NCBI GenBank assembly: GCA_023412495.1
Contig: JAEYNP010000105.1
Location: 1-64,000 of the forward strand
Length of the DNA: 64,000 nucleotides
DNA from: Pseudomonadota bacterium
GTDB taxonomy: Bacteria > Desulfobacterota > Desulfobulbia > Desulfobulbales > Desulfocapsaceae
Direction of reading: 5' to 3'
Shown here in pieces: positions 1 to 64,000 of the stretch. The translations under genes and the position numbers were made by a program. The notes below the pieces were generated by a model. The model searched no databases and was not told the DNA's origin. It worked only from the letters and a program-made list of their open reading frames with translations. The stretch's first letter is position 1. The number at the start of each line of letters is the position of its first letter.

Positions 1-1
1 T

Positions 2-199
2 ACCTTTGCTTACTATTATTCACCTGAATATGTTGACGATCCTTTTGTACCACCATCAAAGCAAAGCCTAGAAGCAGGTATACATACCATTAATCTTAGT
101 GGTCCTATGGGAGTCTCAGAACACCTAATAGTAAAGTCAAATGGTATCGGTTTCACAATACTTGAACATGTTATCATTGATAGAAAAAAAACAATCTAA
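2..199 (+). CDS. C-terminal end of an unknown protein (partial)
   Basis: An open frame enters from the left edge and stops at TAA 197-199, giving 65 residues that end in HVIIDRKKTI. The frame is free of stops and its composition is protein-like, but the start is outside the window and I do not recognise a family. It is AT-rich like the polymerase gene next to it and converges on that gene, with two hairpins in between. It is probably part of the same mobile element; that is inference from position and composition only. Confidence 0.45.
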   Translation, partial: TFAYYYSPEYVDDPFVPPSKQSLEAGIHTINLSGPMGVSEHLIVKSNGIGFTILEHVIIDRKKTI

Positions 200-245
200 T
201 CTGATTAATTATTCCTTTCCTTCCTAATAATATATAAACACAGAA

Positions 246-284
246 GCATAGGCAATTCTAAATTCTCTTCAGAATCGCCTATGC
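246..284. terminator. 14-bp inverted repeat, possible bidirectional terminator
   Basis: The arms GCATAGGCAATTCT (246-259) and AGAATCGCCTATGC (271-284) pair with one G-T type mismatch around an 11-nt loop. It sits between two convergent genes, where a terminator is expected, but there is no clean T-run on either side. Confidence 0.4.
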
Positions 285-298
285 AATTCAATTTATGT

Positions 299-328
299 AT
301 GGCCGGTACATTCCTATGCACTGGCCAT
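299..328 (-). terminator. Hairpin just downstream of the polymerase gene
   Basis: ATGGCCGGT (299-307) pairs with ACTGGCCAT (320-328) with one wobble. It begins 11 bp past the polymerase stop codon on the minus strand. No T-run follows, so a role in mRNA 3' end formation is only likely. Confidence 0.35.
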
Positions 329-339
329 AAAATTGAAAA

Positions 340-2247
340 TTAGGCCAATTCTGACATCTCATTCACCTGTGGCAGTACTGGTATGATATAATCAGGTAGA
401 GCATCATCTTCCTTCAGTACTCCACGTTTTACAAGCACCTTCTTCAGTATCTTCCGGTACGACTGCACCATTTGATCCCATACTATTTTTCCTTTATTTA
501 CAGGGAAATACAATTCATCATGCACTGGCAATACAGGGATGTTCTGCCTTATCATCAGTTCATATAAACAGTCATCCATGATCTGGCTGTCAATGTTCAT
601 TGCGTCAATGGCAAAATCACTATTTAAGTAATTTCTTATACCGTCATGATAGTCTGCAAAGTCTTGTATCACTTTGACGCAATTCTCTTGTGATATGTGC
701 ACATTATGGTTTTCCCGGAACTTCTTCTGCAAAGCCTTCTTTGATGAAGTGATATCCATTGCATTTAACGTTACCATTGCTACATCCTTTAAGTATTTCC
801 TCCATGATTGGCATCCTTTAACGTTGTAAGGTTTGTCTATGCACTCCTTCATGTTCAGGTGATATCCCATGACAGTATGGAAACTGCCAAAGTCTAGGGA
901 GTCCATAGGAATATCATTATTGAGGTATATACTCTTACGCATCAGCTTGTTCATCGATTGATAGAGAGGCCCATAGAAGCGGCCATGTTTATCCAGACTC
1001 CTTCTTGAGAAGACTCTGAACAAATCGGTATGATTTATCTTAAACTCAAGACTATGAACGATTACATGCATGTTTGAAGTCTTCTTCTTGTACTTATCAA
1101 TCTCTATTAACTTATTGTATTCTTTATCTATTTCATTATGTTCTTCTTCTGAAACTGTACGAGTAAGCCCCCTAAAAACAATTGGTTCATCAGTATCTTC
1201 TCTATATATTATTCCTTCTAATTTATTCAATTCATATACTTTATTCATTATTCTTCTTCTTTCTTTTAATTTCTTAATAAGTATCTTAGGTAGTTTATCA
1301 TTATCAATATTGATAACATTAACTTTTCTATTTATATATTTTAATATATTATCTATTTTAACTATTTTATTTTTAATAGTTATACTATATTCTATCTTTA
1401 GATCAGATATTTTATTAGTTATATAATTTCTATATAATTCTTCAATAAAGAAGCCGTTGTCAAAAACGGCGTCTTTTAACTTCAGTGTAAACTTACAAGT
1501 TTTATAATAATTGTTATATAGTTCTACTTTGCTAGCCAGTTCTTTGGATTTATCAATATCTTTCTTTTCTGTTATTGGTATTATAATAGTCTTTTTACCT
1601 TTTGCATTTATCCTTTTATCCTTATCTGTTAATACTATAAGTTTTCTGTCTGTCTCTTCAATTTTATTTACAGATTCTATTTGATCACAAAAGAACAAAC
1701 TTCCTTTCGAAGTAAAACTAATTCTTGTTTCATACTTTCTGTATCTACTTATATTGGCTCTTTTCCTGTCTATGTATCCAAGTAAAATTAGTGCATCTAT
1801 TACAAACATGAACGGTTTATAATGATGATTATTGTATCTTTTACCCCGTCCATAATTTCCTTTAGTCCTTGAAATTCTTAGTAAAGTTTTTGTCTTGTGT
1901 GCTAATATAAGATTATTTATTATCTGCTTTATTAAAAAGTCCAAATAATTAACGTTTTCATCTTTCTGTAGAAAAACGCAGGTTTCAAAAGCATTTTTTT
2001 TAAATGATAATATTTCTCTTTCGTTTAATTTGATTGAATTTTCATTTTTTTCGAATTTTTCTGATACTTCTTTATCTAAAACGATGTTTAGCAACCTTGA
2101 CATTTCCTTTTTAACTGCTTCACACTTGTTGGCAAAATATTTATATGCATCTGGTGATTTAAATGCCAATCCTCTATTTCCGAATATTATATCTTCATGA
2201 TATGTATCATAGCCAATGTTACAACTTTTAATTTTTAATGCTTCCAT
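340..2247 (-). CDS. Divergent family-A-like polymerase/primase-type protein of a mobile element
   Basis: A 635-residue protein. The C-terminal 220 residues carry what read as palm motifs of family A nucleic-acid polymerases: a motif A-like segment LDFGSFHTVMGYHL, a middle block with WRKYLK and a conserved-looking LNA, then IDSQIMDD, and a motif C-like PVHDELYFP near residue 590. I associate this arrangement (LD.xS.H ... LNA ... DS ... VLPVHD) with uncharacterised proteins of plasmids, phages and integrated elements. The N-terminal 350 residues are lysine-rich and unassigned; a short stretch around residues 140-180 could be a winged helix. It follows an 84-residue gene by 12 bp, probably as one operon. 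By inference it copies or primes the element's DNA. Template, substrate and true polymerase activity are unproven. Composition is far more AT-rich than the chromosome to the right, consistent with transfer. Confidence 0.7.
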   Translation of the reverse strand: MEALKIKSCNIGYDTYHEDIIFGNRGLAFKSPDAYKYFANKCEAVKKEMSRLLNIVLDKEVSEKFEKNENSIKLNEREILSFKKNAFETCVFLQKDENVNYLDFLIKQIINNLILAHKTKTLLRISRTKGNYGRGKRYNNHHYKPFMFVIDALILLGYIDRKRANISRYRKYETRISFTSKGSLFFCDQIESVNKIEETDRKLIVLTDKDKRINAKGKKTIIIPITEKKDIDKSKELASKVELYNNYYKTCKFTLKLKDAVFDNGFFIEELYRNYITNKISDLKIEYSITIKNKIVKIDNILKYINRKVNVINIDNDKLPKILIKKLKERRRIMNKVYELNKLEGIIYREDTDEPIVFRGLTRTVSEEEHNEIDKEYNKLIEIDKYKKKTSNMHVIVHSLEFKINHTDLFRVFSRRSLDKHGRFYGPLYQSMNKLMRKSIYLNNDIPMDSLDFGSFHTVMGYHLNMKECIDKPYNVKGCQSWRKYLKDVAMVTLNAMDITSSKKALQKKFRENHNVHISQENCVKVIQDFADYHDGIRNYLNSDFAIDAMNIDSQIMDDCLYELMIRQNIPVLPVHDELYFPVNKGKIVWDQMVQSYRKILKKVLVKRGVLKEDDALPDYIIPVLPQVNEMSELA

Positions 2248-2259
2248 GTATACCTCATA

Positions 2260-2514
2260 TTAATTATTATTATCTGTAATTTGATTTTCTTTATCTAAAG
2301 TCCTTGCAAATAAATTATCGAAAACATCGTTGCAATATTCTTCTTCGTTCAATAGTTTATCCAACTCCGCTTCCTCCTCTTTACTTAATAATCCTACCAA
2401 ATTTCCTAATTGGTTAATTCTGTAGTTATCTTCGATCAATCTGATGCTTCCATCTTGATAGATAACGACAACTGCCTTAATAACATCCATAACTTGAAAT
2501 TCATCTACGGCCAT
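2260..2514 (-). CDS. Small acidic protein upstream of the polymerase gene
   Basis: An 84-residue acidic protein (MAVDEFQVMDV...) with no family I can name. A predicted beta-rich first half (VVVIYQDGSIRLIEDNYRI) is followed by an acidic helix (SKEEEAELDKLLNEEEY). The stop codon is 12 bp before the polymerase start on the same strand, so the two are probably co-transcribed. It may be a partner or regulator of the polymerase; nothing in the sequence shows which. Confidence 0.55.
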   Translation of the reverse strand: MAVDEFQVMDVIKAVVVIYQDGSIRLIEDNYRINQLGNLVGLLSKEEEAELDKLLNEEEYCNDVFDNLFARTLDKENQITDNNN

Positions 2515-2540
2515 GCTTTCACCTCATTGGTAAATGTTTA

Positions 2541-2578
2541 AAATAAAAAAACCCTGTACTCAAAATAGAGAAACAGGG
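2541..2578 (-). terminator. Rho-independent terminator or attenuator upstream of the polymerase operon
   Basis: Read on the minus strand, CCCTGT (2578-2573) pairs with ACAGGG (2557-2552) and is followed by TTTTTTATTT. It lies 30-60 bp before the 84-residue gene and in its direction, so it either ends a short upstream transcript or attenuates the operon. Confidence 0.55.
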
Positions 2579-2894
2579 CGCAGTAAAATATATAATAAAA
2601 TTATTTTTATTTTATTCACATGGCTGTCTGTTTCTCTAATGTCCTTGGTTGAGTGGTACTAAAAAAAAATTATTTTATTTTCCAAAATATAATAAAAATT
2701 AATCCTGACCAATCATAACCCTTTACTGATACCGAATATACGTTGAAATAAAATAATATCAAGAGGCAAATGATACTTTTGAAAAAAAATAATTAATACA
2801 GATAATATAGTTCCGCTAAATTTCATATCTGCCTGTTTTTGCTCGGAAACATAACAATCTATCTGTTATCATTTCTTTTATAGCCAAGAAATAA

Positions 2895-2962
2895 AAAGAT
2901 TCTTATCTTTTATCTCCAAGTGCCATTAGTGACATCGCAGAAAATAAAAGATTCTTATCTTT
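2895..2962. repeat. Two copies of a 16-bp palindrome
   Basis: AAAGATTCTTATCTTT occurs at 2895-2910 and again at 2947-2962, 52 bp apart. Each copy is an inverted repeat with arms AAAGAT/ATCTTT. They lie upstream of the element's only operon here and beside the hairpin cluster, so they may be protein-binding sites for replication or autoregulation. Confidence 0.6.
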
Positions 2963-2969
2963 CCAACCA

Positions 2970-3250
2970 ACAACTCTTCACCATATATATAATATGTATC
3001 CGTGGTGGGAGAGTTGTTAACGCTGATGGTTCGGAAGAAACTTCCTCTTCTACCAGAGGAACGACTATTTCCCGTATCGCTGGATGTGGATGATGGCTCC
3101 AGTCCAGCGTGTGCCAGTGATAGTGCAGTAGGTACCGCTCTGCATTGATACTGGTTTATTTCCTATGCCACTTCGACAAAGGTCAATCTCGAAACCATAT
3201 CACGCCGACTATGGTAGCGTTGCCCATGCCAACATGCTATCCCGCATGAC
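2970..3250. other. Cluster of consecutive stem-loops in an ORF-free part of the element
   Basis: Consecutive imperfect inverted repeats are visible: 2970-3017 (ACAACTCTTCACCA with TGGTGGGAGAGTTGT, one bulge), 3044-3059 (CCTCT/AGAGG), 3078-3109 (CGCTGGA/TCCAGCG), 3114-3154 (CCAGT...TGCAG with CTGCA...ACTGG) and 3215-3239 (TAGCGTTG with CAAC-GCTA, 2-nt bulge). No coding frame of note crosses them. A replication origin, a single-strand initiation site or a structured RNA would fit; the sequence does not decide. Confidence 0.45.
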
Positions 3251-3716
3251 GTTCAGTCAGAATTAGCTTTTCCTTTATCTAGTCAGCACCGACAACTGAT
3301 CAGTAGAAGATGAAGTTGCTGTTGAAAGCAGCAGGTAGGACAGCAGAGTTTATTAAAGGAAATGCTTTAGTGGTGCGGCACTACACTTACCTTTTTAACA
3401 GCATATGATCGTATTGCCACAAAAGGTTATGCACCTGTCAATAACAATCAATCAAATACCATGAAATTACGGTATGATATCTTGTTTTATTGGGAGAAAT
3501 GTAGTAAAATTATGCCTGTTTGATGTGGTTAATGTGATGATGTAGGTGGAGGTAAACATAAGGAAGCATTTTCATGGTTGTCACAACCGAAAAAATGCTA
3601 GAAAAGGTGGGTATCTTCACCATATCTTCATCAGGTAATGTTACAGAGAATGAAGGAGTGGATAGTTTGTTGATAATAAAAGGAAAAATCTGAAAAGCTT
3701 TTTGAGAAATCTATAA
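3251..3716. other. Element end without a recognised gene
   Basis: No convincing gene. The longest candidate I see near the junction is a 39-codon ORF at 3574-3693 (+), starting MVVTTEKMLEKVG, with no family signal. No integrase gene is present in the window, so the recombinase must lie to the left or be lost. Confidence 0.4.
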
Positions 3717-3761
3717 CTCCGAAGCCAAAGGTCGCGGGTTCGAATCCCGCCTCGTCTACCA
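3717..3761 (+). other. Displaced 3' half of a tRNA-Arg(CCG) gene: attachment-site junction
   Basis: The sequence has the order of a tRNA 3' half: anticodon loop CTCCGAA, 3' anticodon stem GCCAA, variable loop AGGTC, T-arm GCGGG-TTCGAAT-CCCGC, acceptor strand CTCGTCT, discriminator A and encoded CCA (3759-3761). The five bases before the loop (TATAA) cannot pair with GCCAA and no 5' half lies upstream, so this is not a functional gene. Such a displaced tRNA 3' end is the usual mark of tyrosine-recombinase integration into a tRNA gene. The intact tRNA should lie off the left edge, at the element's other end. Base composition shifts at this point, from AT-rich to GC-richer. Confidence 0.8.
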
Positions 3762-3769
3762 AAAAAAAC

Positions 3770-3805
3770 AGGCACTTATCGAGATTGTCGGTAAGTGCCT
3801 TTTTC
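3770..3805 (+). terminator. Rho-independent terminator of the original tRNA gene
   Basis: AGGCACTTA (3770-3778) pairs perfectly with TAAGTGCCT (3792-3800) and is followed by TTTTTC. It follows the displaced tRNA 3' end by 8 bp, so it is the ancestral terminator of the chromosomal tRNA-Arg. Confidence 0.8.
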
Positions 3806-3899
3806 TTTGCCCCTTCTGCTGCCCCTAAGCTAATTACACCTTCTCAAAATGTAGCGCGTCGCGAGGTTTGAAACCATTTTTGCAGTATGCTTTTCAAGT

Positions 3900-4703
3900 T
3901 CAATATGGTTGAGTTTCCTGGGGTAAGGCATCTGCCTCCTGTTTTTCCTCCAACACAGCTATCAGATTTGAAGAAAATAAATATAAGCCAAGGAGGCCTT
4001 GTTTAGCTTCCCGGTCTGTAACTTCCGCATGAACGCCTTTTGAAGCTACATCATTCAGTCTACGAACAAAGACGCTGAGGTAATCCATCTCTGCCCGTAG
4101 CAATCTACCAGAACTGCTTGAAGAAGTCTGGGATGCACAAAACTCATGTAGGCGATTTAGATATTGCTCTTCACCTAGTTCACGCGTTACACCATCTCGG
4201 CATTTTACAGGACTGGTAGTCGGTGGAAAGTGATAGTCAGCAACTGCTTTAACGACTCGTCTTATCGAGGTAAGCAACAGGGCATGATCTTCGGATTCTT
4301 TCGAGCCAATTAGGCTGGCGGCTTTTCGTAGCTTCTCATAAGTAACTTGAGAGCGCGCTGCATAGTAGTTATGCACATCGTTTTGCACTGATGCCATCAG
4401 ATCCGATGCTTGTTCAGCTGACTGTAGCTGATGTTCAATTCGTATTGCATAATTCAAGCATCTCGTTCGGATACGTTCCAGAATTATTTGGCATGCTTGT
4501 ATCTTCAGGCGTATTTGACTTTTTAGTTGCGTATGCCGGTCGGTAAATGCTGCTGTATCAAATTCTCCCATCCCTGGAGGAAGTCGAAAATCGTCAATGG
4601 TTTTTTCCATTTGCTCAACTTCGCCGATTAGATTGCCAACACCCATCGCCAGAACGTTTTTGCTTTCATCGTCTACTAGTAAGAGTAGTTGATCTTTCTC
4701 TCT
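3900..4703 (-). pseudogene. HEPN-like C-terminal part of a frameshifted gene
   Basis: The frame is open from just after TGA 4706-4704 and runs to the stop at 3900; the first ATG within it is at 4646 (248 residues). Reading back from that ATG, the frame continues REKDQLLLLVDDESKNVLA, which joins smoothly onto the end of the preceding frame (DRWIEER). The two frames therefore look like one ~356-residue gene broken by a one-base change in the AGAGAGAAAG tract near 4695-4703. The protein is mostly helical and ends with LNDVASKGVHAEVTDREA, a pattern I associate with HEPN-type C-terminal domains of abortive-infection proteins. That family call is tentative. A sequencing error, or translation from ATG 4646 as a separate protein, are alternatives. 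Confidence 0.55.
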
Positions 4704-4969
4704 TCAATCCAACGATCTTGTGTGGTTTTCCATAGGAATTCTTGAGCTTTCCTTTGAAGGTGTTCAGTCTCATCAAAAAAAGCCACCCTCATTTGGTCGG
4801 TGTCGGGGTAAAGCTCACGCAAAAAGGTAATGACACTGAATGTGTCTCCAATTTTTTTCGCCAGACGTAAGCATGCCACAGTAGCCTTGTCGACAGCGCC
4901 AGACTCTACATGGTCATAGATCCGTTCTATTAATGCATGTTCATCCATTCCGGAAATCCTTGCATTCAA
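4676..4969 (-). pseudogene. AbiTii-like N-terminal part of the same frameshifted gene
   Basis: A 97-residue frame (MNARISGMDEHALIERIYD...) ending in a stop at 4676 soon after DRWIEER. Its content (CLRLAKKIGD, FLRELYPD) recalls the helical N-terminal domain of AbiTii-type proteins, where CL.LA...G is followed by EL. It overlaps the next frame by about 28 bp and reads into it if one base is restored. It starts 12 bp after the stop of the broken MBL-fold gene, so the two were once an operon. A defence role is inferred from family resemblance and partnership. Confidence 0.5.
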
Positions 4970-4981
4970 TCTGGACGTTGA

Positions 4982-5248
4982 TCAGGCGCTAGATACTGAT
5001 AGATAGGCATTTCCTTTTGAATTTTTACCTACCTCAATAGCTATAAACCCATCATTCCTTGTTGTTAAGCAGTGTCGCTCTTCTGACGAGTTGTCTCTCT
5101 TTTTAATCTTCCATCCCTTTGCGTGATACGAATAGCGATCCTTCGCATCAGTATCTTGGACTCCACCGTCGCTTACTATGCATAGATGATTGCTGATGGT
5201 GAATTGATTGGAAACCCTGCAGTCAGCGGTGGTGTGAGTATTACGCAT
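4982..5248 (-). pseudogene. C-terminal fragment of an MBL-fold (ComEC-like) hydrolase gene
   Basis: From about 5197 down to the stop at 4982 the frame encodes LCIVSDGGVQDTDAKDRYS, then KGWKIKKR, ERHCLTTRNDGFIAIEVG and YLSV. I recognise this order (ISDG, DT.A..RYS, GW, LTTR.DG) as the C-terminal part of ComEC-like metallo-beta-lactamase-fold proteins. The first ~17 codons of the open frame (5248-5198) are antisense to the next fragment and are not genuine. The catalytic N-terminal half is absent. Confidence 0.6.
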
Positions 5249-5404
5249 TTCAATTCGAAAGATTGTGGAGTATCAAATATTAACAACCATAGCGGCGTGG
5301 TCGTTTTTGAGTACCTTGGTGTAACCATAGTAATTCCTGGTGACAATGAACCCGCATCATGGCAGGAACTTATGAAACAACCCATGGCCTGTAAACATTT
5401 TTGA
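5186..5404 (+). pseudogene. Inverted middle fragment of the same MBL-fold gene
   Basis: The plus-strand frame encodes GNPAVSGGVSITHF, NINNHSGVVVFEYLG and VTIVIPGDNEPASWQELM, which matches the middle of the same MBL family (NP..GG, NNHS, PGDNEP.SW..L). It lies on the opposite strand to the C-terminal fragment and a TAG directly precedes its ATG. The simplest reading is that an internal segment was inverted, with a breakpoint near 5186-5200. The HHGR stretch that should link the two fragments, and the whole N-terminus, are missing. Confidence 0.55.
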
Positions 5405-5423
5405 AAAAAATCTGAAGAAATTC

Positions 5424-5473
5424 AGCCGGTCTCGAGATGAACCTTTATTAAAGGTCTGCGTGAGATGCCGGCT
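5424..5473. terminator. Nested hairpin between the MBL remnant and the Fic gene
   Basis: AGCCGG (5424-5429) pairs with CCGGCT (5468-5473), with TCTC/GAGA and an inner ACCTTT/AAAGGT stem. CCCTTTTTAT follows on the plus strand. It lies 17 bp past the Fic stop on the minus strand and can end transcription from either side. Confidence 0.5.
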
Positions 5474-5489
5474 CCCTTTTTATCCCTTG

Positions 5490-6656
5490 TCAATTCAGCT
5501 TCTGGTCCGGCAAGGACTCCTGCAGGACATGGATGTTCGCGCTATATTTCTGCGATTCCTTATCTTTGATAAGTAGCCCCATCTCAATCAATTCGTTGAT
5601 ATCCCTGGTAAGCGTCGCCCGACCAAGCTGGGAGTAGGCAATGGTCACTTCCGGTTTGGTGGTGATCATCTCGTTCATACTCAGCAACTTGTCGATCGGC
5701 ATTGCCAGCATCAGGTCACGCTTTCTGAGAAATACGCCTTTTTTAGTATACTTGTAGTTAGAGAACGACCCGTAGACATGGTTTCTCCAGAAAATCTTCA
5801 ACTGACCCATCTGGATGATCTCCATATTCTCGATAAGGCCATCGCGAAAACCTTGAACTGCATATTCTATAAACTTGGTCAGGTTCCTTTCCTTTCGGCA
5901 ATTGTTCAAGTGGCGGTAGTATTCGGTCCTGGTCAGGTTGTAGAAATTGGAAAGGATATGAGATGTTATGCTGGGCAGGCCGGCGCGCAGCAGAATATAG
6001 AACTCGGTAAGCCGACCAGTCCTGCCGTTGCCATCTCCGAACGGATGAATCCATTCTATATACACGTGCGTGACGATTGCCTGAATCACAGCGGTCTGAA
6101 AATCTTGCTCCCTGTGAAAATGGAATTCATCTCGAAGCCAGCCGCACAATTTATCCACAAGTTCGGGTATGTATCGGTGATCGGGCGTGAGATAGGGGCC
6201 TACCGTCCGCCGGTCCTCTCGCCACCTGCCAGGGATAGCGTCCAGGTGCTCGCCGAGGTCTTTGGAGATCATTTCGTGAAACCAGCGGAGCAGCTCGGGA
6301 GTTATCGGCCACTCTTTGCTTTCCAAAACTACTTCCTTGAGCAGAATGTTGAAGGCCTCGATGACGTTTGATACCTCTTTCTGCAAATACTCTCTGCTCG
6401 GAGGAAGCTTCTCTCCTTCGAATACTTTCTCTACCTCCTCCTGAGATAGGGTGTTCCCCTCTATCGCCGTGGTCGCCTGGGCACCCTTGATAAGCGAAAC
6501 CTCCAGCAGCCTCTTCCGCTCCTGTGGGCGCAACGGCGTTTGGGAAATTATTCTTACCAGTGCCTCACATTCGCCCAGCATGTAGATCGTCGGCGGCGTG
6601 AGATCCCAATCTCTCCTGAAACTGATATGTTGATACATATCCATATCCACCTCCAA
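5490..6656 (-). CDS. Fic family protein (predicted AMPylase) with N-terminal inhibitory helix
   Basis: 388 residues. The Fic catalytic motif HPFGDGNGRTGR is complete: His is the general base, Asp binds the metal and the two Arg contact the nucleotide phosphates. An inhibitory motif TTAIEGN of the (S/T)xxxE(G/N) type lies near residue 63, ahead of the Fic core, as in class II Fic proteins that hold their own active site shut. The C-terminal ~100 residues (SNYKYTKKGVFLRKRDLM, then YSQLGRATLTRDINELIEMG) look like a winged helix, common in this group. The family transfers AMP from ATP to a protein hydroxyl; the target is unknown. The start MEVDMDMYQH has two nearby in-frame alternatives (codons 5 and 7). 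It lies alone between a decayed operon and HicAB and may act in a stress or toxin-like role. Confidence 0.85.
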   Translation of the reverse strand: MEVDMDMYQHISFRRDWDLTPPTIYMLGECEALVRIISQTPLRPQERKRLLEVSLIKGAQATTAIEGNTLSQEEVEKVFEGEKLPPSREYLQKEVSNVIEAFNILLKEVVLESKEWPITPELLRWFHEMISKDLGEHLDAIPGRWREDRRTVGPYLTPDHRYIPELVDKLCGWLRDEFHFHREQDFQTAVIQAIVTHVYIEWIHPFGDGNGRTGRLTEFYILLRAGLPSITSHILSNFYNLTRTEYYRHLNNCRKERNLTKFIEYAVQGFRDGLIENMEIIQMGQLKIFWRNHVYGSFSNYKYTKKGVFLRKRDLMLAMPIDKLLSMNEMITTKPEVTIAYSQLGRATLTRDINELIEMGLLIKDKESQKYSANIHVLQESLPDQKLN

Positions 6657-6849
6657 TCAAATATTATCTACAAATAACCCCTGCTATTTATTTAAACGTT
6701 TGTAAAATAATTTGTAAAGATGTTTGTGCAAAGCTTGTGGAGCAATAAAGATTGCTGAGATGGGGATCTAAAGGGGGCGGCCGTTGTAAGGATTAGTAGC
6801 TTCTACAAGGGTGTTGAGCGCTGTTTCATGCTGCGGGCCTTGCGCGCAG

Positions 6850-6883
6850 AAATAAAAAAAGCCCGATCCTTTTGGACCGGGCT
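6850..6883 (-). terminator. Rho-independent terminator of hicAB
   Basis: AGCCCGATCC (6860-6869) pairs with GGACCGGGCT (6874-6883) around TTTT with one mismatch. Read on the minus strand it is followed by TTTTTTTATT. It lies about 40 bp past the hicB stop. Confidence 0.75.
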
Positions 6884-6921
6884 CGGGCTTGTACTAGTCC
6901 AACTTTGGACCCGCCGGTGTC

Positions 6922-7329
6922 TCACCCGTGGACAATCCTTTCGAGCGCTGCATTAACCAGGAAGCCGCTACGGGTTTCCCCGTGGGCCGAGGCATAGCGA
7001 TCGATACGGGACAGAATCCGGCGCGGCATGCTGATATTGACCCGCTCCGTCTGGTCATCAAGCAAAGCCCCGTCGACCTCGACGACCGCCCACAACCAGC
7101 CGGCGAACTCGGGATTTTTTACGTGATCGGCCAGTCTCCCGGGTGCCGGAATGGTACCATTATCATCCAGGACGGTCTCGATCCACAGGGCAATGGCCTC
7201 CTTGCTGTTTTCAACCGCTTCGTCCAGAGAGTCTCCGGCCGAAAAACAGCCGGGAAGATCGGGCACGACAACGCCATAGGCGTGATCGTCGCTACCGGGT
7301 TCGATGGCGATGGGATATTTCAATTTCAT
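6922..7329 (-). CDS. hicB: HicB-type antitoxin
   Basis: 135 residues. The N-terminal half is the partial RNase H-like HicB fold (YPIAIEPGSDDHAYGVVVPDLPGC, then SLDEAVENSKEAI). The C-terminal half has a ribbon-helix-helix-like segment (RVNISMPRRILSRIDRYA, TRSGFLVNAAL) that would bind the operator. HicB normally neutralises the HicA mRNA interferase and represses the operon. Its ATG overlaps the stop of the upstream hicA frame (ATGA), so the two were translationally coupled. As hicA here is frameshifted, HicB may now be an orphan antitoxin. Confidence 0.88.
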   Translation of the reverse strand: MKLKYPIAIEPGSDDHAYGVVVPDLPGCFSAGDSLDEAVENSKEAIALWIETVLDDNGTIPAPGRLADHVKNPEFAGWLWAVVEVDGALLDDQTERVNISMPRRILSRIDRYASAHGETRSGFLVNAALERIVHG

Positions 7330-7524
7330 GGCTTCTTTACCTCCTTCAGTCCCGCCTGCTTCAGGATCTTGTTGACCAGGCCGACACCGAGGTCTTGTTT
7401 GGGATGCGGGACGGTGAGATGCCCCGGCCGCTCAGGATGGGAAAAAACGTGGTGCGAACCCTTCACGCCTCGCAGTAATCCACCCGGCCGCCTCAAGCTG
7501 TTTGATAAGCTCTTTGCTGTTCAT
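7326..7524 (-). pseudogene. hicA: hicA toxin gene broken by a one-base frameshift
   Basis: The frame starts MNSKELIKQLEAAGW, the standard HicA N-terminus, and runs out of frame after ITARREG. In the next frame the rest is perfect HicA: GSHHVFSHPERPGHLTVPHP then KQDLGVGLVNKILKQAGL. Removing one base near 7464-7472 (the CGT in GAGGCGTGAAG) restores ARVKGSHH, including the catalytic His of the GSHH motif. The corrected product would be ~65 residues, normal for HicA. The restored frame ends in a TGA that overlaps the hicB ATG. Either the toxin is dead or the sequence has an indel error. Confidence 0.8.
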
Positions 7525-7531
7525 GTTGTGT

Positions 7532-7559
7532 ATTATACACATGATTGTTTTTCCGTCAA
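7532..7559 (-). promoter_or_regulatory. Sigma-70 promoter with operator-like palindrome for hicAB
   Basis: On the minus strand there is TTGACG (7559-7554), a 16-bp spacer, and a perfect TATAAT (7537-7532). The -10 box lies inside the palindrome GTGTATAATACAC (7540-7528), the kind of site HicB could bind to shut off the operon. Only seven bases separate the -10 box from the hicA ATG, so transcription would begin at or next to the start codon, giving a leaderless mRNA. Confidence 0.75.
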
Positions 7560-7746
7560 GATATCCAAAATGCCACAAGGGGTCGCCTGCTGCTTGAAGA
7601 CCATGAATGTTCCGTTCGGAAGGGGCCAACTTATCGGACGGTCGATCCCCGCGCACTCTTCAACCACGTCTCCAAGCAGTTCGAGTGTCGTACAGAGTTG
7701 CTTCGATAAAAAGCGGCCATTTATCTTCGGAAACTCGGCCTTGACG

Positions 7747-8365
7747 CTGCCGCCGATCGAGGTGATGACTGGTCATGGTCGGAGTGGTTCACCAGCTGTC
7801 AGCCTGCATCAAGGATTCGACGGGGTTACTGTGCTGCCGGTATCCCTGGCCATTTTGTTTGCGCTTCCCGAGGGAGGTTCCTCTCTCTGGGGGCCGACAC
7901 GATGAATGGCGGTTACGCGGTGGACGGGTGCCGTGACGTTCGCCGCCGGCGCTGCCGCCGATCAGGTGAGGCCTGCGCCCGGGCGGCTGGTCCTGGTCGG
8001 AGTGCGATCCACCGACTGCCGGCTCGAAGTTCCGGCGGGATGGCTGTGCTGTGCCGATTGCCCGTCCTTTTTCTTTGTCCCCCCGGGACGCTGATTCTCT
8101 TTCCTGAGGGTGTTGTCGTGATGGCCGACGTCGGGGCTGTGATGGACGCCGCCGGTCGCTGCCGCCGATCGCGGTGAGGACTGCGGTGGCTGGTGCTTGT
8201 CGGAGTGCGGTTCGCCAGCTGCCGGCCTGCCTCTCCGGCGGGGTGGGCGGTACTGCCGATTGCCCGCTGTTCTTCTTTGCCGCTCCCAGGGCGCGGATCC
8301 TTTTCCTCTGGGTGCCATCATGATGACCGACGGCGGGGTGGTCGCCGGGTTACCGAGCATGACGA
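7747..8365. repeat. Three degenerate ~205-bp tandem repeats
   Basis: Units begin with GCTGCCGCCGATC at 7747, 7951 and 8158 (periods 204 and 207 bp). Each continues with recognisable versions of GGTGAGGACTG, GGTC..GGTCGGAGTG, CACCAGCTGCCGGCC, GTGCTGCCGATTGCCC and a late GATGGCCGACG block. Both periods are multiples of three, but no frame stays convincingly coding across all units, so these are either non-coding repeats or remains of a repeat-protein gene. No other gene is seen between hicA and the histidine kinase (7560-8408). Confidence 0.7.
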
Positions 8366-8408
8366 TCCTGGAAACTACAGAAGTACTGAATCTACTGGAA
8401 GTTTTCTC

Positions 8409-10652
8409 TCAAGCCTCGCTGATCGGCAGTAGAAAGGTGAAGGTAGAACCCTCTCCCGGCCGGCTCTCGACCAAGATTTCCCCCCGATGATCATTGATTA
8501 TGCCATGGCTGATGGAAAGCCCCAGGCCCGACCCTTTCTCTTCCGGCTTCGTCGTGTAAAACGGCTGGAACACCAGCTCCATTTTGTCCGGCTCGATCCC
8601 GATGCCGTTATCCGCAATGGCCACGGCGATGCGGTTGTTTTCCTCCCAGGTGCGCACTGTGATTCTGCCTCCCGGAGAACTGGCATCCGCGGCATTGTTC
8701 AGGAGATTGAGCAGGACCTGCTTGATCTGATCGGGTATGGCCGGAACCTCCGGAAGTCTAGCGGCCAAGTCAAGTTTGGTGCTGATTCTTTTTTTTCTCA
8801 AATCGATCTGTAACAGCAGCAGCATGGAGTGAATGGCAGCGTGCACATCCATCGGCATCTTTTTTCCTTTTGTCGGACGATAGAATTCACGGAGATTCCT
8901 CATCAGGTTTTTCAACCGTTCTCCTTCGCCGATGGCCAGATTCAGCATCCGCCGGTCCTCTTCTTCCGTCACTGCCCTCTTCAAGCTTTTGAGAACGGTG
9001 AGTATGCCCTGCAGAGGGCTGTTTACTTCGTGGGTGATGGAAGCCGACAACTTGCCGAGGGTCGACAGTTTCTCCGCATGCAGGTATTTGGCATGCGTTT
9101 GCTGGAGTTCCCGCGTGCGTTCTTCGACCCGTCTTTCCAGTTCCTCGTTCAGTTCCCGGAGCTTTCTTTCATACTGCCTGCGCTCGGTGATGTCTTCGGT
9201 GAAAACGACGATGCCGCCGACCTCTCTTTTAAAATCGTACCAGGGATGAATTTTCCAGCGCATGAACCGGATCTGGCCGTCGGGTAGCCTGTAGTGATCA
9301 TCTTCCTCCCCGAGGACCTCGCCGGTCATCCCTCGTCGAATAGCCTCTTTCCATCTCCTGGGTAAATCGTAAAGCTCGAATGCCGAAACCCCGGCAAGGT
9401 TTCTATCACCCATGCCGATATCTGTCGCCCAGCGGCGGCTGGCGCTCAGATAGCGCATCTCGCGATCGAAGACGGCCAGCGCCACCGGAGCATGCTCGAT
9501 GAACAGCAGCAGCCGTTGCTCGCTCTCATAGAGGGCTCGCTCCACCCGCTTGAGCTCTGTAATATCCTGGGTCGCGACCGCGCCGCCGATGATGTTGCCT
9601 TCTCCGTCATAAATGGGAGAGGCGCTATTCAGGATAAACCGTTCAGCGCCGTCGAACGCCCGGATCCGTACGATCTGCCCGAGGGTTGTCTCTCCCTTCA
9701 GGGCGAGGGCGGCAGCCCACTCCTCCGGGGCCACAGGGGTGTCCGAATCTCCCCACCCGGCCTTGTATTGCGCGTAGTCCTTGACGGAGCGCGCTTCCGG
9801 CAGAGGCTTTCCCCAGATCTTTTCAAAGGCGTAATTGGTGAGGGTGATGGCACCCGAGCGGTCGGTGATTGCCACGCCCGTCGGCAGTGCATCCATAATG
9901 GCCGCCAGCAGGCGCTTCTCGCCTGCCAGCTCGGCAGTTCGCCGAGTCAAATCCTGGTTGATCATGGTCAGATCCTTTTCCACCACTTTGCATTCCTTCC
10001 AGGCATGCATCAGCTCCCGGTTTTGCCGGTGTAGTTCCTCATTGACCTCCCTGAGACGGGCCTCGCTCCGCTGCAACGCCTTCTCCGCCAGCTTACGTCC
10101 GGTGATGTCATGAACGATAAGATAAAGCAGCTCTCTACCGGCGCTCTCGATCCTGTTGCTGAATACCTCTACATCCCGGACGCTGCCGTCCGCCCTCCGG
10201 TGACGGAATTCGCCACTTGTTTTCAGTTTCTCGGGGGTTTCGACGGAAGGATCCTGCGGCAGTTCAATAATATCCCTGAGATCCATCGTTTTGAACACCT
10301 CGATGGGCCATCCGTAATACTGCACGGCCGCATGATTGGCATCGAAGATCCGGCCGCTCCTTCCATCGAGAATCAGCTTGATGGCGGAATGCTTTTCAAA
10401 CAGTTTTCGAAACCGTTCTTCGCTTTTCTGCAGTGCGAAAAACTCATTTTCCGCTTGCACAAGGAGCCTGGGATGACAGAGTTCCCGATGCTGCGCCTTG
10501 AGTTCCGTCCGCATATCACGGACCAGCTGTCTCATTTCATCGAGCCCTAATTTTTCGATTTCGTTATCCTGCAAAAAAAACAGTCTTTCTTCCGTTCTGC
10601 TGCACAATCTATGGAGTATTTCCCCTGAAAGCAGATTGGTGATGTCGTACAT
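8409..10652 (-). CDS. Cytoplasmic PAS-domain sensor histidine kinase
   Basis: 747 residues from ATG 10652, chosen because GGGGAGGG lies 6 bp before it; an earlier in-frame ATG at 10700 lacks such a site. Order: a short N-terminal helix, a PAS domain (about 70-190), a coiled coil (190-245), a PAS domain (245-370), a PAS domain with its PAC-like end (375-495), a coiled coil, HisKA and HATPase_c. The H-box is ASITHEVNSPLQGIL, with the phosphorylated His. The N-box NLLNNAADA, the G1-box ADNGIGI and the F/G2 boxes FYTTKPEEKGSGLGLSI are complete. No membrane segment is seen, so the signal should be intracellular (redox, gas or ligand bound by PAS). No response regulator is adjacent; it is an orphan kinase here. 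Confidence 0.9.
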   Translation of the reverse strand: MYDITNLLSGEILHRLCSRTEERLFFLQDNEIEKLGLDEMRQLVRDMRTELKAQHRELCHPRLLVQAENEFFALQKSEERFRKLFEKHSAIKLILDGRSGRIFDANHAAVQYYGWPIEVFKTMDLRDIIELPQDPSVETPEKLKTSGEFRHRRADGSVRDVEVFSNRIESAGRELLYLIVHDITGRKLAEKALQRSEARLREVNEELHRQNRELMHAWKECKVVEKDLTMINQDLTRRTAELAGEKRLLAAIMDALPTGVAITDRSGAITLTNYAFEKIWGKPLPEARSVKDYAQYKAGWGDSDTPVAPEEWAAALALKGETTLGQIVRIRAFDGAERFILNSASPIYDGEGNIIGGAVATQDITELKRVERALYESEQRLLLFIEHAPVALAVFDREMRYLSASRRWATDIGMGDRNLAGVSAFELYDLPRRWKEAIRRGMTGEVLGEEDDHYRLPDGQIRFMRWKIHPWYDFKREVGGIVVFTEDITERRQYERKLRELNEELERRVEERTRELQQTHAKYLHAEKLSTLGKLSASITHEVNSPLQGILTVLKSLKRAVTEEEDRRMLNLAIGEGERLKNLMRNLREFYRPTKGKKMPMDVHAAIHSMLLLLQIDLRKKRISTKLDLAARLPEVPAIPDQIKQVLLNLLNNAADASSPGGRITVRTWEENNRIAVAIADNGIGIEPDKMELVFQPFYTTKPEEKGSGLGLSISHGIINDHRGEILVESRPGEGSTFTFLLPISEA

Positions 10653-11131
10653 ATTGAACCCTCCCCACCGATCTGTCCGGGTCAGCTCGGCCGCAGGCAC
10701 CGTTGCCTCTCAACAGGCGGTGTGGATGAAAGTACGGTGCTTGTATTCTTAATAGGTATGGTACAGCGCCGAGCTTTTCGGTCTGTTCCCGGTCTAGTCA
10801 ATGTAAGCAGTCTTGACCGCTGGAGTAATAAGACATGTAGGCAAACTGCTGTTTTTTCTCATTTGCTGCGGATAGTCATCTCTTCACCACGCGGTGGCAG
10901 GGGCTCTCGATCCTTGGTCCATCTCATTGTTCTGAGTGCAGGCCTTTGCACTCTCGCCAAGATTTCCGCTTCATTGACAGGCTGCGGGACGAACTTATCC
11001 TGACTTTATACGGGAGTCTTTCTCCCCCTGCCTGCATTCATAACAACTTACTCATCTCATACGTAATGATGATGTAATTCGGAAATGAATGGGGAGGCAA
11101 AAACGAAAAAAGCATATGAAGGAGCACCATC
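10653..11131. other. Intergenic stretch between divergent genes
   Basis: About 480 bp between the divergent histidine kinase and PRC-barrel genes. It must hold both promoters, but I see no clear -35/-10 pair, RNA gene, repeat or conserved ORF. A Shine-Dalgarno AAGGAG at its right end serves the PRC-barrel gene. Confidence 0.5.
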
Positions 11132-11818
11132 ATGAAAAGGAAAAAACTTTCCATAGCCGCATTATTCCTGTCGATGTCGTTGGCATCCTGGGGTTTCGCC
11201 CTGCAAGCCGAGGATATCAAAGGCATGCAGGTTCAGAACCAGCAGGGGGAACGGATGGGTACCGTCGAGGAAATCGTCATAGCGCCTGATGGCCAGATTC
11301 AGGAAGTGGTTGTCGAAAAGGGCGGCTTCCTGTGGATGGGAGGCGAAACCAACAGGATCCCCTGGAATGCCTTGACCCAAAGCCAGGATGGCAGGTTTCT
11401 CGTCTATGACGAGAGCGCTGCCGCCCAAGCCCAGATCCAGCAGCCGGGGGCCGAACAATTGACAGCCTCCCAGGCGGACGAATTGATGGGGAGTACCCTC
11501 GTCGGCAAAGACGGCAAGGAACTCGGGACGGTGCAAATGACGCACCTCGCCGAGGACGGCGAGTCGGTGCAATACCTGATCATCGAGGGAAAAGACAACA
11601 GGCTGCACCCGGTGCCGACCGAACTGGTGCAGGTGGATGAAGCCCAACAGCAGGCCATCTCGCAGATCGATGAGGAGACCTTCCAGAACTCGCCGAGCTT
11701 CAGCCCCGAACAACAGCCGCAGCTGGGCCAGGAGCAATGGACCTCGGAGATCCATTCCTATTACGGGATCGGTCCGGAATGGCAGGACAAGCCGTCGGCA
11801 CCCGAACCGAGTCAGTAG
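11132..11818 (+). CDS. Periplasmic protein with two PRC-barrel domains
   Basis: 228 residues. The N-terminus MKRKKLSIAALFLSMSLA is a signal peptide with likely cleavage after FALQA. Two PRC-barrel-like domains follow: about 28-95 (MQVQNQQGERMGTVEEIVIA, then FLWMGGETNRIPW) and 110-165 (LMGSTLVGKDGKELGTVQMT, then LIIEGKDNRLHPVP). The C-terminal ~55 residues are Gln/Glu/Pro-rich and low complexity. PRC-barrels are small beta-barrels found in many bacterial proteins. The role here is unknown; a stress or envelope function is a guess. The start follows AAGGAG by 8 bp. Confidence 0.75.
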   Translation: MKRKKLSIAALFLSMSLASWGFALQAEDIKGMQVQNQQGERMGTVEEIVIAPDGQIQEVVVEKGGFLWMGGETNRIPWNALTQSQDGRFLVYDESAAAQAQIQQPGAEQLTASQADELMGSTLVGKDGKELGTVQMTHLAEDGESVQYLIIEGKDNRLHPVPTELVQVDEAQQQAISQIDEETFQNSPSFSPEQQPQLGQEQWTSEIHSYYGIGPEWQDKPSAPEPSQ

Positions 11819-12170
11819 CGCAAGAAACAGCAAATGGAGCAGTAGCGTAAATTGCAGCAGCACTGCCAATTAGAAGTGGGCCACTATCTGCACAGCCCGT
11901 GGGCTGCATGGCTGCCATAGAGGTCAGGAAACATCGAGAATGGGCCTTTCGAACATGTCCGTCGGAGGAAATGGCGGTTGCCAACAGGGGCATACAGGAA
12001 CCCCCGCCTTTATTGTTCGAGGTCAAAAGTGCAATAATATGTCCCGAAAGCTTCACGGAAGTCTGGAGGAGCCGATCGCAAGAGCCTATGGTACAATAAG
12101 GTAGAAATTGCGGTTACGGCTTCTGGCGCTGGATTGCATCGAGACAAAGCAAAATTGGTCTTGGTGTGCT
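11819..12170. other. Intergenic stretch with no recognised feature
   Basis: About 350 bp with only short out-of-frame ORFs. I see no terminator, RNA gene or repeat. If the DUF4105 gene starts at the upstream TTG 12108, the gap is 63 bp shorter. Confidence 0.45.
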
Positions 12171-13190
12171 ATGGGTTCTGCGGGTAGCGGTAAAAAACGG
12201 GGGATAGTCAGGTTTGCAGGTTGGGCGGTGCTCTGGCTTGCACTCCTTCTCATGACGGCTTGGGGCGTTGCTGCGATCTGGCTTGCCCATCCGGCGCCAT
12301 CCTATCGGCTTATTACCTTGCTCCTCTACGTTGCCGGCACGCTCGGGCCGCCGCTGCTTCTTCGCCCTCGCTGGGCCGGATGGTCGGTTTCGGGTTTCGT
12401 CATTGCCCTGGGCATTTTCTGGTTTCTGTCCCTGACGCCTTCCAACACCCGGGACTGGCAGCCGGATCTGGCAATTCTGCCTTGGGCGGAGATATCGGAA
12501 GACACGGTCGTCATGCATGATATTCGCAACTGCGACTACCGCACCGAGAAAGACTTCGTCTGCGGCTACTACGACAAAACCTTCAATCTTACTGATCTCA
12601 CGACCGTCGACCTCTTCCTTGTCTACTGGGGGTCGCCCCATATCGCCCACACCATGCTCAGCTTCGGTTTCGCAAATGGGGGCAACGTCTGTTTCTCCAT
12701 TGAGACCCGCAAGGAAAAAGGAGAAGACTATTCGGCGGTGAAGGGATTTTTTCGGCAGTACGAGAAGATCTATGTGGTCGCCGACGAGCGGGACGTAGTC
12801 CGTCTCCGCACGAATTTCCGCCAAGAGGATGTTTATCTGTATCGTCTGCGGGTGGCTCCCGATATGGCTCGCAAGGTGTTTCTCGATTACCTGCGGGAGG
12901 TGAATCGGCTCAAGGAGCGGCCCCAGTGGTACAACGCCCTCATCGGCAACTGCACGACCAGTATCCGCCGCCACACCCTGCCGTACAACCCCGGGGCCCG
13001 GCTGGACTGGAGACTGATCGTCAACGGTTATATCGACGAGATGATCTATGAGCGCGGCATTCTCAGCCAGGACCTGTCTTTCGCCGAGCTGAAAAAGAAA
13101 AGTTACATCAATTCCAGAGCCCGGGCTGCCGATCAGAGCCCCGACTTTTCCCGGCGTATTCGCGAAGGAGTGCCGGAAATATCGATGTGA
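12171..13190 (+). CDS. DUF4105 (Lnb N-terminal periplasmic domain) membrane protein
   Basis: 339 residues from ATG 12171; the frame can be extended 21 codons to a TTG at 12108. Two or three hydrophobic segments at the N-terminus (FAGWAVLWLALLLMTAWGVA, LITLLLYVAGTLG, SGFVIALGIFWFLSL) anchor it in the inner membrane. The periplasmic domain has the DUF4105 marks: SPHIAHTMLSFGF, a SIETRKEKGEDYS segment, VVADERDVVRLRT, and YNALIGNCTTSIRRH. The His of IAHTM and the Cys of NCTT resemble the catalytic pair of papain/NlpC-like folds. The family is thought to act on lipids or peptides at the membrane; the exact reaction is unknown. Confidence 0.75.
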   Translation: MGSAGSGKKRGIVRFAGWAVLWLALLLMTAWGVAAIWLAHPAPSYRLITLLLYVAGTLGPPLLLRPRWAGWSVSGFVIALGIFWFLSLTPSNTRDWQPDLAILPWAEISEDTVVMHDIRNCDYRTEKDFVCGYYDKTFNLTDLTTVDLFLVYWGSPHIAHTMLSFGFANGGNVCFSIETRKEKGEDYSAVKGFFRQYEKIYVVADERDVVRLRTNFRQEDVYLYRLRVAPDMARKVFLDYLREVNRLKERPQWYNALIGNCTTSIRRHTLPYNPGARLDWRLIVNGYIDEMIYERGILSQDLSFAELKKKSYINSRARAADQSPDFSRRIREGVPEISM

Positions 13191-13200
13191 GACGCGACAT

Positions 13201-13260
13201 AGTACCTTCTTGAAATGAACTTTCGTGAAGGTACTTATTCGTTTATCGGGGTCAGCCTTT
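13201..13260 (+). repeat. REP-like palindromic repeat, copy 1
   Basis: AGTACCTT (13201-13208) pairs with AAGGTACT (13228-13235), with the inner signature TGAAATGAACTTTCGTG. A short tail TTATCGGGGTCAG follows. It lies 11 bp past the DUF4105 stop. Copies 2 and 3 are at 14412 and 18578. Confidence 0.75.
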
Positions 13261-13276
13261 AATTCACCCTGACGGC

Positions 13277-14383
13277 TTAAGCAAGAGGCGGTTCATTTCG
13301 GGGTTGCACGTCCGGATTGTTCGCCACCCACCACATAAATATCCTATAACCGAGGGCCAGGAGAGTGGCTCCGATGAACATGCCGAGAATGCCGGTGCTG
13401 GCCATGCCCCCCAGCGCGCCCAGGAGGACCACCGGCATCGGCACATCGACGCCCCGTCCCAGCATGAGCGGCTTCAGCACGTTGTCGGCGAGACCGGAGA
13501 CGAGCAGCAACGCGGTAAAACCGATCGCCGAGCCGGTTCCGTAATCCCCGCTATACCAGATATAGACAATGACGGGCAAGGTAACAAGCAGAGCAGGAAG
13601 CTGAGCGATCCCCAGCACCAGCACGATCAGCGACAGTATTCCTGCCAGGGGAACGCCGGCTATGATCAAGATCAGGCCGACCAACAGCGCCTCGATACAG
13701 GCTATCCCGATAACTCCCGCGGCAACAGTGCGAATGAGCGCGGTGGAGAGATGAGCGAATTCCTTGCCACGCCCGGTCCCGATAATGCGCTCGAAAATCG
13801 CTTGGGCGGCCCGGGCCCCCGACTCTCCGAAAGTCATTACGACTCCGGCGATGACGAATGAGAGCAGAAACTGAAGGATCTTGCTTCCCGTTCCTGCAAC
13901 GAGGTCGACGGAACGCCTGGCGAGTTCGCCGATCTGCGGCTGCAGGTTCTGCACCATTGCCGGCAGGTCCTCATGCACCTGCGTCCACAATAAATGAATT
14001 TTCCCGCCGATAATTGGCCAGGTGCCTACTGTCGGGGAAGGCGCGGGAACATGCAGGGTGTTGTTTCGTATGTCGCTGACAAGCTTGTAGGTTGAATCGC
14101 CCAGCGAGTTGAGCAGCACCGAGGTCGGCGCCACGATCAGCACCATGCTGACCAGCACCAGCAGGCTTGCGGAAAGCCCCTGTTTTCCCCATAATCTTTT
14201 GGCGAGTTGCCGATGGATAGGATACATGGTCACTGCCAGGATCAGCGCCCAGAGCATCATGGCCAGGAACGGAGAAAAAATCCTGTAGCAGAGCATGGCC
14301 AAGGCCAGCAAAAGGCCGGCCCGGATGAAAACATCGAGCAGGCTCGCGGATAGGCGCTTCTCCAGTTGGCGGTCAAAGTCCAT
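13277..14383 (-). CDS. AI-2E family (PerM/UPF0118) membrane transporter
   Basis: 368 residues with about eight membrane segments in the usual layout: a first pair (AGLLLALAMLCYRIF, LAMMLWALILAVTMYPIH), a third (LSASLLVLVSMVLIVAP), a soluble middle part, then SFVIAGVVMTFGE and a C-terminal helical block (GVIGIACIEALLVGLILII, LSLIVLVLGIAQLPAL, VVLLGALGGMASTGILGMFI). Length and topology fit the AI-2E/PerM family, which includes exporters of signals and Na+/H+ antiporters. The substrate cannot be read from sequence. It converges with the DUF4105 gene and is flanked on both sides by copies of the palindromic repeat. Confidence 0.85.
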   Translation of the reverse strand: MDFDRQLEKRLSASLLDVFIRAGLLLALAMLCYRIFSPFLAMMLWALILAVTMYPIHRQLAKRLWGKQGLSASLLVLVSMVLIVAPTSVLLNSLGDSTYKLVSDIRNNTLHVPAPSPTVGTWPIIGGKIHLLWTQVHEDLPAMVQNLQPQIGELARRSVDLVAGTGSKILQFLLSFVIAGVVMTFGESGARAAQAIFERIIGTGRGKEFAHLSTALIRTVAAGVIGIACIEALLVGLILIIAGVPLAGILSLIVLVLGIAQLPALLVTLPVIVYIWYSGDYGTGSAIGFTALLLVSGLADNVLKPLMLGRGVDVPMPVVLLGALGGMASTGILGMFIGATLLALGYRIFMWWVANNPDVQPRNEPPLA

Positions 14384-14411
14384 GAGTTGATTCCTCGGAG
14401 GTGCAGCCTTG

Positions 14412-14490
14412 AGTACCTTGGAAATGAATTTCGTGAAGGTACTTATATCCTCAAGGGGGTTCTGAAAAGAGTCCCGCTATCGGGGTCAGG
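14412..14490 (+). repeat. REP-like palindromic repeat, copy 2
   Basis: The stem is AGTACCTT-G-GAAAT with ATTTC-GTG-AAGGTACT (14412-14443). It is followed by a conserved tail, CCTCAAGGGGGTTCTGAAAA then GAGTCCCGCTATCGGGGTCAG. It lies just upstream of the AI-2E gene start. Confidence 0.75.
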
Positions 14491-14550
14491 TATGCATGTC
14501 TTCCTTCTCTTTTGCGCGAGATGCCGAAAACGGACCTACCCTGAAAAAAG

Positions 14551-15132
14551 TTATCTCTTCTGTTTTTCGAGGGAAACGGCCAAAGCCTCCCGGTAGGTGA
14601 TGACGATGGTGTCGCCCACACTGACTTTATCGAGATTGGCAGGGTCCATCGCCTTCAAGGTCAGCAGATCGTTGTCCGGCGTTCTGAGACCGACGGTCTG
14701 CCTGGTTTTATCCATCTCCTCGATTTTCGCGGTGACGGTGGTTTCGGTGATCCCGTAGGCTCCGGGTTTGCTGCCGGGTCTGGCTCGACCCACTTCCTGG
14801 GTGAGTTCGTCGCGGACCTCTCCCGGCTTTGCCATCCTCACGGCCACGGCCTCCGAGTAGACCGCCACTACCTCATCTCCGGCTCGGACTTGAGGCAGAT
14901 TGACGACCTCCTCGCCGACGTGGAGCCGAAAGGCTCTGCCGGTGGGAGTCCTCAGGGTGACCATCCGGCTCTCCAGGTCCACGGCTTCGACAGTCGCCCT
15001 GAGCGACACCGTCTCAGCCTTCTCGATGTCGAGACTCTTCCGAGGTTCGTTGTCAGCACAGCCCCACAACATCATCGCCGTCCATACACACATCATCGCC
15101 ACGGTCATCGACATTCGGGTAGAGTTCCGCAT
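14551..15132 (-). CDS. Lipoprotein with two copies of a small beta-domain
   Basis: 193 residues. The hydrophobic N-terminus ends in a lipobox-like MMLWGC, so Cys25 is a likely lipidation site. Two repeats of about 60 residues follow: VSLRATVEAVDLESRMVTLR ... AGDEVVAVYSEAVAVRMAK, and TTVTAKIEEMDKTRQTVGLR ... SVGDTIVITYREALAVSLEK. Each reads like a small OB-like or DUF5666-like barrel. I know similar hypothetical lipoproteins but no function. The two domains clearly arose by internal duplication. It stands alone between divergent and convergent neighbours. Confidence 0.65.
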   Translation of the reverse strand: MRNSTRMSMTVAMMCVWTAMMLWGCADNEPRKSLDIEKAETVSLRATVEAVDLESRMVTLRTPTGRAFRLHVGEEVVNLPQVRAGDEVVAVYSEAVAVRMAKPGEVRDELTQEVGRARPGSKPGAYGITETTVTAKIEEMDKTRQTVGLRTPDNDLLTLKAMDPANLDKVSVGDTIVITYREALAVSLEKQKR

Positions 15133-15841
15133 TGTTTGCCTCCACGTATTTGTTTTTTAGATACCTGCATCCTCATCGTTTTGGTCTTAGCGAATCGGTG
15201 TGCGGCTTGCGTACCGCGTCGAGCGGTTCAATTCCGGCAATGCCGGCACCTGGGCAACCAGTGTCCATGCTGGTCAAAGCCTAAGACCCGAGTCGCTTCC
15301 TGGCTGTGATCTTTTTGCTTCTTCGAAGCATGAAAGCAAAGGCAGCCCCAAATAAGCGTACTGTAAAAAAAAGCTGTTTATCTTTTACGACACTTTGATT
15401 ATCCTAGCAAATAAAAAGTGTTTATGTGGACATTCGTTCCGCCGTAATTATGAGGTTATGGCGTTTATCACGAACGAATGCCTTGGGTCCCGAAGGTCTC
15501 TCATGCGCATTCATTCCCCCTTGGGTATTCAAGGCGCTGGGAATGCGAAGAGACCGGCGCTCCGTTTGCGGGAAGATTGAAATATGCTCTTGCCGTGAAG
15601 AGGGGTGGCGTCGCGCCTGAAGACTCCCCATGGGTGAATACTTTGGAAAACCGACCCCAGTCCGTATCATTCTCATGTACTCCCATAATACGTGCGGGTT
15701 GAGGCATGTCCGGCGATCGATGGTTATTGCCAACGACCTTTGCGAACCGGATCGCCGGGCGATGGCGCCCCGGTCCGCGGGGGCGGAGGCGATGACGCCT
15801 GTTCCCGCCGGTCTCCCGCAAACATTTCGGGAGATGACGGT
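15133..15841. other. Long intergenic region upstream of the SulP gene
   Basis: About 710 bp with several overlapping short ORFs on both strands, none convincing. Small inverted repeats occur (CCGGCA-A-TGCCGG near 15235), but no promoter, riboswitch or RNA gene can be supported. The longer upstream extension of the SulP frame (from 15692) is not protein-like. Confidence 0.5.
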
Positions 15842-17527
15842 ATGAGCGGGGGAAAGCCGCGGACAGAGGGGGCAGGCGGCAAGGCGGAGTCATCGTCCTT
15901 CATGAACCTGCGATCCGACGCGATCGCTGGGCTGACTGCCGCGGCGGTCGTCCTGCCTAAGGCGATGGCCTACGCGACCGTGGCCGGCCTGCCCGTCGCG
16001 ACAGGCCTCTATACCGCCTTTATCCCGACGGCGATATATGCCCTGCTCGGCACGTCCCGGGTACTCAGCGTCAGCACCACCACCACGCTCGCGATTCTGG
16101 CCGGGACGCAGCTCAGTCAGGCGGTGCCTTCCGGCGAGGCCGCCGGGCTGATCACCGCCGCTGCGACGCTTGCCGCCCTCGTCGGAGCGATCCTGGCGCT
16201 GGCTGCCCTGCTGCGGCTCGGCTTTGTCGCAAACTTCATCTCCACCCCCGTGCTTACGGGATTCAAGGCCGGGATCGGCCTGGTGATCGTGCTCGATCAG
16301 GTGCCGAAACTCCTCGGCATCCATCTCGACAAGCAGGGCTTCTTCCGGGACGCCTTTTCCCTGGCGCAGCATATCCCCGAAGCCTCGCCCGTCACGCTGG
16401 CCGTGGCCGGGGCAACCTTCTTTGTGCTGATCGGCATGGAACTGCTCCGGCCGCATTCGCCGGCGCCTCTTGTGGTGGTTGGGGGAAGCATCGCAGCTTC
16501 GTGGTACTTTGGCCTGGCAGAGCGGGGCGTGGCGACGGTCGGTTTGATCCCGCAAGGGCTTCCCTCGCCGACCCTGCCCGACATCGAGCTGGTGGCCGAA
16601 CTGCTGCCGGGGGCCCTCGGCATCGCCCTGATGAGCTTCACCGAGTCGATTGCGGCGGGGCGCGCCTTTGCGGATACATCCGACCCGCCGATCAACGCAA
16701 ACCGTGAATTGGTCGCCACCGGCGCGGCCAACCTGGGCGGGGCGTTTTTCGGGGCCATGCCGGCCGGCGGCGGCACTTCGCAGACCGCGGTCGTGCGGGC
16801 TGCGGGCGGGTGCAGTCAAAAAGCCTCGCTGGTCACCGCCGGCGCCGCGGCCGCCACCATGCTGCTGCTCGCGCCCCTCCTGGGCCTTTTGCCCTATGCC
16901 ACGCTCGCGGCCGTAGTGATCGTCTACTCGGTCGGCCTGATCCAGCCGGCCGAGTTTCGCTTCATCCTCAGAATCCGGAGGATGGAATTCTTTTGGGCCA
17001 TGGTGGCCTGTCTCGGCGTCCTGGTGTTCGGGACGCTGAAGGGAATCGTGGTGGCGATCGTCGTGTCGCTCATCGGCCTGGCAAGCCAGACCGCCAGTCC
17101 GCCAGTCTACGTCATCGGTCGCAAGCGGGGCGCCGACGTGCTGCGACCGCTCACGCCCGCCAATCCCGACGACGAACTCTTCGAAGGGCTGTTGATCCTT
17201 CGGCCGGAAGGGCGCATCTACTTCGTCAATGCCCAGAGTATCGCCGAAAAAATCAACGTGTTGATGGACCAGTACCGGCCCCGGACGGTTGTGCTCGATA
17301 TGAGCCGGGTGCCGGATCTGGAATATTCGGCCCTGCAGATGCTCATCGAGGGTGAGAAGCGCGCGGCCGAGCGCGGCATGACCCTGTGGCTTGCGGCGTT
17401 GAATCCGAGTGTTCTCAAGGTGGTGCGCCAGTCCGGACTGGCCGAGCGCCTGGGCAGGGAGCGATTGCTGTTCAACGCCCGCTCGGCGATCGCCCAATAT
17501 CAGAAAACTGGAGGGCAGGGCGGATGA
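15842..17527 (+). CDS. SulP family anion transporter with C-terminal STAS domain
   Basis: 561 residues from ATG 15842, which follows GGGAGATGA; the frame is open further 5' but that part is not protein-like. The membrane part starts at FMNLRSDAIAGLTAAAVVLP with the SulP signature region (KAMAYATVAGLPVATGLYTA) and has 10-12 segments. The central SFTESIAAGRAFAD is the usual family block. A cytoplasmic STAS domain fills about 440-555 (GRIYFVNAQSIAEKI, RTVVLDMSRVPDLEYSALQM). SulP proteins carry sulfate, bicarbonate, oxalate or other anions, often with Na+ or H+; the substrate is not determined. PPK2 follows 94 bp downstream on the same strand. Confidence 0.9.
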   Translation: MSGGKPRTEGAGGKAESSSFMNLRSDAIAGLTAAAVVLPKAMAYATVAGLPVATGLYTAFIPTAIYALLGTSRVLSVSTTTTLAILAGTQLSQAVPSGEAAGLITAAATLAALVGAILALAALLRLGFVANFISTPVLTGFKAGIGLVIVLDQVPKLLGIHLDKQGFFRDAFSLAQHIPEASPVTLAVAGATFFVLIGMELLRPHSPAPLVVVGGSIAASWYFGLAERGVATVGLIPQGLPSPTLPDIELVAELLPGALGIALMSFTESIAAGRAFADTSDPPINANRELVATGAANLGGAFFGAMPAGGGTSQTAVVRAAGGCSQKASLVTAGAAAATMLLLAPLLGLLPYATLAAVVIVYSVGLIQPAEFRFILRIRRMEFFWAMVACLGVLVFGTLKGIVVAIVVSLIGLASQTASPPVYVIGRKRGADVLRPLTPANPDDELFEGLLILRPEGRIYFVNAQSIAEKINVLMDQYRPRTVVLDMSRVPDLEYSALQMLIEGEKRAAERGMTLWLAALNPSVLKVVRQSGLAERLGRERLLFNARSAIAQYQKTGGQGG

Positions 17528-17621
17528 AAGGGGCGTTTGATCTTCGGGCGGGGCCAACGGCTTCGGCATAACTTCCGGTCTTCCAGGGGGCGGGAAGGCG
17601 AAATCATCACGGGAGGGGGGA

Positions 17622-18443
17622 ATGGGCAAGAACAAGAAGAAAAATATGGAAGAAAAGAAAGGCGAAAACATGGGGCTGCGGCGAAAGGACTATGAAAACG
17701 AACTCGCCAAGCTGCATGGAGAACTGGTGAAACTGCAGCAGTGGGTCGTCCACGAGGGGCTGAAAATCTGTGTCGTCTTCGAGGGACGGGACGGCGCCGG
17801 CAAGGGCGGGGCGATCAAGGCCATCACCGAGCGGGTGAGTCCGAGGATCTTCCGGGTCGTCGCGCTGCCCGCCCCCACCGAACGGGAAAAATCCCAGATG
17901 TACGCCCAGCGTTACCTGCCGCACCTGCCCGCGGCCGGCGAGGTGGTAATCTTCGACCGGAGCTGGTACAACCGGGCCGGGGTCGAGCGGGTGATGGGGT
18001 TTTGCACGGAGGAGCAGGTCGCGCGATTTCTCGATGTTGTCCCGGCCTTCGAAAAGATGATGGTGGAATCGGGCATCATCCTCAGGAAGTACTGGCTCGA
18101 GGTCAGCCCGGAGGAGCAGACCCGGCGCCTGACCGCCCGGATAGACGACTCCCGCAAGGTCTGGAAACTCTCGCCGATGGACTTGCGCTCCTATGACCGC
18201 TGGGATGAGTATACGCAGGCCCGGGATGAAATGTTCGCCAAGACCGACGTTCCCTGGTCGCCGTGGCATGTTGTCGATTCCAATGATAAAAAGCGGGCGC
18301 GCCTGAACCTCATCAGCCATCTGCTCGGTTCCATCGAATACGGGGAGCTGGCAGCAGACAAGGTGAAGCTCCCCAAACGCAAGATCGGCAGCAAATACCG
18401 GGGTCAGGACTATCCGTTCAAGTTCATTCCCGAGAAATACTAA
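17622..18443 (+). CDS. ppk2: Polyphosphate kinase 2
   Basis: 273 residues. The Walker A motif FEGRDGAGKGGAIKAI, the lid/Walker B region FDRSWYNRAGVERVMGFC, and the later RRLTARIDDSRKVWKLSPMD and YDRWDEYTQARDEMF are all typical of PPK2. The family moves phosphate between polyphosphate and nucleoside di- or monophosphates in the cytoplasm. The length fits a single-domain PPK2. The ATG follows GGGAGGGGGG; later in-frame ATGs (17646, 17670) are possible starts because the first 16 residues are Lys-rich and poorly conserved. It lies downstream of SulP and may be co-transcribed with it. Confidence 0.92.
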   Translation: MGKNKKKNMEEKKGENMGLRRKDYENELAKLHGELVKLQQWVVHEGLKICVVFEGRDGAGKGGAIKAITERVSPRIFRVVALPAPTEREKSQMYAQRYLPHLPAAGEVVIFDRSWYNRAGVERVMGFCTEEQVARFLDVVPAFEKMMVESGIILRKYWLEVSPEEQTRRLTARIDDSRKVWKLSPMDLRSYDRWDEYTQARDEMFAKTDVPWSPWHVVDSNDKKRARLNLISHLLGSIEYGELAADKVKLPKRKIGSKYRGQDYPFKFIPEKY

Positions 18444-18480
18444 TGCGGCTGACGCCCGCAACCCAAGGGTTGTATCGCTC

Positions 18481-18578
18481 CCACAGCAGAGGGGACTCTT
18501 TTCAGTATACCCTTGAGGGGTATAAGTACCTTCACGAAATTCATTCTTAAAAAACAAGAAATGAATTTCTAAGGTACT
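18481..18578 (-). repeat. REP-like palindromic repeat, copy 3 (inverted)
   Basis: On the minus strand AGTACCTT (18578-18571) opens a long stem with GAAATTCATTTC and its partner, closing with AAGGTACT (18532-18525). The tail that follows, TATACCCCTCAAGGGTATAC then TGAAAAGAGTCCC, matches copy 2 and reaches 18481. The remaining gap to the next gene (18579-18885) shows nothing but a TCTAGA-type palindrome. Confidence 0.75.
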
Positions 18579-18828
18579 AAAATGTCGAGAGATGACATCT
18601 TGCCGGACGAATCGCCATGATCGCCAAGCTGCTCTTCTCGTTTTTTCTGATAGCCTGTGCGTGTCCATTCATGCGAGTGGGATGACCTTCCTGCTCGCTT
18701 GGTTGACCGCCAGACTAACCTCTTCGATGACCATAAGGGTGGAAAAAAGGCTGAATCCTAACCAAAAAAACTGTTGCGTCGGGCTTGTATATTGGAGTAA
18801 TTTTTAGTTTGGCAATTCGAACGTGATG

Positions 18829-18843
18829 TCTAGAAAATCTAGA
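18829..18843. promoter_or_regulatory. Perfect palindrome upstream of the efflux operon
   Basis: TCTAGA-AAA-TCTAGA is a direct and nearly inverted repeat of a palindromic hexamer, 43 bp before the chosen start of the DUF3302 gene. It could be an operator. No regulator gene is nearby, so this is only a candidate. Confidence 0.3.
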
Positions 18844-18885
18844 CAAGCGATCCTTATACAATACAGAGAAACTCGTCATTATCAT

Positions 18886-19425
18886 ATGAACAAAATTACT
18901 CCATCGATTTATTTTTTTCAGGGCGTCGGTCGGAGCCGATTAGGTCCGGGACCGATATGCCAGGGGCTGTTCGCCCTCTGGCTCATCTTCCATGCCGCAC
19001 CCGCCCAGGCCTCAATCTTCAAAGGGGAGACCCTTGATAAGGTGGCCGATGTCATCTCCTGGGTGGTGCTGGTCGTCGCGCCGATTGTGGCGATCGCCGT
19101 GTTCTGGCTGATCCACATCCTGCCAGAAAAAATTGCGGAGAGGAGAAAGCATCCCCAGGCCAAGGCCATCCAGACCCTCTGTCTGCTATCGCTCTTTTTC
19201 GGCGGCCTGCTCTGGCCGCTTGCCTGGCTTTGGGCGTATTCGAGGCCGGTCTTCTACAAGATGGCCTACGGCACTGACACGGTGGAACACGAACATGGCG
19301 TGAAAGCGGCTCAGGTTCCGGCCGAAGCCGATGCCGAAGAGGCGCAGCGACTGCGGGCGCGGGTCGCGGAACTCGAGGCGCAGGTGGCCATGCAGCACAA
19401 GGCCGCGGAAGGAGGGCATTACTGA
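18886..19425 (+). CDS. DUF3302 inner-membrane protein
   Basis: 179 residues from ATG 18886 (MNKITPSIYFF); an extended frame from GTG 18823 runs over the palindrome and is less likely. An N-terminal signal-like segment (GLFALWLIFHAAPAQA) is followed by two membrane helices (VISWVVLVVAPIVAIAVFWL, TLCLLSLFFGGLLWPLAWLW) and a cytoplasmic tail ending in a coiled coil (EAQRLRARVAELEAQV). This is the DUF3302 layout, as in E. coli YiaW, which pairs with the HlyD-type YiaV. Here too it is directly followed, one base later, by an HlyD-type gene. It is probably a structural partner of the transporter. Confidence 0.8.
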   Translation: MNKITPSIYFFQGVGRSRLGPGPICQGLFALWLIFHAAPAQASIFKGETLDKVADVISWVVLVVAPIVAIAVFWLIHILPEKIAERRKHPQAKAIQTLCLLSLFFGGLLWPLAWLWAYSRPVFYKMAYGTDTVEHEHGVKAAQVPAEADAEEAQRLRARVAELEAQVAMQHKAAEGGHY

Positions 19426-19426
19426 T

Positions 19427-20608
19427 ATGGAACTCCTCCTTCTCATGATCTATTCGTTTTTCGTCTGGCTGATCTTCTTTAAGTTCAAATGGCTGCCTTG
19501 GAACATCACGACCCAGGTGATCGTCATCACCATCCCCATCATCGGCATCGCGGCCTTGATCCTGCTTCTCAATGTCTATGCCCCTTCCTCGGGAGACGTC
19601 CGTGTGGTCAATTACGTCGTCGCCATCAACCCGCGGGTGAACGGTCTGGTCACCGAAGTGCCGGTGGAGCCCAACCGGCCGATCAAGAAGGGGGATGTCC
19701 TGTTCAAAATCGATCCGGTGCCCTATCAGAACGAGGTAAAGGCCGCCAAGGCCCAGCTGGAGCAGTTGAAGGTGCAGCTGATCACCGCCGAGGCCAACAT
19801 CCGCAGCCAGCGCGAAGAGTTGAATGCCGCAACTGCCAAGAAGGAGGCCATTGCCGCCAAGCTGAAGCTCGCCAAGCTGCGCAAGGGGCAGTTCAAGAGC
19901 CTGGCCGAGACGGGCGCCGGCAACAGGTTCGATTTCGAGCAGAACCAGGCCGACATCGCCAACCTGACCGCCGAGCTCGCCGCGGCCGAGGCCAGCGAGT
20001 CGCAGATCGCCGAGATCCTGGCCGCCAAGACGCCCGAAGGCGAACAGGATACCATAGCCGATATCAAGGCCCAGATCGCTCGGGCCGAGGCTCAGCTTGC
20101 CGACTCCCAGTGGAAGCTGGACCAGACCGTTTATCACGCCCCGGCCGACGGCACCGTGGTGTCGCTGGCGCTGCGTCCGGGGGCCATGGCCGTGCCGCTG
20201 CCGATGGTTCCCGCCATGAACTTCGTCGAGAATGAGCAGTGGATTCTCGCCATCTTCAATCAGAACGAGGTGCGCAAGGTCAAGTCAGACCAGGAGGCGG
20301 AAATCGCCTTCAGGATGCATCCCGGCCGGATCGTCAAATGCCGGGTGGACTCCATCATGTGGGCCACCGCCCAGGGCCAGCTGCCCATCGGCGGGGTGAA
20401 TACGGCGGCCGGCGTCGCCCCGATCCCGCCCAACAGCCTTGCCGTCCGCCTTCTGGTGGCCGAGAAGGACCGGGATATCTTTCTTGCCGCCGGAGCCAGC
20501 GGCGCGGGGGCGATCTATACCGACAGCGGCGAGATGATCCATATCATCCGCAAGGTGTTTCTCCGGGTCAGCGCTAAGCTCGACTGGCTGATCATGAAAC
20601 TGCACTGA
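19427..20608 (+). CDS. HlyD/EmrA-type periplasmic adaptor protein
   Basis: 393 residues from ATG 19427, behind GGAGGG and one base after the DUF3302 stop. Two N-terminal membrane segments (LLLLMIYSFFVWLIFF, VIVITIPIIGIAALILLLNV) are followed by the split lipoyl domain (VVAINPRVNGLVTEVPVEPN then HAPADGTVVSLALRPGAMA), a long coiled coil (about 110-225) and a beta-barrel part. Such adaptors bridge an inner-membrane pump and a TolC-like channel. The closest layout is YiaV/YibH, with two N-terminal helices and a DUF3302 partner. No dedicated MFS or ABC pump is present in this operon. Confidence 0.88.
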   Translation: MELLLLMIYSFFVWLIFFKFKWLPWNITTQVIVITIPIIGIAALILLLNVYAPSSGDVRVVNYVVAINPRVNGLVTEVPVEPNRPIKKGDVLFKIDPVPYQNEVKAAKAQLEQLKVQLITAEANIRSQREELNAATAKKEAIAAKLKLAKLRKGQFKSLAETGAGNRFDFEQNQADIANLTAELAAAEASESQIAEILAAKTPEGEQDTIADIKAQIARAEAQLADSQWKLDQTVYHAPADGTVVSLALRPGAMAVPLPMVPAMNFVENEQWILAIFNQNEVRKVKSDQEAEIAFRMHPGRIVKCRVDSIMWATAQGQLPIGGVNTAAGVAPIPPNSLAVRLLVAEKDRDIFLAAGASGAGAIYTDSGEMIHIIRKVFLRVSAKLDWLIMKLH

Positions 20609-20622
20609 CAGGCGGAGGGAAT

Positions 20623-22098
20623 ATGCGCGAGAGACCATTGCGGGTACGGAGACTCTCACCGGGCGCACTCTCATGCTGCCTTTTCATGTTGTGGTGTCTG
20701 CTGCTCTTTACTGCCGGCTGTTCGCTCAAGGATCCCCCGCTACCGGAGGAAATTCGCCGGCAGGCAGGCCTCGCGCTGCCCGTGGAGTGGCAGGCGGGCG
20801 GTGCGCCGGGACCTGTCGCCGACAACTGGCTGGCCAATTTTCAGGACGACAACCTCGCCATCCTGGTGACCGAGGCGGTGATCCGCAACCCGGATCTCAG
20901 GGTCAGCGCCGTGAAGGTCGAGCAGGCGGCCGAATATGTCAACCTCGCCAAGGCCAATCTGCTGCCGGCATTGAATATCCTCGGCACCGGCGGCACCAAG
21001 TCCGGCGGCGGCGACGCGACCTCAGCCCTGCAGGGCATCGCCCTGGTCGCCTCCTGGGAGCTGGACCTCTGGGGCCGCCTGCGCTATGGCCGTCAGGCTG
21101 CGGTGGAGAGCTATATGTCGGCCCGGGCCGATCTCGAATTCGCCCGCCAGTCCATCGCGGCCGCCACTGCCAAGAGCTGGTTTACCGCCACCGAAACCTG
21201 GCTGCAGAAGCAGATCGCGGGCGAAATGGTGCAGTCGGCCGAGCTGTTGCTGGCCTTGACGGAAAAACGCTATGAGGTGGGGGTGATTGGACAGGACGAC
21301 GTGGCGCTGGCCCAGGCCAGCTTCGGCACCCTCCGGGACCAGGCCGTGCAGGTCGATTTGGCCCACGGGCAGGCGATTCGGGCGCTGGAACTGCTGATCG
21401 GCCGGTATCCGTCCGCCGAGCTGAAGGCCCGCCGGGAGCTGGCCAAGCTGCCCGGCCCCGTGCCTGTCGGCATCCCCCTGCAACTGCTCGAACGCCGTCC
21501 CGACCTCATCGCTGCCGAGCGCCGGGTGGCGGCGGCCTTCAACCGGGTCGGCGAGGCAAAGGCAGCCCGTCTGCCCAAGATCACCCTCAATGCCAGCGTC
21601 GCCGCCTTCACCAGCGAAGTCATAAGATTGAAAGACGATTTCAGCAATCCCGTCAGCGGCGCCGGGGCTCGGCTGGTTGCCCCGGTCTATCAGGGGGGAG
21701 CGCTTCAGACACAGGTGGAAATCCGCAGCCTCGAACAAAAGGAGGCTGTCGCCGAATATGCCGCAAAGGCCCTGCGCGCGCTCGGCGACGTCGAGAATGC
21801 TCTGGCCGCGATAGAAAACCTGGCTGAGCGCGAACGACTCCTGCAGCGCAACGTTGTCGACCAGCAGCGGGCCTTCGATCTGGTGCAGACATCCTATAGG
21901 ACAGGTTCGGGCGATCTGCGGGGCGTCCAGCAGCAGCTGCTCGACCTGCACGCCGCCCGTCTGAGTCTCTTGCGCGTCCAGAGCGAACAGCTGAGCCAGC
22001 GGGTCAATCTCCATCTCGCGCTGGGCGGCAGCTTCGAAAAACCCCGGAATACCGATGCAGGCGTCGCTGAGGGGACATCCTGGACACGATTTCCTTAA
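20623..22098 (+). CDS. TolC/NodT-type outer-membrane efflux lipoprotein
   Basis: 491 residues. A signal peptide ends in a lipobox (LLLFTAGCSL), so Cys is lipid-anchored. Two OEP repeats follow, with the usual marks: WLANFQDDNLAILVTEAVIR, LDLWGRLRYG, then GIPLQLLERRPDLIAAERR (the NodT-family RRPD block) and APVYQGGALQ. Length and motifs fit the RND/HlyD outer-membrane factor family (NodT, OprM). The start is 14 bp after the HlyD stop, behind GGAGGGA, in the same operon. It should provide the exit channel for the upstream adaptor. Confidence 0.9.
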   Translation: MRERPLRVRRLSPGALSCCLFMLWCLLLFTAGCSLKDPPLPEEIRRQAGLALPVEWQAGGAPGPVADNWLANFQDDNLAILVTEAVIRNPDLRVSAVKVEQAAEYVNLAKANLLPALNILGTGGTKSGGGDATSALQGIALVASWELDLWGRLRYGRQAAVESYMSARADLEFARQSIAAATAKSWFTATETWLQKQIAGEMVQSAELLLALTEKRYEVGVIGQDDVALAQASFGTLRDQAVQVDLAHGQAIRALELLIGRYPSAELKARRELAKLPGPVPVGIPLQLLERRPDLIAAERRVAAAFNRVGEAKAARLPKITLNASVAAFTSEVIRLKDDFSNPVSGAGARLVAPVYQGGALQTQVEIRSLEQKEAVAEYAAKALRALGDVENALAAIENLAERERLLQRNVVDQQRAFDLVQTSYRTGSGDLRGVQQQLLDLHAARLSLLRVQSEQLSQRVNLHLALGGSFEKPRNTDAGVAEGTSWTRFP

Positions 22099-22125
22099 TT
22101 CTGAACATAACAAGGTGGCAAGGCC

Positions 22126-23433
22126 ATGATAAACACGAAAAAAGCTCTAATGGAACGGAAATGGCGCATGTGGTCTGTGTTGACGTTGTTGTTCGCCGGC
22201 TGGTTGATCGGGAATCAGCAGGCAGTGGCCCAGACGCGGGACGGGCTGGAAGAGAAGGCCATTCTGAAAGCCTCCTCGCTTATCGCTCCCGAGCTGCTGA
22301 AGAGCGACCTGTACACGGTCGAAGAGGAGGTGGTCAACGACGGCCTGCTCAACCACTACACGGTGCGCTCCAAATTCGGTCAGTTCCGTGCCGATTCCGA
22401 CCTGGCCCTCAAACAGCTTCTTCATGAAATACAGGCCATTGCGGCCATGAAAAAGATAGACACGAAAAATACCGCCGCGGAATCCGTGGTGGAGTCCGGC
22501 AAGCATGCGGTGGACGCCGTGGGTAACCTGGTGACTGACCCGCAGAAGACGCTGGAAGGGGCGGCGGCCGGCGTCAGCAGTCTGTTCCACCGCGCCTCCC
22601 AGGCTGTCGGCAGAAGGCAGACAACCGCGGCCGAGGACCCGAAGATCGAGCAGATCATCGGCAAATCGAAGTCGAAGGGGGATATTGCCAACAAATTTGG
22701 GGTCAGCGTCTATTCGCAGAATCCGGTTTTGCAAGGGGAACTGGAGCGGTTGGGCTGGGCCGATTATCTCGGCGGGCTGGGGGTGGGGCTCGCCCAGTCA
22801 GCCGTGCCGGGAGCAAGCGGCCTGCTGCTGACCACATCGGGCACGGCCCGTCTGCTCAATGAAGTCATCAACAATACTCCCGCCTCCGAATTGTGGGTGC
22901 GAAACAAGAATGCATTGGAGGCGATGAATGTCGACCCCGACACGGTGCAGCTCTTTCTCAACAACCCCTCCTTTTCTCCCGCCTTGTTTACAATCATGGT
23001 CGAGGCCATGAAAGAGATGAAGGGAGTGGCCAACCGGGCGCTGTTCGTCAAGATCGGCCTCCAGGCCCATACCCATGAGATGGCCGATGTCATCACCAAA
23101 ATGACCACGATGCTCGCCGGCTACCATACGAATGTCGAACCGCTGCAGGGCGTCGCACCGTATGGTCGATTCCTGTACGGCCAGACGCAACGAGGTGTGG
23201 CGGTGGTGGCCTTTCCGGCAGACCACGTTCTCTGGAGCGCCAGGGTCGCCGATGCCGCGACCTGGCTTTCGGAGCCCGGGAAAGGCCGGACCAAGCCTGC
23301 CGGCATGCAGCTGTGGGTCCTCGGGGATTTCAGCTCCACGGCCCGGGCGGAACTGCAGAAGCTGGGCTGGGAAATCCATCCCGACGCGCGGGACAAGCTG
23401 CTACCGCTAAAGAAAGAAAAAAACTCCCCATAA
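22126..23433 (+). CDS. Secreted protein of unknown function in the efflux operon
   Basis: 435 residues. The N-terminus WSVLTLLFAGWLIGNQQAVA is a signal peptide. The mature part has no motif I can name; a central Gly-rich stretch (YLGGLGVGLAQSAVPGASGL) might pack against a membrane. Near residue 190 the block NKFGVSVYSQNPVLQGELER stands out as well conserved-looking. It follows the TolC-like gene by 27 bp and precedes the next secreted protein by 12 bp, so it belongs to the same transcript. A periplasmic role linked to the exporter is inference. Confidence 0.6.
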   Translation: MINTKKALMERKWRMWSVLTLLFAGWLIGNQQAVAQTRDGLEEKAILKASSLIAPELLKSDLYTVEEEVVNDGLLNHYTVRSKFGQFRADSDLALKQLLHEIQAIAAMKKIDTKNTAAESVVESGKHAVDAVGNLVTDPQKTLEGAAAGVSSLFHRASQAVGRRQTTAAEDPKIEQIIGKSKSKGDIANKFGVSVYSQNPVLQGELERLGWADYLGGLGVGLAQSAVPGASGLLLTTSGTARLLNEVINNTPASELWVRNKNALEAMNVDPDTVQLFLNNPSFSPALFTIMVEAMKEMKGVANRALFVKIGLQAHTHEMADVITKMTTMLAGYHTNVEPLQGVAPYGRFLYGQTQRGVAVVAFPADHVLWSARVADAATWLSEPGKGRTKPAGMQLWVLGDFSSTARAELQKLGWEIHPDARDKLLPLKKEKNSP

Positions 23434-23445
23434 AAGGGTGACATT

Positions 23446-25623
23446 ATGGAAAATCGGATTTTTATCATACTGGTTTCGCTGCTCTTCGGCATGGCGCCGT
23501 TTTTGGCTGTGGCCGAGGACTCTCCGCCCGGAGATCCCGGCTGGCCCCGGCTTGTCCAGTCGGAGGGCAAGGAGCTGACCATCTATCAGCCCCAGGTGGA
23601 TTACTGGACGGACTACAAAATCCTCCACTTCCGCTGCGCCATTGCCGTGAAAACCGGCAAGAACGCCAAAGAGCAGTTCGGCGTGGCGGAAATCGAGGCG
23701 GAGACCGTGGTCGATCAGGACAACCGGCTGGTGGCGCTGATGCCGAAGCTGCGCATCCTCCGGTTTCCCAATACCTCGGAGTCGGAAGCGGAGGCTCTGC
23801 AAAAGACGGTAGACGAACTCTATCCCCGGGGCCGGGCGATGACCGTGTCGCTTGACCGGATCCTTGCCTATCTCGATCCCGATAAGCAGCCCCAGCAGCA
23901 GGCCGTCGATCTCAACCTCGATCCTCCGGAGATCTTTTTCAGCACCAGGCCCGCCATTCTGGTGATGTTCATGGGGGAACCCCGATTGCAGCCGGTGGTC
24001 AAGGATCAGCCGGAGCTGATGTTTGCCGTCAACAGCAACTGGCCGGTCTTTTTCGATGGAGTGGGCGGGAAGTATTATCTGCTGAACGGCGACAACTGGC
24101 TAATGGCGACGGATGCGGCAAAGGGACCTTGGGTCCCGGCCGGCCCACTGCCGAATGCCCTTTCCACCTTGCCGGAGGATGAAAACTGGGCGGAGGTGCG
24201 GGCAAACGTCCCAGGCAAACGTGTCTCGGCCCCGCCGCAGGTCTTTGTCAGCACCGAACCTGCGGAACTCATTCTCACCCAGGGAGAGCCGGCCTTCAGT
24301 CCGGTCAGCGGCACGAAATTGATGCGGGTGGCGAACAGCGACTCGATCCTCTTTCTCCATTCCGGCGACAAGAATTACTATTTCCTGACTGCCGGGCGAT
24401 GGTTCAAGGCCAAGGCCCTGAAAGGCCCTTGGTCGACCGCCAGTAAGAACCTGCCTGCCGATTTCAAGAAAATACCCGACAGCGATCCGGCCGCATTCGT
24501 CAAGGCTTCGGTTCCGGGCACCACCGAGGCCAAGGATGCCGTACTGCTGGCCTCCATCCCCACAAAGACGGTGACGACGAAGTCGGATCCCCCTCAGGTG
24601 CAGGTGGTCTACGACGGCCCGCCGAAGTTTCAGGTGATAGAGACGACGACGGTCCAGTATGCTGTCAATTCGCAGAACTCTGTGTTTCTCGTCGGCGGTA
24701 GCTATTACTGCTGCTATGACGGCGTCTGGTTCGTCAGCCAAGCTCCCACCGGTCCGTGGGTTCTCTGCACCAGCGTGCCGCCGGCCATCTACACCATTCC
24801 GCCAACCCACCCCATGCACAACGTGACCTACGTCGTCGTCCAGAGCAGTACGCCGACCACGGTCGTCTATACCCAGACCGCCGGCTACAGCGGCGAATAT
24901 GTCGCGGCGACAGGGGTGCTGATGTTCGGCGCCGGGATGATCACCGGGGCCATCCTCGCCGACGACGACCATCACCACCATTATTACCGCTCCTATCCCG
25001 TGCCGTATTCCTATGGCTGGGGAGCAAGATACGACTATCATCACGGCGGGTACTACCGGTCGGGCCATGTCGCTTACGGCCCGTATGCGGGGAGGGGGGC
25101 AACTGCCGCCTACAATCCCCGCACCGGCACCTACTCGCGCGGGGCCCATGCCTACGGCCCTTATGGCAGGGCTTCGGCTGGGCGGGCCTACAACCCCTAC
25201 ACAGGCACCCGGGCGGCCGCCTCAAGAGTCGACACTGCCTACGGCTCCGCCGGACGTGCCGCCGCCTATAACCCTTATACCGGCGAGGCGGCGCGGGCCG
25301 GCTACCGGACGGGAGAGCGGGGCTCAGCCGCCGGAGTGCAGACCAGCAGGGGGACGGGTGCCGCCGGGGTGAGGGGGGAGAGCGGGGCCGGCGCCGCCGC
25401 CTGGGATACCAGATACGGGCAGGGTGCCGCCGCAAGAGACAGGCAGGGCAATGTCTATGCAGGCAAAGACGGAAATGTCTACAAGCGGGACAACTCCGGC
25501 AACTGGAGCAAGAACAGCGGCAGCGGCTGGCAGGCGACGTCGCGGCCCCAGCCCACCCGCGAGCTCAATGCCCAGGCCGGGGCGCGGGCGCGCGGCAACA
25601 TGCAGGCGCGCCGGACTCGATAA
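23446..25623 (+). CDS. Secreted repeat protein with GPW-type modules and a Gly/Tyr-rich C-terminus
   Basis: 725 residues with a signal peptide (IILVSLLFGMAPFLAVA). Three ~75-residue modules follow the pattern 'PP.vf.s..Pa.l......P...PV.....L.y..Ns...f......yY.l..g.Wf.A....GPW': WLMATDAAKGPW, WFKAKALKGPW and WFVSQAPTGPW. A hydrophobic segment (ATGVLMFGAGMITGAILADD) precedes a low-complexity tail of Tyr/Gly/Ala repeats such as AYNPRTGTYSRGAHAYGPYG and AYNPYTG. The end, QGNVYAGKDGNVYKRDNSGN, looks like a further small repeat. Proteins of this type are often annotated as carbohydrate-binding; that is not established. The last gene of the operon, it converges on the NRPS/PKS operon. Confidence 0.7.
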   Translation: MENRIFIILVSLLFGMAPFLAVAEDSPPGDPGWPRLVQSEGKELTIYQPQVDYWTDYKILHFRCAIAVKTGKNAKEQFGVAEIEAETVVDQDNRLVALMPKLRILRFPNTSESEAEALQKTVDELYPRGRAMTVSLDRILAYLDPDKQPQQQAVDLNLDPPEIFFSTRPAILVMFMGEPRLQPVVKDQPELMFAVNSNWPVFFDGVGGKYYLLNGDNWLMATDAAKGPWVPAGPLPNALSTLPEDENWAEVRANVPGKRVSAPPQVFVSTEPAELILTQGEPAFSPVSGTKLMRVANSDSILFLHSGDKNYYFLTAGRWFKAKALKGPWSTASKNLPADFKKIPDSDPAAFVKASVPGTTEAKDAVLLASIPTKTVTTKSDPPQVQVVYDGPPKFQVIETTTVQYAVNSQNSVFLVGGSYYCCYDGVWFVSQAPTGPWVLCTSVPPAIYTIPPTHPMHNVTYVVVQSSTPTTVVYTQTAGYSGEYVAATGVLMFGAGMITGAILADDDHHHHYYRSYPVPYSYGWGARYDYHHGGYYRSGHVAYGPYAGRGATAAYNPRTGTYSRGAHAYGPYGRASAGRAYNPYTGTRAAASRVDTAYGSAGRAAAYNPYTGEAARAGYRTGERGSAAGVQTSRGTGAAGVRGESGAGAAAWDTRYGQGAAARDRQGNVYAGKDGNVYKRDNSGNWSKNSGSGWQATSRPQPTRELNAQAGARARGNMQARRTR

Positions 25624-25806
25624 AGAAAATTGTGCTAGAAAACGCGAAGACCATTCAAGCTCCATTCAGGGGATGCAGAGAGGCAAATTCAAGTCGGTCA
25701 ATTCGCCGGATATGATCTACTTCCTCTCCAGGACAATAGCTCAAGGAACAAAGATGGAATTGCATCATCTTTGGAGTAAAGAGCAGTTTATACAGCAGTG
25801 ATAGAA

Positions 25807-28800
25807 TTACACTTGTTCCTGGCGCGATCCGGAGAAATATTCCGCAATCTCTGTCTCGGACAATCCGGCTATCTCATCGAGCATTTCCTCAAGGTTCCCC
25901 TCTGCGCATGACTGCACCACGGCGGCCTCCACGGCGGACGACAGCTCGCCGACCGTTCGTTTGTCAAAGAGCGTCCGCAGTGGAATATCGACGCCGAATC
26001 GCCTCTTGATGCGTGCGGCCACCCTGGTGGCGGCGAGGGAGTGGCCACCGATCTCGAAGAAGTCGGCATTGATATCGGCACATTCCCGCCGTAGCACCTC
26101 GCGCCAGATCGCAGCAATCTCCTGTTCAGTGGCCGTTCGCGGCGCGACGGGCTCCACCGTAGTGTGAGCTGCGGCAGCGACCATTCGGCTGAGTTTTGCG
26201 TAGTCGACCTTGCCGTTGATCGTCAGGGGCAGGGCCTCGACCCTGAGGAAGGAACTTGGAATCATGTAGGGCGGCAGATACCGGCCGAGATGGGTGCGCA
26301 GCTCCTGCTCGTCGATGGCGCTCTCCGCGGTATAGAAGGCGGTGAGGAATAGATCGGCCACTTCGTCCAGCCGGCAGGGATAGTCCAGTTCCCGGAGGAT
26401 GGTGCGCACCCGGCTCAAGTCGGGTGAAACTGCAAGCTCGGCCAGAAAGTCCTCTCGGGTCCGGTGACCGATCCGCACCTCCCAGCTTCCAGGCAGGGCG
26501 TAATTATGAAAGCCCTGCTCGCGCCGATGGACGAAAATGCCGGCATCGTTGACGGCGCAGTTGGTCGAGCAGCCGATCTCGGTCGGGCTGATCCAGGCCA
26601 TGTGCTGTTTGAGGTAGGCAAAGATGTCGCTCCGGGTGACATCGCAGTAGCGGTAGAAATCGATGAATTGTATCTCCTCGAAGACCTTGTCGGTTGCAAA
26701 CAGCTCGCCAGCCATGGTTCGCCGCACGGCGTCGTCCATGCGATGATAGGCCTTGCGGGCCTCGAGTACGGCCGCATCGATCCCTTGGTCGTCGAACACG
26801 CCACCGCCGAAGAGTTCGCCCAGGCGGGTCTCGAACAGCTGGCCGCGGGAAAGCCCGGTGACGATATAAGGAATCCGTTTGTCCAGCGCAGTCTGGATGG
26901 CGGCGGTATAGATGCTCTTGAAGCAGCCGTTGCAGACATTGCTGTACGTGGCCAGACTGTCGCCGAGGATGCTTTTCATCGCCGGCGGGGTGTGGATCAG
27001 GCTGTCGACCCCCAGGTGCGCCACCGCGGCCCGGATATTCCGGCCGGCGGTCTCGTACAGATAGCCGTTGTCCAGGGTAAAGGCCAGTATCCGGTAGCCC
27101 ATTTCGACCAGCCGGCAGAGCATGTAGGTACTGTCTTTGCCGCCGCTGTAGAGCACGAGGCAGTCGTATTCACCGCCTCCCTGTTTCATGTCGGCGCGCA
27201 GGTCGTCGAGGGTTCGAAAATAGCCCTCGGCGCGGTCCCTGTAGGCGGCAAAATCGCGGCACAGAGTGCAGATTCCCGCCCCGTCGAAGCCGATGCCGGG
27301 ATAATTGGACGGCATGCCGCAGGCGTTGCAGTGGTGCACCGCGGCATCCCCGGCGGATGCGGTCCCCGCCTCACGGCAGATCACGGCGCTGTTGCGGATC
27401 CGCGGATGTTCGAGCAGTACCGATTCGATCTCGCCCGGTTCGACCCGGTAGCCGCGGATCTTGATCTGGCGGTCGACCCGGCCCAGATAGGTAATCTTGC
27501 CGTCTTCTTCCCATTTTGCCCGGTCGCCGGTGCGGTAGAGCCGGGTTTCGGGCAAGGTGGGACCGGCTATGAACCGCTCCGCTGTCAGCGCCTCCCTGCC
27601 GATATACTCTCGCGCGACACCGGCTCCGCCGACACAGAGCTCGCCGACTATGCCCATCGGTGCAAGATTCCGGTCTTTGTCGAGAATGCAGATGAAACTG
27701 TTGTCGATGGGTCCGCCGATGGAGACAGAGCCGGCGGTCTCGACAGCCGGGTCGAACCGGTGAATCATGCAGCCCACGGTGGCCTCGGTCGGCCCGTACT
27801 CGTTGTAGATGGTTACCCGGCCGTGCGTGGCATCGCAGGCGGCGCGGGCCAGCTCCACCTTCAGGTCCTCCCCGCCCAGGATCAGGCTATGGATGCGTTT
27901 CGGGGCTAAGCCCGCTTCCACGACCAGGGCGAGATGGGCGGGGGTCAGCTTGACCACATCGACCAGGTCGTCGGCCATCACCCGCAGGATGACCGGGGTC
28001 GGGTCGGCGGGATCGTCGTCATAGGTCCGGACCGTCCCGCCGCCGATCAGCGGCACAAAGAGCGAGGTTACGGTCAGGTCGAAGGCCAGGGAGGAAAACA
28101 ACGGAAAATCGACGGCACGGCCGTTGCCGTACTGCCGGAGGGCCCAGGTGATGTAATTGACCACGCTCCGATGCTCGACCAGAACGCCCTTGGGCTCGCC
28201 GGTTGAGCCGGAGGTGTAGATAATATAAGCCCCTCCGGACGGATTGAAGCTGCAGGCGATCTCTCCGCCGCCAGGAACATTGCCTGTCCCTAAAGCATCC
28301 GACCGGACAATGGCCGGCGGCTCGGTTTCGGCGGGCAGGCAGGCCATGGCCTCCCGGACATAGCTTTCGCGGCCGCCATCGACGATAAGCAAGGACATCC
28401 TGCAGTCCCCGGCGACGAAGGCGGTTCGCTGCGGCGGCCATGCCGGATCCATCGGTACATAGACCCCGCCGGCCTTCATGATCCCGAGCAGGACGGCCAG
28501 CATTGCGGCCGACCGCCCCATGCAGACCCCGACCCGGCCTTGATCTTGCAGCCCTTGCGCCGCGAGGTAGCGGGCTATCCGGTTTGAATCCGATTCCAAT
28601 TCCGCGTAGGTCATGGTCATTCCGTCTGTTTCGACCACCGCCGGACTGTCCGGGGTTTTTCGCGCCTGGGCGGAGAAAAGCTGATGGACGCACTGGTGCG
28701 GGATCGGCACTGCAAGACCCTCGCCGATTGCGGTGAGACGGGACTTCTCCTCGGCGGTCAACAGCGATACGGTCTTGGCTGGCGCGTCCAAATCGGTAAC

Positions 28801-30135
28801 CATTGCGACAAGCACGGTTTCGAGGTGACGCCACAGCCTCTCGACCGTCGCTCGGTCGAAGATCTCCTTTTTATAGACGATATCGCACTGGAGAGAGCCG
28901 TTTGCTTCCCACAGGTACACCTCGACATCAAAGCGTACCGTGCGGGTCGCTATCGGATATTCAGTGACGGTCAGTCCCTGCAGGGACAGCTCACCGATCG
29001 GCGCATTCTGCATAATGACCATGACCTGAACCAGCGGCATGGTCTCGCTGCTCCGCTCCGGCTGGGCGATTTCGACAATCTTTTCGAAAGGGATCTCCTG
29101 GTGACCATAGGCCTCGAGGGTGAGGTTGCGAACCCGGCCGATAGTTTCGCGGAGCGTCGGCGAACCCGACAGATCGACGCGCAACGGCAAGGTGTTGACG
29201 AAAAAGCCGATAAGGGGTTCCAACTCGGCCCGGTGCCGGTTGGCGATAAGGGAACCGAGAACGATATCGTCGCTGCCGCCATACCGGCCGAAGATTATCG
29301 AACAGGCAGCCAGCAGCGTCATGTATGGACTGGCCTGCAGGCGGCCGCTCAAATCGAGGACCGAGCCCGTCAGTTCGGGTGACAGCGCGGCGTGCACCAC
29401 CTCGGCCGCATGGGAGGTTTCGGCGTTTCGGTGGTTGCTCGTGGGCAACAGTGGCAGGGGCGATACCCCGTCGAGCTTTCGTCGCCAGTAGTCGATTGAG
29501 GCATCGAACTGGCCGGCCGCCATCTCCTGCCGTTGCCGCCTTGCAAATTCGGCGTACTGCAGGGAAAGCGGCGGCAGCGGCGAGCCCTCCCCCTGCATGA
29601 AGGCGCCATAGAGGGCGGCGATCTCCCCGACCAGCACCCCCATCGACCAGCCATCGGAGACGATGTGGTGCATGGTCAGCAAACAGAGAGCTTCGCTCTC
29701 ACCCAGGCCCAGGAGGAGGATTCGGGCCAGCGGTCCGGTGGCGAGATCGAATCGTCGGGCCGCCTCCTCCAGCATCCGGCGGCCGGCCCGCAACTCTCGC
29801 TCGCCGTCCGGAAGGGAGCGCAGGTCGACGACCGTAAAGGGAATCTTCATGGAGGCGTAAATGAGCTGTTCGGGGCCATCCCCGTCATCCCGAAAGCAGG
29901 TGCGAAGGACCGCGTGCCGCTCGACCACCTCGCTGATGCACCGCTCGAGAATCGAGATGCTGAAATTGCCCTTTAACCGAAGACCGACCGGAATGTTGTA
30001 CAATACGGCATCCGGCTCGAGCTGTTCGAGAAACCACAACCGCTCTTGGGCAAACGACAACGGCGCGGTGGCTACGACCGGGGCCGTATTTTCCGGCCCC
30101 TTATCGAAACGATCCATTTCGGGCAAAAGATTCAT
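25807..30135 (-). CDS. NRPS module C-A-PCP with a PP-loop amidotransferase-like domain inside the A domain
   Basis: 1442 residues, last gene of the assembly line. C domain about 20-440 (MHHIVSDGWS), of the LCL type by its start PLSFAQERLWFLEQL. The A domain runs from about 455 (a3 TSGSTGEPKG, a5 NEYGPTEATVG, a7 YRTGDRA, a8 IKIRGYRVEPGEIE) to 1330 (a9 LPPYMIP, a10 LTINGKVDY). Between a8 and a9, about 922-1268, sits a ~350-residue foreign domain: CNACGMP, CTLC, and the PP-loop YSGGKDSTYM, followed by NVCNGCFKS. PCP Ser lies near 1365 (IGGHSLAAT). Pocket residues read by hand, DLTKIGEVGK, are one conservative change from the usual Asn code DLTKLGEVGK. No thioesterase or other release domain follows the PCP, only a ~60-residue tail. 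Confidence 0.92.
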   Translation of the reverse strand: MNLLPEMDRFDKGPENTAPVVATAPLSFAQERLWFLEQLEPDAVLYNIPVGLRLKGNFSISILERCISEVVERHAVLRTCFRDDGDGPEQLIYASMKIPFTVVDLRSLPDGERELRAGRRMLEEAARRFDLATGPLARILLLGLGESEALCLLTMHHIVSDGWSMGVLVGEIAALYGAFMQGEGSPLPPLSLQYAEFARRQRQEMAAGQFDASIDYWRRKLDGVSPLPLLPTSNHRNAETSHAAEVVHAALSPELTGSVLDLSGRLQASPYMTLLAACSIIFGRYGGSDDIVLGSLIANRHRAELEPLIGFFVNTLPLRVDLSGSPTLRETIGRVRNLTLEAYGHQEIPFEKIVEIAQPERSSETMPLVQVMVIMQNAPIGELSLQGLTVTEYPIATRTVRFDVEVYLWEANGSLQCDIVYKKEIFDRATVERLWRHLETVLVAMVTDLDAPAKTVSLLTAEEKSRLTAIGEGLAVPIPHQCVHQLFSAQARKTPDSPAVVETDGMTMTYAELESDSNRIARYLAAQGLQDQGRVGVCMGRSAAMLAVLLGIMKAGGVYVPMDPAWPPQRTAFVAGDCRMSLLIVDGGRESYVREAMACLPAETEPPAIVRSDALGTGNVPGGGEIACSFNPSGGAYIIYTSGSTGEPKGVLVEHRSVVNYITWALRQYGNGRAVDFPLFSSLAFDLTVTSLFVPLIGGGTVRTYDDDPADPTPVILRVMADDLVDVVKLTPAHLALVVEAGLAPKRIHSLILGGEDLKVELARAACDATHGRVTIYNEYGPTEATVGCMIHRFDPAVETAGSVSIGGPIDNSFICILDKDRNLAPMGIVGELCVGGAGVAREYIGREALTAERFIAGPTLPETRLYRTGDRAKWEEDGKITYLGRVDRQIKIRGYRVEPGEIESVLLEHPRIRNSAVICREAGTASAGDAAVHHCNACGMPSNYPGIGFDGAGICTLCRDFAAYRDRAEGYFRTLDDLRADMKQGGGEYDCLVLYSGGKDSTYMLCRLVEMGYRILAFTLDNGYLYETAGRNIRAAVAHLGVDSLIHTPPAMKSILGDSLATYSNVCNGCFKSIYTAAIQTALDKRIPYIVTGLSRGQLFETRLGELFGGGVFDDQGIDAAVLEARKAYHRMDDAVRRTMAGELFATDKVFEEIQFIDFYRYCDVTRSDIFAYLKQHMAWISPTEIGCSTNCAVNDAGIFVHRREQGFHNYALPGSWEVRIGHRTREDFLAELAVSPDLSRVRTILRELDYPCRLDEVADLFLTAFYTAESAIDEQELRTHLGRYLPPYMIPSSFLRVEALPLTINGKVDYAKLSRMVAAAAHTTVEPVAPRTATEQEIAAIWREVLRRECADINADFFEIGGHSLAATRVAARIKRRFGVDIPLRTLFDKRTVGELSSAVEAAVVQSCAEGNLEEMLDEIAGLSETEIAEYFSGSRQEQV
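26331..27369 (-). other. Embedded PP-loop ATPase domain (WbpG-like) in the last A domain
   Basis: The insert starts after the a8 motif and ends before a9. It has an N-terminal pair of zinc-type cysteine motifs (CNACG, CTLC), the PP-loop SGGKDS, the ATP-binding follow-up FTLDNGY, a second CxxC (CNGC), TGLSRGQLFETRL, and WISPTEIGCSTNC. This order is that of N-acetyl sugar amidotransferases such as WbpG, members of the adenine nucleotide alpha-hydrolase group. That group activates a carbonyl as an adenylate for attack by ammonia or sulfur. Borders are approximate. Confidence 0.85.
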
Positions 30136-30140
30136 TAAAT

Positions 30141-33100
30141 CTACTCCTTGTCGGCAAGAGAGGCGGGCCGCGCCGCGAGTGTTTCGATATATCGCGCAAG
30201 GTCGGCCAAGACCGGCGTATCAAAGATGACCCGCAGCGACAGTTCCGCCGCCAGGTCCTGGCGAATCCGCGAGGTCATCCGGGTGGCCGACAGGGAATGG
30301 CCGCCAAGGGCGAAAAAATTGTCGTGCCGGCCGACGGCATCGGCGCCGATGACATCACGCCAGATCGCCGCAAGCTGTGCCTCGACCGGGCTCAGCGGTT
30401 CGCTGTCGGCAGCTGCTGCATCCGACTGCACCGGCGGCATTGCTTCCAGCAACCCTTCACGATCGATCTTGCCGCTGACCGTCAACGGCAACCGCTCCAC
30501 CCGGACAAAACGCGCCGGAATCATGTATTCCGGCAGAGTCTGGCGTAAAAAGCTTCGCAGCTGGTCGGCCGGAACCCCTTCGTTCCCTTCCGCCACCAGG
30601 AAGGCGACCAGCATCGCTCCGCCGGCTTCTTGCCCGACGACGACCGCGGAGTCCCGCACGAGAGGGTGGTCGCGGAGGGCTCTTTCGATTTCCGCCGGCT
30701 CGATGCGAAAGCCCCTGAGCTTGATCTGAGTATCGATACGGCCAACAAAAAACAGACCCTGATCGAGCGACACGCGGACGCGGTCGCCGGTGCGGTACAG
30801 CCGTTCCCCCGGCCGAACGGGATGGAGAGCAAAGCGTTCTCCGGTCAAGTCCTCGCGGCCGACATAGCCCTGCGCCACCCCGGCTCCGCCGATGTGCAGC
30901 TCGCCCACGGCGCCGATTGCCGCCCGCCGGCCATAGCGGTCAAGGATGAACAGCTCGGTGTTGTCGATGGGCAGACCGATCGGGATCGGCCGGCCGTCGC
31001 CAAGGCCTGTGACTTCCATTACCGTCGCCATGACGGTGGTTTCCGTCGGCCCGTAGTTGTTGAACACCCGGAAGCTGCCATCGCCGGCGGAGCGCAGGAC
31101 ATCGCCTCCGGTCAGCAGCCGGAAATCGGGCGGCAGCCGGCCGTCATGAATCCGGCAGATCTCCTCGCAGAGCACTGGGGGGACAAAACTCAGGGTTATG
31201 GCATGCTCACGGTAGAAGGCGATCAGACCCTCGCCGTCAAGGACATTGTCCCGCAGGCAGTGGAGGCTGCCGCCGGCAAGCAGCACCGGGATCAGCTCGA
31301 GGATGGAGGCGTCGAAGGCCGGCGAGGCCAAAAGGGTGCTGTGGGTCGATGGACCGAGGTCATAATAGCGGCCAAACCAGGAAGCGAAATTGACCACCGA
31401 GGCGTGCGAAATGGCGACCCCTTTGGGTGTGCCGGTCGAGCCCGAGGTAAAGATGATATAGGCGGCGCTCCGCGGGCTGCCTGCAGCCGACTCGCATGCC
31501 GGGCCATCGATTCGTGTCACGTCGGTGACCATGATATCGCCACCCCAGGCCGGGGAGTCGCGGAGATGCGGCAGGGTCAGGACGAAGCGGCAGCGGCAAT
31601 CCTTCAGGATGGTAGCGGCGCGTGGCGCAGGACACTGGGGATCAAGCGGAACGTAGGTGCCCCCTGCCTTGAGGATCCCGAACAGGGCCGCGGCCAGCCA
31701 GCGGCTGCGGTCGACCATCACCGCCACACACTCTCCCTGGCTGAAAGCCGGCTGGCGGTGGAGATACCCGGCAACCCTTTCGGCCAGGGCACCAAGCTCC
31801 TGATAGCTCACACTGCCTTCATGGTCGGTCACCGCCGTGTCGAGCGGCGATTGCTTTACCCTGCGGTCGAACTGGGCGCCAAGGGTGATGCCGTCATCGT
31901 AGGCTCTGGTCGTGGCGTTGAGGGAGTCGAGCATCGAATACTCCTCCGCCGAAAGCGGGTCGGCCGCATCGATCTGCATGTCCGGGTTTCGGGCGACTGC
32001 ACCGAGCATTGTCCGGACATGGCCGGCAATGCGGTTCGCCGCGCCAAAGTCAAAGGCTGCGTGATCAAAGTGCAGCTCGATTTCGAAGGGATCACCGGGC
32101 ACCACGACCAGGGCCAGATCGTAGCCGACCTGCTCGTGGCTTGCGGTTGGCCGGATATCCACGCCTTGGATCGATCCCCGGAAGGCCCGGGGAAAATTCT
32201 CGACGGCGACAAGATGGTTGATCAGCTTTCGTTTGGCGGCGGTCACGTTCTGGATCTCAGCCAGGTCGCAGAAGTGGTGGTCCGAGGCGGCAAGCGCCTG
32301 CTGCTGCACGGCCTGGGCGATCTGCCGGAGAGTTCGTATTCCTGGCCCGAGCCGTATCCGCACAGGAATGGTATTGATGCACAGGCCGACCATGCGATCC
32401 GAACCGGCCAGGGATTCGGGACGGCCGGAAACGACCGAGCCGAAAACGACATCGTCGGAATCGTTGTACCAGCCAAGGAGGAGTCCCCACAGGGTGTGGA
32501 CGATCGTACTGACCGAGACCTGCCAGCGGGCCGCAACCGACTGGAGTAGGGGACCTACGCCCGGCTCACAGGTAAGGCGCACCCTGCCACCATCGCCGGG
32601 CCTTTCCGGCCGCCGCGTGTTCTGCCCCGGCAGGATCGTTTCACCCCGATAACCCTCGAGTTCCCGGCGCCAGAACGACAGCGACTCCTGCCGGTCCCGG
32701 CTCTCCAGCCAGGTGATATAGCGGCTGAACGGCGCCACGCCGGGCAATTGTGCCGATGCCGCCCCCCGGATCGAGCGGTAGAGTTCCATCAGTTCGGCGT
32801 ACAGAATCGCGACGCTCCAGCCGTCGACGACGATATGGTGCATGGACCAGAGCAGCTCAAACGATGACTCGCCGAGTTGGCAGAGGGTAATGCGAATCGG
32901 CAGTTCGCCCGTGCAGTCGAGCCCCTTTTGCAGGTCGAGCCGGCGCACCTCGGCCACCGCGGAGTTTTGTTCGTCCTGCTTGATGCCGCGAAAGTCGTGC
33001 TGATGCCAGGGCGTCGCCCTCGGTTTCACCACGATCTGCAGGGACCGTTTGCTTTTCTCCGCTACGAATATGGTCCGCAACGCCGCATGGCGGGCCACCA

Positions 33101-33269
33101 GACCATCGAAGGCCGCGCGAAGGCCGGCGATGTCCAGTGGGCCGGATATCTGATACGACCGCTGCTCGAAATAGGCCCGGGACCGCGGATGCAGGCGGCA
33201 ATGGAGCAGCATGCTCTCCTGCATCGGTGAGAGCGGATAAATGTCGGCGATGTCGCTCTTGGAAAACAT
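30141..33269 (-). CDS. NRPS module C-A-PCP
   Basis: 1042 residues from ATG 33269, which overlaps the upstream stop (TGATG); the frame is open for 29 further codons inside the previous gene. C domain about 1-430, with the D-accepting type start DIYPLSPMQESMLL and an intact MHHIVVDGWS. A domain about 450-940 (a3 TSGSTGTPKG, a5 NNYGPTETTV, a7 YRTGDRV, a10 LTVSGKIDREG). PCP with ALGGHSLSAT, Ser near 990. The C-domain type fits the epimerisation domain that ends the upstream gene. Pocket residues read by hand, DALSLGNVMK, match no code I know and hint at a small or aliphatic side chain. Confidence 0.92.
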   Translation of the reverse strand: MFSKSDIADIYPLSPMQESMLLHCRLHPRSRAYFEQRSYQISGPLDIAGLRAAFDGLVARHAALRTIFVAEKSKRSLQIVVKPRATPWHQHDFRGIKQDEQNSAVAEVRRLDLQKGLDCTGELPIRITLCQLGESSFELLWSMHHIVVDGWSVAILYAELMELYRSIRGAASAQLPGVAPFSRYITWLESRDRQESLSFWRRELEGYRGETILPGQNTRRPERPGDGGRVRLTCEPGVGPLLQSVAARWQVSVSTIVHTLWGLLLGWYNDSDDVVFGSVVSGRPESLAGSDRMVGLCINTIPVRIRLGPGIRTLRQIAQAVQQQALAASDHHFCDLAEIQNVTAAKRKLINHLVAVENFPRAFRGSIQGVDIRPTASHEQVGYDLALVVVPGDPFEIELHFDHAAFDFGAANRIAGHVRTMLGAVARNPDMQIDAADPLSAEEYSMLDSLNATTRAYDDGITLGAQFDRRVKQSPLDTAVTDHEGSVSYQELGALAERVAGYLHRQPAFSQGECVAVMVDRSRWLAAALFGILKAGGTYVPLDPQCPAPRAATILKDCRCRFVLTLPHLRDSPAWGGDIMVTDVTRIDGPACESAAGSPRSAAYIIFTSGSTGTPKGVAISHASVVNFASWFGRYYDLGPSTHSTLLASPAFDASILELIPVLLAGGSLHCLRDNVLDGEGLIAFYREHAITLSFVPPVLCEEICRIHDGRLPPDFRLLTGGDVLRSAGDGSFRVFNNYGPTETTVMATVMEVTGLGDGRPIPIGLPIDNTELFILDRYGRRAAIGAVGELHIGGAGVAQGYVGREDLTGERFALHPVRPGERLYRTGDRVRVSLDQGLFFVGRIDTQIKLRGFRIEPAEIERALRDHPLVRDSAVVVGQEAGGAMLVAFLVAEGNEGVPADQLRSFLRQTLPEYMIPARFVRVERLPLTVSGKIDREGLLEAMPPVQSDAAAADSEPLSPVEAQLAAIWRDVIGADAVGRHDNFFALGGHSLSATRMTSRIRQDLAAELSLRVIFDTPVLADLARYIETLAARPASLADKE

Positions 33270-36200
33270 CAGAGAATGCCCTCCAGCTCGTCGAGGGTGA
33301 GGTCGGAGTAGGTGAGGTCGGAAGGCGTCGGCTCCGTCAGCCGGCCGTCGCAGCAATGCTCGATAATCGCAAGGAGTTCCACGCGCAAGGCTTCGGCCAG
33401 AGACTGGGCCGCCTCCGCCTCGCAGGCCCGGCGCGAATAGGTCAGTGAGACGCTCAACATGTCGCCCGCGACTATGCCGCTTATATCCAGGAGATGCGGC
33501 CGCTCCGCCAGGGGATTCACTGCCGAAGCCTGATATGCACCCAGCTCCACTTTGAACAGGTCGCCCTGCCCAGCCTCCAGTCGGCCGAGATAGTTGAAGC
33601 CGATGGCCGGTGAGCAGCTCAGATCGTAACTGCGGGTCAGCTCCTTTGGTGCCATATATCGCAGAATCCCATAGCCGACCCCGCGGTCCGGCACCGCCCG
33701 CAACGACTCCTTGACCGCCTTGATCTGGTAGGCCAGATCGCGCTCTGCGGGGATGGCGAGGGCGAACGGGTAGGTAACCGTCAGCCAGCCGCAGGTCCGG
33801 CCGAGATCGAGGCCGAAGGTCTCTTCCCGGCCATGGCTCTCAAGGGTGATCAGGGTGCCCCCGATGCCGTGCTCGGCAAGGAGCGCCCGGCCAAGGGCGC
33901 AGAGCAATAGATCCTCGACGGTGGTGGAATAGCGCTGGGTTGCGACGAGGCGAAGTCGCTCGGTGTCCTGCCGGTCCAGGTCGAAGCGAACTACAGCGCT
34001 CTCCCCGTAGCAATCTTTTTCTTTCCCTTTCCCCGCCAGTGCAGCCGCGAGCGGATCATCGCTTTGGGCGACGGCCTGCCAGTACGGCAGCTGGCTCACG
34101 AACCGCGAATCGCCGGCATGAGAAGCCAGGGTATTGGACCACTGGATGAACGATACGGGCGGAGGCACCAGTGCCGGCGTAATGCCGGCCCGAGCCTTGC
34201 CGTAACACTCGATCAGGTCGCCCAGGATGATTCGCCAGGAAATCCCGTCCACCGCCAGGTGATGGATGACGAGAAGGATCCGGTCACCGTCGCTCGTGCG
34301 GATACAGGCCGCGGCCGCCAGTTCGCCGGTTTCGATATTGAGAGAACCATGGAGACGTTCGGCAACCTCTTCAATGCCGGAGGGGTTTTCGTACAATTCG
34401 ATCCGCCGCCCCCGGTTCCGGCACGCTTCCTGCCGCCAGGTCTCAGACTTCCGGCGAAAACAGCTGTTCAGCGAATCATGGGTGGCAAGGACGCAATCCC
34501 AGGCGGCCTGGAGGGCGGCAAGATCGATGCGCTCTTTGCCGGCGAGTGCCATGGCATGGTTGAAGCGGTTGGGTTCTACCTTGTGGTTCTCCATGAAAGC
34601 GGTCTGGATCGGGATGAGCGGCGCCTGGTCCGTCGCCGCAGCGATCTTCTCCGAAGCCTTGACGGGGACGATGTGCGGGGCCAGCTGGGCGATGGTCGGA
34701 TAGCGGAAAAGATCGCGGATGGTAACCGACCAGCCGACTCGGGCTAAACGGGAGACGACCTGGATGGCCTTGATCGAATCGCCGCCGAGGGCAAAATAAT
34801 TGTCGTGAATGCTCAGCGCTTGCTCGCCCAGCACGATACGCCAGGCCTGCTCCAGCACCCTTTCCTCCTCGGATCGCGGCGTCTCGACCGGTGCGGCCCG
34901 GTGCAACTGGTTCGACCCCGACATCGCCCGCAGCTGCAGCCGATCGAGCTTTCCCGAGGTACCCAGCGGCAGTTCCTCGACCGTGGCGAAAACGGCAGGG
35001 ATCATATAAGCCGGCAGAGAAGAACGTAAATAATCCTGCAGGGCCTCGACCGTCACCTCCGACCGGGTGACGATAAAGGCCGCCAGGGTGTCGGCTTCGC
35101 CCTCCGAACCGAGCACGGTGACCGCGGCGCCGGCGACCGCCGGATGGCGGCCTAGCCATTGTTCGATCTCTTCCGGTTCGATGCGGAAGCCGCGAACCTT
35201 GAGCTGGTTGTCGATCCGGCCGCCGAACTCGATCATGCCATCGGCGGTCCAGCGAACCCGGTCGCCGGTGCGGTACAGCCGGCCGGCATCGGCGAAGGGG
35301 TCTGCCACAAAGCTCCGGCCGGTTTCGTTCGGCCTGTTCACATACTCCCGCGCCACGCCCTCGCCGCCGATGTAGAGTTCGCCGAAGACACCGATCGGCA
35401 CCGGCCGCATCGCCCGGTCGAGGATGCGGAAGTATGCGTTGTCGATGGCTTTGCCCAGGGGTGGATGGAGCCACTGCCGGAAGGAATCGATACCAAACAG
35501 CCAGGAAGCCGCGTCGACGCAGCACTCGGTCGGGCCGTACATGTTCCGGATGACGATGTTTCCATGGCCGGGGTGGGCGTAGAAACGCTCGACCATCGAT
35601 CGAGGGAATTTCTCCGCCCCGACCAGCAGCTGGTCGACGGTCATCGGCTCGCCGCCCTGATCGATAGCGTCGAGCATCATCGCCAGCCGGCTGGGGGTGA
35701 CGTTGACCATCTGGACACGCTGTTCTTTCAGGTAGGCAAGGAGCAGCGAGGGTGCGGCGGCGATATCGCCGGGAACGAGATAGAGGGTGTAGCCGGACGA
35801 GAAGGCCCCGAAGATCTGCTGGGCCGAGACATCGAAGATCAAAGGGGCGACAGTCGCCTCGCGGAGAGGTGCCGGATAGCGGCCGTAGACCGTGCGCTTG
35901 AGCCAGCCGACCAGATTGCTCATCGAGTGGTGCTCGACCATGACTCCCTTGGGTTTGCCGGTCGAACCGGAGGTATGGATAATATAAATACCATCGGCGG
36001 GCCCGGCCTTGCGCGGCGGATTGGCGGCCGCAATGTCCATCGTGCCCGCCATGGCTGCCGACAGCCGCTCCACAGTCAGGAATCGGCAGGACGAATCACG
36101 TATCTTTTTACGCTGTTCCGCAGGGATAAAGGCCAGGCCGGCGATATTTTTGAAGAGGTCGGCACCCGCACAATCCGAGCCCCCGGCAAGCATCTTCTCC

Positions 36201-39200
36201 ACCACTTCGCAGAAGGTGACCTCTCCCTCGCCGATCACGGCCGCGTCGACATTGACATCGCTCAGCAATAGCGCGGTACTGGACGTCGCATAGGGGCCGC
36301 CGGCAATGATCGGCCCGTTAAAACCCCACTGGCGGAGCAGCTCGACCCCCTTATGGAAAAAGTTGCGGTAGAAGGTAAGCGTCCGCACGCCGATGCAATC
36401 CGGCCGGAACTCGGCGACGAGCCGGCGCAGGCCGTCGAAATCGGCGAAGTCTATCCGCGCCTTGACAATCCGGCCGACCACTTTCCCGCCAAAACGCCGG
36501 TTCAGCACGGTGAGCAGGGATGCCAGGCCGAGCGGCGGTTCCACTACATCGTAGAGCAGGGTCTTCTCCTCGGCGAAGTATTGGCTGAGGTCGAGCAGGA
36601 GAATCCGCAGCCTGCCCGCATCCTTTACCGGCTCTGCGGGTCCTGTGGGGGCGAAAACCCGGGCGATGCGGCGGTTCAGGTCCGGCGGTCGAATCTCTTC
36701 TTCTTGAATGCAGGCGGCGTCGCCGAGATCGGCCCGGCTCATCCCCGCCACCTCCAGGATGTCGTCCAGCGTCTTGATCTCGGCCGGCAGGTAGCTGTCG
36801 TACTTCAATACCAGCGATCTCTCGTCCATCACCCGCATCTGCCAGGGCAGGACCTGCCGCAGCCGGTCCCTGTCGAGAAAATATTCGTTGAGAAAGGCCA
36901 TCTGGTAGCGGGTCGATACCTCCCTGGCAAAAGGCAGGGTGGTGGGCAGTTCGTTATAGCCCAACTCCATCGATTCGCGGATCGCCTGTTCGCTGATGCC
37001 ATGGCTGCTGGCGATTCCGGCCATCTCGGTATCAGGGAAGATTCTGAGAATAAATATATAAGGGAAGTGAAGCCAGCGAATACCCTTGATAAACTCAAGC
37101 GTCGTCTGCGCCTCCTCGGGGGTCTCGGTGGGAAAGCCGTGCATGGTGAACAGCTCGAGGATGACCTGGGGGTATTTGGCCGCGATATAGGCGAGGTTGT
37201 CCTGCAGCCGGTCGATATGCAAATGCTTGCCGATCAGTTTTTGCAGGCGCGGGCTGGCGGTCTCCAGGGCGAAGGCCATCTGGATCGTGCCCGCCTCGAC
37301 CATCAGATCGATCTCGTCATGGGAAAGGATGTCGCCGCGAAGGCCGTTCGAGAAAAAGAACTGGCACTGCAGGTTGTGGCCGATCACCTTTTCGAAGAAG
37401 GAGCGGCTGGCGGCCCGATCCAGGTTGAAGATATCGTCAATGAAGACGAAGCGCTTAAAGCCGCAGTCGTGAAGCTTTTCGATTTCCGCAAACAGATGCT
37501 CCGGCGAGCGGCGGATGTGGGTCTTGGGCCAGATCTTGTGGCAGTAGGCGCATTTATACGGACATCCCCTGGTGGCCTGGATCGCCGCGGAAAAGCGGGC
37601 GGTCGACTGACCGAGGAACTGGTTGTAGGCTTCATAATCGATCAACGACCGGTTGATGATCGGCAGGGTGTCGAGGTCGGTAATCGGGGGGCGCGGCGGA
37701 GTGAAACGGGGGATGGTTTCGACGAAGGGTTCCGAGAGCCGGTTCTTGAATGGCAGTTCCTCGACAATCTCCGTCTCGAGGATGACGTACCTGGCCCGGC
37801 ACTCTCGCACCATGTCGGCCAGCCGCGGTTCGGGGATTTCGGGGTCCAGGGGTAAATAGGTCGCTCCCGCCTTGAGTATGCCGAGAATCGCCACGATATA
37901 TTCGGCCGAGCGCGGCAGCAGGATGCCCATGACATCGCCCGGTGCCACTTGATACTCATCGATCAGGACGTGGGCCAGGCGGTTGGCGCGCCGGTTGAGT
38001 TCGGCGTAGCTGAGACGCGCCTCCCCGCAGACCAGGGCGACGGCCTCCGGCGTACGGGCGGCCTGGTCCTCGAACAGCTCCACCACGGTTCGGTCGGCCA
38101 AGTCTGCCAAGTCGGCCTCCGGCGCATTGAATTCGAACAGGAGGCGGTCCAGGTCGCTGCGGTCGAGCATGCCGACACTGTCGACGACGGCGGCAAAGCT
38201 TGCCGCGCAGGCGGCGGCGCAGCGAGTGAAGTGGCGCATCAGGGCCTCGATCCGCGCATCCTCGTACTGATCCCTGCCGTAGAAGAAGCTGCAGCGCAGC
38301 CCCTGGGGGGTGGGCAGGAACTGTAGGTCCAACGGGTAGTTGGTCCGTTCATGGACCGCGGTGCTCTCCAGGACAAAGCCCGGCGCCCCCGAGCGGGCCG
38401 CGGCCTCCACCCCGGCATCGACAGGATAGCTCTCAACGGCCATGATCGTGCTGAACAGGCCGGCGGGCAAGGCGCTTTCGCGCTGCACGGCGGCGAGGGG
38501 GTAATGGTGATGGGGCGCGGCGAGCAACGACTCCTCCTGGATCTTTTCGGCCAGAGATCGCCAGCTCATGCCGCGATCCAGGCGAACCCGCACCGCCACG
38601 GTGTTGATGAGATTGCCCACCATGCTCTCGATGCCCTCTACTTCAGCCGGCCGGCCCGAAACGACCAGGCCGAAGACGACATCGTCGCGGTCGTTGTACC
38701 GGCTTAAAACGACCGCCCAGATCGACTGGAGGACGACGGCGACGGTGACCCCGCACTCGGCGGCGCGAGCCTGCAGCGCGCCGTAAAGATCCGGCGTAAG
38801 AAGGGTGGAGACCGAACCCTGCTCGCCTTTGAAGCTGGAGAGATCCAGGCCGGAGGGAGCAATGTCGGCGATCCGGGAGTAACCCCGCAGCCGCTCGTTC
38901 CAGAAGGCCCGCGGTATCTCCCGCGACCGGCGCTCAAGCCAGGCGATGTAGCCCTTGACCGGCACCGGCCGGGCAAGCTCGGGCCGGAGGTCCTCCTTCA
39001 ACCTGGAGTAGATATGGAGAAACTCACCGAGGAGGATGCCCACCGACCAGCCATCGAGCAGCAGATGGTGATGGGTCCAGACAACGTCGTAGAGATCGTC
39101 TGCCCGCCGGATGACCAAAAGCCGCATGAGCAGGTCGCGGCTGAGATTGAAGGGGGTCGTGCGCTGCAACTCCATGATCTCGCGGCGAACCGGCTCGCGC

Positions 39201-39502
39201 CTCTCCTCCGCGAGAGCCCGGAGGTCCTGAAAGTCCACCCGCAGCCTGGCATCTTTCACCACCACCTGCAGCGGTCGGTCGGTGCCCTCATGGGCAAATA
39301 CGGTCCGCAGGCCGTCATGCCGCGCAAGCAGAATGTTCCAACTCTTCTCCAGCAGTCCGCAATCCAGAGTCCCGCGGACGGTCCAGCAGACCTGCTGCAT
39401 GTACGATGGCCTGCCCTGGTCGGCCAGGGCATGATGCAACATGCCTTCCTGCATCGGCGAGAGGGGGTAGACTCCTTTGATGTTTTCTTTCGTCGTTCGC
39501 AT
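33269..39502 (-). CDS. NRPS module C-A-PCP-E with radical SAM and B12-binding domains inside the A domain
   Basis: 2077 residues. C domain about 9-440 (D-accepting start GVYPLSPMQEGML; HHLLLDGWS). The A domain begins at about 463 (LSYAELNRRANRL, a2 ILKAGATYLPLDP), is broken at about 570, and resumes at about 1165 with a3 HTSGSTGKPKG, a5 NMYGPTECCVD, a7 YRTGDRV and a10 GTSGKLDR. PCP Ser near 1572 (LGGDSIKAI, the form usual before E domains). E domain about 1620-2060 (HHLAVDGISWRIIL, FNYLGR). The ~600-residue insert holds a radical SAM domain and a cobalamin-binding-like domain. Pocket residues read DVQNLGMVDK, related to the Gln-like codes of two sister modules but not identical. The E domain should deliver a D-residue. 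It starts one base after the upstream stop. Confidence 0.92.
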   Translation of the reverse strand: MRTTKENIKGVYPLSPMQEGMLHHALADQGRPSYMQQVCWTVRGTLDCGLLEKSWNILLARHDGLRTVFAHEGTDRPLQVVVKDARLRVDFQDLRALAEERREPVRREIMELQRTTPFNLSRDLLMRLLVIRRADDLYDVVWTHHHLLLDGWSVGILLGEFLHIYSRLKEDLRPELARPVPVKGYIAWLERRSREIPRAFWNERLRGYSRIADIAPSGLDLSSFKGEQGSVSTLLTPDLYGALQARAAECGVTVAVVLQSIWAVVLSRYNDRDDVVFGLVVSGRPAEVEGIESMVGNLINTVAVRVRLDRGMSWRSLAEKIQEESLLAAPHHHYPLAAVQRESALPAGLFSTIMAVESYPVDAGVEAAARSGAPGFVLESTAVHERTNYPLDLQFLPTPQGLRCSFFYGRDQYEDARIEALMRHFTRCAAACAASFAAVVDSVGMLDRSDLDRLLFEFNAPEADLADLADRTVVELFEDQAARTPEAVALVCGEARLSYAELNRRANRLAHVLIDEYQVAPGDVMGILLPRSAEYIVAILGILKAGATYLPLDPEIPEPRLADMVRECRARYVILETEIVEELPFKNRLSEPFVETIPRFTPPRPPITDLDTLPIINRSLIDYEAYNQFLGQSTARFSAAIQATRGCPYKCAYCHKIWPKTHIRRSPEHLFAEIEKLHDCGFKRFVFIDDIFNLDRAASRSFFEKVIGHNLQCQFFFSNGLRGDILSHDEIDLMVEAGTIQMAFALETASPRLQKLIGKHLHIDRLQDNLAYIAAKYPQVILELFTMHGFPTETPEEAQTTLEFIKGIRWLHFPYIFILRIFPDTEMAGIASSHGISEQAIRESMELGYNELPTTLPFAREVSTRYQMAFLNEYFLDRDRLRQVLPWQMRVMDERSLVLKYDSYLPAEIKTLDDILEVAGMSRADLGDAACIQEEEIRPPDLNRRIARVFAPTGPAEPVKDAGRLRILLLDLSQYFAEEKTLLYDVVEPPLGLASLLTVLNRRFGGKVVGRIVKARIDFADFDGLRRLVAEFRPDCIGVRTLTFYRNFFHKGVELLRQWGFNGPIIAGGPYATSSTALLLSDVNVDAAVIGEGEVTFCEVVEKMLAGGSDCAGADLFKNIAGLAFIPAEQRKKIRDSSCRFLTVERLSAAMAGTMDIAAANPPRKAGPADGIYIIHTSGSTGKPKGVMVEHHSMSNLVGWLKRTVYGRYPAPLREATVAPLIFDVSAQQIFGAFSSGYTLYLVPGDIAAAPSLLLAYLKEQRVQMVNVTPSRLAMMLDAIDQGGEPMTVDQLLVGAEKFPRSMVERFYAHPGHGNIVIRNMYGPTECCVDAASWLFGIDSFRQWLHPPLGKAIDNAYFRILDRAMRPVPIGVFGELYIGGEGVAREYVNRPNETGRSFVADPFADAGRLYRTGDRVRWTADGMIEFGGRIDNQLKVRGFRIEPEEIEQWLGRHPAVAGAAVTVLGSEGEADTLAAFIVTRSEVTVEALQDYLRSSLPAYMIPAVFATVEELPLGTSGKLDRLQLRAMSGSNQLHRAAPVETPRSEEERVLEQAWRIVLGEQALSIHDNYFALGGDSIKAIQVVSRLARVGWSVTIRDLFRYPTIAQLAPHIVPVKASEKIAAATDQAPLIPIQTAFMENHKVEPNRFNHAMALAGKERIDLAALQAAWDCVLATHDSLNSCFRRKSETWRQEACRNRGRRIELYENPSGIEEVAERLHGSLNIETGELAAAACIRTSDGDRILLVIHHLAVDGISWRIILGDLIECYGKARAGITPALVPPPVSFIQWSNTLASHAGDSRFVSQLPYWQAVAQSDDPLAAALAGKGKEKDCYGESAVVRFDLDRQDTERLRLVATQRYSTTVEDLLLCALGRALLAEHGIGGTLITLESHGREETFGLDLGRTCGWLTVTYPFALAIPAERDLAYQIKAVKESLRAVPDRGVGYGILRYMAPKELTRSYDLSCSPAIGFNYLGRLEAGQGDLFKVELGAYQASAVNPLAERPHLLDISGIVAGDMLSVSLTYSRRACEAEAAQSLAEALRVELLAIIEHCCDGRLTEPTPSDLTYSDLTLDELEGIL
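36010..37790 (-). other. Embedded radical SAM + cobalamin-binding insert in permuted order
   Basis: Residues ~572-1165 of the protein. First comes a linker typical of what normally follows a B12 domain (PITDLDTLPIINRSLIDY). Then comes the radical SAM core with the cluster motif RGCPYKCAYCHK, followed by FIDDIFN, ALETASPRLQKLIGKH and LFTMHGFPTETPEEA. Only after this comes a B12-binding-like domain (VVEPPLGLASLLTVLNRR, EFRPDCIGVRTLTFYR, IIAGGPYATSS, DAAVIGEGEVTF) with its own trailing linker (NIAGLAFIPAEQRKK). Class B enzymes have the opposite order. Borders are approximate. Confidence 0.85.
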
Positions 39503-39503
39503 C

Positions 39504-42500
39504 TTAGCTTCCAGTAAATATATTCAGGAAAGAGTGTATTTCATCGATCCCCAGCCCGGCGGAGTCTATGGTCGATGCCGCCCCGCTTGCGGCCACGGTC
39601 GCGGCGTGTCCGACAAGGGTTTGCAGCTCGGCAACCCAGAGATCCATCAGAGTGGCGATGCGGCAGGCTCGGATGTTCGGGCTGTACTCGATTGCGAGTT
39701 CCATGCAGCCGCCGGTACACATGCCGGTCACCTCCAGGGCAAAGGGCACCGCGGCCCGCGGATGGATGACCGGTCCGATCTCCTCGGTGGCCCTCGTAAA
39801 CAGCTCGGAATTCAACTCGGTGTCGAAGTCGCCCAGGTAGTTGAACAGGATGGAGGAGAGCGGCGAGCAGCGAGCGACGGCGGCCTGAGCCCGGCGAATG
39901 GCCGCCCGGACCGAACCGATGGTCCCGCCGATATCCTCGGAGCAGCTGCAGTCGATCACGACCGGGTACATGACGGTAAACCACCCCACCGTTCGGTCAA
40001 GTTCGATATCGTGGAAAAGCGGTTCCCGGCCGTGGCCCTCCAGCGTCATGGCAAAACGGCCGATGCCCGTCTCCCGCCGCACCGCCCGGCCAAAGGCACA
40101 GACTAAAATGTCGGTGATGCCGGTCTGGTAGGGGATATGGACATCGGTATGGAGGGCCTTCGACAGCTCCGGGGGCAGGAGGCGGCGGCAGCGACGGCGC
40201 TCGGCATAGGTGAAGGGCTGAGTGTCGTCATAGGGCGACCGGAGCGAATCCCGCCGGCCATCCGGAATCGTTCGTCCCGGAGCGAGCGAGAGGGAATGGG
40301 CGGCAAGCCGCTCCGCCCATTCCCTGAATGAGGTCGTTTTCGCACCCAGATCTATTGCCCGGCCGGTGAGAGACTGGCGATAGGCAGTGTGCAGATCCTG
40401 CAGCAGAATTCGCCAGGAAACCGCGTCCACCACCAGATGATGGGCGGTCAGCAGTAAACGGTCGCCATCGTCCAGGTGGTAGAGAACGGCGGCAAACAGG
40501 GGTCCGGCGGCGAGATCGGTCGAGTTCATCGTGGCAAAGCTGTGCTCGCGCATCCGCTCGCAGGCCAGTGTCTCCCGACGGTAGTCGACCAGTTCGAAGC
40601 GGACCGGCTGGTCCTGATCCATAACCTCCTGCAGCCACTCGCCGCTCCCGGTCATGATAAATCGGGAGCGGAGGGCGTCGTGCTGGCGCAGTAAAGCCTC
40701 GAGACTCATCCGCAGCGCCGTTTCGTCCAGCCGCTTTTTCGCATGCAGCAGCAGCGCCTGGTGAAAGTGGTGCGGCGTCTCCTTGAACTGCGTAAGAAAC
40801 CAGGACTGAATGGGGGTGTGCATCACCCGGCCGGTGGCCGGCAGACGAACGGCCGCCGCACTCCCCTCGGTAATCCGAGGCGCCAGCCGGGCAATGGTCG
40901 GGAACTGGAAGATGTCCTTCAGCGCCAGCCGGCAGCCGTGTTTTCTCAGGCGCGAGACAATCTGCAGCGCCTTGATCGAATCGCCGCCGAGGACGAAGTA
41001 GTTGTCATCGATTCCCGGCGGTTCGATATGCAGCACCTCCTGCCAAAGCGACGAGAGGAGTCTTTCCCGCTCTGTTCGCGGCGGGCAGGACTGGGTCGAA
41101 TCCTTTTGTAAAGCGACGAGATCGAGAGCTGTCAGCGCCGACCGGTCCACCTTGCCGCTGGCGTTTTTCGGCAGGACAGAGAGAGTGAAAAAACGGCCGG
41201 GAATCATATAGTGCGGCAGCTGCTGCTCAAGGGTGCTGTGCAGGTCGCCCAGGGTTACGCCCTCAGCGCCGACAGCCAGATAGGCGACCAACGTCTGGTC
41301 CTGCGGCTCGGTTCCGGCCACGCAGACGACCGCATCCCGCACCGCCGGGCACTGGCGCAGACAGTGTTCGATCTCGCCCAGCTCGATACGGAAGCCCCGG
41401 ACCTTGACCTGATTGTCGGTGCGCCCGATGAAAGCGATGGTCCCGTCTCCCAGGTATCGCACCCTGTCGCCGGTCCGGTAGAGCCGCGCACCTCCCGCAA
41501 AGGGGCTAACGACAAACCGTTCGGCGGTGAGATCGTCGCGGCCGAGATACCCCCGACCGACACTGGGCCCGCCGATATACAACTCGCCGGGCATGCCGGG
41601 GGGAACGGGCTGCCCTTGATCGTCAAGGATGTAGGTCTCGGTATTGGCCAGCGGCCGGCCGATGGGCATGACGGTCTGCTCGGGCAGTCCGGCGACCGGG
41701 CAGGCCAGCGCGGTCACATCGACACAGCACTCGGTGGGGCCGTAGATGTTGGTCACAGCGAGGCCGCGGCCGAAGGTCCCGGCCCGGAGTCTGCGCATCG
41801 TCTCGTAGGGCAGCGGCTCCCCGCCGATGATAAGCTGCTTGAGGGCCAGTCCCTCGGCCTCGGCCAGACCGGCCTCGAGCAGCAGATGCAGCAGGGTCGG
41901 AGTGCCGTCGGCGACGGTGACTCCCGCCTCGCGCCAGTAGTCGAGCAGCATCGCCGCGTTGTCGCGGGTGGCCGGCTCCAGAACATGCAGGGTATGGCCG
42001 CCGCACAGGGCGGCGAAAATCTGCTGGACCGACGCGTCGAAGACGGCGGCGGCGAAGAGGGCAACCTGCTGGGGTCCCGGATAGCGCGAGTAGACCGCGT
42101 CCTCGAGGCCGGCAAGGAGATTGACCACCGAACGATGCTCGATCATCACCCCTTTAGGCGTACCGGTCGAGCCCGAGGTGTAGATCAGATAGGCGAGGTT
42201 GTCCGGCCGGACCGGCCGTTCCGCCTGGAAAGCTTCGCCGCCCGCGGCGAAAATCCGGCCGGGATCGATAATCGTCACTCCCGGCAGGAGCGCCATCCCG
42301 GACCGGTCGGAGGCAAGAATAACCTTCGCCCCGCTGTCTTCGAGCATGGTTCGCAACCGGCCTGCGGGATGGCCGGGATCGAGGGGCAGATAGGCCCCCC
42401 CCGCCCTGAGAACCGCCAAGATGGCGGCAATCAGGTCGATCGATTGGTCGAGGCACACCGCGGTGATGGTTTCGGGGCCGACTCCCTCTCGCCGTAACCG

Positions 42501-44221
42501 CAGGGCAATGGCAGCGGAACGCTCATCGAGCTGACGGTAGGTGAGGCTCTGTTCGCCGCAGACCACGGCCGGCTGGTCGGGACTTTTTCCGGCTGCCTCC
42601 GCAAAGAGCTGGTGCAGGCATGCTTCGGGCACGGCCATGGTTCGCGAGCGGCTCCAGTTGTCGACGACCAGCGCCCGCTGCGCCGCATTGCACGAGCACA
42701 GCGATTGCAGCGGCGCCTCCGGCCGCTCCATCGCCTCTTCGGCAAGCTGCGCAAAACTTGCGGCCAAATGATGGATCGTTGTCTCGTCGAAGAGCTCCGT
42801 TGCGTATTCCCACTCCAGTACAATCCGGTCGCCGGTCTCGACGGCGATCAGGCTCAGGTCGTATTTGGCGGTGGTCCGTTCGATCCGAATCGGCTCGACT
42901 TGCAGACGGTCGAGGACTGGCGGCTCGATGGCGCCGTCCTGAAGAACAAAGCCGATCTGGAAGAGCGGTGAAAAATTCTGCGAGCGTTGCCCGGGCAGCG
43001 CCTCGACGACCTTTTCGAAGGGAACGATCTGGTGGGCGAAACCATCGAGGGTCGTCTGTCGCACCCGGGACAAAAGTTCGGTAAACGACAACCGGCCGTC
43101 GGCCGCCACCCGGATGACCAGGCTGTTGACGAAAAAACCCAGCAGATCGTGCAGTTCCTTGAAAGGGCGGTTGGCCGACGGGGTGCCGAAAACGATGTCG
43201 CCGTCGTTTCTATAGCGGCGCAGAAGCTCGGTAAACAGGGTGGCCAGGGCCATATACAGCGTGCATCCCGCAACCCTCGCCTGCTCCTTGATGGCCCGGC
43301 TGAGTGCAGGAGCAAGTTCCCGGACGATGACCTTGCCGCGGCCGCTGGGCTCGGCCGGGCGGAAACGATCGGTCGGCAGCGATGCCGGTGTGGGAAGATT
43401 GGCAAGCGTTTCCTGCCAGTAGCGGATATGTGTTTCAAGAAATGCATCGGACAGGAGCTGCCGCTGCCAGTGGGCAAAATCGAGGTAGTCGACCGGCAGC
43501 CGCGTGAAATCCGGCTCCCGGCCATTCCGGCAGGCATTGTAGGAGACCGCAAGTTCTCTGCTGAGGATCCCCTTTGACCAGCCGTCGGCAATCAGGTGGT
43601 GCATGGTAAAACAAAAAATGTTCTCGCGGTCGCCTAAACGGATCAGACAGGACCGGAATAACGGCCCAGTGCGGAGATCGAATGTGCAATGCGCTTCCCG
43701 GTTCACAATCTGCATTGCCCGGTCCCGGCGCAGGCCGTCATCGATCCGGCTCAGGTCGACGACGGGGATCTCCACATCAATGGCATCCGCCACAGCGAAG
43801 GAGGCGGTGCCGTCATCGTCGCGAACTGCCGCCCGCATTACGGCATGGCGCCGGGCGATCAGCCGCAGGCTCTTGGTGAGCGCCTCCTTGTCGAGGGGGC
43901 CCCGCAGTAGGAGGGCTTCGGGAATGTTGTAGGCGGCATTGCCGCCGTAGAGCTGGTACAGGACCCAGAGCCCCAGTTGGCCGTGGGAGAGCGGTCCCGA
44001 AGTCGCGCCTCTGGCGATGAGCGGCGGGAGGGTGGTCCCGTCCGCCGCTTCCGCCGCGTGGGCGCGGAGAAAATCAAGGATCTCCGGCTTGCGCGCCCGC
44101 AGGACCTGAAGATTCTCTGCGCTCAAGGCCCCCCGTGGCGCCCGGTAGTGCAGCGCTTCTCCTTCAAGCCAGAATTTGACGCCTTGGCCCCCCAGCTGGG
44201 CGAGGATCGTTTCTATCCGGA

Positions 44222-44225
<4 letters not shown>
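39504..44225 (-). CDS. NRPS module with TubC-like docking domain, C-A-PCP-E
   Basis: 1573 residues. The first ~55 (IETILAQLGGQGVKFWLEGE, ALHYRAPRGALSAENLQVLR) form a TubC-N-like docking domain, usual at NRPS subunits that receive a chain from another protein. C domain about 75-500 (MHHLIADGWS). A domain about 510-1010 (a3 TSGSTGTPKG, a5 NIYGPTECCVD, a7 YRTGDRV, a10 NASGKVDRS). PCP near 1080 (LGGDSIKAL). E domain about 1120-1560 (HHLVVDAVSWRIL, FNYLGDF). Pocket residues DAQDIGIVDK are close to the Gln code DAQDLGVVDK, so D-Gln is predicted. Its start overlaps the upstream PKS stop by four bases (ATGA). Confidence 0.92.
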
Positions 44226-49931
<5,706 letters not shown>

Positions 49932-49939
<8 letters not shown>

Positions 49940-52900
49940 TACGACTCCTGTTGTGTTTCATCGTCTGCTGCCGGCGCCGCATGGCCTCCCGGCGGGCGAG
50001 GCTCCGCTGCTCGCTCGGATTCGACGCCTCCGGCCCCCTTTGCGTCTCCGAGAGATATGCGGCTAAAGCACCTAGGGTAGGATATCGGAAAAAGTCGGTG
50101 ACTACCAGGTCACTAGCAAATAATGATCGCAGTTTTCGCTGCACCTGGACAATCAGCAGCGAGTTCGCGCCGATATCGAAGAGGTTGTCGTCGACCCCGA
50201 TCCTTTCCCTGCCCAGCGCCTCGGACCACACCGCGGCAAGGAGTTTTTCGGTCGCGGTCCGCGGCGCCCGGTAGTCCCTTGTCGACTGATTTTCCGCCGG
50301 AGCCGGCAATGCGGCGATGTCGATCTTGCCGTTGGTGGAGACCGGCAATTCCGCCAGCCAGACAATCATCTGCGGGATCATGTACTCGGGCAGGGTCTCA
50401 CGGAGCCGGCTCTTCACGGACGCATCGGCTGGGAAATCAGCCCCCTCTGCCACCAGATAAGCAATAATTTTTTTCACGCCGGCGATGTCCTCTTTCAGGA
50501 CAGCCACCGCCTGACCGATGCCGGCCAGGGCGCGGAGGCAGTGCTCGATCTCGCCCAGTTCGATACGGAAGCCGCGGAGTTTGGCCTGACGGTCCATGCG
50601 GCCCAAAACGGTGATGATGCCGTCATGGGCAAACCGGGCGAGGTCGCCGGTGTGGTAGAGGCGGCTGTCGCCTTCGGGGTCGAAGGGATTGGCGGTGAAC
50701 TTCTCCCGCGTCAACTCCGGCCGGTTATGGTAGCCGCACGCCACTCCCACGCCGCCGATACAGAGTTCGCCGAGACTGTTGGGCGGCAGCGGATTGCCGT
50801 TCTCGTCGAGGATATACATGCTCATGTTGGCAAGCGGGCGGCCGATGGGGATGGTCGCCTGATGCAGGTCACGGGGGGTAACCCGGTGGACGGAGGCCCA
50901 GACGGTCGTCTCGGTCGGGCCGTAAAAATTCCAGAGCGGGATCCCCCAGTCGAGGACCCGATCGGCAAGAGCCGACGGGAAAGATTCGCCGCCGCAGGCG
51001 AGATGACGAAGCGGCACCGCCCGGCGGCCCTGTTCATGGCAGGCGGCGAACTGCTCCAGGGCAGTGGGGGTCAGGCTGAGAAGAGTCACCCCCTCCCGTG
51101 CCGCCATCTCGTAAAAGGCATCGGGGTTCCTGGCCACGTCGAGGTCGACCGTGACCAGAGTCCCCCCGCTCAACAGGGCTCCCCAGATCTCCCAGACCGA
51201 TAAATCGAACGAGTGCGAGTGAAACACCGTCCAGACCTCGTCGCCGGCCGGCCGAAGCTGGGAACAGATCGCCTCGACCATGTTGATCACGCCCCGGTGT
51301 TGCACCCGCACCCCCTTGGGGGTCCCGGTCGAGCCGGAGGTGTAGATGAGGTAGCAGAGAGAGTCGGGATCGCTTTTCCCCGTGATTGCCGGGGAATCCG
51401 GAAGGTCGTCCGTGTCGACGGCAAGCGAGGGGCCGGGCCACCAGGCGGCCAGGCCCTCGCGCAGCGATGAGTCGGTGAGAATGGTGCGCACCCCGGCATC
51501 CTCGATCATGAAGTCGCGACGGGCAGGCGGATAGGTGGGGTCGAGCGGGACATAGACCCCATCCGCCTTGAGGATCGCCAGCATCGCCGCGATACTGCAC
51601 CATGATCGACGGGTGAAGATGCCCACCATGTCGCCGGGCGTCACGCCGGAGCGCCGGAGCCAGCCGGCAATCCGATCGGCGCAGGCGTCGAGCTGCCCCC
51701 GACTGAGCCGGTCGCTGCCGGAGACGATCGCCGGGGCGTTCGGATCGGCCACGGCCAGGGCGCGGAACTGGCCATGAAGGGTGGCCCGGCTGGAATAGGG
51801 CTGCCTGGTTGCATTCCACTCCCGGGTGATGATGCGGTGTTCGTCCGCATCCAACCACACCATCCGGGTGATCCGCTCATCGGGTCTCGCCGCCATCGTC
51901 TGCAGAATCCGGCGATATCGCTCGCCCATCTTTTCTACTGTTTCGCGGTCGAAGAGGTCGGTATTGTAAAAAAGCGTACCGCACAGACCCGTTCCGCCCT
52001 CCCACAGATGCATTTCCAGATCGAGGCGGGTGAACTTCTGCTCCACCTCCACCGCCTCGACCAGCAGACCGTCGAGATCCAGCTGAGGCTGCGGTCCGTG
52101 CAGCGGCGCGTTCTGCAGGGCGAACATTACCTGGACCAGGGGGTTGCGGCTCAGATCCCGTTCCGGCCCAATGGCGTTGACCAGCTCGTCGAAGGGGATG
52201 TCCTGATTTTCGTAGGCCCCGATCGATGCGTTTCTAACTCGATGGAGCAACTCGACATAGGTCGGCTGGCCCGTGAGCCGCAGCCGCAGAGGCACGGTAT
52301 CCGAGAAATAGCCGATCAGCGGCTCGAGTTCCCGGCGGAGCCTGTTGTGCATGGGGATGCCGACCAGGATATCGTCCTGGCCGCAGCTGCGGCAGAGCAG
52401 CACGCCGAAGCCGGCGAGCAGGGTCATGAACAGCGTCGCCCCAGCCCCGGCGGCGATTTCCTTCAACCTGCCGGCGGTCCCGCCGTCTATATCGAAATGG
52501 ACGGAACCGCCGTTGAAGGTCTGCAGGGCCGGCCTAGGCCGATCGGTGGGCAGCGCCAGGGCATGGGAGACACCCTCCAGTTCTTTTCGCCAGTAGTTTT
52601 TTCGTTGCTCCCCGTAAGATCCGCGGAAACGGCCCTGCTGCCAGGCGGCAAAGTCGGCGTACTGAATCTTCAAGGGCTCCGGCTCGTTCGGCAGACCACG
52701 CAGCCGGCCGTTGTAGGCGGCGGCGAGTTCGCGCTGGAAAATCCCGATCGACCAGCCGTCGGCCGCACTGTGATGAAAGGCCACGACCAGCAGGAATTCA
52801 TGGTCGCCGGTCGCAAGCAGCGAGGCGCGCAAAGGGATGTCGCGGCTGAGGTCGAAAGGCGTCTTGATGGTGCGGTCGATAAGCCGCTCGATTTCCTCTT

Positions 52901-53366
52901 GCTTGCTCCTGCCGTCCATGGCGCGCAGATCGTAGCAGCGGAGCGGCGGACCGGGATCCGGCACGACAAGCCCTTGGAAGGAACCGTCGCTGAAGCCGAG
53001 GGTGGTCCGCAGCACCTCATGGCGGATGACGATCGAGTGCAATGAGGCGATGAGAAGATCCTCCCGCAGCGTTCCCCTCAACCGGAGGACGGCCGGCAGG
53101 ATATATGCCGCTCCGACCCCGGCCAGCTCCTCCAGCACGAGCAGCCGCCTTTGGGAAAACGACAAAGGCACCGTGCCGTTTCGTGCTACCGTCCGAATCG
53201 GTTCGGTCTCCCGGCTCAGGTGGTCGAGGAGCTGGGTCTTGTGGGCGGCAATCCGATCGCGAATGGCGGGCGGTATCCCGCCCGCCGGTGCATTGCACTT
53301 GAGCCTGCCGTCTTCGGCTCGAAGGCGGATATCGAGAGCGGCCAGGGTATCGAGCAATTCGTCCAT
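49932..53366 (-). CDS. NRPS module with docking domain, C-A-PCP
   Basis: 1144 residues. The first ~55 (LLDTLAALDIRLRAEDGRLK, CNAPAGGIPPAIRDRIAAHK) form a TubC-N-like docking domain, consistent with receiving a ketide from the preceding PKS. C domain about 60-480 (FHHSAADGWS). A domain about 500-1000 (a3 TSGSTGTPKG, a5 NFYGPTETTVWAS, a7 YHTGDLA, a10 STNGKIDIA). PCP Ser near 1066, in DIGANSLLIV, where the usual GG is GA. Pocket residues DLWSAGFVWK match no code I know. It starts 6 bp after the upstream PKS stop. Confidence 0.9.
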
Positions 53367-53372
53367 ATTGTG

Positions 53373-56300
53373 TCAAAACTCCATCTCTTCACGGGATACG
53401 GGGGACTCTTCAGCAGTTTGGCCCCTCAGCCGGCAAACCAGCTCGGCCATTTCGGCGAGCCGGGGAGCCTCAAAGAGGCGGCGCAGTGGAAAATCGAGGC
53501 CCAGCGACTCTTTCAGACGCGAATGGACCTGGGTAAGCTGCAGAGAGCTGCCCCCCAGACTGAAAAAACTGTCATGACGGCGGATTGAAAGCGTGCCGAG
53601 GACGCTTTGCCAGATACCGGCCACCAGTTCCTCTTCCGGGCTGAAGGGGGCTCGTCCGGCATCATCGTCGTCCTGACGGACCGGTGCCTTCCCGCGCAGC
53701 TCCATGCGCCGCCGTCGCGCCTGCTCGTTCAGATCGGTTGTCGACACGGCGATCCGTCCGCCGCCCGGCCACTGCGTCAGGCGGGCAAGGTGGTCAACCC
53801 CTGCCAGAGCGGGGATAGTGTACTTGAGGATCTCGTTGTCGTCCTGCGGATGCGGCGAGTGTTCGTCAAACCGCCAGCCGTCCCAGTCGATACAAAGCCA
53901 GCGGCCGCCGTTGCGGTTGTCGGCGGCAATCTGCACGGCCATAGCTGCGTTGGCTGCGCCGTAGGCGCCCATGCCGCTGCCGCCCAGCACGGCGGAGAGC
54001 GACGACATGGCGATCAAAAAAGCCGGGGTGCGGTTTTTCATCAGCTCGCGAAGGATCAGGTAGCCGGTCCATTTCGCCGAGAGGATTGCCGTAAATTTAT
54101 CGAGCGTCAGCTCCCTATACGGGCAGATTGCGTCCGCCCCGGTAACTCCGGCGGCATGGATGCAGCCGTCTATCCGGCCGAACCGACTTTCGGCCTTGTC
54201 GATAACCGCCTGCATCTCCCCCCCGCTCGCGGCATCGGCTGAAACCGCCAGTACCTCCGAGCCTCGCTCCTGAAGGGTCAGGAGACGGCGGATCACGCTG
54301 CAGGTCGCCTCGTTTTCGCCATGTTCCGCCAACCAGGCAGGCCATTGCTCCGGCGCGGGGAAAGGTGATCTCCGGGTCAAGACCAGGTTGGCCTGAAAAT
54401 GGCGGGACAGGTGGTCGGCTAAGCTCATTCCGATATCGCCCAGGCCGCCGGTTATCAGGTAGGTGCCGCGCCGGCGAAAACCGGTTTGGACGGCAAGCGT
54501 TGGGACAGATTGATAGTATTCCTGCCAGCGGTACCCGCCCCGCAGGGCGATGGCCGATTGCTCTCCGGGGTGCATCAGTTCGCGGACCAGAATTTCCACC
54601 CGGCTTTCCGGCCATGCCGTCCCCGTGCTCGGCAGACCGCAGTCGATACACCGGCAGGAAAGAGCGGGATATTCGCGGCTGAGCGATTGGACGGCGGCAG
54701 CGAGGACCGCATGCGGTGGAACGAGCTGCTCCTCGCCGGTAATGTCGTATACCCCGAAGGTGAGGATATCGCAGAAAATCGGGCCATTCGGCTTATGCCG
54801 CTCCATTGCCCCAGCCAGGGCGATGGTAAAACCCAGCGCCTGTTCGGGCAGGACAGACGAGAGAGATGGAGCCTGGAGCGACGGCAAGTAGACAATATGT
54901 AAAGGCACTTCGGCGAAGGAAATATCGAGCATGGTCTCCGCTGGAGTGACAACCGTCAACCGGCAGCCCCATCCTGCCAGTATCCGGGCGATTGCGTCCG
55001 CGACCGGACCGGGATCGGCGATGAGTATCCAGCGATCCCGCACATCGGCCCTGCTCCCTCCCGCGAGGTGGGGAATACGGCGCCATTGCTGGGCAAGGAG
55101 CCGTCCCGCAGGCATCGCGGGCGGCGTAAGCTCCACCTGACTCTGCACCGGTGCGCCATCCATCCAGTACTCCTGCCGCTCAAACGGATAGATGGGCAGC
55201 GGCAGACGCCCGACCTGGTCTTCCCCGGCCATGGCCTGCCAGTCGACCGGGACGCCAGAGGCCCACATCTCGCCGACCGCCGACAGCAGCGCCCTGCTGC
55301 TGTCCACGCCATCGCGGGGATTACAGCCGACGGCGACCACTTTGCGGATCGCTCCTACCAATCCGCACTGCAGAGCCATGCCGGTCAGGGTGCGCCCAGG
55401 CCCGACCTCGACCAGCAGCCGCCCCGGTTCGGAGAGGAGGGTGTTCAGGCCGTCGCCGAAGCGGACGGTGTGGCGCAGATGGCGGGCCCAGTACCAGGGA
55501 TCGATCGCCTCCCGATCGGTAAGCGGGCTGCCGGTGAGGTTGGAGATCAGCGGAATCCGGGGCGCCGAACGGGGTACGGTCTCGACGATGGCCGCAAACT
55601 CCTCGATTGCCGCATCGAACATGGCGGAGTGAAAGGCGTGGGACGTCTTCAGGAGGCAATGGGCGATGCCCTCCTCGGCAAATCGGGCGACGAGTTCGCC
55701 AATGGCCGGAAACGACCCGGACAGCGTACAGGAGCCGGGATTGACCGCCGCAAGCGAAACGTCCGCGTTCAACAGCGGCGCCAGTTCTTCCGCCGCCCGC
55801 GCCACGGCGACCATCATCCCTTTAGGCTGCCGCTGCATAAGCGCGCCGCGGGCGGCAACCAGCCTGAGGGCGTCGGCCAGGCTGAAAATCCCGGCCATGC
55901 AGGCGGCGACATACTCGCCCAGGCTGTGGCCGATAACCGCCTGAGGGCGAATACCCCAGCCGGCAAGCAGCATGGCATAACCATACTCGACGCTGAAAAG
56001 CACCGGCTGGGCGATGGCGGTCTGCTGCAGCTCCTCGGCAAGCGAATCGTCGCTGCTTGTAAGATAGTGGCGCAGATCTCTGTCAAGCAGAGGATTCAAA
56101 GTCTCGGCGCACTGGTCTAGGACAGCTCGGAAGATTTTTTCCTTTTCGTAGATTTCCCGGGCCATGCCGACGTACTGGCTGCCCTGGCCGGGAAACATGA
56201 AGGCGATTGCCGGCGACATTGTGCCGGCAAGACTGGGTGCGGCATCACGGATATCCTCCAGGGCCGTCATCGCTTCCTGGCCGCTGCCGGCGACGATGAA

Positions 56301-57788
56301 ATGGCGACAGTTCAGCGGCCGTCGCCCGACCTGCAGCGAAAAGGCGATATCCGGCAGACTGTCCTCGGGATGCGTATCGATATGACGGGCAAGACGGCCA
56401 GCCGTTTTGGCAAGAGCTGTGGCGGTCTTGCCGGAGATCGGCAGCAGCCGGTAGCGGCGGCGGCTCGGTAATTTCCTGCGGGTCGGGGCCTGCCCGACGA
56501 TCATATGGACGTTGGTGCCGCCCATGCCAAAGGAGCTCACCCCCGCCAGCCGCGATCCGCCAGCCGACGGCCAGGCGGTGGGTACGGTGCAGACCCGGAA
56601 CGGGGAAGAGGCGAAATCGATGGCAGGATTTGCCTTGACGAAATGCAGCGAGGGCGGAATTCGACCATTCTGCAGGGCGAGAAGGGTCTTGATCAGGCCG
56701 GCAATCCCCGCCGCGGCATCGCAGTGGCCGATATTGGTCTTTACCGAGCCGATCAGGCAGGTCGCCCGCTGGTTTGTCCTGCCGAAAGCCCGGCCGAGCG
56801 CTTCGATTTCCACGGGATCGCCCATCGGCGTTGCCGTGCCGTGCGTCTCGACATAGCCGACATCGTTGGGGTCTATACCCGCCACCGCCACCGCCTCGCG
56901 GATCACCCGGACCTGGCCGTCGACCCCGGGGGCGGCAAAGCCGACTTTGCCCGCACCGTCGTTGTTGACCGCCGAACCTTTGATCACCCCGTAGATGAAA
57001 TCGCGGTCATGGACGGCGTCTTCGAGACGCTTGATCAGCACTAAACCGGCCCCGCTGCCCATGACGGTGCCGGCAGCCGAGGCGTCGAAGGCGCGGCAGT
57101 GGCCATCGGGGGAGAGGATCATCCCTTCCTGATAGAGATAGCCGCTGATCTGGGGAAGGAAGATCGACACACCGCCGGCCAGCGCCATGTCGCATTCGCC
57201 GTTGAGTATTGCCTGACAGGCACAGTGCACGGCGACCAGCGAGGTGGAACAGGCGGTCTGCACGGTAATGGCCGGGCCGGTCAGGTGGAGTTTGTAGGCG
57301 GTCCTGGTGGCGAGAAAGTCCTTCTCGTTGGCCTGCATGATCTGATACAGCCCGGCCAGGTCGGTTGCGGCGGCACCGGGCAGGACGTGGTCGCGGAGAT
57401 AGCCGCCTGCCCCGCAGCCGCCATAGACCCCGATCGTGCCACCGAATCCGCCCCCGTTATAGCCGCCGTCCTCCATAGCTTCCCAGGCGCATTCGAGGAA
57501 GAGACGATGCTGAGGGTCGGTCATCGCTGCTTCCGCCGGTGTCATGTCGAAAAGCGCCGCATCGAACCGCTCGATCCCGTGCAGCACTCCCCGGGCGCGG
57601 ACATAGTCAGGGCGATCGTACAGCGATTTCGTAAGCCCCGCGGCGGCAAGTTCTTCCCTCGAAAAGAAGGTGATCGACTCCCTCCCTTCAATAAGGTTCC
57701 GCCAGAACGAGGCGGGGTCACCGGCTCCGGGGAAGCGGCAGCTCATGCCAATGACGGCGATATCGGTTGGGCCGGCTGCGAGCATCAC
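53373..57788 (-). CDS. Type I PKS module KS-AT-KR-ACP
   Basis: 1471 residues. KS about 6-430 with Cys (TACSTSLVAVHC) and His sites (ETHGTATPMGD, KTNIGHCDAAAG). AT about 530-830 (GHSLGEY; HAFH, malonyl type). KR: structural half about 880-1060, catalytic half about 1070-1290 (TYLITGGLGDIGMS, AMSSLSAVLGGSGMGAYGA, then ANAAMA). ACP near 1395 (LGGSSLQLT). No DH or methyltransferase, so one beta-hydroxy malonate unit is expected. Its ATG overlaps the stop of the upstream gene (ATGA). Confidence 0.92.
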   Translation of the reverse strand: MMLAAGPTDIAVIGMSCRFPGAGDPASFWRNLIEGRESITFFSREELAAAGLTKSLYDRPDYVRARGVLHGIERFDAALFDMTPAEAAMTDPQHRLFLECAWEAMEDGGYNGGGFGGTIGVYGGCGAGGYLRDHVLPGAAATDLAGLYQIMQANEKDFLATRTAYKLHLTGPAITVQTACSTSLVAVHCACQAILNGECDMALAGGVSIFLPQISGYLYQEGMILSPDGHCRAFDASAAGTVMGSGAGLVLIKRLEDAVHDRDFIYGVIKGSAVNNDGAGKVGFAAPGVDGQVRVIREAVAVAGIDPNDVGYVETHGTATPMGDPVEIEALGRAFGRTNQRATCLIGSVKTNIGHCDAAAGIAGLIKTLLALQNGRIPPSLHFVKANPAIDFASSPFRVCTVPTAWPSAGGSRLAGVSSFGMGGTNVHMIVGQAPTRRKLPSRRRYRLLPISGKTATALAKTAGRLARHIDTHPEDSLPDIAFSLQVGRRPLNCRHFIVAGSGQEAMTALEDIRDAAPSLAGTMSPAIAFMFPGQGSQYVGMAREIYEKEKIFRAVLDQCAETLNPLLDRDLRHYLTSSDDSLAEELQQTAIAQPVLFSVEYGYAMLLAGWGIRPQAVIGHSLGEYVAACMAGIFSLADALRLVAARGALMQRQPKGMMVAVARAAEELAPLLNADVSLAAVNPGSCTLSGSFPAIGELVARFAEEGIAHCLLKTSHAFHSAMFDAAIEEFAAIVETVPRSAPRIPLISNLTGSPLTDREAIDPWYWARHLRHTVRFGDGLNTLLSEPGRLLVEVGPGRTLTGMALQCGLVGAIRKVVAVGCNPRDGVDSSRALLSAVGEMWASGVPVDWQAMAGEDQVGRLPLPIYPFERQEYWMDGAPVQSQVELTPPAMPAGRLLAQQWRRIPHLAGGSRADVRDRWILIADPGPVADAIARILAGWGCRLTVVTPAETMLDISFAEVPLHIVYLPSLQAPSLSSVLPEQALGFTIALAGAMERHKPNGPIFCDILTFGVYDITGEEQLVPPHAVLAAAVQSLSREYPALSCRCIDCGLPSTGTAWPESRVEILVRELMHPGEQSAIALRGGYRWQEYYQSVPTLAVQTGFRRRGTYLITGGLGDIGMSLADHLSRHFQANLVLTRRSPFPAPEQWPAWLAEHGENEATCSVIRRLLTLQERGSEVLAVSADAASGGEMQAVIDKAESRFGRIDGCIHAAGVTGADAICPYRELTLDKFTAILSAKWTGYLILRELMKNRTPAFLIAMSSLSAVLGGSGMGAYGAANAAMAVQIAADNRNGGRWLCIDWDGWRFDEHSPHPQDDNEILKYTIPALAGVDHLARLTQWPGGGRIAVSTTDLNEQARRRRMELRGKAPVRQDDDDAGRAPFSPEEELVAGIWQSVLGTLSIRRHDSFFSLGGSSLQLTQVHSRLKESLGLDFPLRRLFEAPRLAEMAELVCRLRGQTAEESPVSREEMEF

Positions 57789-60700
57789 TGCTCCTCTCCG
57801 GCGATGGTTTTGCGTATCGACCGCCTCACTCCGGCCAGGCCGGCGGCCCGCCCTCGCTGGCGGCGGCTTCCGCCGTCCTCGCCCTCGCTGGCCGGGGTCT
57901 GGTGCTCATCCGTCGCGCAGAATTCGGCCAGCGCATAAATGGTGGGGAAGCGAAACAGTGCGGTCATCGGCACCGGACGGCCAAGCAGGGCCTGCAGACG
58001 AATCTGTACCCTGGCGAGATGCAGGGAGTTGCCGCCGAGATCGAAAAAATTATCGTGGATGCCAACCTCTTGCAAGCCGACGATCTCCTTCCAGATCGCG
58101 GCGACCTCGCGCTCGAACCCGGTTCGCGGCTTGGCGGACGATGCCCCGGCCGCGACCGGCCCGGCCGAGGGTGCCGGCAGGGCGCCGCGGTCGATCTTGC
58201 CGCTTGAGTTGAACGGCAGAGCGGGGAGCACGAGAAAACGTGCAGGAATCATGTAGTCAGGCAACTCGGCGACGAGCGGTCCGCGAACCTCCTCCAGACC
58301 GGCAGGTCCACCGTCCATCACCAGGTAGGCGACCAGACGGAGGTCGCCGGGGAGATCCTCCCGCACTACGACCGCAGCGTCCCGCACCCGCGGGCAGCAG
58401 CGTAAGCGGTGTTCGATCTCGCCCGGTTCGATGCGAAATCCCCTGATCTTGACCTGATCGTCGAGCCGTCCGAGAAAGGCGATCATCCCGTCCGGCAGAA
58501 ATCGCGCACGGTCGCCGGTGCGATAGAGCCGGGTGCCGGGCTCGAAGGGGTTGGCTATAAAACGCTCGGCGGTCAGATCATCCCGGTGCAGATACCCCCT
58601 GCCGACACAGGGTCCGCCGATATGGAGTTCGCCAACCATGCCCGGCACCACCGGCAACCCGTTCCGGTCGAGGATGTAGGCCTGCACATTGACCATCGGC
58701 CGGCCGATCGGCATGACCGTCAGGTCGGGGATGTTGTCTGGATCCAGATCCATGGCCGTCACATCGACGCAGCATTCGGTCGGGCCGTAGATGTTGGTAA
58801 GACCGATGCCCCGCCCGGTCCTGCCTGCGCGCAACCGTTTTACCGTCTCGCGGGACAGCGGTTCCCCGCCGACGATCAGGTGCCGCAGCGACAATTCTTC
58901 TGCCTCGGCAAGACCCGCATCGAGCAGCATGCCCAGAAGGGTCGGCGTGGCGTCGGCAATCGTCACCCCGGCCTGCCGCCAGTACTCGATAAGGCGCGTA
59001 CCGTCATGCCGACACTCCTCGGTCAGGACATGCAGGGTATGACCGGAGCAGAGGGCGGCGAATATCTGCTGAACCGAAGCATCGAAGACGGTTGAGGCGA
59101 AAAGCGAAACCTGCTGCCGTCCCGGATAGCGCGAGTACACTGCCTCTTGCAGGCCGGAGAGCAGATTGACCACGGAGCGGTGCTCGATCATGACCCCCTT
59201 GGGTGTGCCGGTCGAGCCGGAGGTGTAGATCACATAGGCGAGGTTGGCAGGGCTGACTGTCTGTTCCGATTCGCAGCGCCTCATCTGAGCCGCGAGGAGG
59301 ACTGGGCCGCCGGCGCCGATCAATACCGCCGCACCGCTGTCGATCAGCATCGCCTCCCTGCGGGATGCCGGATGGGAAGGGTCAAGCGGCAGGTAGGCTC
59401 CGCCTGCCTTGAGAATACCGAGGATCGATATTATCAGCTCCGGCGAACGGTCCAGGCACACTCCGACGATCGAATCCGGCCCGACACCAAGCTCCTGGAG
59501 GTGCAGGGCAATGGCAGCGGAGCGCTCGTCAAGTTGCCGGTAAGTGAGGAACCTATCGTCGCAGACTACGGCCCGCTCCTCGGGAATGAGAGCCGCCTGC
59601 GCCACGAACAACTGATGGAGGCAGAACTCCGGGACGGGGCTGGTGATCGATCTCGCCCACCGCTCAATTGTCTTTTGCTGCTGCCCGTCCAGGAGGGGTA
59701 TCTCGCCGATCCGCATCTCCGGCGCTACGCAGACCGATTCGAGTATGGTGCAGAACGACCGGCAGAGATCGGCGATGGTCTCGGGGCGGAAGAGATCGCT
59801 GTTGTATTTCAAAAAGCCGAAGAGCGCGTGTTCGCCTTCCGCCATCTCCAGCGACAAATCGAACTGCCCTTCCTGCTGCGGCACCACAAACGGCGCAAGC
59901 TCCGTTTCTCCCCACCTGATCCGGGTCTCGTCGCCCGTGCCGCCCATGAAATCGATGAGTTCGGCATGGGTATGGGCGCGCTGATAGGTGAAATCGACCT
60001 GGAAGATCGGGCTGCGCCCAGGAATACGCTGCGGCTGCAGGTGCTCGACCAGCAGATGGAAGGGAAAATCCTGATGTTCGAGCGTGTCGATGATGGTCCG
60101 GCGCATCGCCTCGACAAAAGTGCGCCAGCTCGGATTGGCGGTCAGGTCGCCGCGGATGACGGTCATATTGACGAAATGGCCGACGGTGCGGGCGGTATCC
60201 GGCTCTGTCCGCCCGGCAGTGGGAGAGCCCACGAGAATTTGCTCCTGACCGGTGATGCGGTGCAGCAGGAGCTGGTAGGCCGCCATCAGCAGGGTGTACA
60301 TGGTTGTATTGAGCTGCCGGGCCATGCGCTTGAGCCGGCCGGTAACCGGCTGCGGGATGTGGATTGGGCACGACGCCCCGTTCAACCTCTCGCTGGCCGG
60401 ACGGGGGAAGTCGGTCGCCAGCTCCATCACCAGGGGGGTATCGGCCAGCTGCCGCGACCAGAACTGCCGCTCTTTAGCCAGCTCTTCCGCATTTGCCCAT
60501 CTCTGCCGTTGTCTTGTGGTGTAGTCGATGTAGTTTGCCGTTATCTCCGGCAGCAGAGCCGCGGCACCACCGGTTTCTGCCCCATAGAGCTGGCCCAGTT
60601 CCTCGAGAAGCAGCCACAGCGACCAGCCGTCGCAGGCGATATGATGCACCACCAGGAGGAGGACGCGATCGGCTGGTCCGCGATTAAACAGGTGGCCGCG

Positions 60701-63700
60701 AAAGAGTGGACCGGTGGCGAGATCGAAGGGCAGGGCGTATGCCTTCCTCGCCCCCTGGAAGAGTTCGTCGTCGGTCCAGCCGCCTGCCTCTATCTCAAAG
60801 AGGGGAACGGCTGCCGTAGCATGCACCTCCTGGCTGATTTCGCCCTTATAGACGGTGTAGGTGGTGCGCAGCGTGGCGTGGCGCTGCACCAGCTTTTCGA
60901 GACAGCGGTGCAGCGCCTCGGTATCGAGCCGGCTGCAAACCCTGGCCGAAAACGACACATGGTAGGCAGAGACTTCAGGCGCCATCTTCGCCAGCAGCCA
61001 CTGCGAGTACTGATTGAACGACAGAGGAAAATGGCCGGTCCCAACCGGATTCCCGGATCGCAATCTCTCCGCGGCCGGGGGAGTGCCGGGCTTGTTGTCG
61101 AGGAATTCCCCGAGGGACTGCGCCAATCCTTCGATCGACGGACCGCTGATGATCGCCACCACGGGCAGTGTGAGCCCGTAGACCTTTTCCAGGCGGGCCC
61201 GGATCTCCAGGGCCATCAGCGAATCAATGCCCAGCGCGGTCAGCGGCGTGCTGCAGTCGAGGCCATCCGGCACCGCCCCCAGGGTATGGGCGACCAGGCG
61301 CGACAGGCCGTGGGTGATCCGCGCCTGGCGTTGCTCCCGGGGCAAGGCCAGCAGTTCCTCCCTGCCCGGCAGGTTGACCTCTTCATGTTTTTGCCTGGCG
61401 ACCCCTGCCGGTACAAGGTCCCAGTAGGCGAGTTCCGCCTGAGCGGGATATGCGCGCCGCCAATGTTCCCAGGCCATGGACAACACGGCGACGCGCGCCG
61501 CCGGGCAGCCAAGGAGCCGCCCCAGGATCTGCATGCCGTCTTCGATGCGAAGGGGCAGGAGTGCCCGGGAGAACGTCGCATCGCCGGCCTGCTCGGCCAA
61601 AGCCGCCATTCCGCCACCGGCAAAAGTGTTCCAGTCGATGCTCGTCACCGGATATCCGGCAAGCGAGCGATGCCATGCGTAGCTGTCAAGGAAGGCATTG
61701 GCCGCGGCGTAGGCGCCGAGAAAGGGCGAATTGAGGATGGTCGCAACCGACGAGAAAAGAACCACGAAATCCATGGACTTAAGATCAAAGGCCTGCTCCA
61801 GCGCCATGATTCCGCCGGCTTTAGCCTTGATAACCGGCAAGGCTGCCTCTTCCGTAATCCCGGCAACGGCCTCTTTGCCGACCACGCCGGCGGCGTGAAA
61901 TATCCCCCGCACCGGCACACTCCCGTCCCGTTCATAGCTATCGGCCCAGCTCTTCACAGCCTGACTGTCGCCGATGTCAAGCGCCACGGCCGTTACCTGC
62001 ACCCCGGCATCCTGCAGCTGTTGCAGAGGGGATAAACCTCCCCCTTTGGCCATCCCGCTCCGGCCGATCAGCACGATATGGCGCGCGCCCCGCGCCCCGA
62101 GCCAGAGGGCGACGGCGCTGCCCAACTCGCCGAAGCCGCCGGTGACCAGATAGGCGCCATCGGCGCGGATCGGTGGCGCATCCTCGAGCTGCGGGCACTT
62201 CATGGTTTGCAGGCGGGGGGTTGTAATCGTCTTGCCGATCCGCACTTTGTCACAGCGAGTGAGCCTGGTAATCGCCTGAACAAGGAGTTCGGCACTCCGG
62301 TCCGGATCCGTTCCTTCTTCGATATCGATCATGCCGCCCCAGTTGGCGGAATGCTCGGCGGCGATGGCGGAGCAAAGGCCCCAGAGTGGTGCGGCCGGGG
62401 AAGGAGCGCCGCCGACGTGCACCGGCCAGATGCCCCGGGTGACGAACCAGATTCTGGCATTGCCGCAACCAGGCACGGTCGAGGTAAGCCTCACCGTCCG
62501 CGCGGCCGCCGTCATCCGGTCTACAATCGCCTGCACCATTTCCTCGGGGTTGGGGTGGTCTCCCCCCCGAGGAACAAAGCAGACAATCCCCCGAACCTGT
62601 TCGGCGGGATCGATGGCCGGGGAAGCGCTGCTGTCGGCCAGGCGTTGTATGCGGTGGCCCAGATCCCGCAGCCGGGCCGCGCAAGCCTCGGCCGGTTCAC
62701 CTGGGCGACCAATCACCAGCCAGGTGCCGGAAGCTGCGGGGCCTGGCGAGGCTGGCAGCTCAACGGGCCCCCACGCCTCGGTATAGAGCCACTGCTGCCA
62801 GCTTTCATCGCTCCCCTTGTCCAGAAAGGTGAAGGCCAAATCTTCGGCCATGAGCAGAGGCCGGCCGTGGGAGTCGGTGACGGTCAAATCGCCCACCAGC
62901 ATCCGCGAGCCTTGCCTGGTCCATCGCGTAAAGGCAATGAGTTCGCCAAGCAGAGGACCCGCGATATGCAGGCGCCCCACGCTTTTGCCGACAAAGGCGC
63001 CATCGCCACTGTCGCCTGCCGCCATGGTCTGGACGCAGGTGTCGAGCAGGGCGGGATGAATCACGTAGGGACCAGATTCCCCCGCCACCTCCGACGTAGC
63101 CTGCAGCCAGGCTGCCGATTCGCCCTCGCCGATCCGCAGGCGTTTGATGCCCTGGAACGACGCCCCCCATTGGTTGCCCCGCGAGTGCCACCTGCGATAG
63201 AAATCGGCGCCTGTCTCGGTGACGGGACAACTCCGTTCGATATCGGTTATCGCCACCACCCGTCCAGAATATTCGACATCCCGGATCACACCTCGCATAT
63301 GCAGACGCCAGCCGTCATCCGGGCCGGCATCGACCGCACTGCTGTAGATGGCACATTCGAGTGCATCGCCCTTTTTCTGGATGACCGTCTGGATGCGCAG
63401 CCGCTCGTCGCCCGCAAAGACCAGCGGCGAGCTGAATTCGAGACCCGTGATATCGAGGCGGCCGAAAAGACCCGCGGCGCGGGCCGCAGCCGCCGTCATT
63501 TCGGTGAATGCCGCCCCCGGAAAGACCACAAGCCCGTTGACCGCATGATCCTTGAGATACCAAACATCGGCTGCGCCCAGGCTATTCTCCCAGACCAGAC
63601 ACCCGTCGGCTTGCGCGAGGCGAAGGCGGTGGCCCAGGAGTGGATGATCGGCACCAGTCCTCACAGGGCCGCGCCGCTCGCCTGCCCGAGCGATCCAGTG

Positions 63701-64000
63701 TCGGTTGCGCTGAAACGGATAGGTCGGCAGGGCAATTTTATACGAGGGTCGTTCCCGGTAGAAACCCTCCCAGTCGATCCAATGCCCTAGGGAATACAAT
63801 TCGGCAAGGCTCTCGAGCAGGCTCTGCTCACCGTCCACGCCGGGACGAAGAGTCGGAATCCAGATGGCGTCCCTTGCCGCGGTAAAACGACGGGCCATGC
63901 CGATCAGAGTTGCCGAGGCCCCTATCTCGACAAACACGTTGCCGGGTTCCGAAAGTGCCCAGGTCATCGCCTCCTGGAATTGCACCGGCTGCCGCAGATG
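57785..64000 (-). CDS. Hybrid PKS-NRPS: (AT)-DH-KR-ACP-C-A-PCP, 5' end outside the window
   Basis: 2072 codons are visible and the frame is open to the right edge, so the KS and most of the AT are missing from view. Seen are the AT end (VFVEIGASATLIGMA), DH (DHAVNGLVVFPGA with His; HPALLDTCVQT with Asp), KR (AYLVTGGFGELGS, LFSSVATILNSPFLGAYAAA), ACP (LGIDSLMAL), C (VHHIACDGWS), A (a3 TSGSTGTPKG, a5 NIYGPTECCVD, a7 YRTGDRA, a10 NSSGKIDRG) and PCP (LGGNSLHLA). Pocket residues DAQDIGIVDK suggest Gln, identical to the code of the C-A-PCP-E module at 39504-44225. DH plus KR without a visible ER would leave a double bond in the ketide. First gene of the line in this window. Confidence 0.92.
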   Translation of the reverse strand, partial: HLRQPVQFQEAMTWALSEPGNVFVEIGASATLIGMARRFTAARDAIWIPTLRPGVDGEQSLLESLAELYSLGHWIDWEGFYRERPSYKIALPTYPFQRNRHWIARAGERRGPVRTGADHPLLGHRLRLAQADGCLVWENSLGAADVWYLKDHAVNGLVVFPGAAFTEMTAAAARAAGLFGRLDITGLEFSSPLVFAGDERLRIQTVIQKKGDALECAIYSSAVDAGPDDGWRLHMRGVIRDVEYSGRVVAITDIERSCPVTETGADFYRRWHSRGNQWGASFQGIKRLRIGEGESAAWLQATSEVAGESGPYVIHPALLDTCVQTMAAGDSGDGAFVGKSVGRLHIAGPLLGELIAFTRWTRQGSRMLVGDLTVTDSHGRPLLMAEDLAFTFLDKGSDESWQQWLYTEAWGPVELPASPGPAASGTWLVIGRPGEPAEACAARLRDLGHRIQRLADSSASPAIDPAEQVRGIVCFVPRGGDHPNPEEMVQAIVDRMTAAARTVRLTSTVPGCGNARIWFVTRGIWPVHVGGAPSPAAPLWGLCSAIAAEHSANWGGMIDIEEGTDPDRSAELLVQAITRLTRCDKVRIGKTITTPRLQTMKCPQLEDAPPIRADGAYLVTGGFGELGSAVALWLGARGARHIVLIGRSGMAKGGGLSPLQQLQDAGVQVTAVALDIGDSQAVKSWADSYERDGSVPVRGIFHAAGVVGKEAVAGITEEAALPVIKAKAGGIMALEQAFDLKSMDFVVLFSSVATILNSPFLGAYAAANAFLDSYAWHRSLAGYPVTSIDWNTFAGGGMAALAEQAGDATFSRALLPLRIEDGMQILGRLLGCPAARVAVLSMAWEHWRRAYPAQAELAYWDLVPAGVARQKHEEVNLPGREELLALPREQRQARITHGLSRLVAHTLGAVPDGLDCSTPLTALGIDSLMALEIRARLEKVYGLTLPVVAIISGPSIEGLAQSLGEFLDNKPGTPPAAERLRSGNPVGTGHFPLSFNQYSQWLLAKMAPEVSAYHVSFSARVCSRLDTEALHRCLEKLVQRHATLRTTYTVYKGEISQEVHATAAVPLFEIEAGGWTDDELFQGARKAYALPFDLATGPLFRGHLFNRGPADRVLLLVVHHIACDGWSLWLLLEELGQLYGAETGGAAALLPEITANYIDYTTRQRQRWANAEELAKERQFWSRQLADTPLVMELATDFPRPASERLNGASCPIHIPQPVTGRLKRMARQLNTTMYTLLMAAYQLLLHRITGQEQILVGSPTAGRTEPDTARTVGHFVNMTVIRGDLTANPSWRTFVEAMRRTIIDTLEHQDFPFHLLVEHLQPQRIPGRSPIFQVDFTYQRAHTHAELIDFMGGTGDETRIRWGETELAPFVVPQQEGQFDLSLEMAEGEHALFGFLKYNSDLFRPETIADLCRSFCTILESVCVAPEMRIGEIPLLDGQQQKTIERWARSITSPVPEFCLHQLFVAQAALIPEERAVVCDDRFLTYRQLDERSAAIALHLQELGVGPDSIVGVCLDRSPELIISILGILKAGGAYLPLDPSHPASRREAMLIDSGAAVLIGAGGPVLLAAQMRRCESEQTVSPANLAYVIYTSGSTGTPKGVMIEHRSVVNLLSGLQEAVYSRYPGRQQVSLFASTVFDASVQQIFAALCSGHTLHVLTEECRHDGTRLIEYWRQAGVTIADATPTLLGMLLDAGLAEAEELSLRHLIVGGEPLSRETVKRLRAGRTGRGIGLTNIYGPTECCVDVTAMDLDPDNIPDLTVMPIGRPMVNVQAYILDRNGLPVVPGMVGELHIGGPCVGRGYLHRDDLTAERFIANPFEPGTRLYRTGDRARFLPDGMIAFLGRLDDQVKIRGFRIEPGEIEHRLRCCPRVRDAAVVVREDLPGDLRLVAYLVMDGGPAGLEEVRGPLVAELPDYMIPARFLVLPALPFNSSGKIDRGALPAPSAGPVAAGASSAKPRTGFEREVAAIWKEIVGLQEVGIHDNFFDLGGNSLHLARVQIRLQALLGRPVPMTALFRFPTIYALAEFCATDEHQTPASEGEDGGSRRQRGRAAGLAGVRRSIRKTIAGEEQ

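Follow-up and report, generated by a model that had tools for sequence, protein, structure and literature searches.

A permuted radical SAM/B12-type unit interrupting the adenylation domains of nonribosomal peptide synthetases

The window analysed here is a 64,000-nucleotide stretch of DNA from a member of the Desulfocapsaceae (contig JAEYNP010000105.1), and it carries a gene for a nonribosomal peptide synthetase (NRPS) with a C-A-PCP-E architecture in which the A domain is interrupted (Table 1). Pfam matched AMP-binding in two stretches, and AMP-binding_C was also matched. The C-terminal epimerization domain was identified by TIGR01720 and by E-domain motifs.

Table 1 Features of the NRPS gene and of its interrupted A domain
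Feature	Position	Strand	Basis
NRPS gene, 2,077 aa, C-A(interrupted)-PCP-E	33269..39502	(-)	ORF, Pfam, NCBIfam, motifs
Condensation domain, residues 9-449	38156..39478	(-)	Pfam PF00668
A domain, N-terminal part, to just past a2, residues 466-586	37745..38107	(-)	Motifs, model, fold matches
Foreign insert, residues ~587-1138, ends by eye	36089..37744	(-)	Pfam, motifs, a2-a3 spacing
Linker second half (ITDLDTLP) and radical SAM domain, residues 605-945	36668..37690	(-)	Pfam PF04055; canonical linkers
CPYKCAYC, CxxxCxxC iron-sulfur motif, residues 647-654	37541..37564	(-)	Sequence
B12-binding-type Rossmann domain, residues 962-1125	36128..36619	(-)	Pfam PF02310; five predicted strands; model fold resembles MtaC and methionine synthase
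R1040 codon, near-invariant Arg; Ser/Thr in most canonical relatives	36383..36385	(-)	Family alignment
Inter-domain linker first half (NIAGLAF), residues 1119-1125	36128..36148	(-)	Sequence; canonical linkers
A domain, C-terminal part, a3-a10, residues 1139-1530	34913..36088	(-)	Pfam, motifs; code DVQNLGMVDK
Peptidyl carrier domain (GGDSI), residues 1549-1610	34673..34858	(-)	Pfam PF00550
Epimerization domain, residues 1640-2070	33293..34585	(-)	NCBIfam TIGR01720; E-domain motifs

As in other interrupted A domains, a foreign catalytic domain is flanked on each side by A-domain core motifs: a2 occupies residues 543-555 and a3 residues 1176-1182, with a5, a7, a8 and a10 downstream of the insert. 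A sequence-only reading of this DNA had placed about 600 foreign residues at 36010..37790, between a2 and a3. The site holds, and the position is close to the ends that we set by eye against the uninterrupted neighbour, but the length is rather ~550 residues. Spacing in relatives agrees with the assignment: in 104 related interrupted A domains in which both motifs were found, a2 and a3 are 608-648 residues apart (median 616); in 20 A domains that lack an interruption the median is 69. The remaining motifs were recovered in most of the 117 interrupted A domains searched (a3 in 109, a7 in 102, a8 in 87 and a5 in 78), counts that are incomplete since the patterns were strict and cut-off proteins were among the 117. 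In an AlphaFold model (pTM 0.88), the A fold is predicted to stay whole and to close around the insert, as the earlier reading had asked; 411 residues of the FscH A domain align to this model across both sides of the insert (rmsd 1.6). The insert itself is modelled as a radical SAM barrel followed by a five-stranded Rossmann domain. Collectively, the sequence, 107 canonical relatives, a tree and two confident models support a complete A domain carrying an insertion at a2-a3.

The order of domains within the insert is the reverse of that in class 1 cobalamin-dependent radical SAM enzymes. The Pfam match to Radical_SAM (residues 642-805) precedes that to B12-binding (residues 988-1100, 40.0 bits against a cut-off of 32.1), which bears out the order originally noticed. 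The two halves of the inter-domain linker are also swapped where that reading had claimed, with ITDLDTLP, the second half, at the start of the insert and NIAGLAF, the first half, at its end. In 107 distant relatives, taken as open reading frames, the canonical order is found with a short linker, and the projected gap from the B12 end to the radical SAM start has a median of 10 residues (interquartile range 9-11). This profile-based spacing was used because a strict pattern count of the linker halves performed poorly (first half in 30 of 70, second in 35 of 70, both in order in 12 of 70). No second B12 domain was found by Pfam upstream of the radical SAM domain in the NRPS protein, and no B12-then-radical SAM pair occurs among the 240 homologues listed. 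A circular permutation cut within the inter-domain linker, as first proposed, is thus supported by the sequence, the canonical relatives, the tree and both models. Such a permutation places the two termini of the enzyme together at the loop that was cut. This would explain why the unit can be accommodated in a loop at the surface of a host domain and be moved as a cassette.

The permuted architecture is widespread, beyond what the single gene had suggested. NRPSs that bear the radical SAM unit are also encoded by cultured, non-pathogenic bacteria such as Clostridium tagluense and Abyssisolibacter fermentans. Among the 240 homologues listed, all 247 adjacent radical SAM-B12 pairs have the swapped order, and the CxxxCxxC motif is present in every one of the 247 units. 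Of the permuted units, 127 lie inside A domains of many predicted specificities, and 93 permuted proteins, all shorter than 640 aa, are freestanding; in five modules the unit separates another A domain from the PCP. The freestanding versions listed share the permuted order, and the idea that they represent the ancestral canonical enzyme was rejected for those listed, as 95 of 95 proteins with only radical SAM and B12 domains, 93 of them under 640 aa, are permuted. An acidic tail, defined by a loose pattern, occurs in 48 of the 93 freestanding proteins and might be a docking element. A fully supported branch of the tree sets the permuted units apart on one side. The tree of A-domain cores requires at least 16 changes of the interrupted state, and a tree made by a quick method, with a distant outgroup and long branches, forces at least four changes each for the freestanding and inserted states. 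The junction lengths of the unit in the A domain hardly vary. Among plasmids, no match was found at E 1e-40.

Host modules differ in what they would load and in what follows. Specificity positions, which follow GrsA numbering, were set from motif anchors and gave 47 code strings, a few of them gapped or apparently misaligned. The commonest, DFWNIGMVH (37 of 125), is presumably a threonine code, that is, one for a beta-hydroxy substrate, and the code of the window NRPS reads DVQNLGMVDK, which we take to be Gln/Glu-like. This range of substrates points to no single target carbon across the family. An E domain follows in 29 of 106 interrupted modules and none comes next in the other 77; whether a domain was counted as E or C depended solely on which of two window segments scored higher.

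The radical SAM half carries the expected features of its superfamily, namely CxxxCxxC in all 247 units and a partial TIM barrel, as indicated by PF04055 and by fold matches of the model. The other half has the five-stranded Rossmann fold of class 1, with five predicted strands and model matches to MtaC and methionine synthase, and the GG and GEGE motifs are retained; the N-terminal B12 position of class 1, however, is reversed in all 247 units. At positions presumed from strand ends to line the pocket, the family departs from its canonical relatives: R1040 is found in 245 of 246 units against Ser or Thr in 89 of 107 canonical open reading frames, K1014 in 242 of 246 against Asp in 83 of 107, and D971 in all 246, a column in which most canonical frames are gapped or carry a different residue. 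A weak profile alignment puts a Ser of TokK in the R1040 column. The nearest solved fold of the unit is AprD4, a diol dehydratase that is not known to use cobalamin. The AprD4 family model NF033070 scored 49.5 bits against a cut-off of 500, and all 25 NCBIfam models listed for the insert fell far below their cut-offs. A phmmer search of the B12 half against the PDB gave no match, and a viral fold library gave only generic radical SAM matches. Because the presumed pocket positions are changed family-wide, we infer cobalamin use and methylation by the permuted family rather than assert them. An altered loop need not mean cobalamin loss, since excerpts of PMC13331322 describe known cobalamin enzymes whose strand-3 loop places different residues below the cobalt: Arg in TsrM, Trp in TokK and Asn in OxsB.

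On balance, and with modest confidence, we favour the insert as a permuted relative of class B radical SAM enzymes, seated in the a2-a3 loop, that C-methylates the side chain of the PCP-loaded residue. The A domain would activate a residue, Gln/Glu-like if we take the code correctly, and load it onto the PCP, whose arm would swing into the radical SAM unit. A first SAM would methylate cobalamin and a second would give a 5'-deoxyadenosyl radical, which would abstract hydrogen from an unactivated carbon of the side chain (at a guess, the beta position); methylcobalamin would then donate its methyl group to that carbon, and the downstream E domain would set C-alpha. Methylation at C-alpha itself is disfavoured where an E domain follows, as in those 29 of 106 modules; the argument covers part of the family, because 77 of the 106 have no E domain next.

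The Rossmann half may instead have abandoned cobalamin, the unit performing other radical SAM chemistry (dehydration, desaturation, epimerization or rearrangement) on the PCP-bound residue. This is unlikely. In its favour, R1040, K1014 and D971 are near-invariant and differ from most canonical relatives, AprD4 as the nearest solved fold is a 1,2-diol dehydratase, and the commonest host code presumably specifies a beta-hydroxy substrate. Against it stand the above-cut-off Pfam B12-binding match in the window protein, the five predicted strands with their MtaC and methionine synthase matches, and the retained GG and GEGE motifs. Codes that we take to specify side chains without a hydroxyl are common, too, and the Arg, Trp and Asn reported for TsrM, TokK and OxsB show that this loop varies among cobalamin users (PMC13331322, in excerpt).

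Action on the aminoacyl adenylate within the A domain, before loading, would suit a unit physically inside that domain with near-constant junctions. It appears improbable, because in five modules the unit adjoins another A domain, which favours the aminoacyl-PCP; in addition, 93 proteins of fewer than 640 aa contain the unit alone, and methyltransferase (M) domains in A domains are described as working after loading (excerpts of PMC11355689). Slightly more doubtful still is a TsrM-like methylase with polar transfer from methylcobalamin and R1040 under the cobalt. The weak TokK alignment puts R1040 in the loop after strand 3, the location given for TsrM Arg69 in the available part of PMC13331322, but phmmer against the PDB gave no match, the profile match to TsrM was confined to the radical SAM half and did not reach Arg69, and polar transfer calls for a nucleophilic carbon, of which aliphatic side chains have none. 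An assembly artefact joining two loci or a dead insertion, for which no evidence was found, can be set aside, since the same architecture recurs on other contigs, with identities over the region of 88, 75, 74 and 73%, and in many of the best 120 NRPS-sized matches, spread over different contigs, with CxxxCxxC in 247 of 247 units and A-domain motifs present in the window protein.

Interrupted A domains were reportedly surveyed by Lundy and colleagues in 2020. As described in excerpts of PMC11355689, M domains sit at a2-a3 in TioN and MarQ and at a8-a9 in TioS and KtzH, so that KtzH, cited earlier as an a2-a3 case, belongs to the latter group. The window NRPS shares with such proteins a catalytic domain in a complete A domain and SAM-using tailoring in the module, and with TioN and MarQ the insertion site; its insert, however, is a ~550-residue radical SAM/B12-type enzyme in place of the M, Ox or KR domains treated there. 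Compared with class 1 enzymes (OxsB, TsrM and TokK; CysS by similarity), both domains are homologous, with the five-stranded Rossmann fold and CxxxCxxC, whereas the order is reversed by the linker cut, the presumed pocket residues are changed and the unit lies inside an NRPS. Class 2 enzymes (Mmp10, DUF512) also have the cobalamin domain C-terminal to radical SAM (PMC13331322 and PMC11659888, both in excerpt), but theirs is of a four-stranded type, whereas the domain here has the usual B12-binding fold of Pfam and is predicted to contain five strands.

PoyB and PoyC are radical C-methyltransferases of peptide side chains. DscE is one acting on a nonribosomal peptide, according to the accessible part of PMC12858407. 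The chemistry proposed here, radical C-methylation of peptide side chains, resembles that of DscE and EreB/PoyB/PoyC, which are separate proteins working on finished or ribosomal peptides and are likened to our unit by chemistry, not by sequence or domain order. In the open-licence literature searched, we found no description of a permuted radical SAM/B12-type unit in A domains, nor any product, cofactor or activity for a member of the family.

Taken together, the unit may be an NRPS tailoring cassette, a proposition that we regard as evenly balanced: permuted once, with its ends in one loop, able to plug into A domains of nearly every specificity and to drop out again as a domain of its own or a freestanding enzyme, and serving in-line C-methylation of unactivated carbons in the side chains of PCP-bound amino acids. 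A radical enzyme in an A domain would extend in-line tailoring, known for M, Ox and KR domains (PMC11355689, in excerpt), to unactivated carbons. The family is a natural protein-design experiment that combines circular permutation with domain insertion, its presence in A domains changing at least 16 times on the A-core tree; it adds a third layout of cobalamin-type radical SAM enzymes, with systematic pocket changes, and allows structure predictions to be tested for many NRPS modules. If the proposal is true, the permuted unit would have its own Arg-gated cobalamin site and would serve peptide synthesis as a portable means of radical chemistry. It would also give uncultured bacteria a natural way to build tert-leucine, beta-methyl and beta-hydroxyvaline residues into their nonribosomal peptides.

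The NRPS gene of the window encodes an adenylation (A) domain that is complete yet divided between motifs a2 (residues 543–555) and a3 (residues 1176–1182). The foreign residues that the sequence-only reading had placed there are indeed present, numbering about 550 where that reading gave roughly 600, and the Pfam matches confirm its domain order, radical SAM first and cobalamin-binding-like domain second. The gene's neighbours on the minus strand make up a hybrid NRPS/PKS line. One of the window's genes (30141–33356, minus strand) has a mechanical TTG start that overlaps the end of the NRPS gene; its real start is probably further downstream.

Features of the interrupted NRPS gene
Feature	Position	Strand	Basis
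NRPS gene, 2,077 residues, condensation-adenylation-carrier-epimerization	33269–39502	minus	
Foreign insert between a2 and a3, residues about 587–1138	36089–37744	minus	
Radical_SAM PF04055, residues 642–805	in insert		Pfam match
B12-binding PF02310, residues 988–1100	in insert		Pfam match

Ordinary class B enzymes carry the B12 domain first. The canonical comparison set comprised ORFs with both domains from at least 80 genome loci fetched by the family profile; among the listed loci, 107 ORFs ran from B12 to radical SAM and 4, all close relatives in L001–L003, in reverse. The projected B12 end and radical SAM start of these 107 canonical ORFs were separated by a median of 10 residues (interquartile range 9–11). 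Many of the 25 linkers displayed resembled GEGE...G(I/L)(A/S)...DLDxLP...CxxxCxxC, and 12 of 70 canonical linkers fitted a strict pattern for both halves. Because the DLDTLP linker half opens the insert and the NIAGLAF half closes it, the insert is a circular permutation cut in the short B12/radical SAM linker, and the earlier suggestion of swapped linker halves thus held up. All 247 adjacent domain pairs in 240 proteins (the best 120 of each search, the window's own included) had the order radical SAM to B12, and none the order B12 to radical SAM.

The region search reported 782 NRPS-sized relatives and the insert search 2,833, and the best 120 of each were studied. Both standalone enzymes and other A domains with the same break were recovered: among the 240 best-listed proteins, 127 units lay between an A-domain N-part and C-part, and 93 proteins of <640 aa held the unit alone. 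The remainder include proteins retaining the A N-part only. Source names among the matches listed were Aminicenantes, Omnitrophota, Scalindua, Nitrospinae, Desulfuromonadaceae, Acidobacteriota, Clostridium tagluense and Abyssisolibacter fermentans; a match at E 1e-150 was present in 7 of the 142 genomes of one class. At E 1e-40, partial matches included, genomes G003 and G001 gave 34 and 19 matches, respectively. The G003 sample (20 regions, 27 of the 34 matches) contained 26 units, with 21 in interrupted A domains, 3 behind another A domain, 1 split by a change of frame and 1 without most of the A C-part. Judged only from equal longest-contig sizes (e.g. 106,162, 78,810 and 606,167 bases), several of the freestanding units probably lie on the same contig as interrupted NRPSs. 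Of the 93 freestanding units (P0121 and others), 48 end in a short acidic stretch, for example FNDDLENE, by a loose pattern that also fits 6 of 126 NRPSs; this tail could be a docking peptide.

In a tree of 111 rows (quick method, distant outgroup), a branch with support 100 separated the permuted units from the 12 canonical rows. Inserted, freestanding, half-A (A N-part only) and after-A (behind another A domain) states were intermixed among the permuted units, forcing at least 4, 4, 2 and 2 changes, respectively. Interrupted and plain labels required 25 changes on a FastTree phylogeny of 167 A cores, at least 16 of them across well-supported branches. The simplest reading is one permutation, followed by many gains, losses or A-core swaps. 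The 125 interrupted A domains yielded 47 different nine-letter specificity strings, most commonly DFWNIGMVH (37); other codes presumably denote Ile, Pro, Leu, Gln, Glu, Asn, Val and Ser. The window NRPS has the code DVQNLGMVDK, and two uninterrupted neighbours have DAQDIGIVDK, which we take to be of Gln type.

Five distinct modules place the unit between another A domain and a carrier domain (L101, L102 and L115 of G003; L082 and L089 of G001, the L089 case being seen whole in L001). Four of them show the upstream A domain at its full length; in L082 the locus edge truncates it. Next to the unit, four of the five retain traces of a second A domain, weak ones in L082 and L089; L101 gave no profile match to such a remnant. 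A unit working beside another A domain would most likely draw on a carrier-bound substrate. CysS is described as working on pantetheinylated substrates (PMC12846815) and methyltransferases within A domains as acting after loading (PMC11355689). An unusual code, CVQY(I/V)AHVV, is common to the upstream A domains of these five modules, and motif a5 reads YGSSE in L101 and L115. This code begins with Cys where Asp is usual, the replaced Asp presumably being the α-amino-group binder.

PMC12846815 and PMC11659888 present most cobalamin radical SAM enzymes as methylases, and DscE, a separate protein, was shown in vitro to perform radical methylation of a nonribosomal peptide (PMC12858407). An epimerization (E) domain follows the carrier in 29 of 106 interrupted modules and is absent from 77. 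E domains require a Cα hydrogen, and Cα methylation is therefore unlikely in these 29. The range of side chains would fit the β carbon, methylated in polytheonamide-type peptides, as a candidate site. Changes in the Rossmann half count against this chemistry: R1040 (window NRPS numbering) is found in 245 of 246 units, K1014 in 242 and D971 in all 246; among the listed loci, canonical ORFs have S/T at the first position in 89 of 107 and D at the second in 83 of 107. We presume that these changes sit at the cobalamin site. TokK has Ser in the R1040 column of a weak alignment. The residue under cobalt comes from the loop after strand 3 (Asn186 in OxsB, Arg69 in TsrM, Trp76 in TokK), according to PMC13331322. 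The pocket changes can mean either an Arg-gated cobalamin or its loss. The nearest solved fold is that of AprD4, a diol dehydratase.

The next-but-one NRPS gene (25807–30135, minus strand) contains a second, different interrupted A domain, in which a8 is followed by a PP-loop ATPase (about residues 925–1255) bearing SGGKDS and a Cys-rich finger. This insert resembles the N-acetyl sugar amidotransferase WbuX (TIGR03573, 96 bits, under the cut-off of 203); it has 2,021 homologues at E 1e-3, of which the best 120 carry AMP-binding. Judged from equal longest-contig sizes, five more related clusters (P0242, P0244, P0245, P0246 and P0340) pair this insert with the permuted radical SAM module. Other radical SAM proteins of 566–608 aa adjoin NRPS genes in L103, L104, L105 and L109 of G003; the 230–275 residues before their cores look B12-like by eye and gave no family B12 match.

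PMC13331322 assigns an N-terminal, five-stranded domain to class 1 cobalamin radical SAM enzymes and a C-terminal, four-stranded domain to class 2 (Mmp10, DUF512), with Mmp10 as the sole characterized member having a C-terminal cobalamin domain. The permuted family shares the fold of class 1, but the domain order of class 2. A review of interrupted A domains names M, Ox and KR inserts, and the word 'radical' is absent from it (PMC11355689). No description of a permuted radical SAM/B12 unit in A domains turned up in searches of one open-access library, with subscription journals largely outside this scope. We rate the permuted unit in an A domain as two known kinds joined in one.
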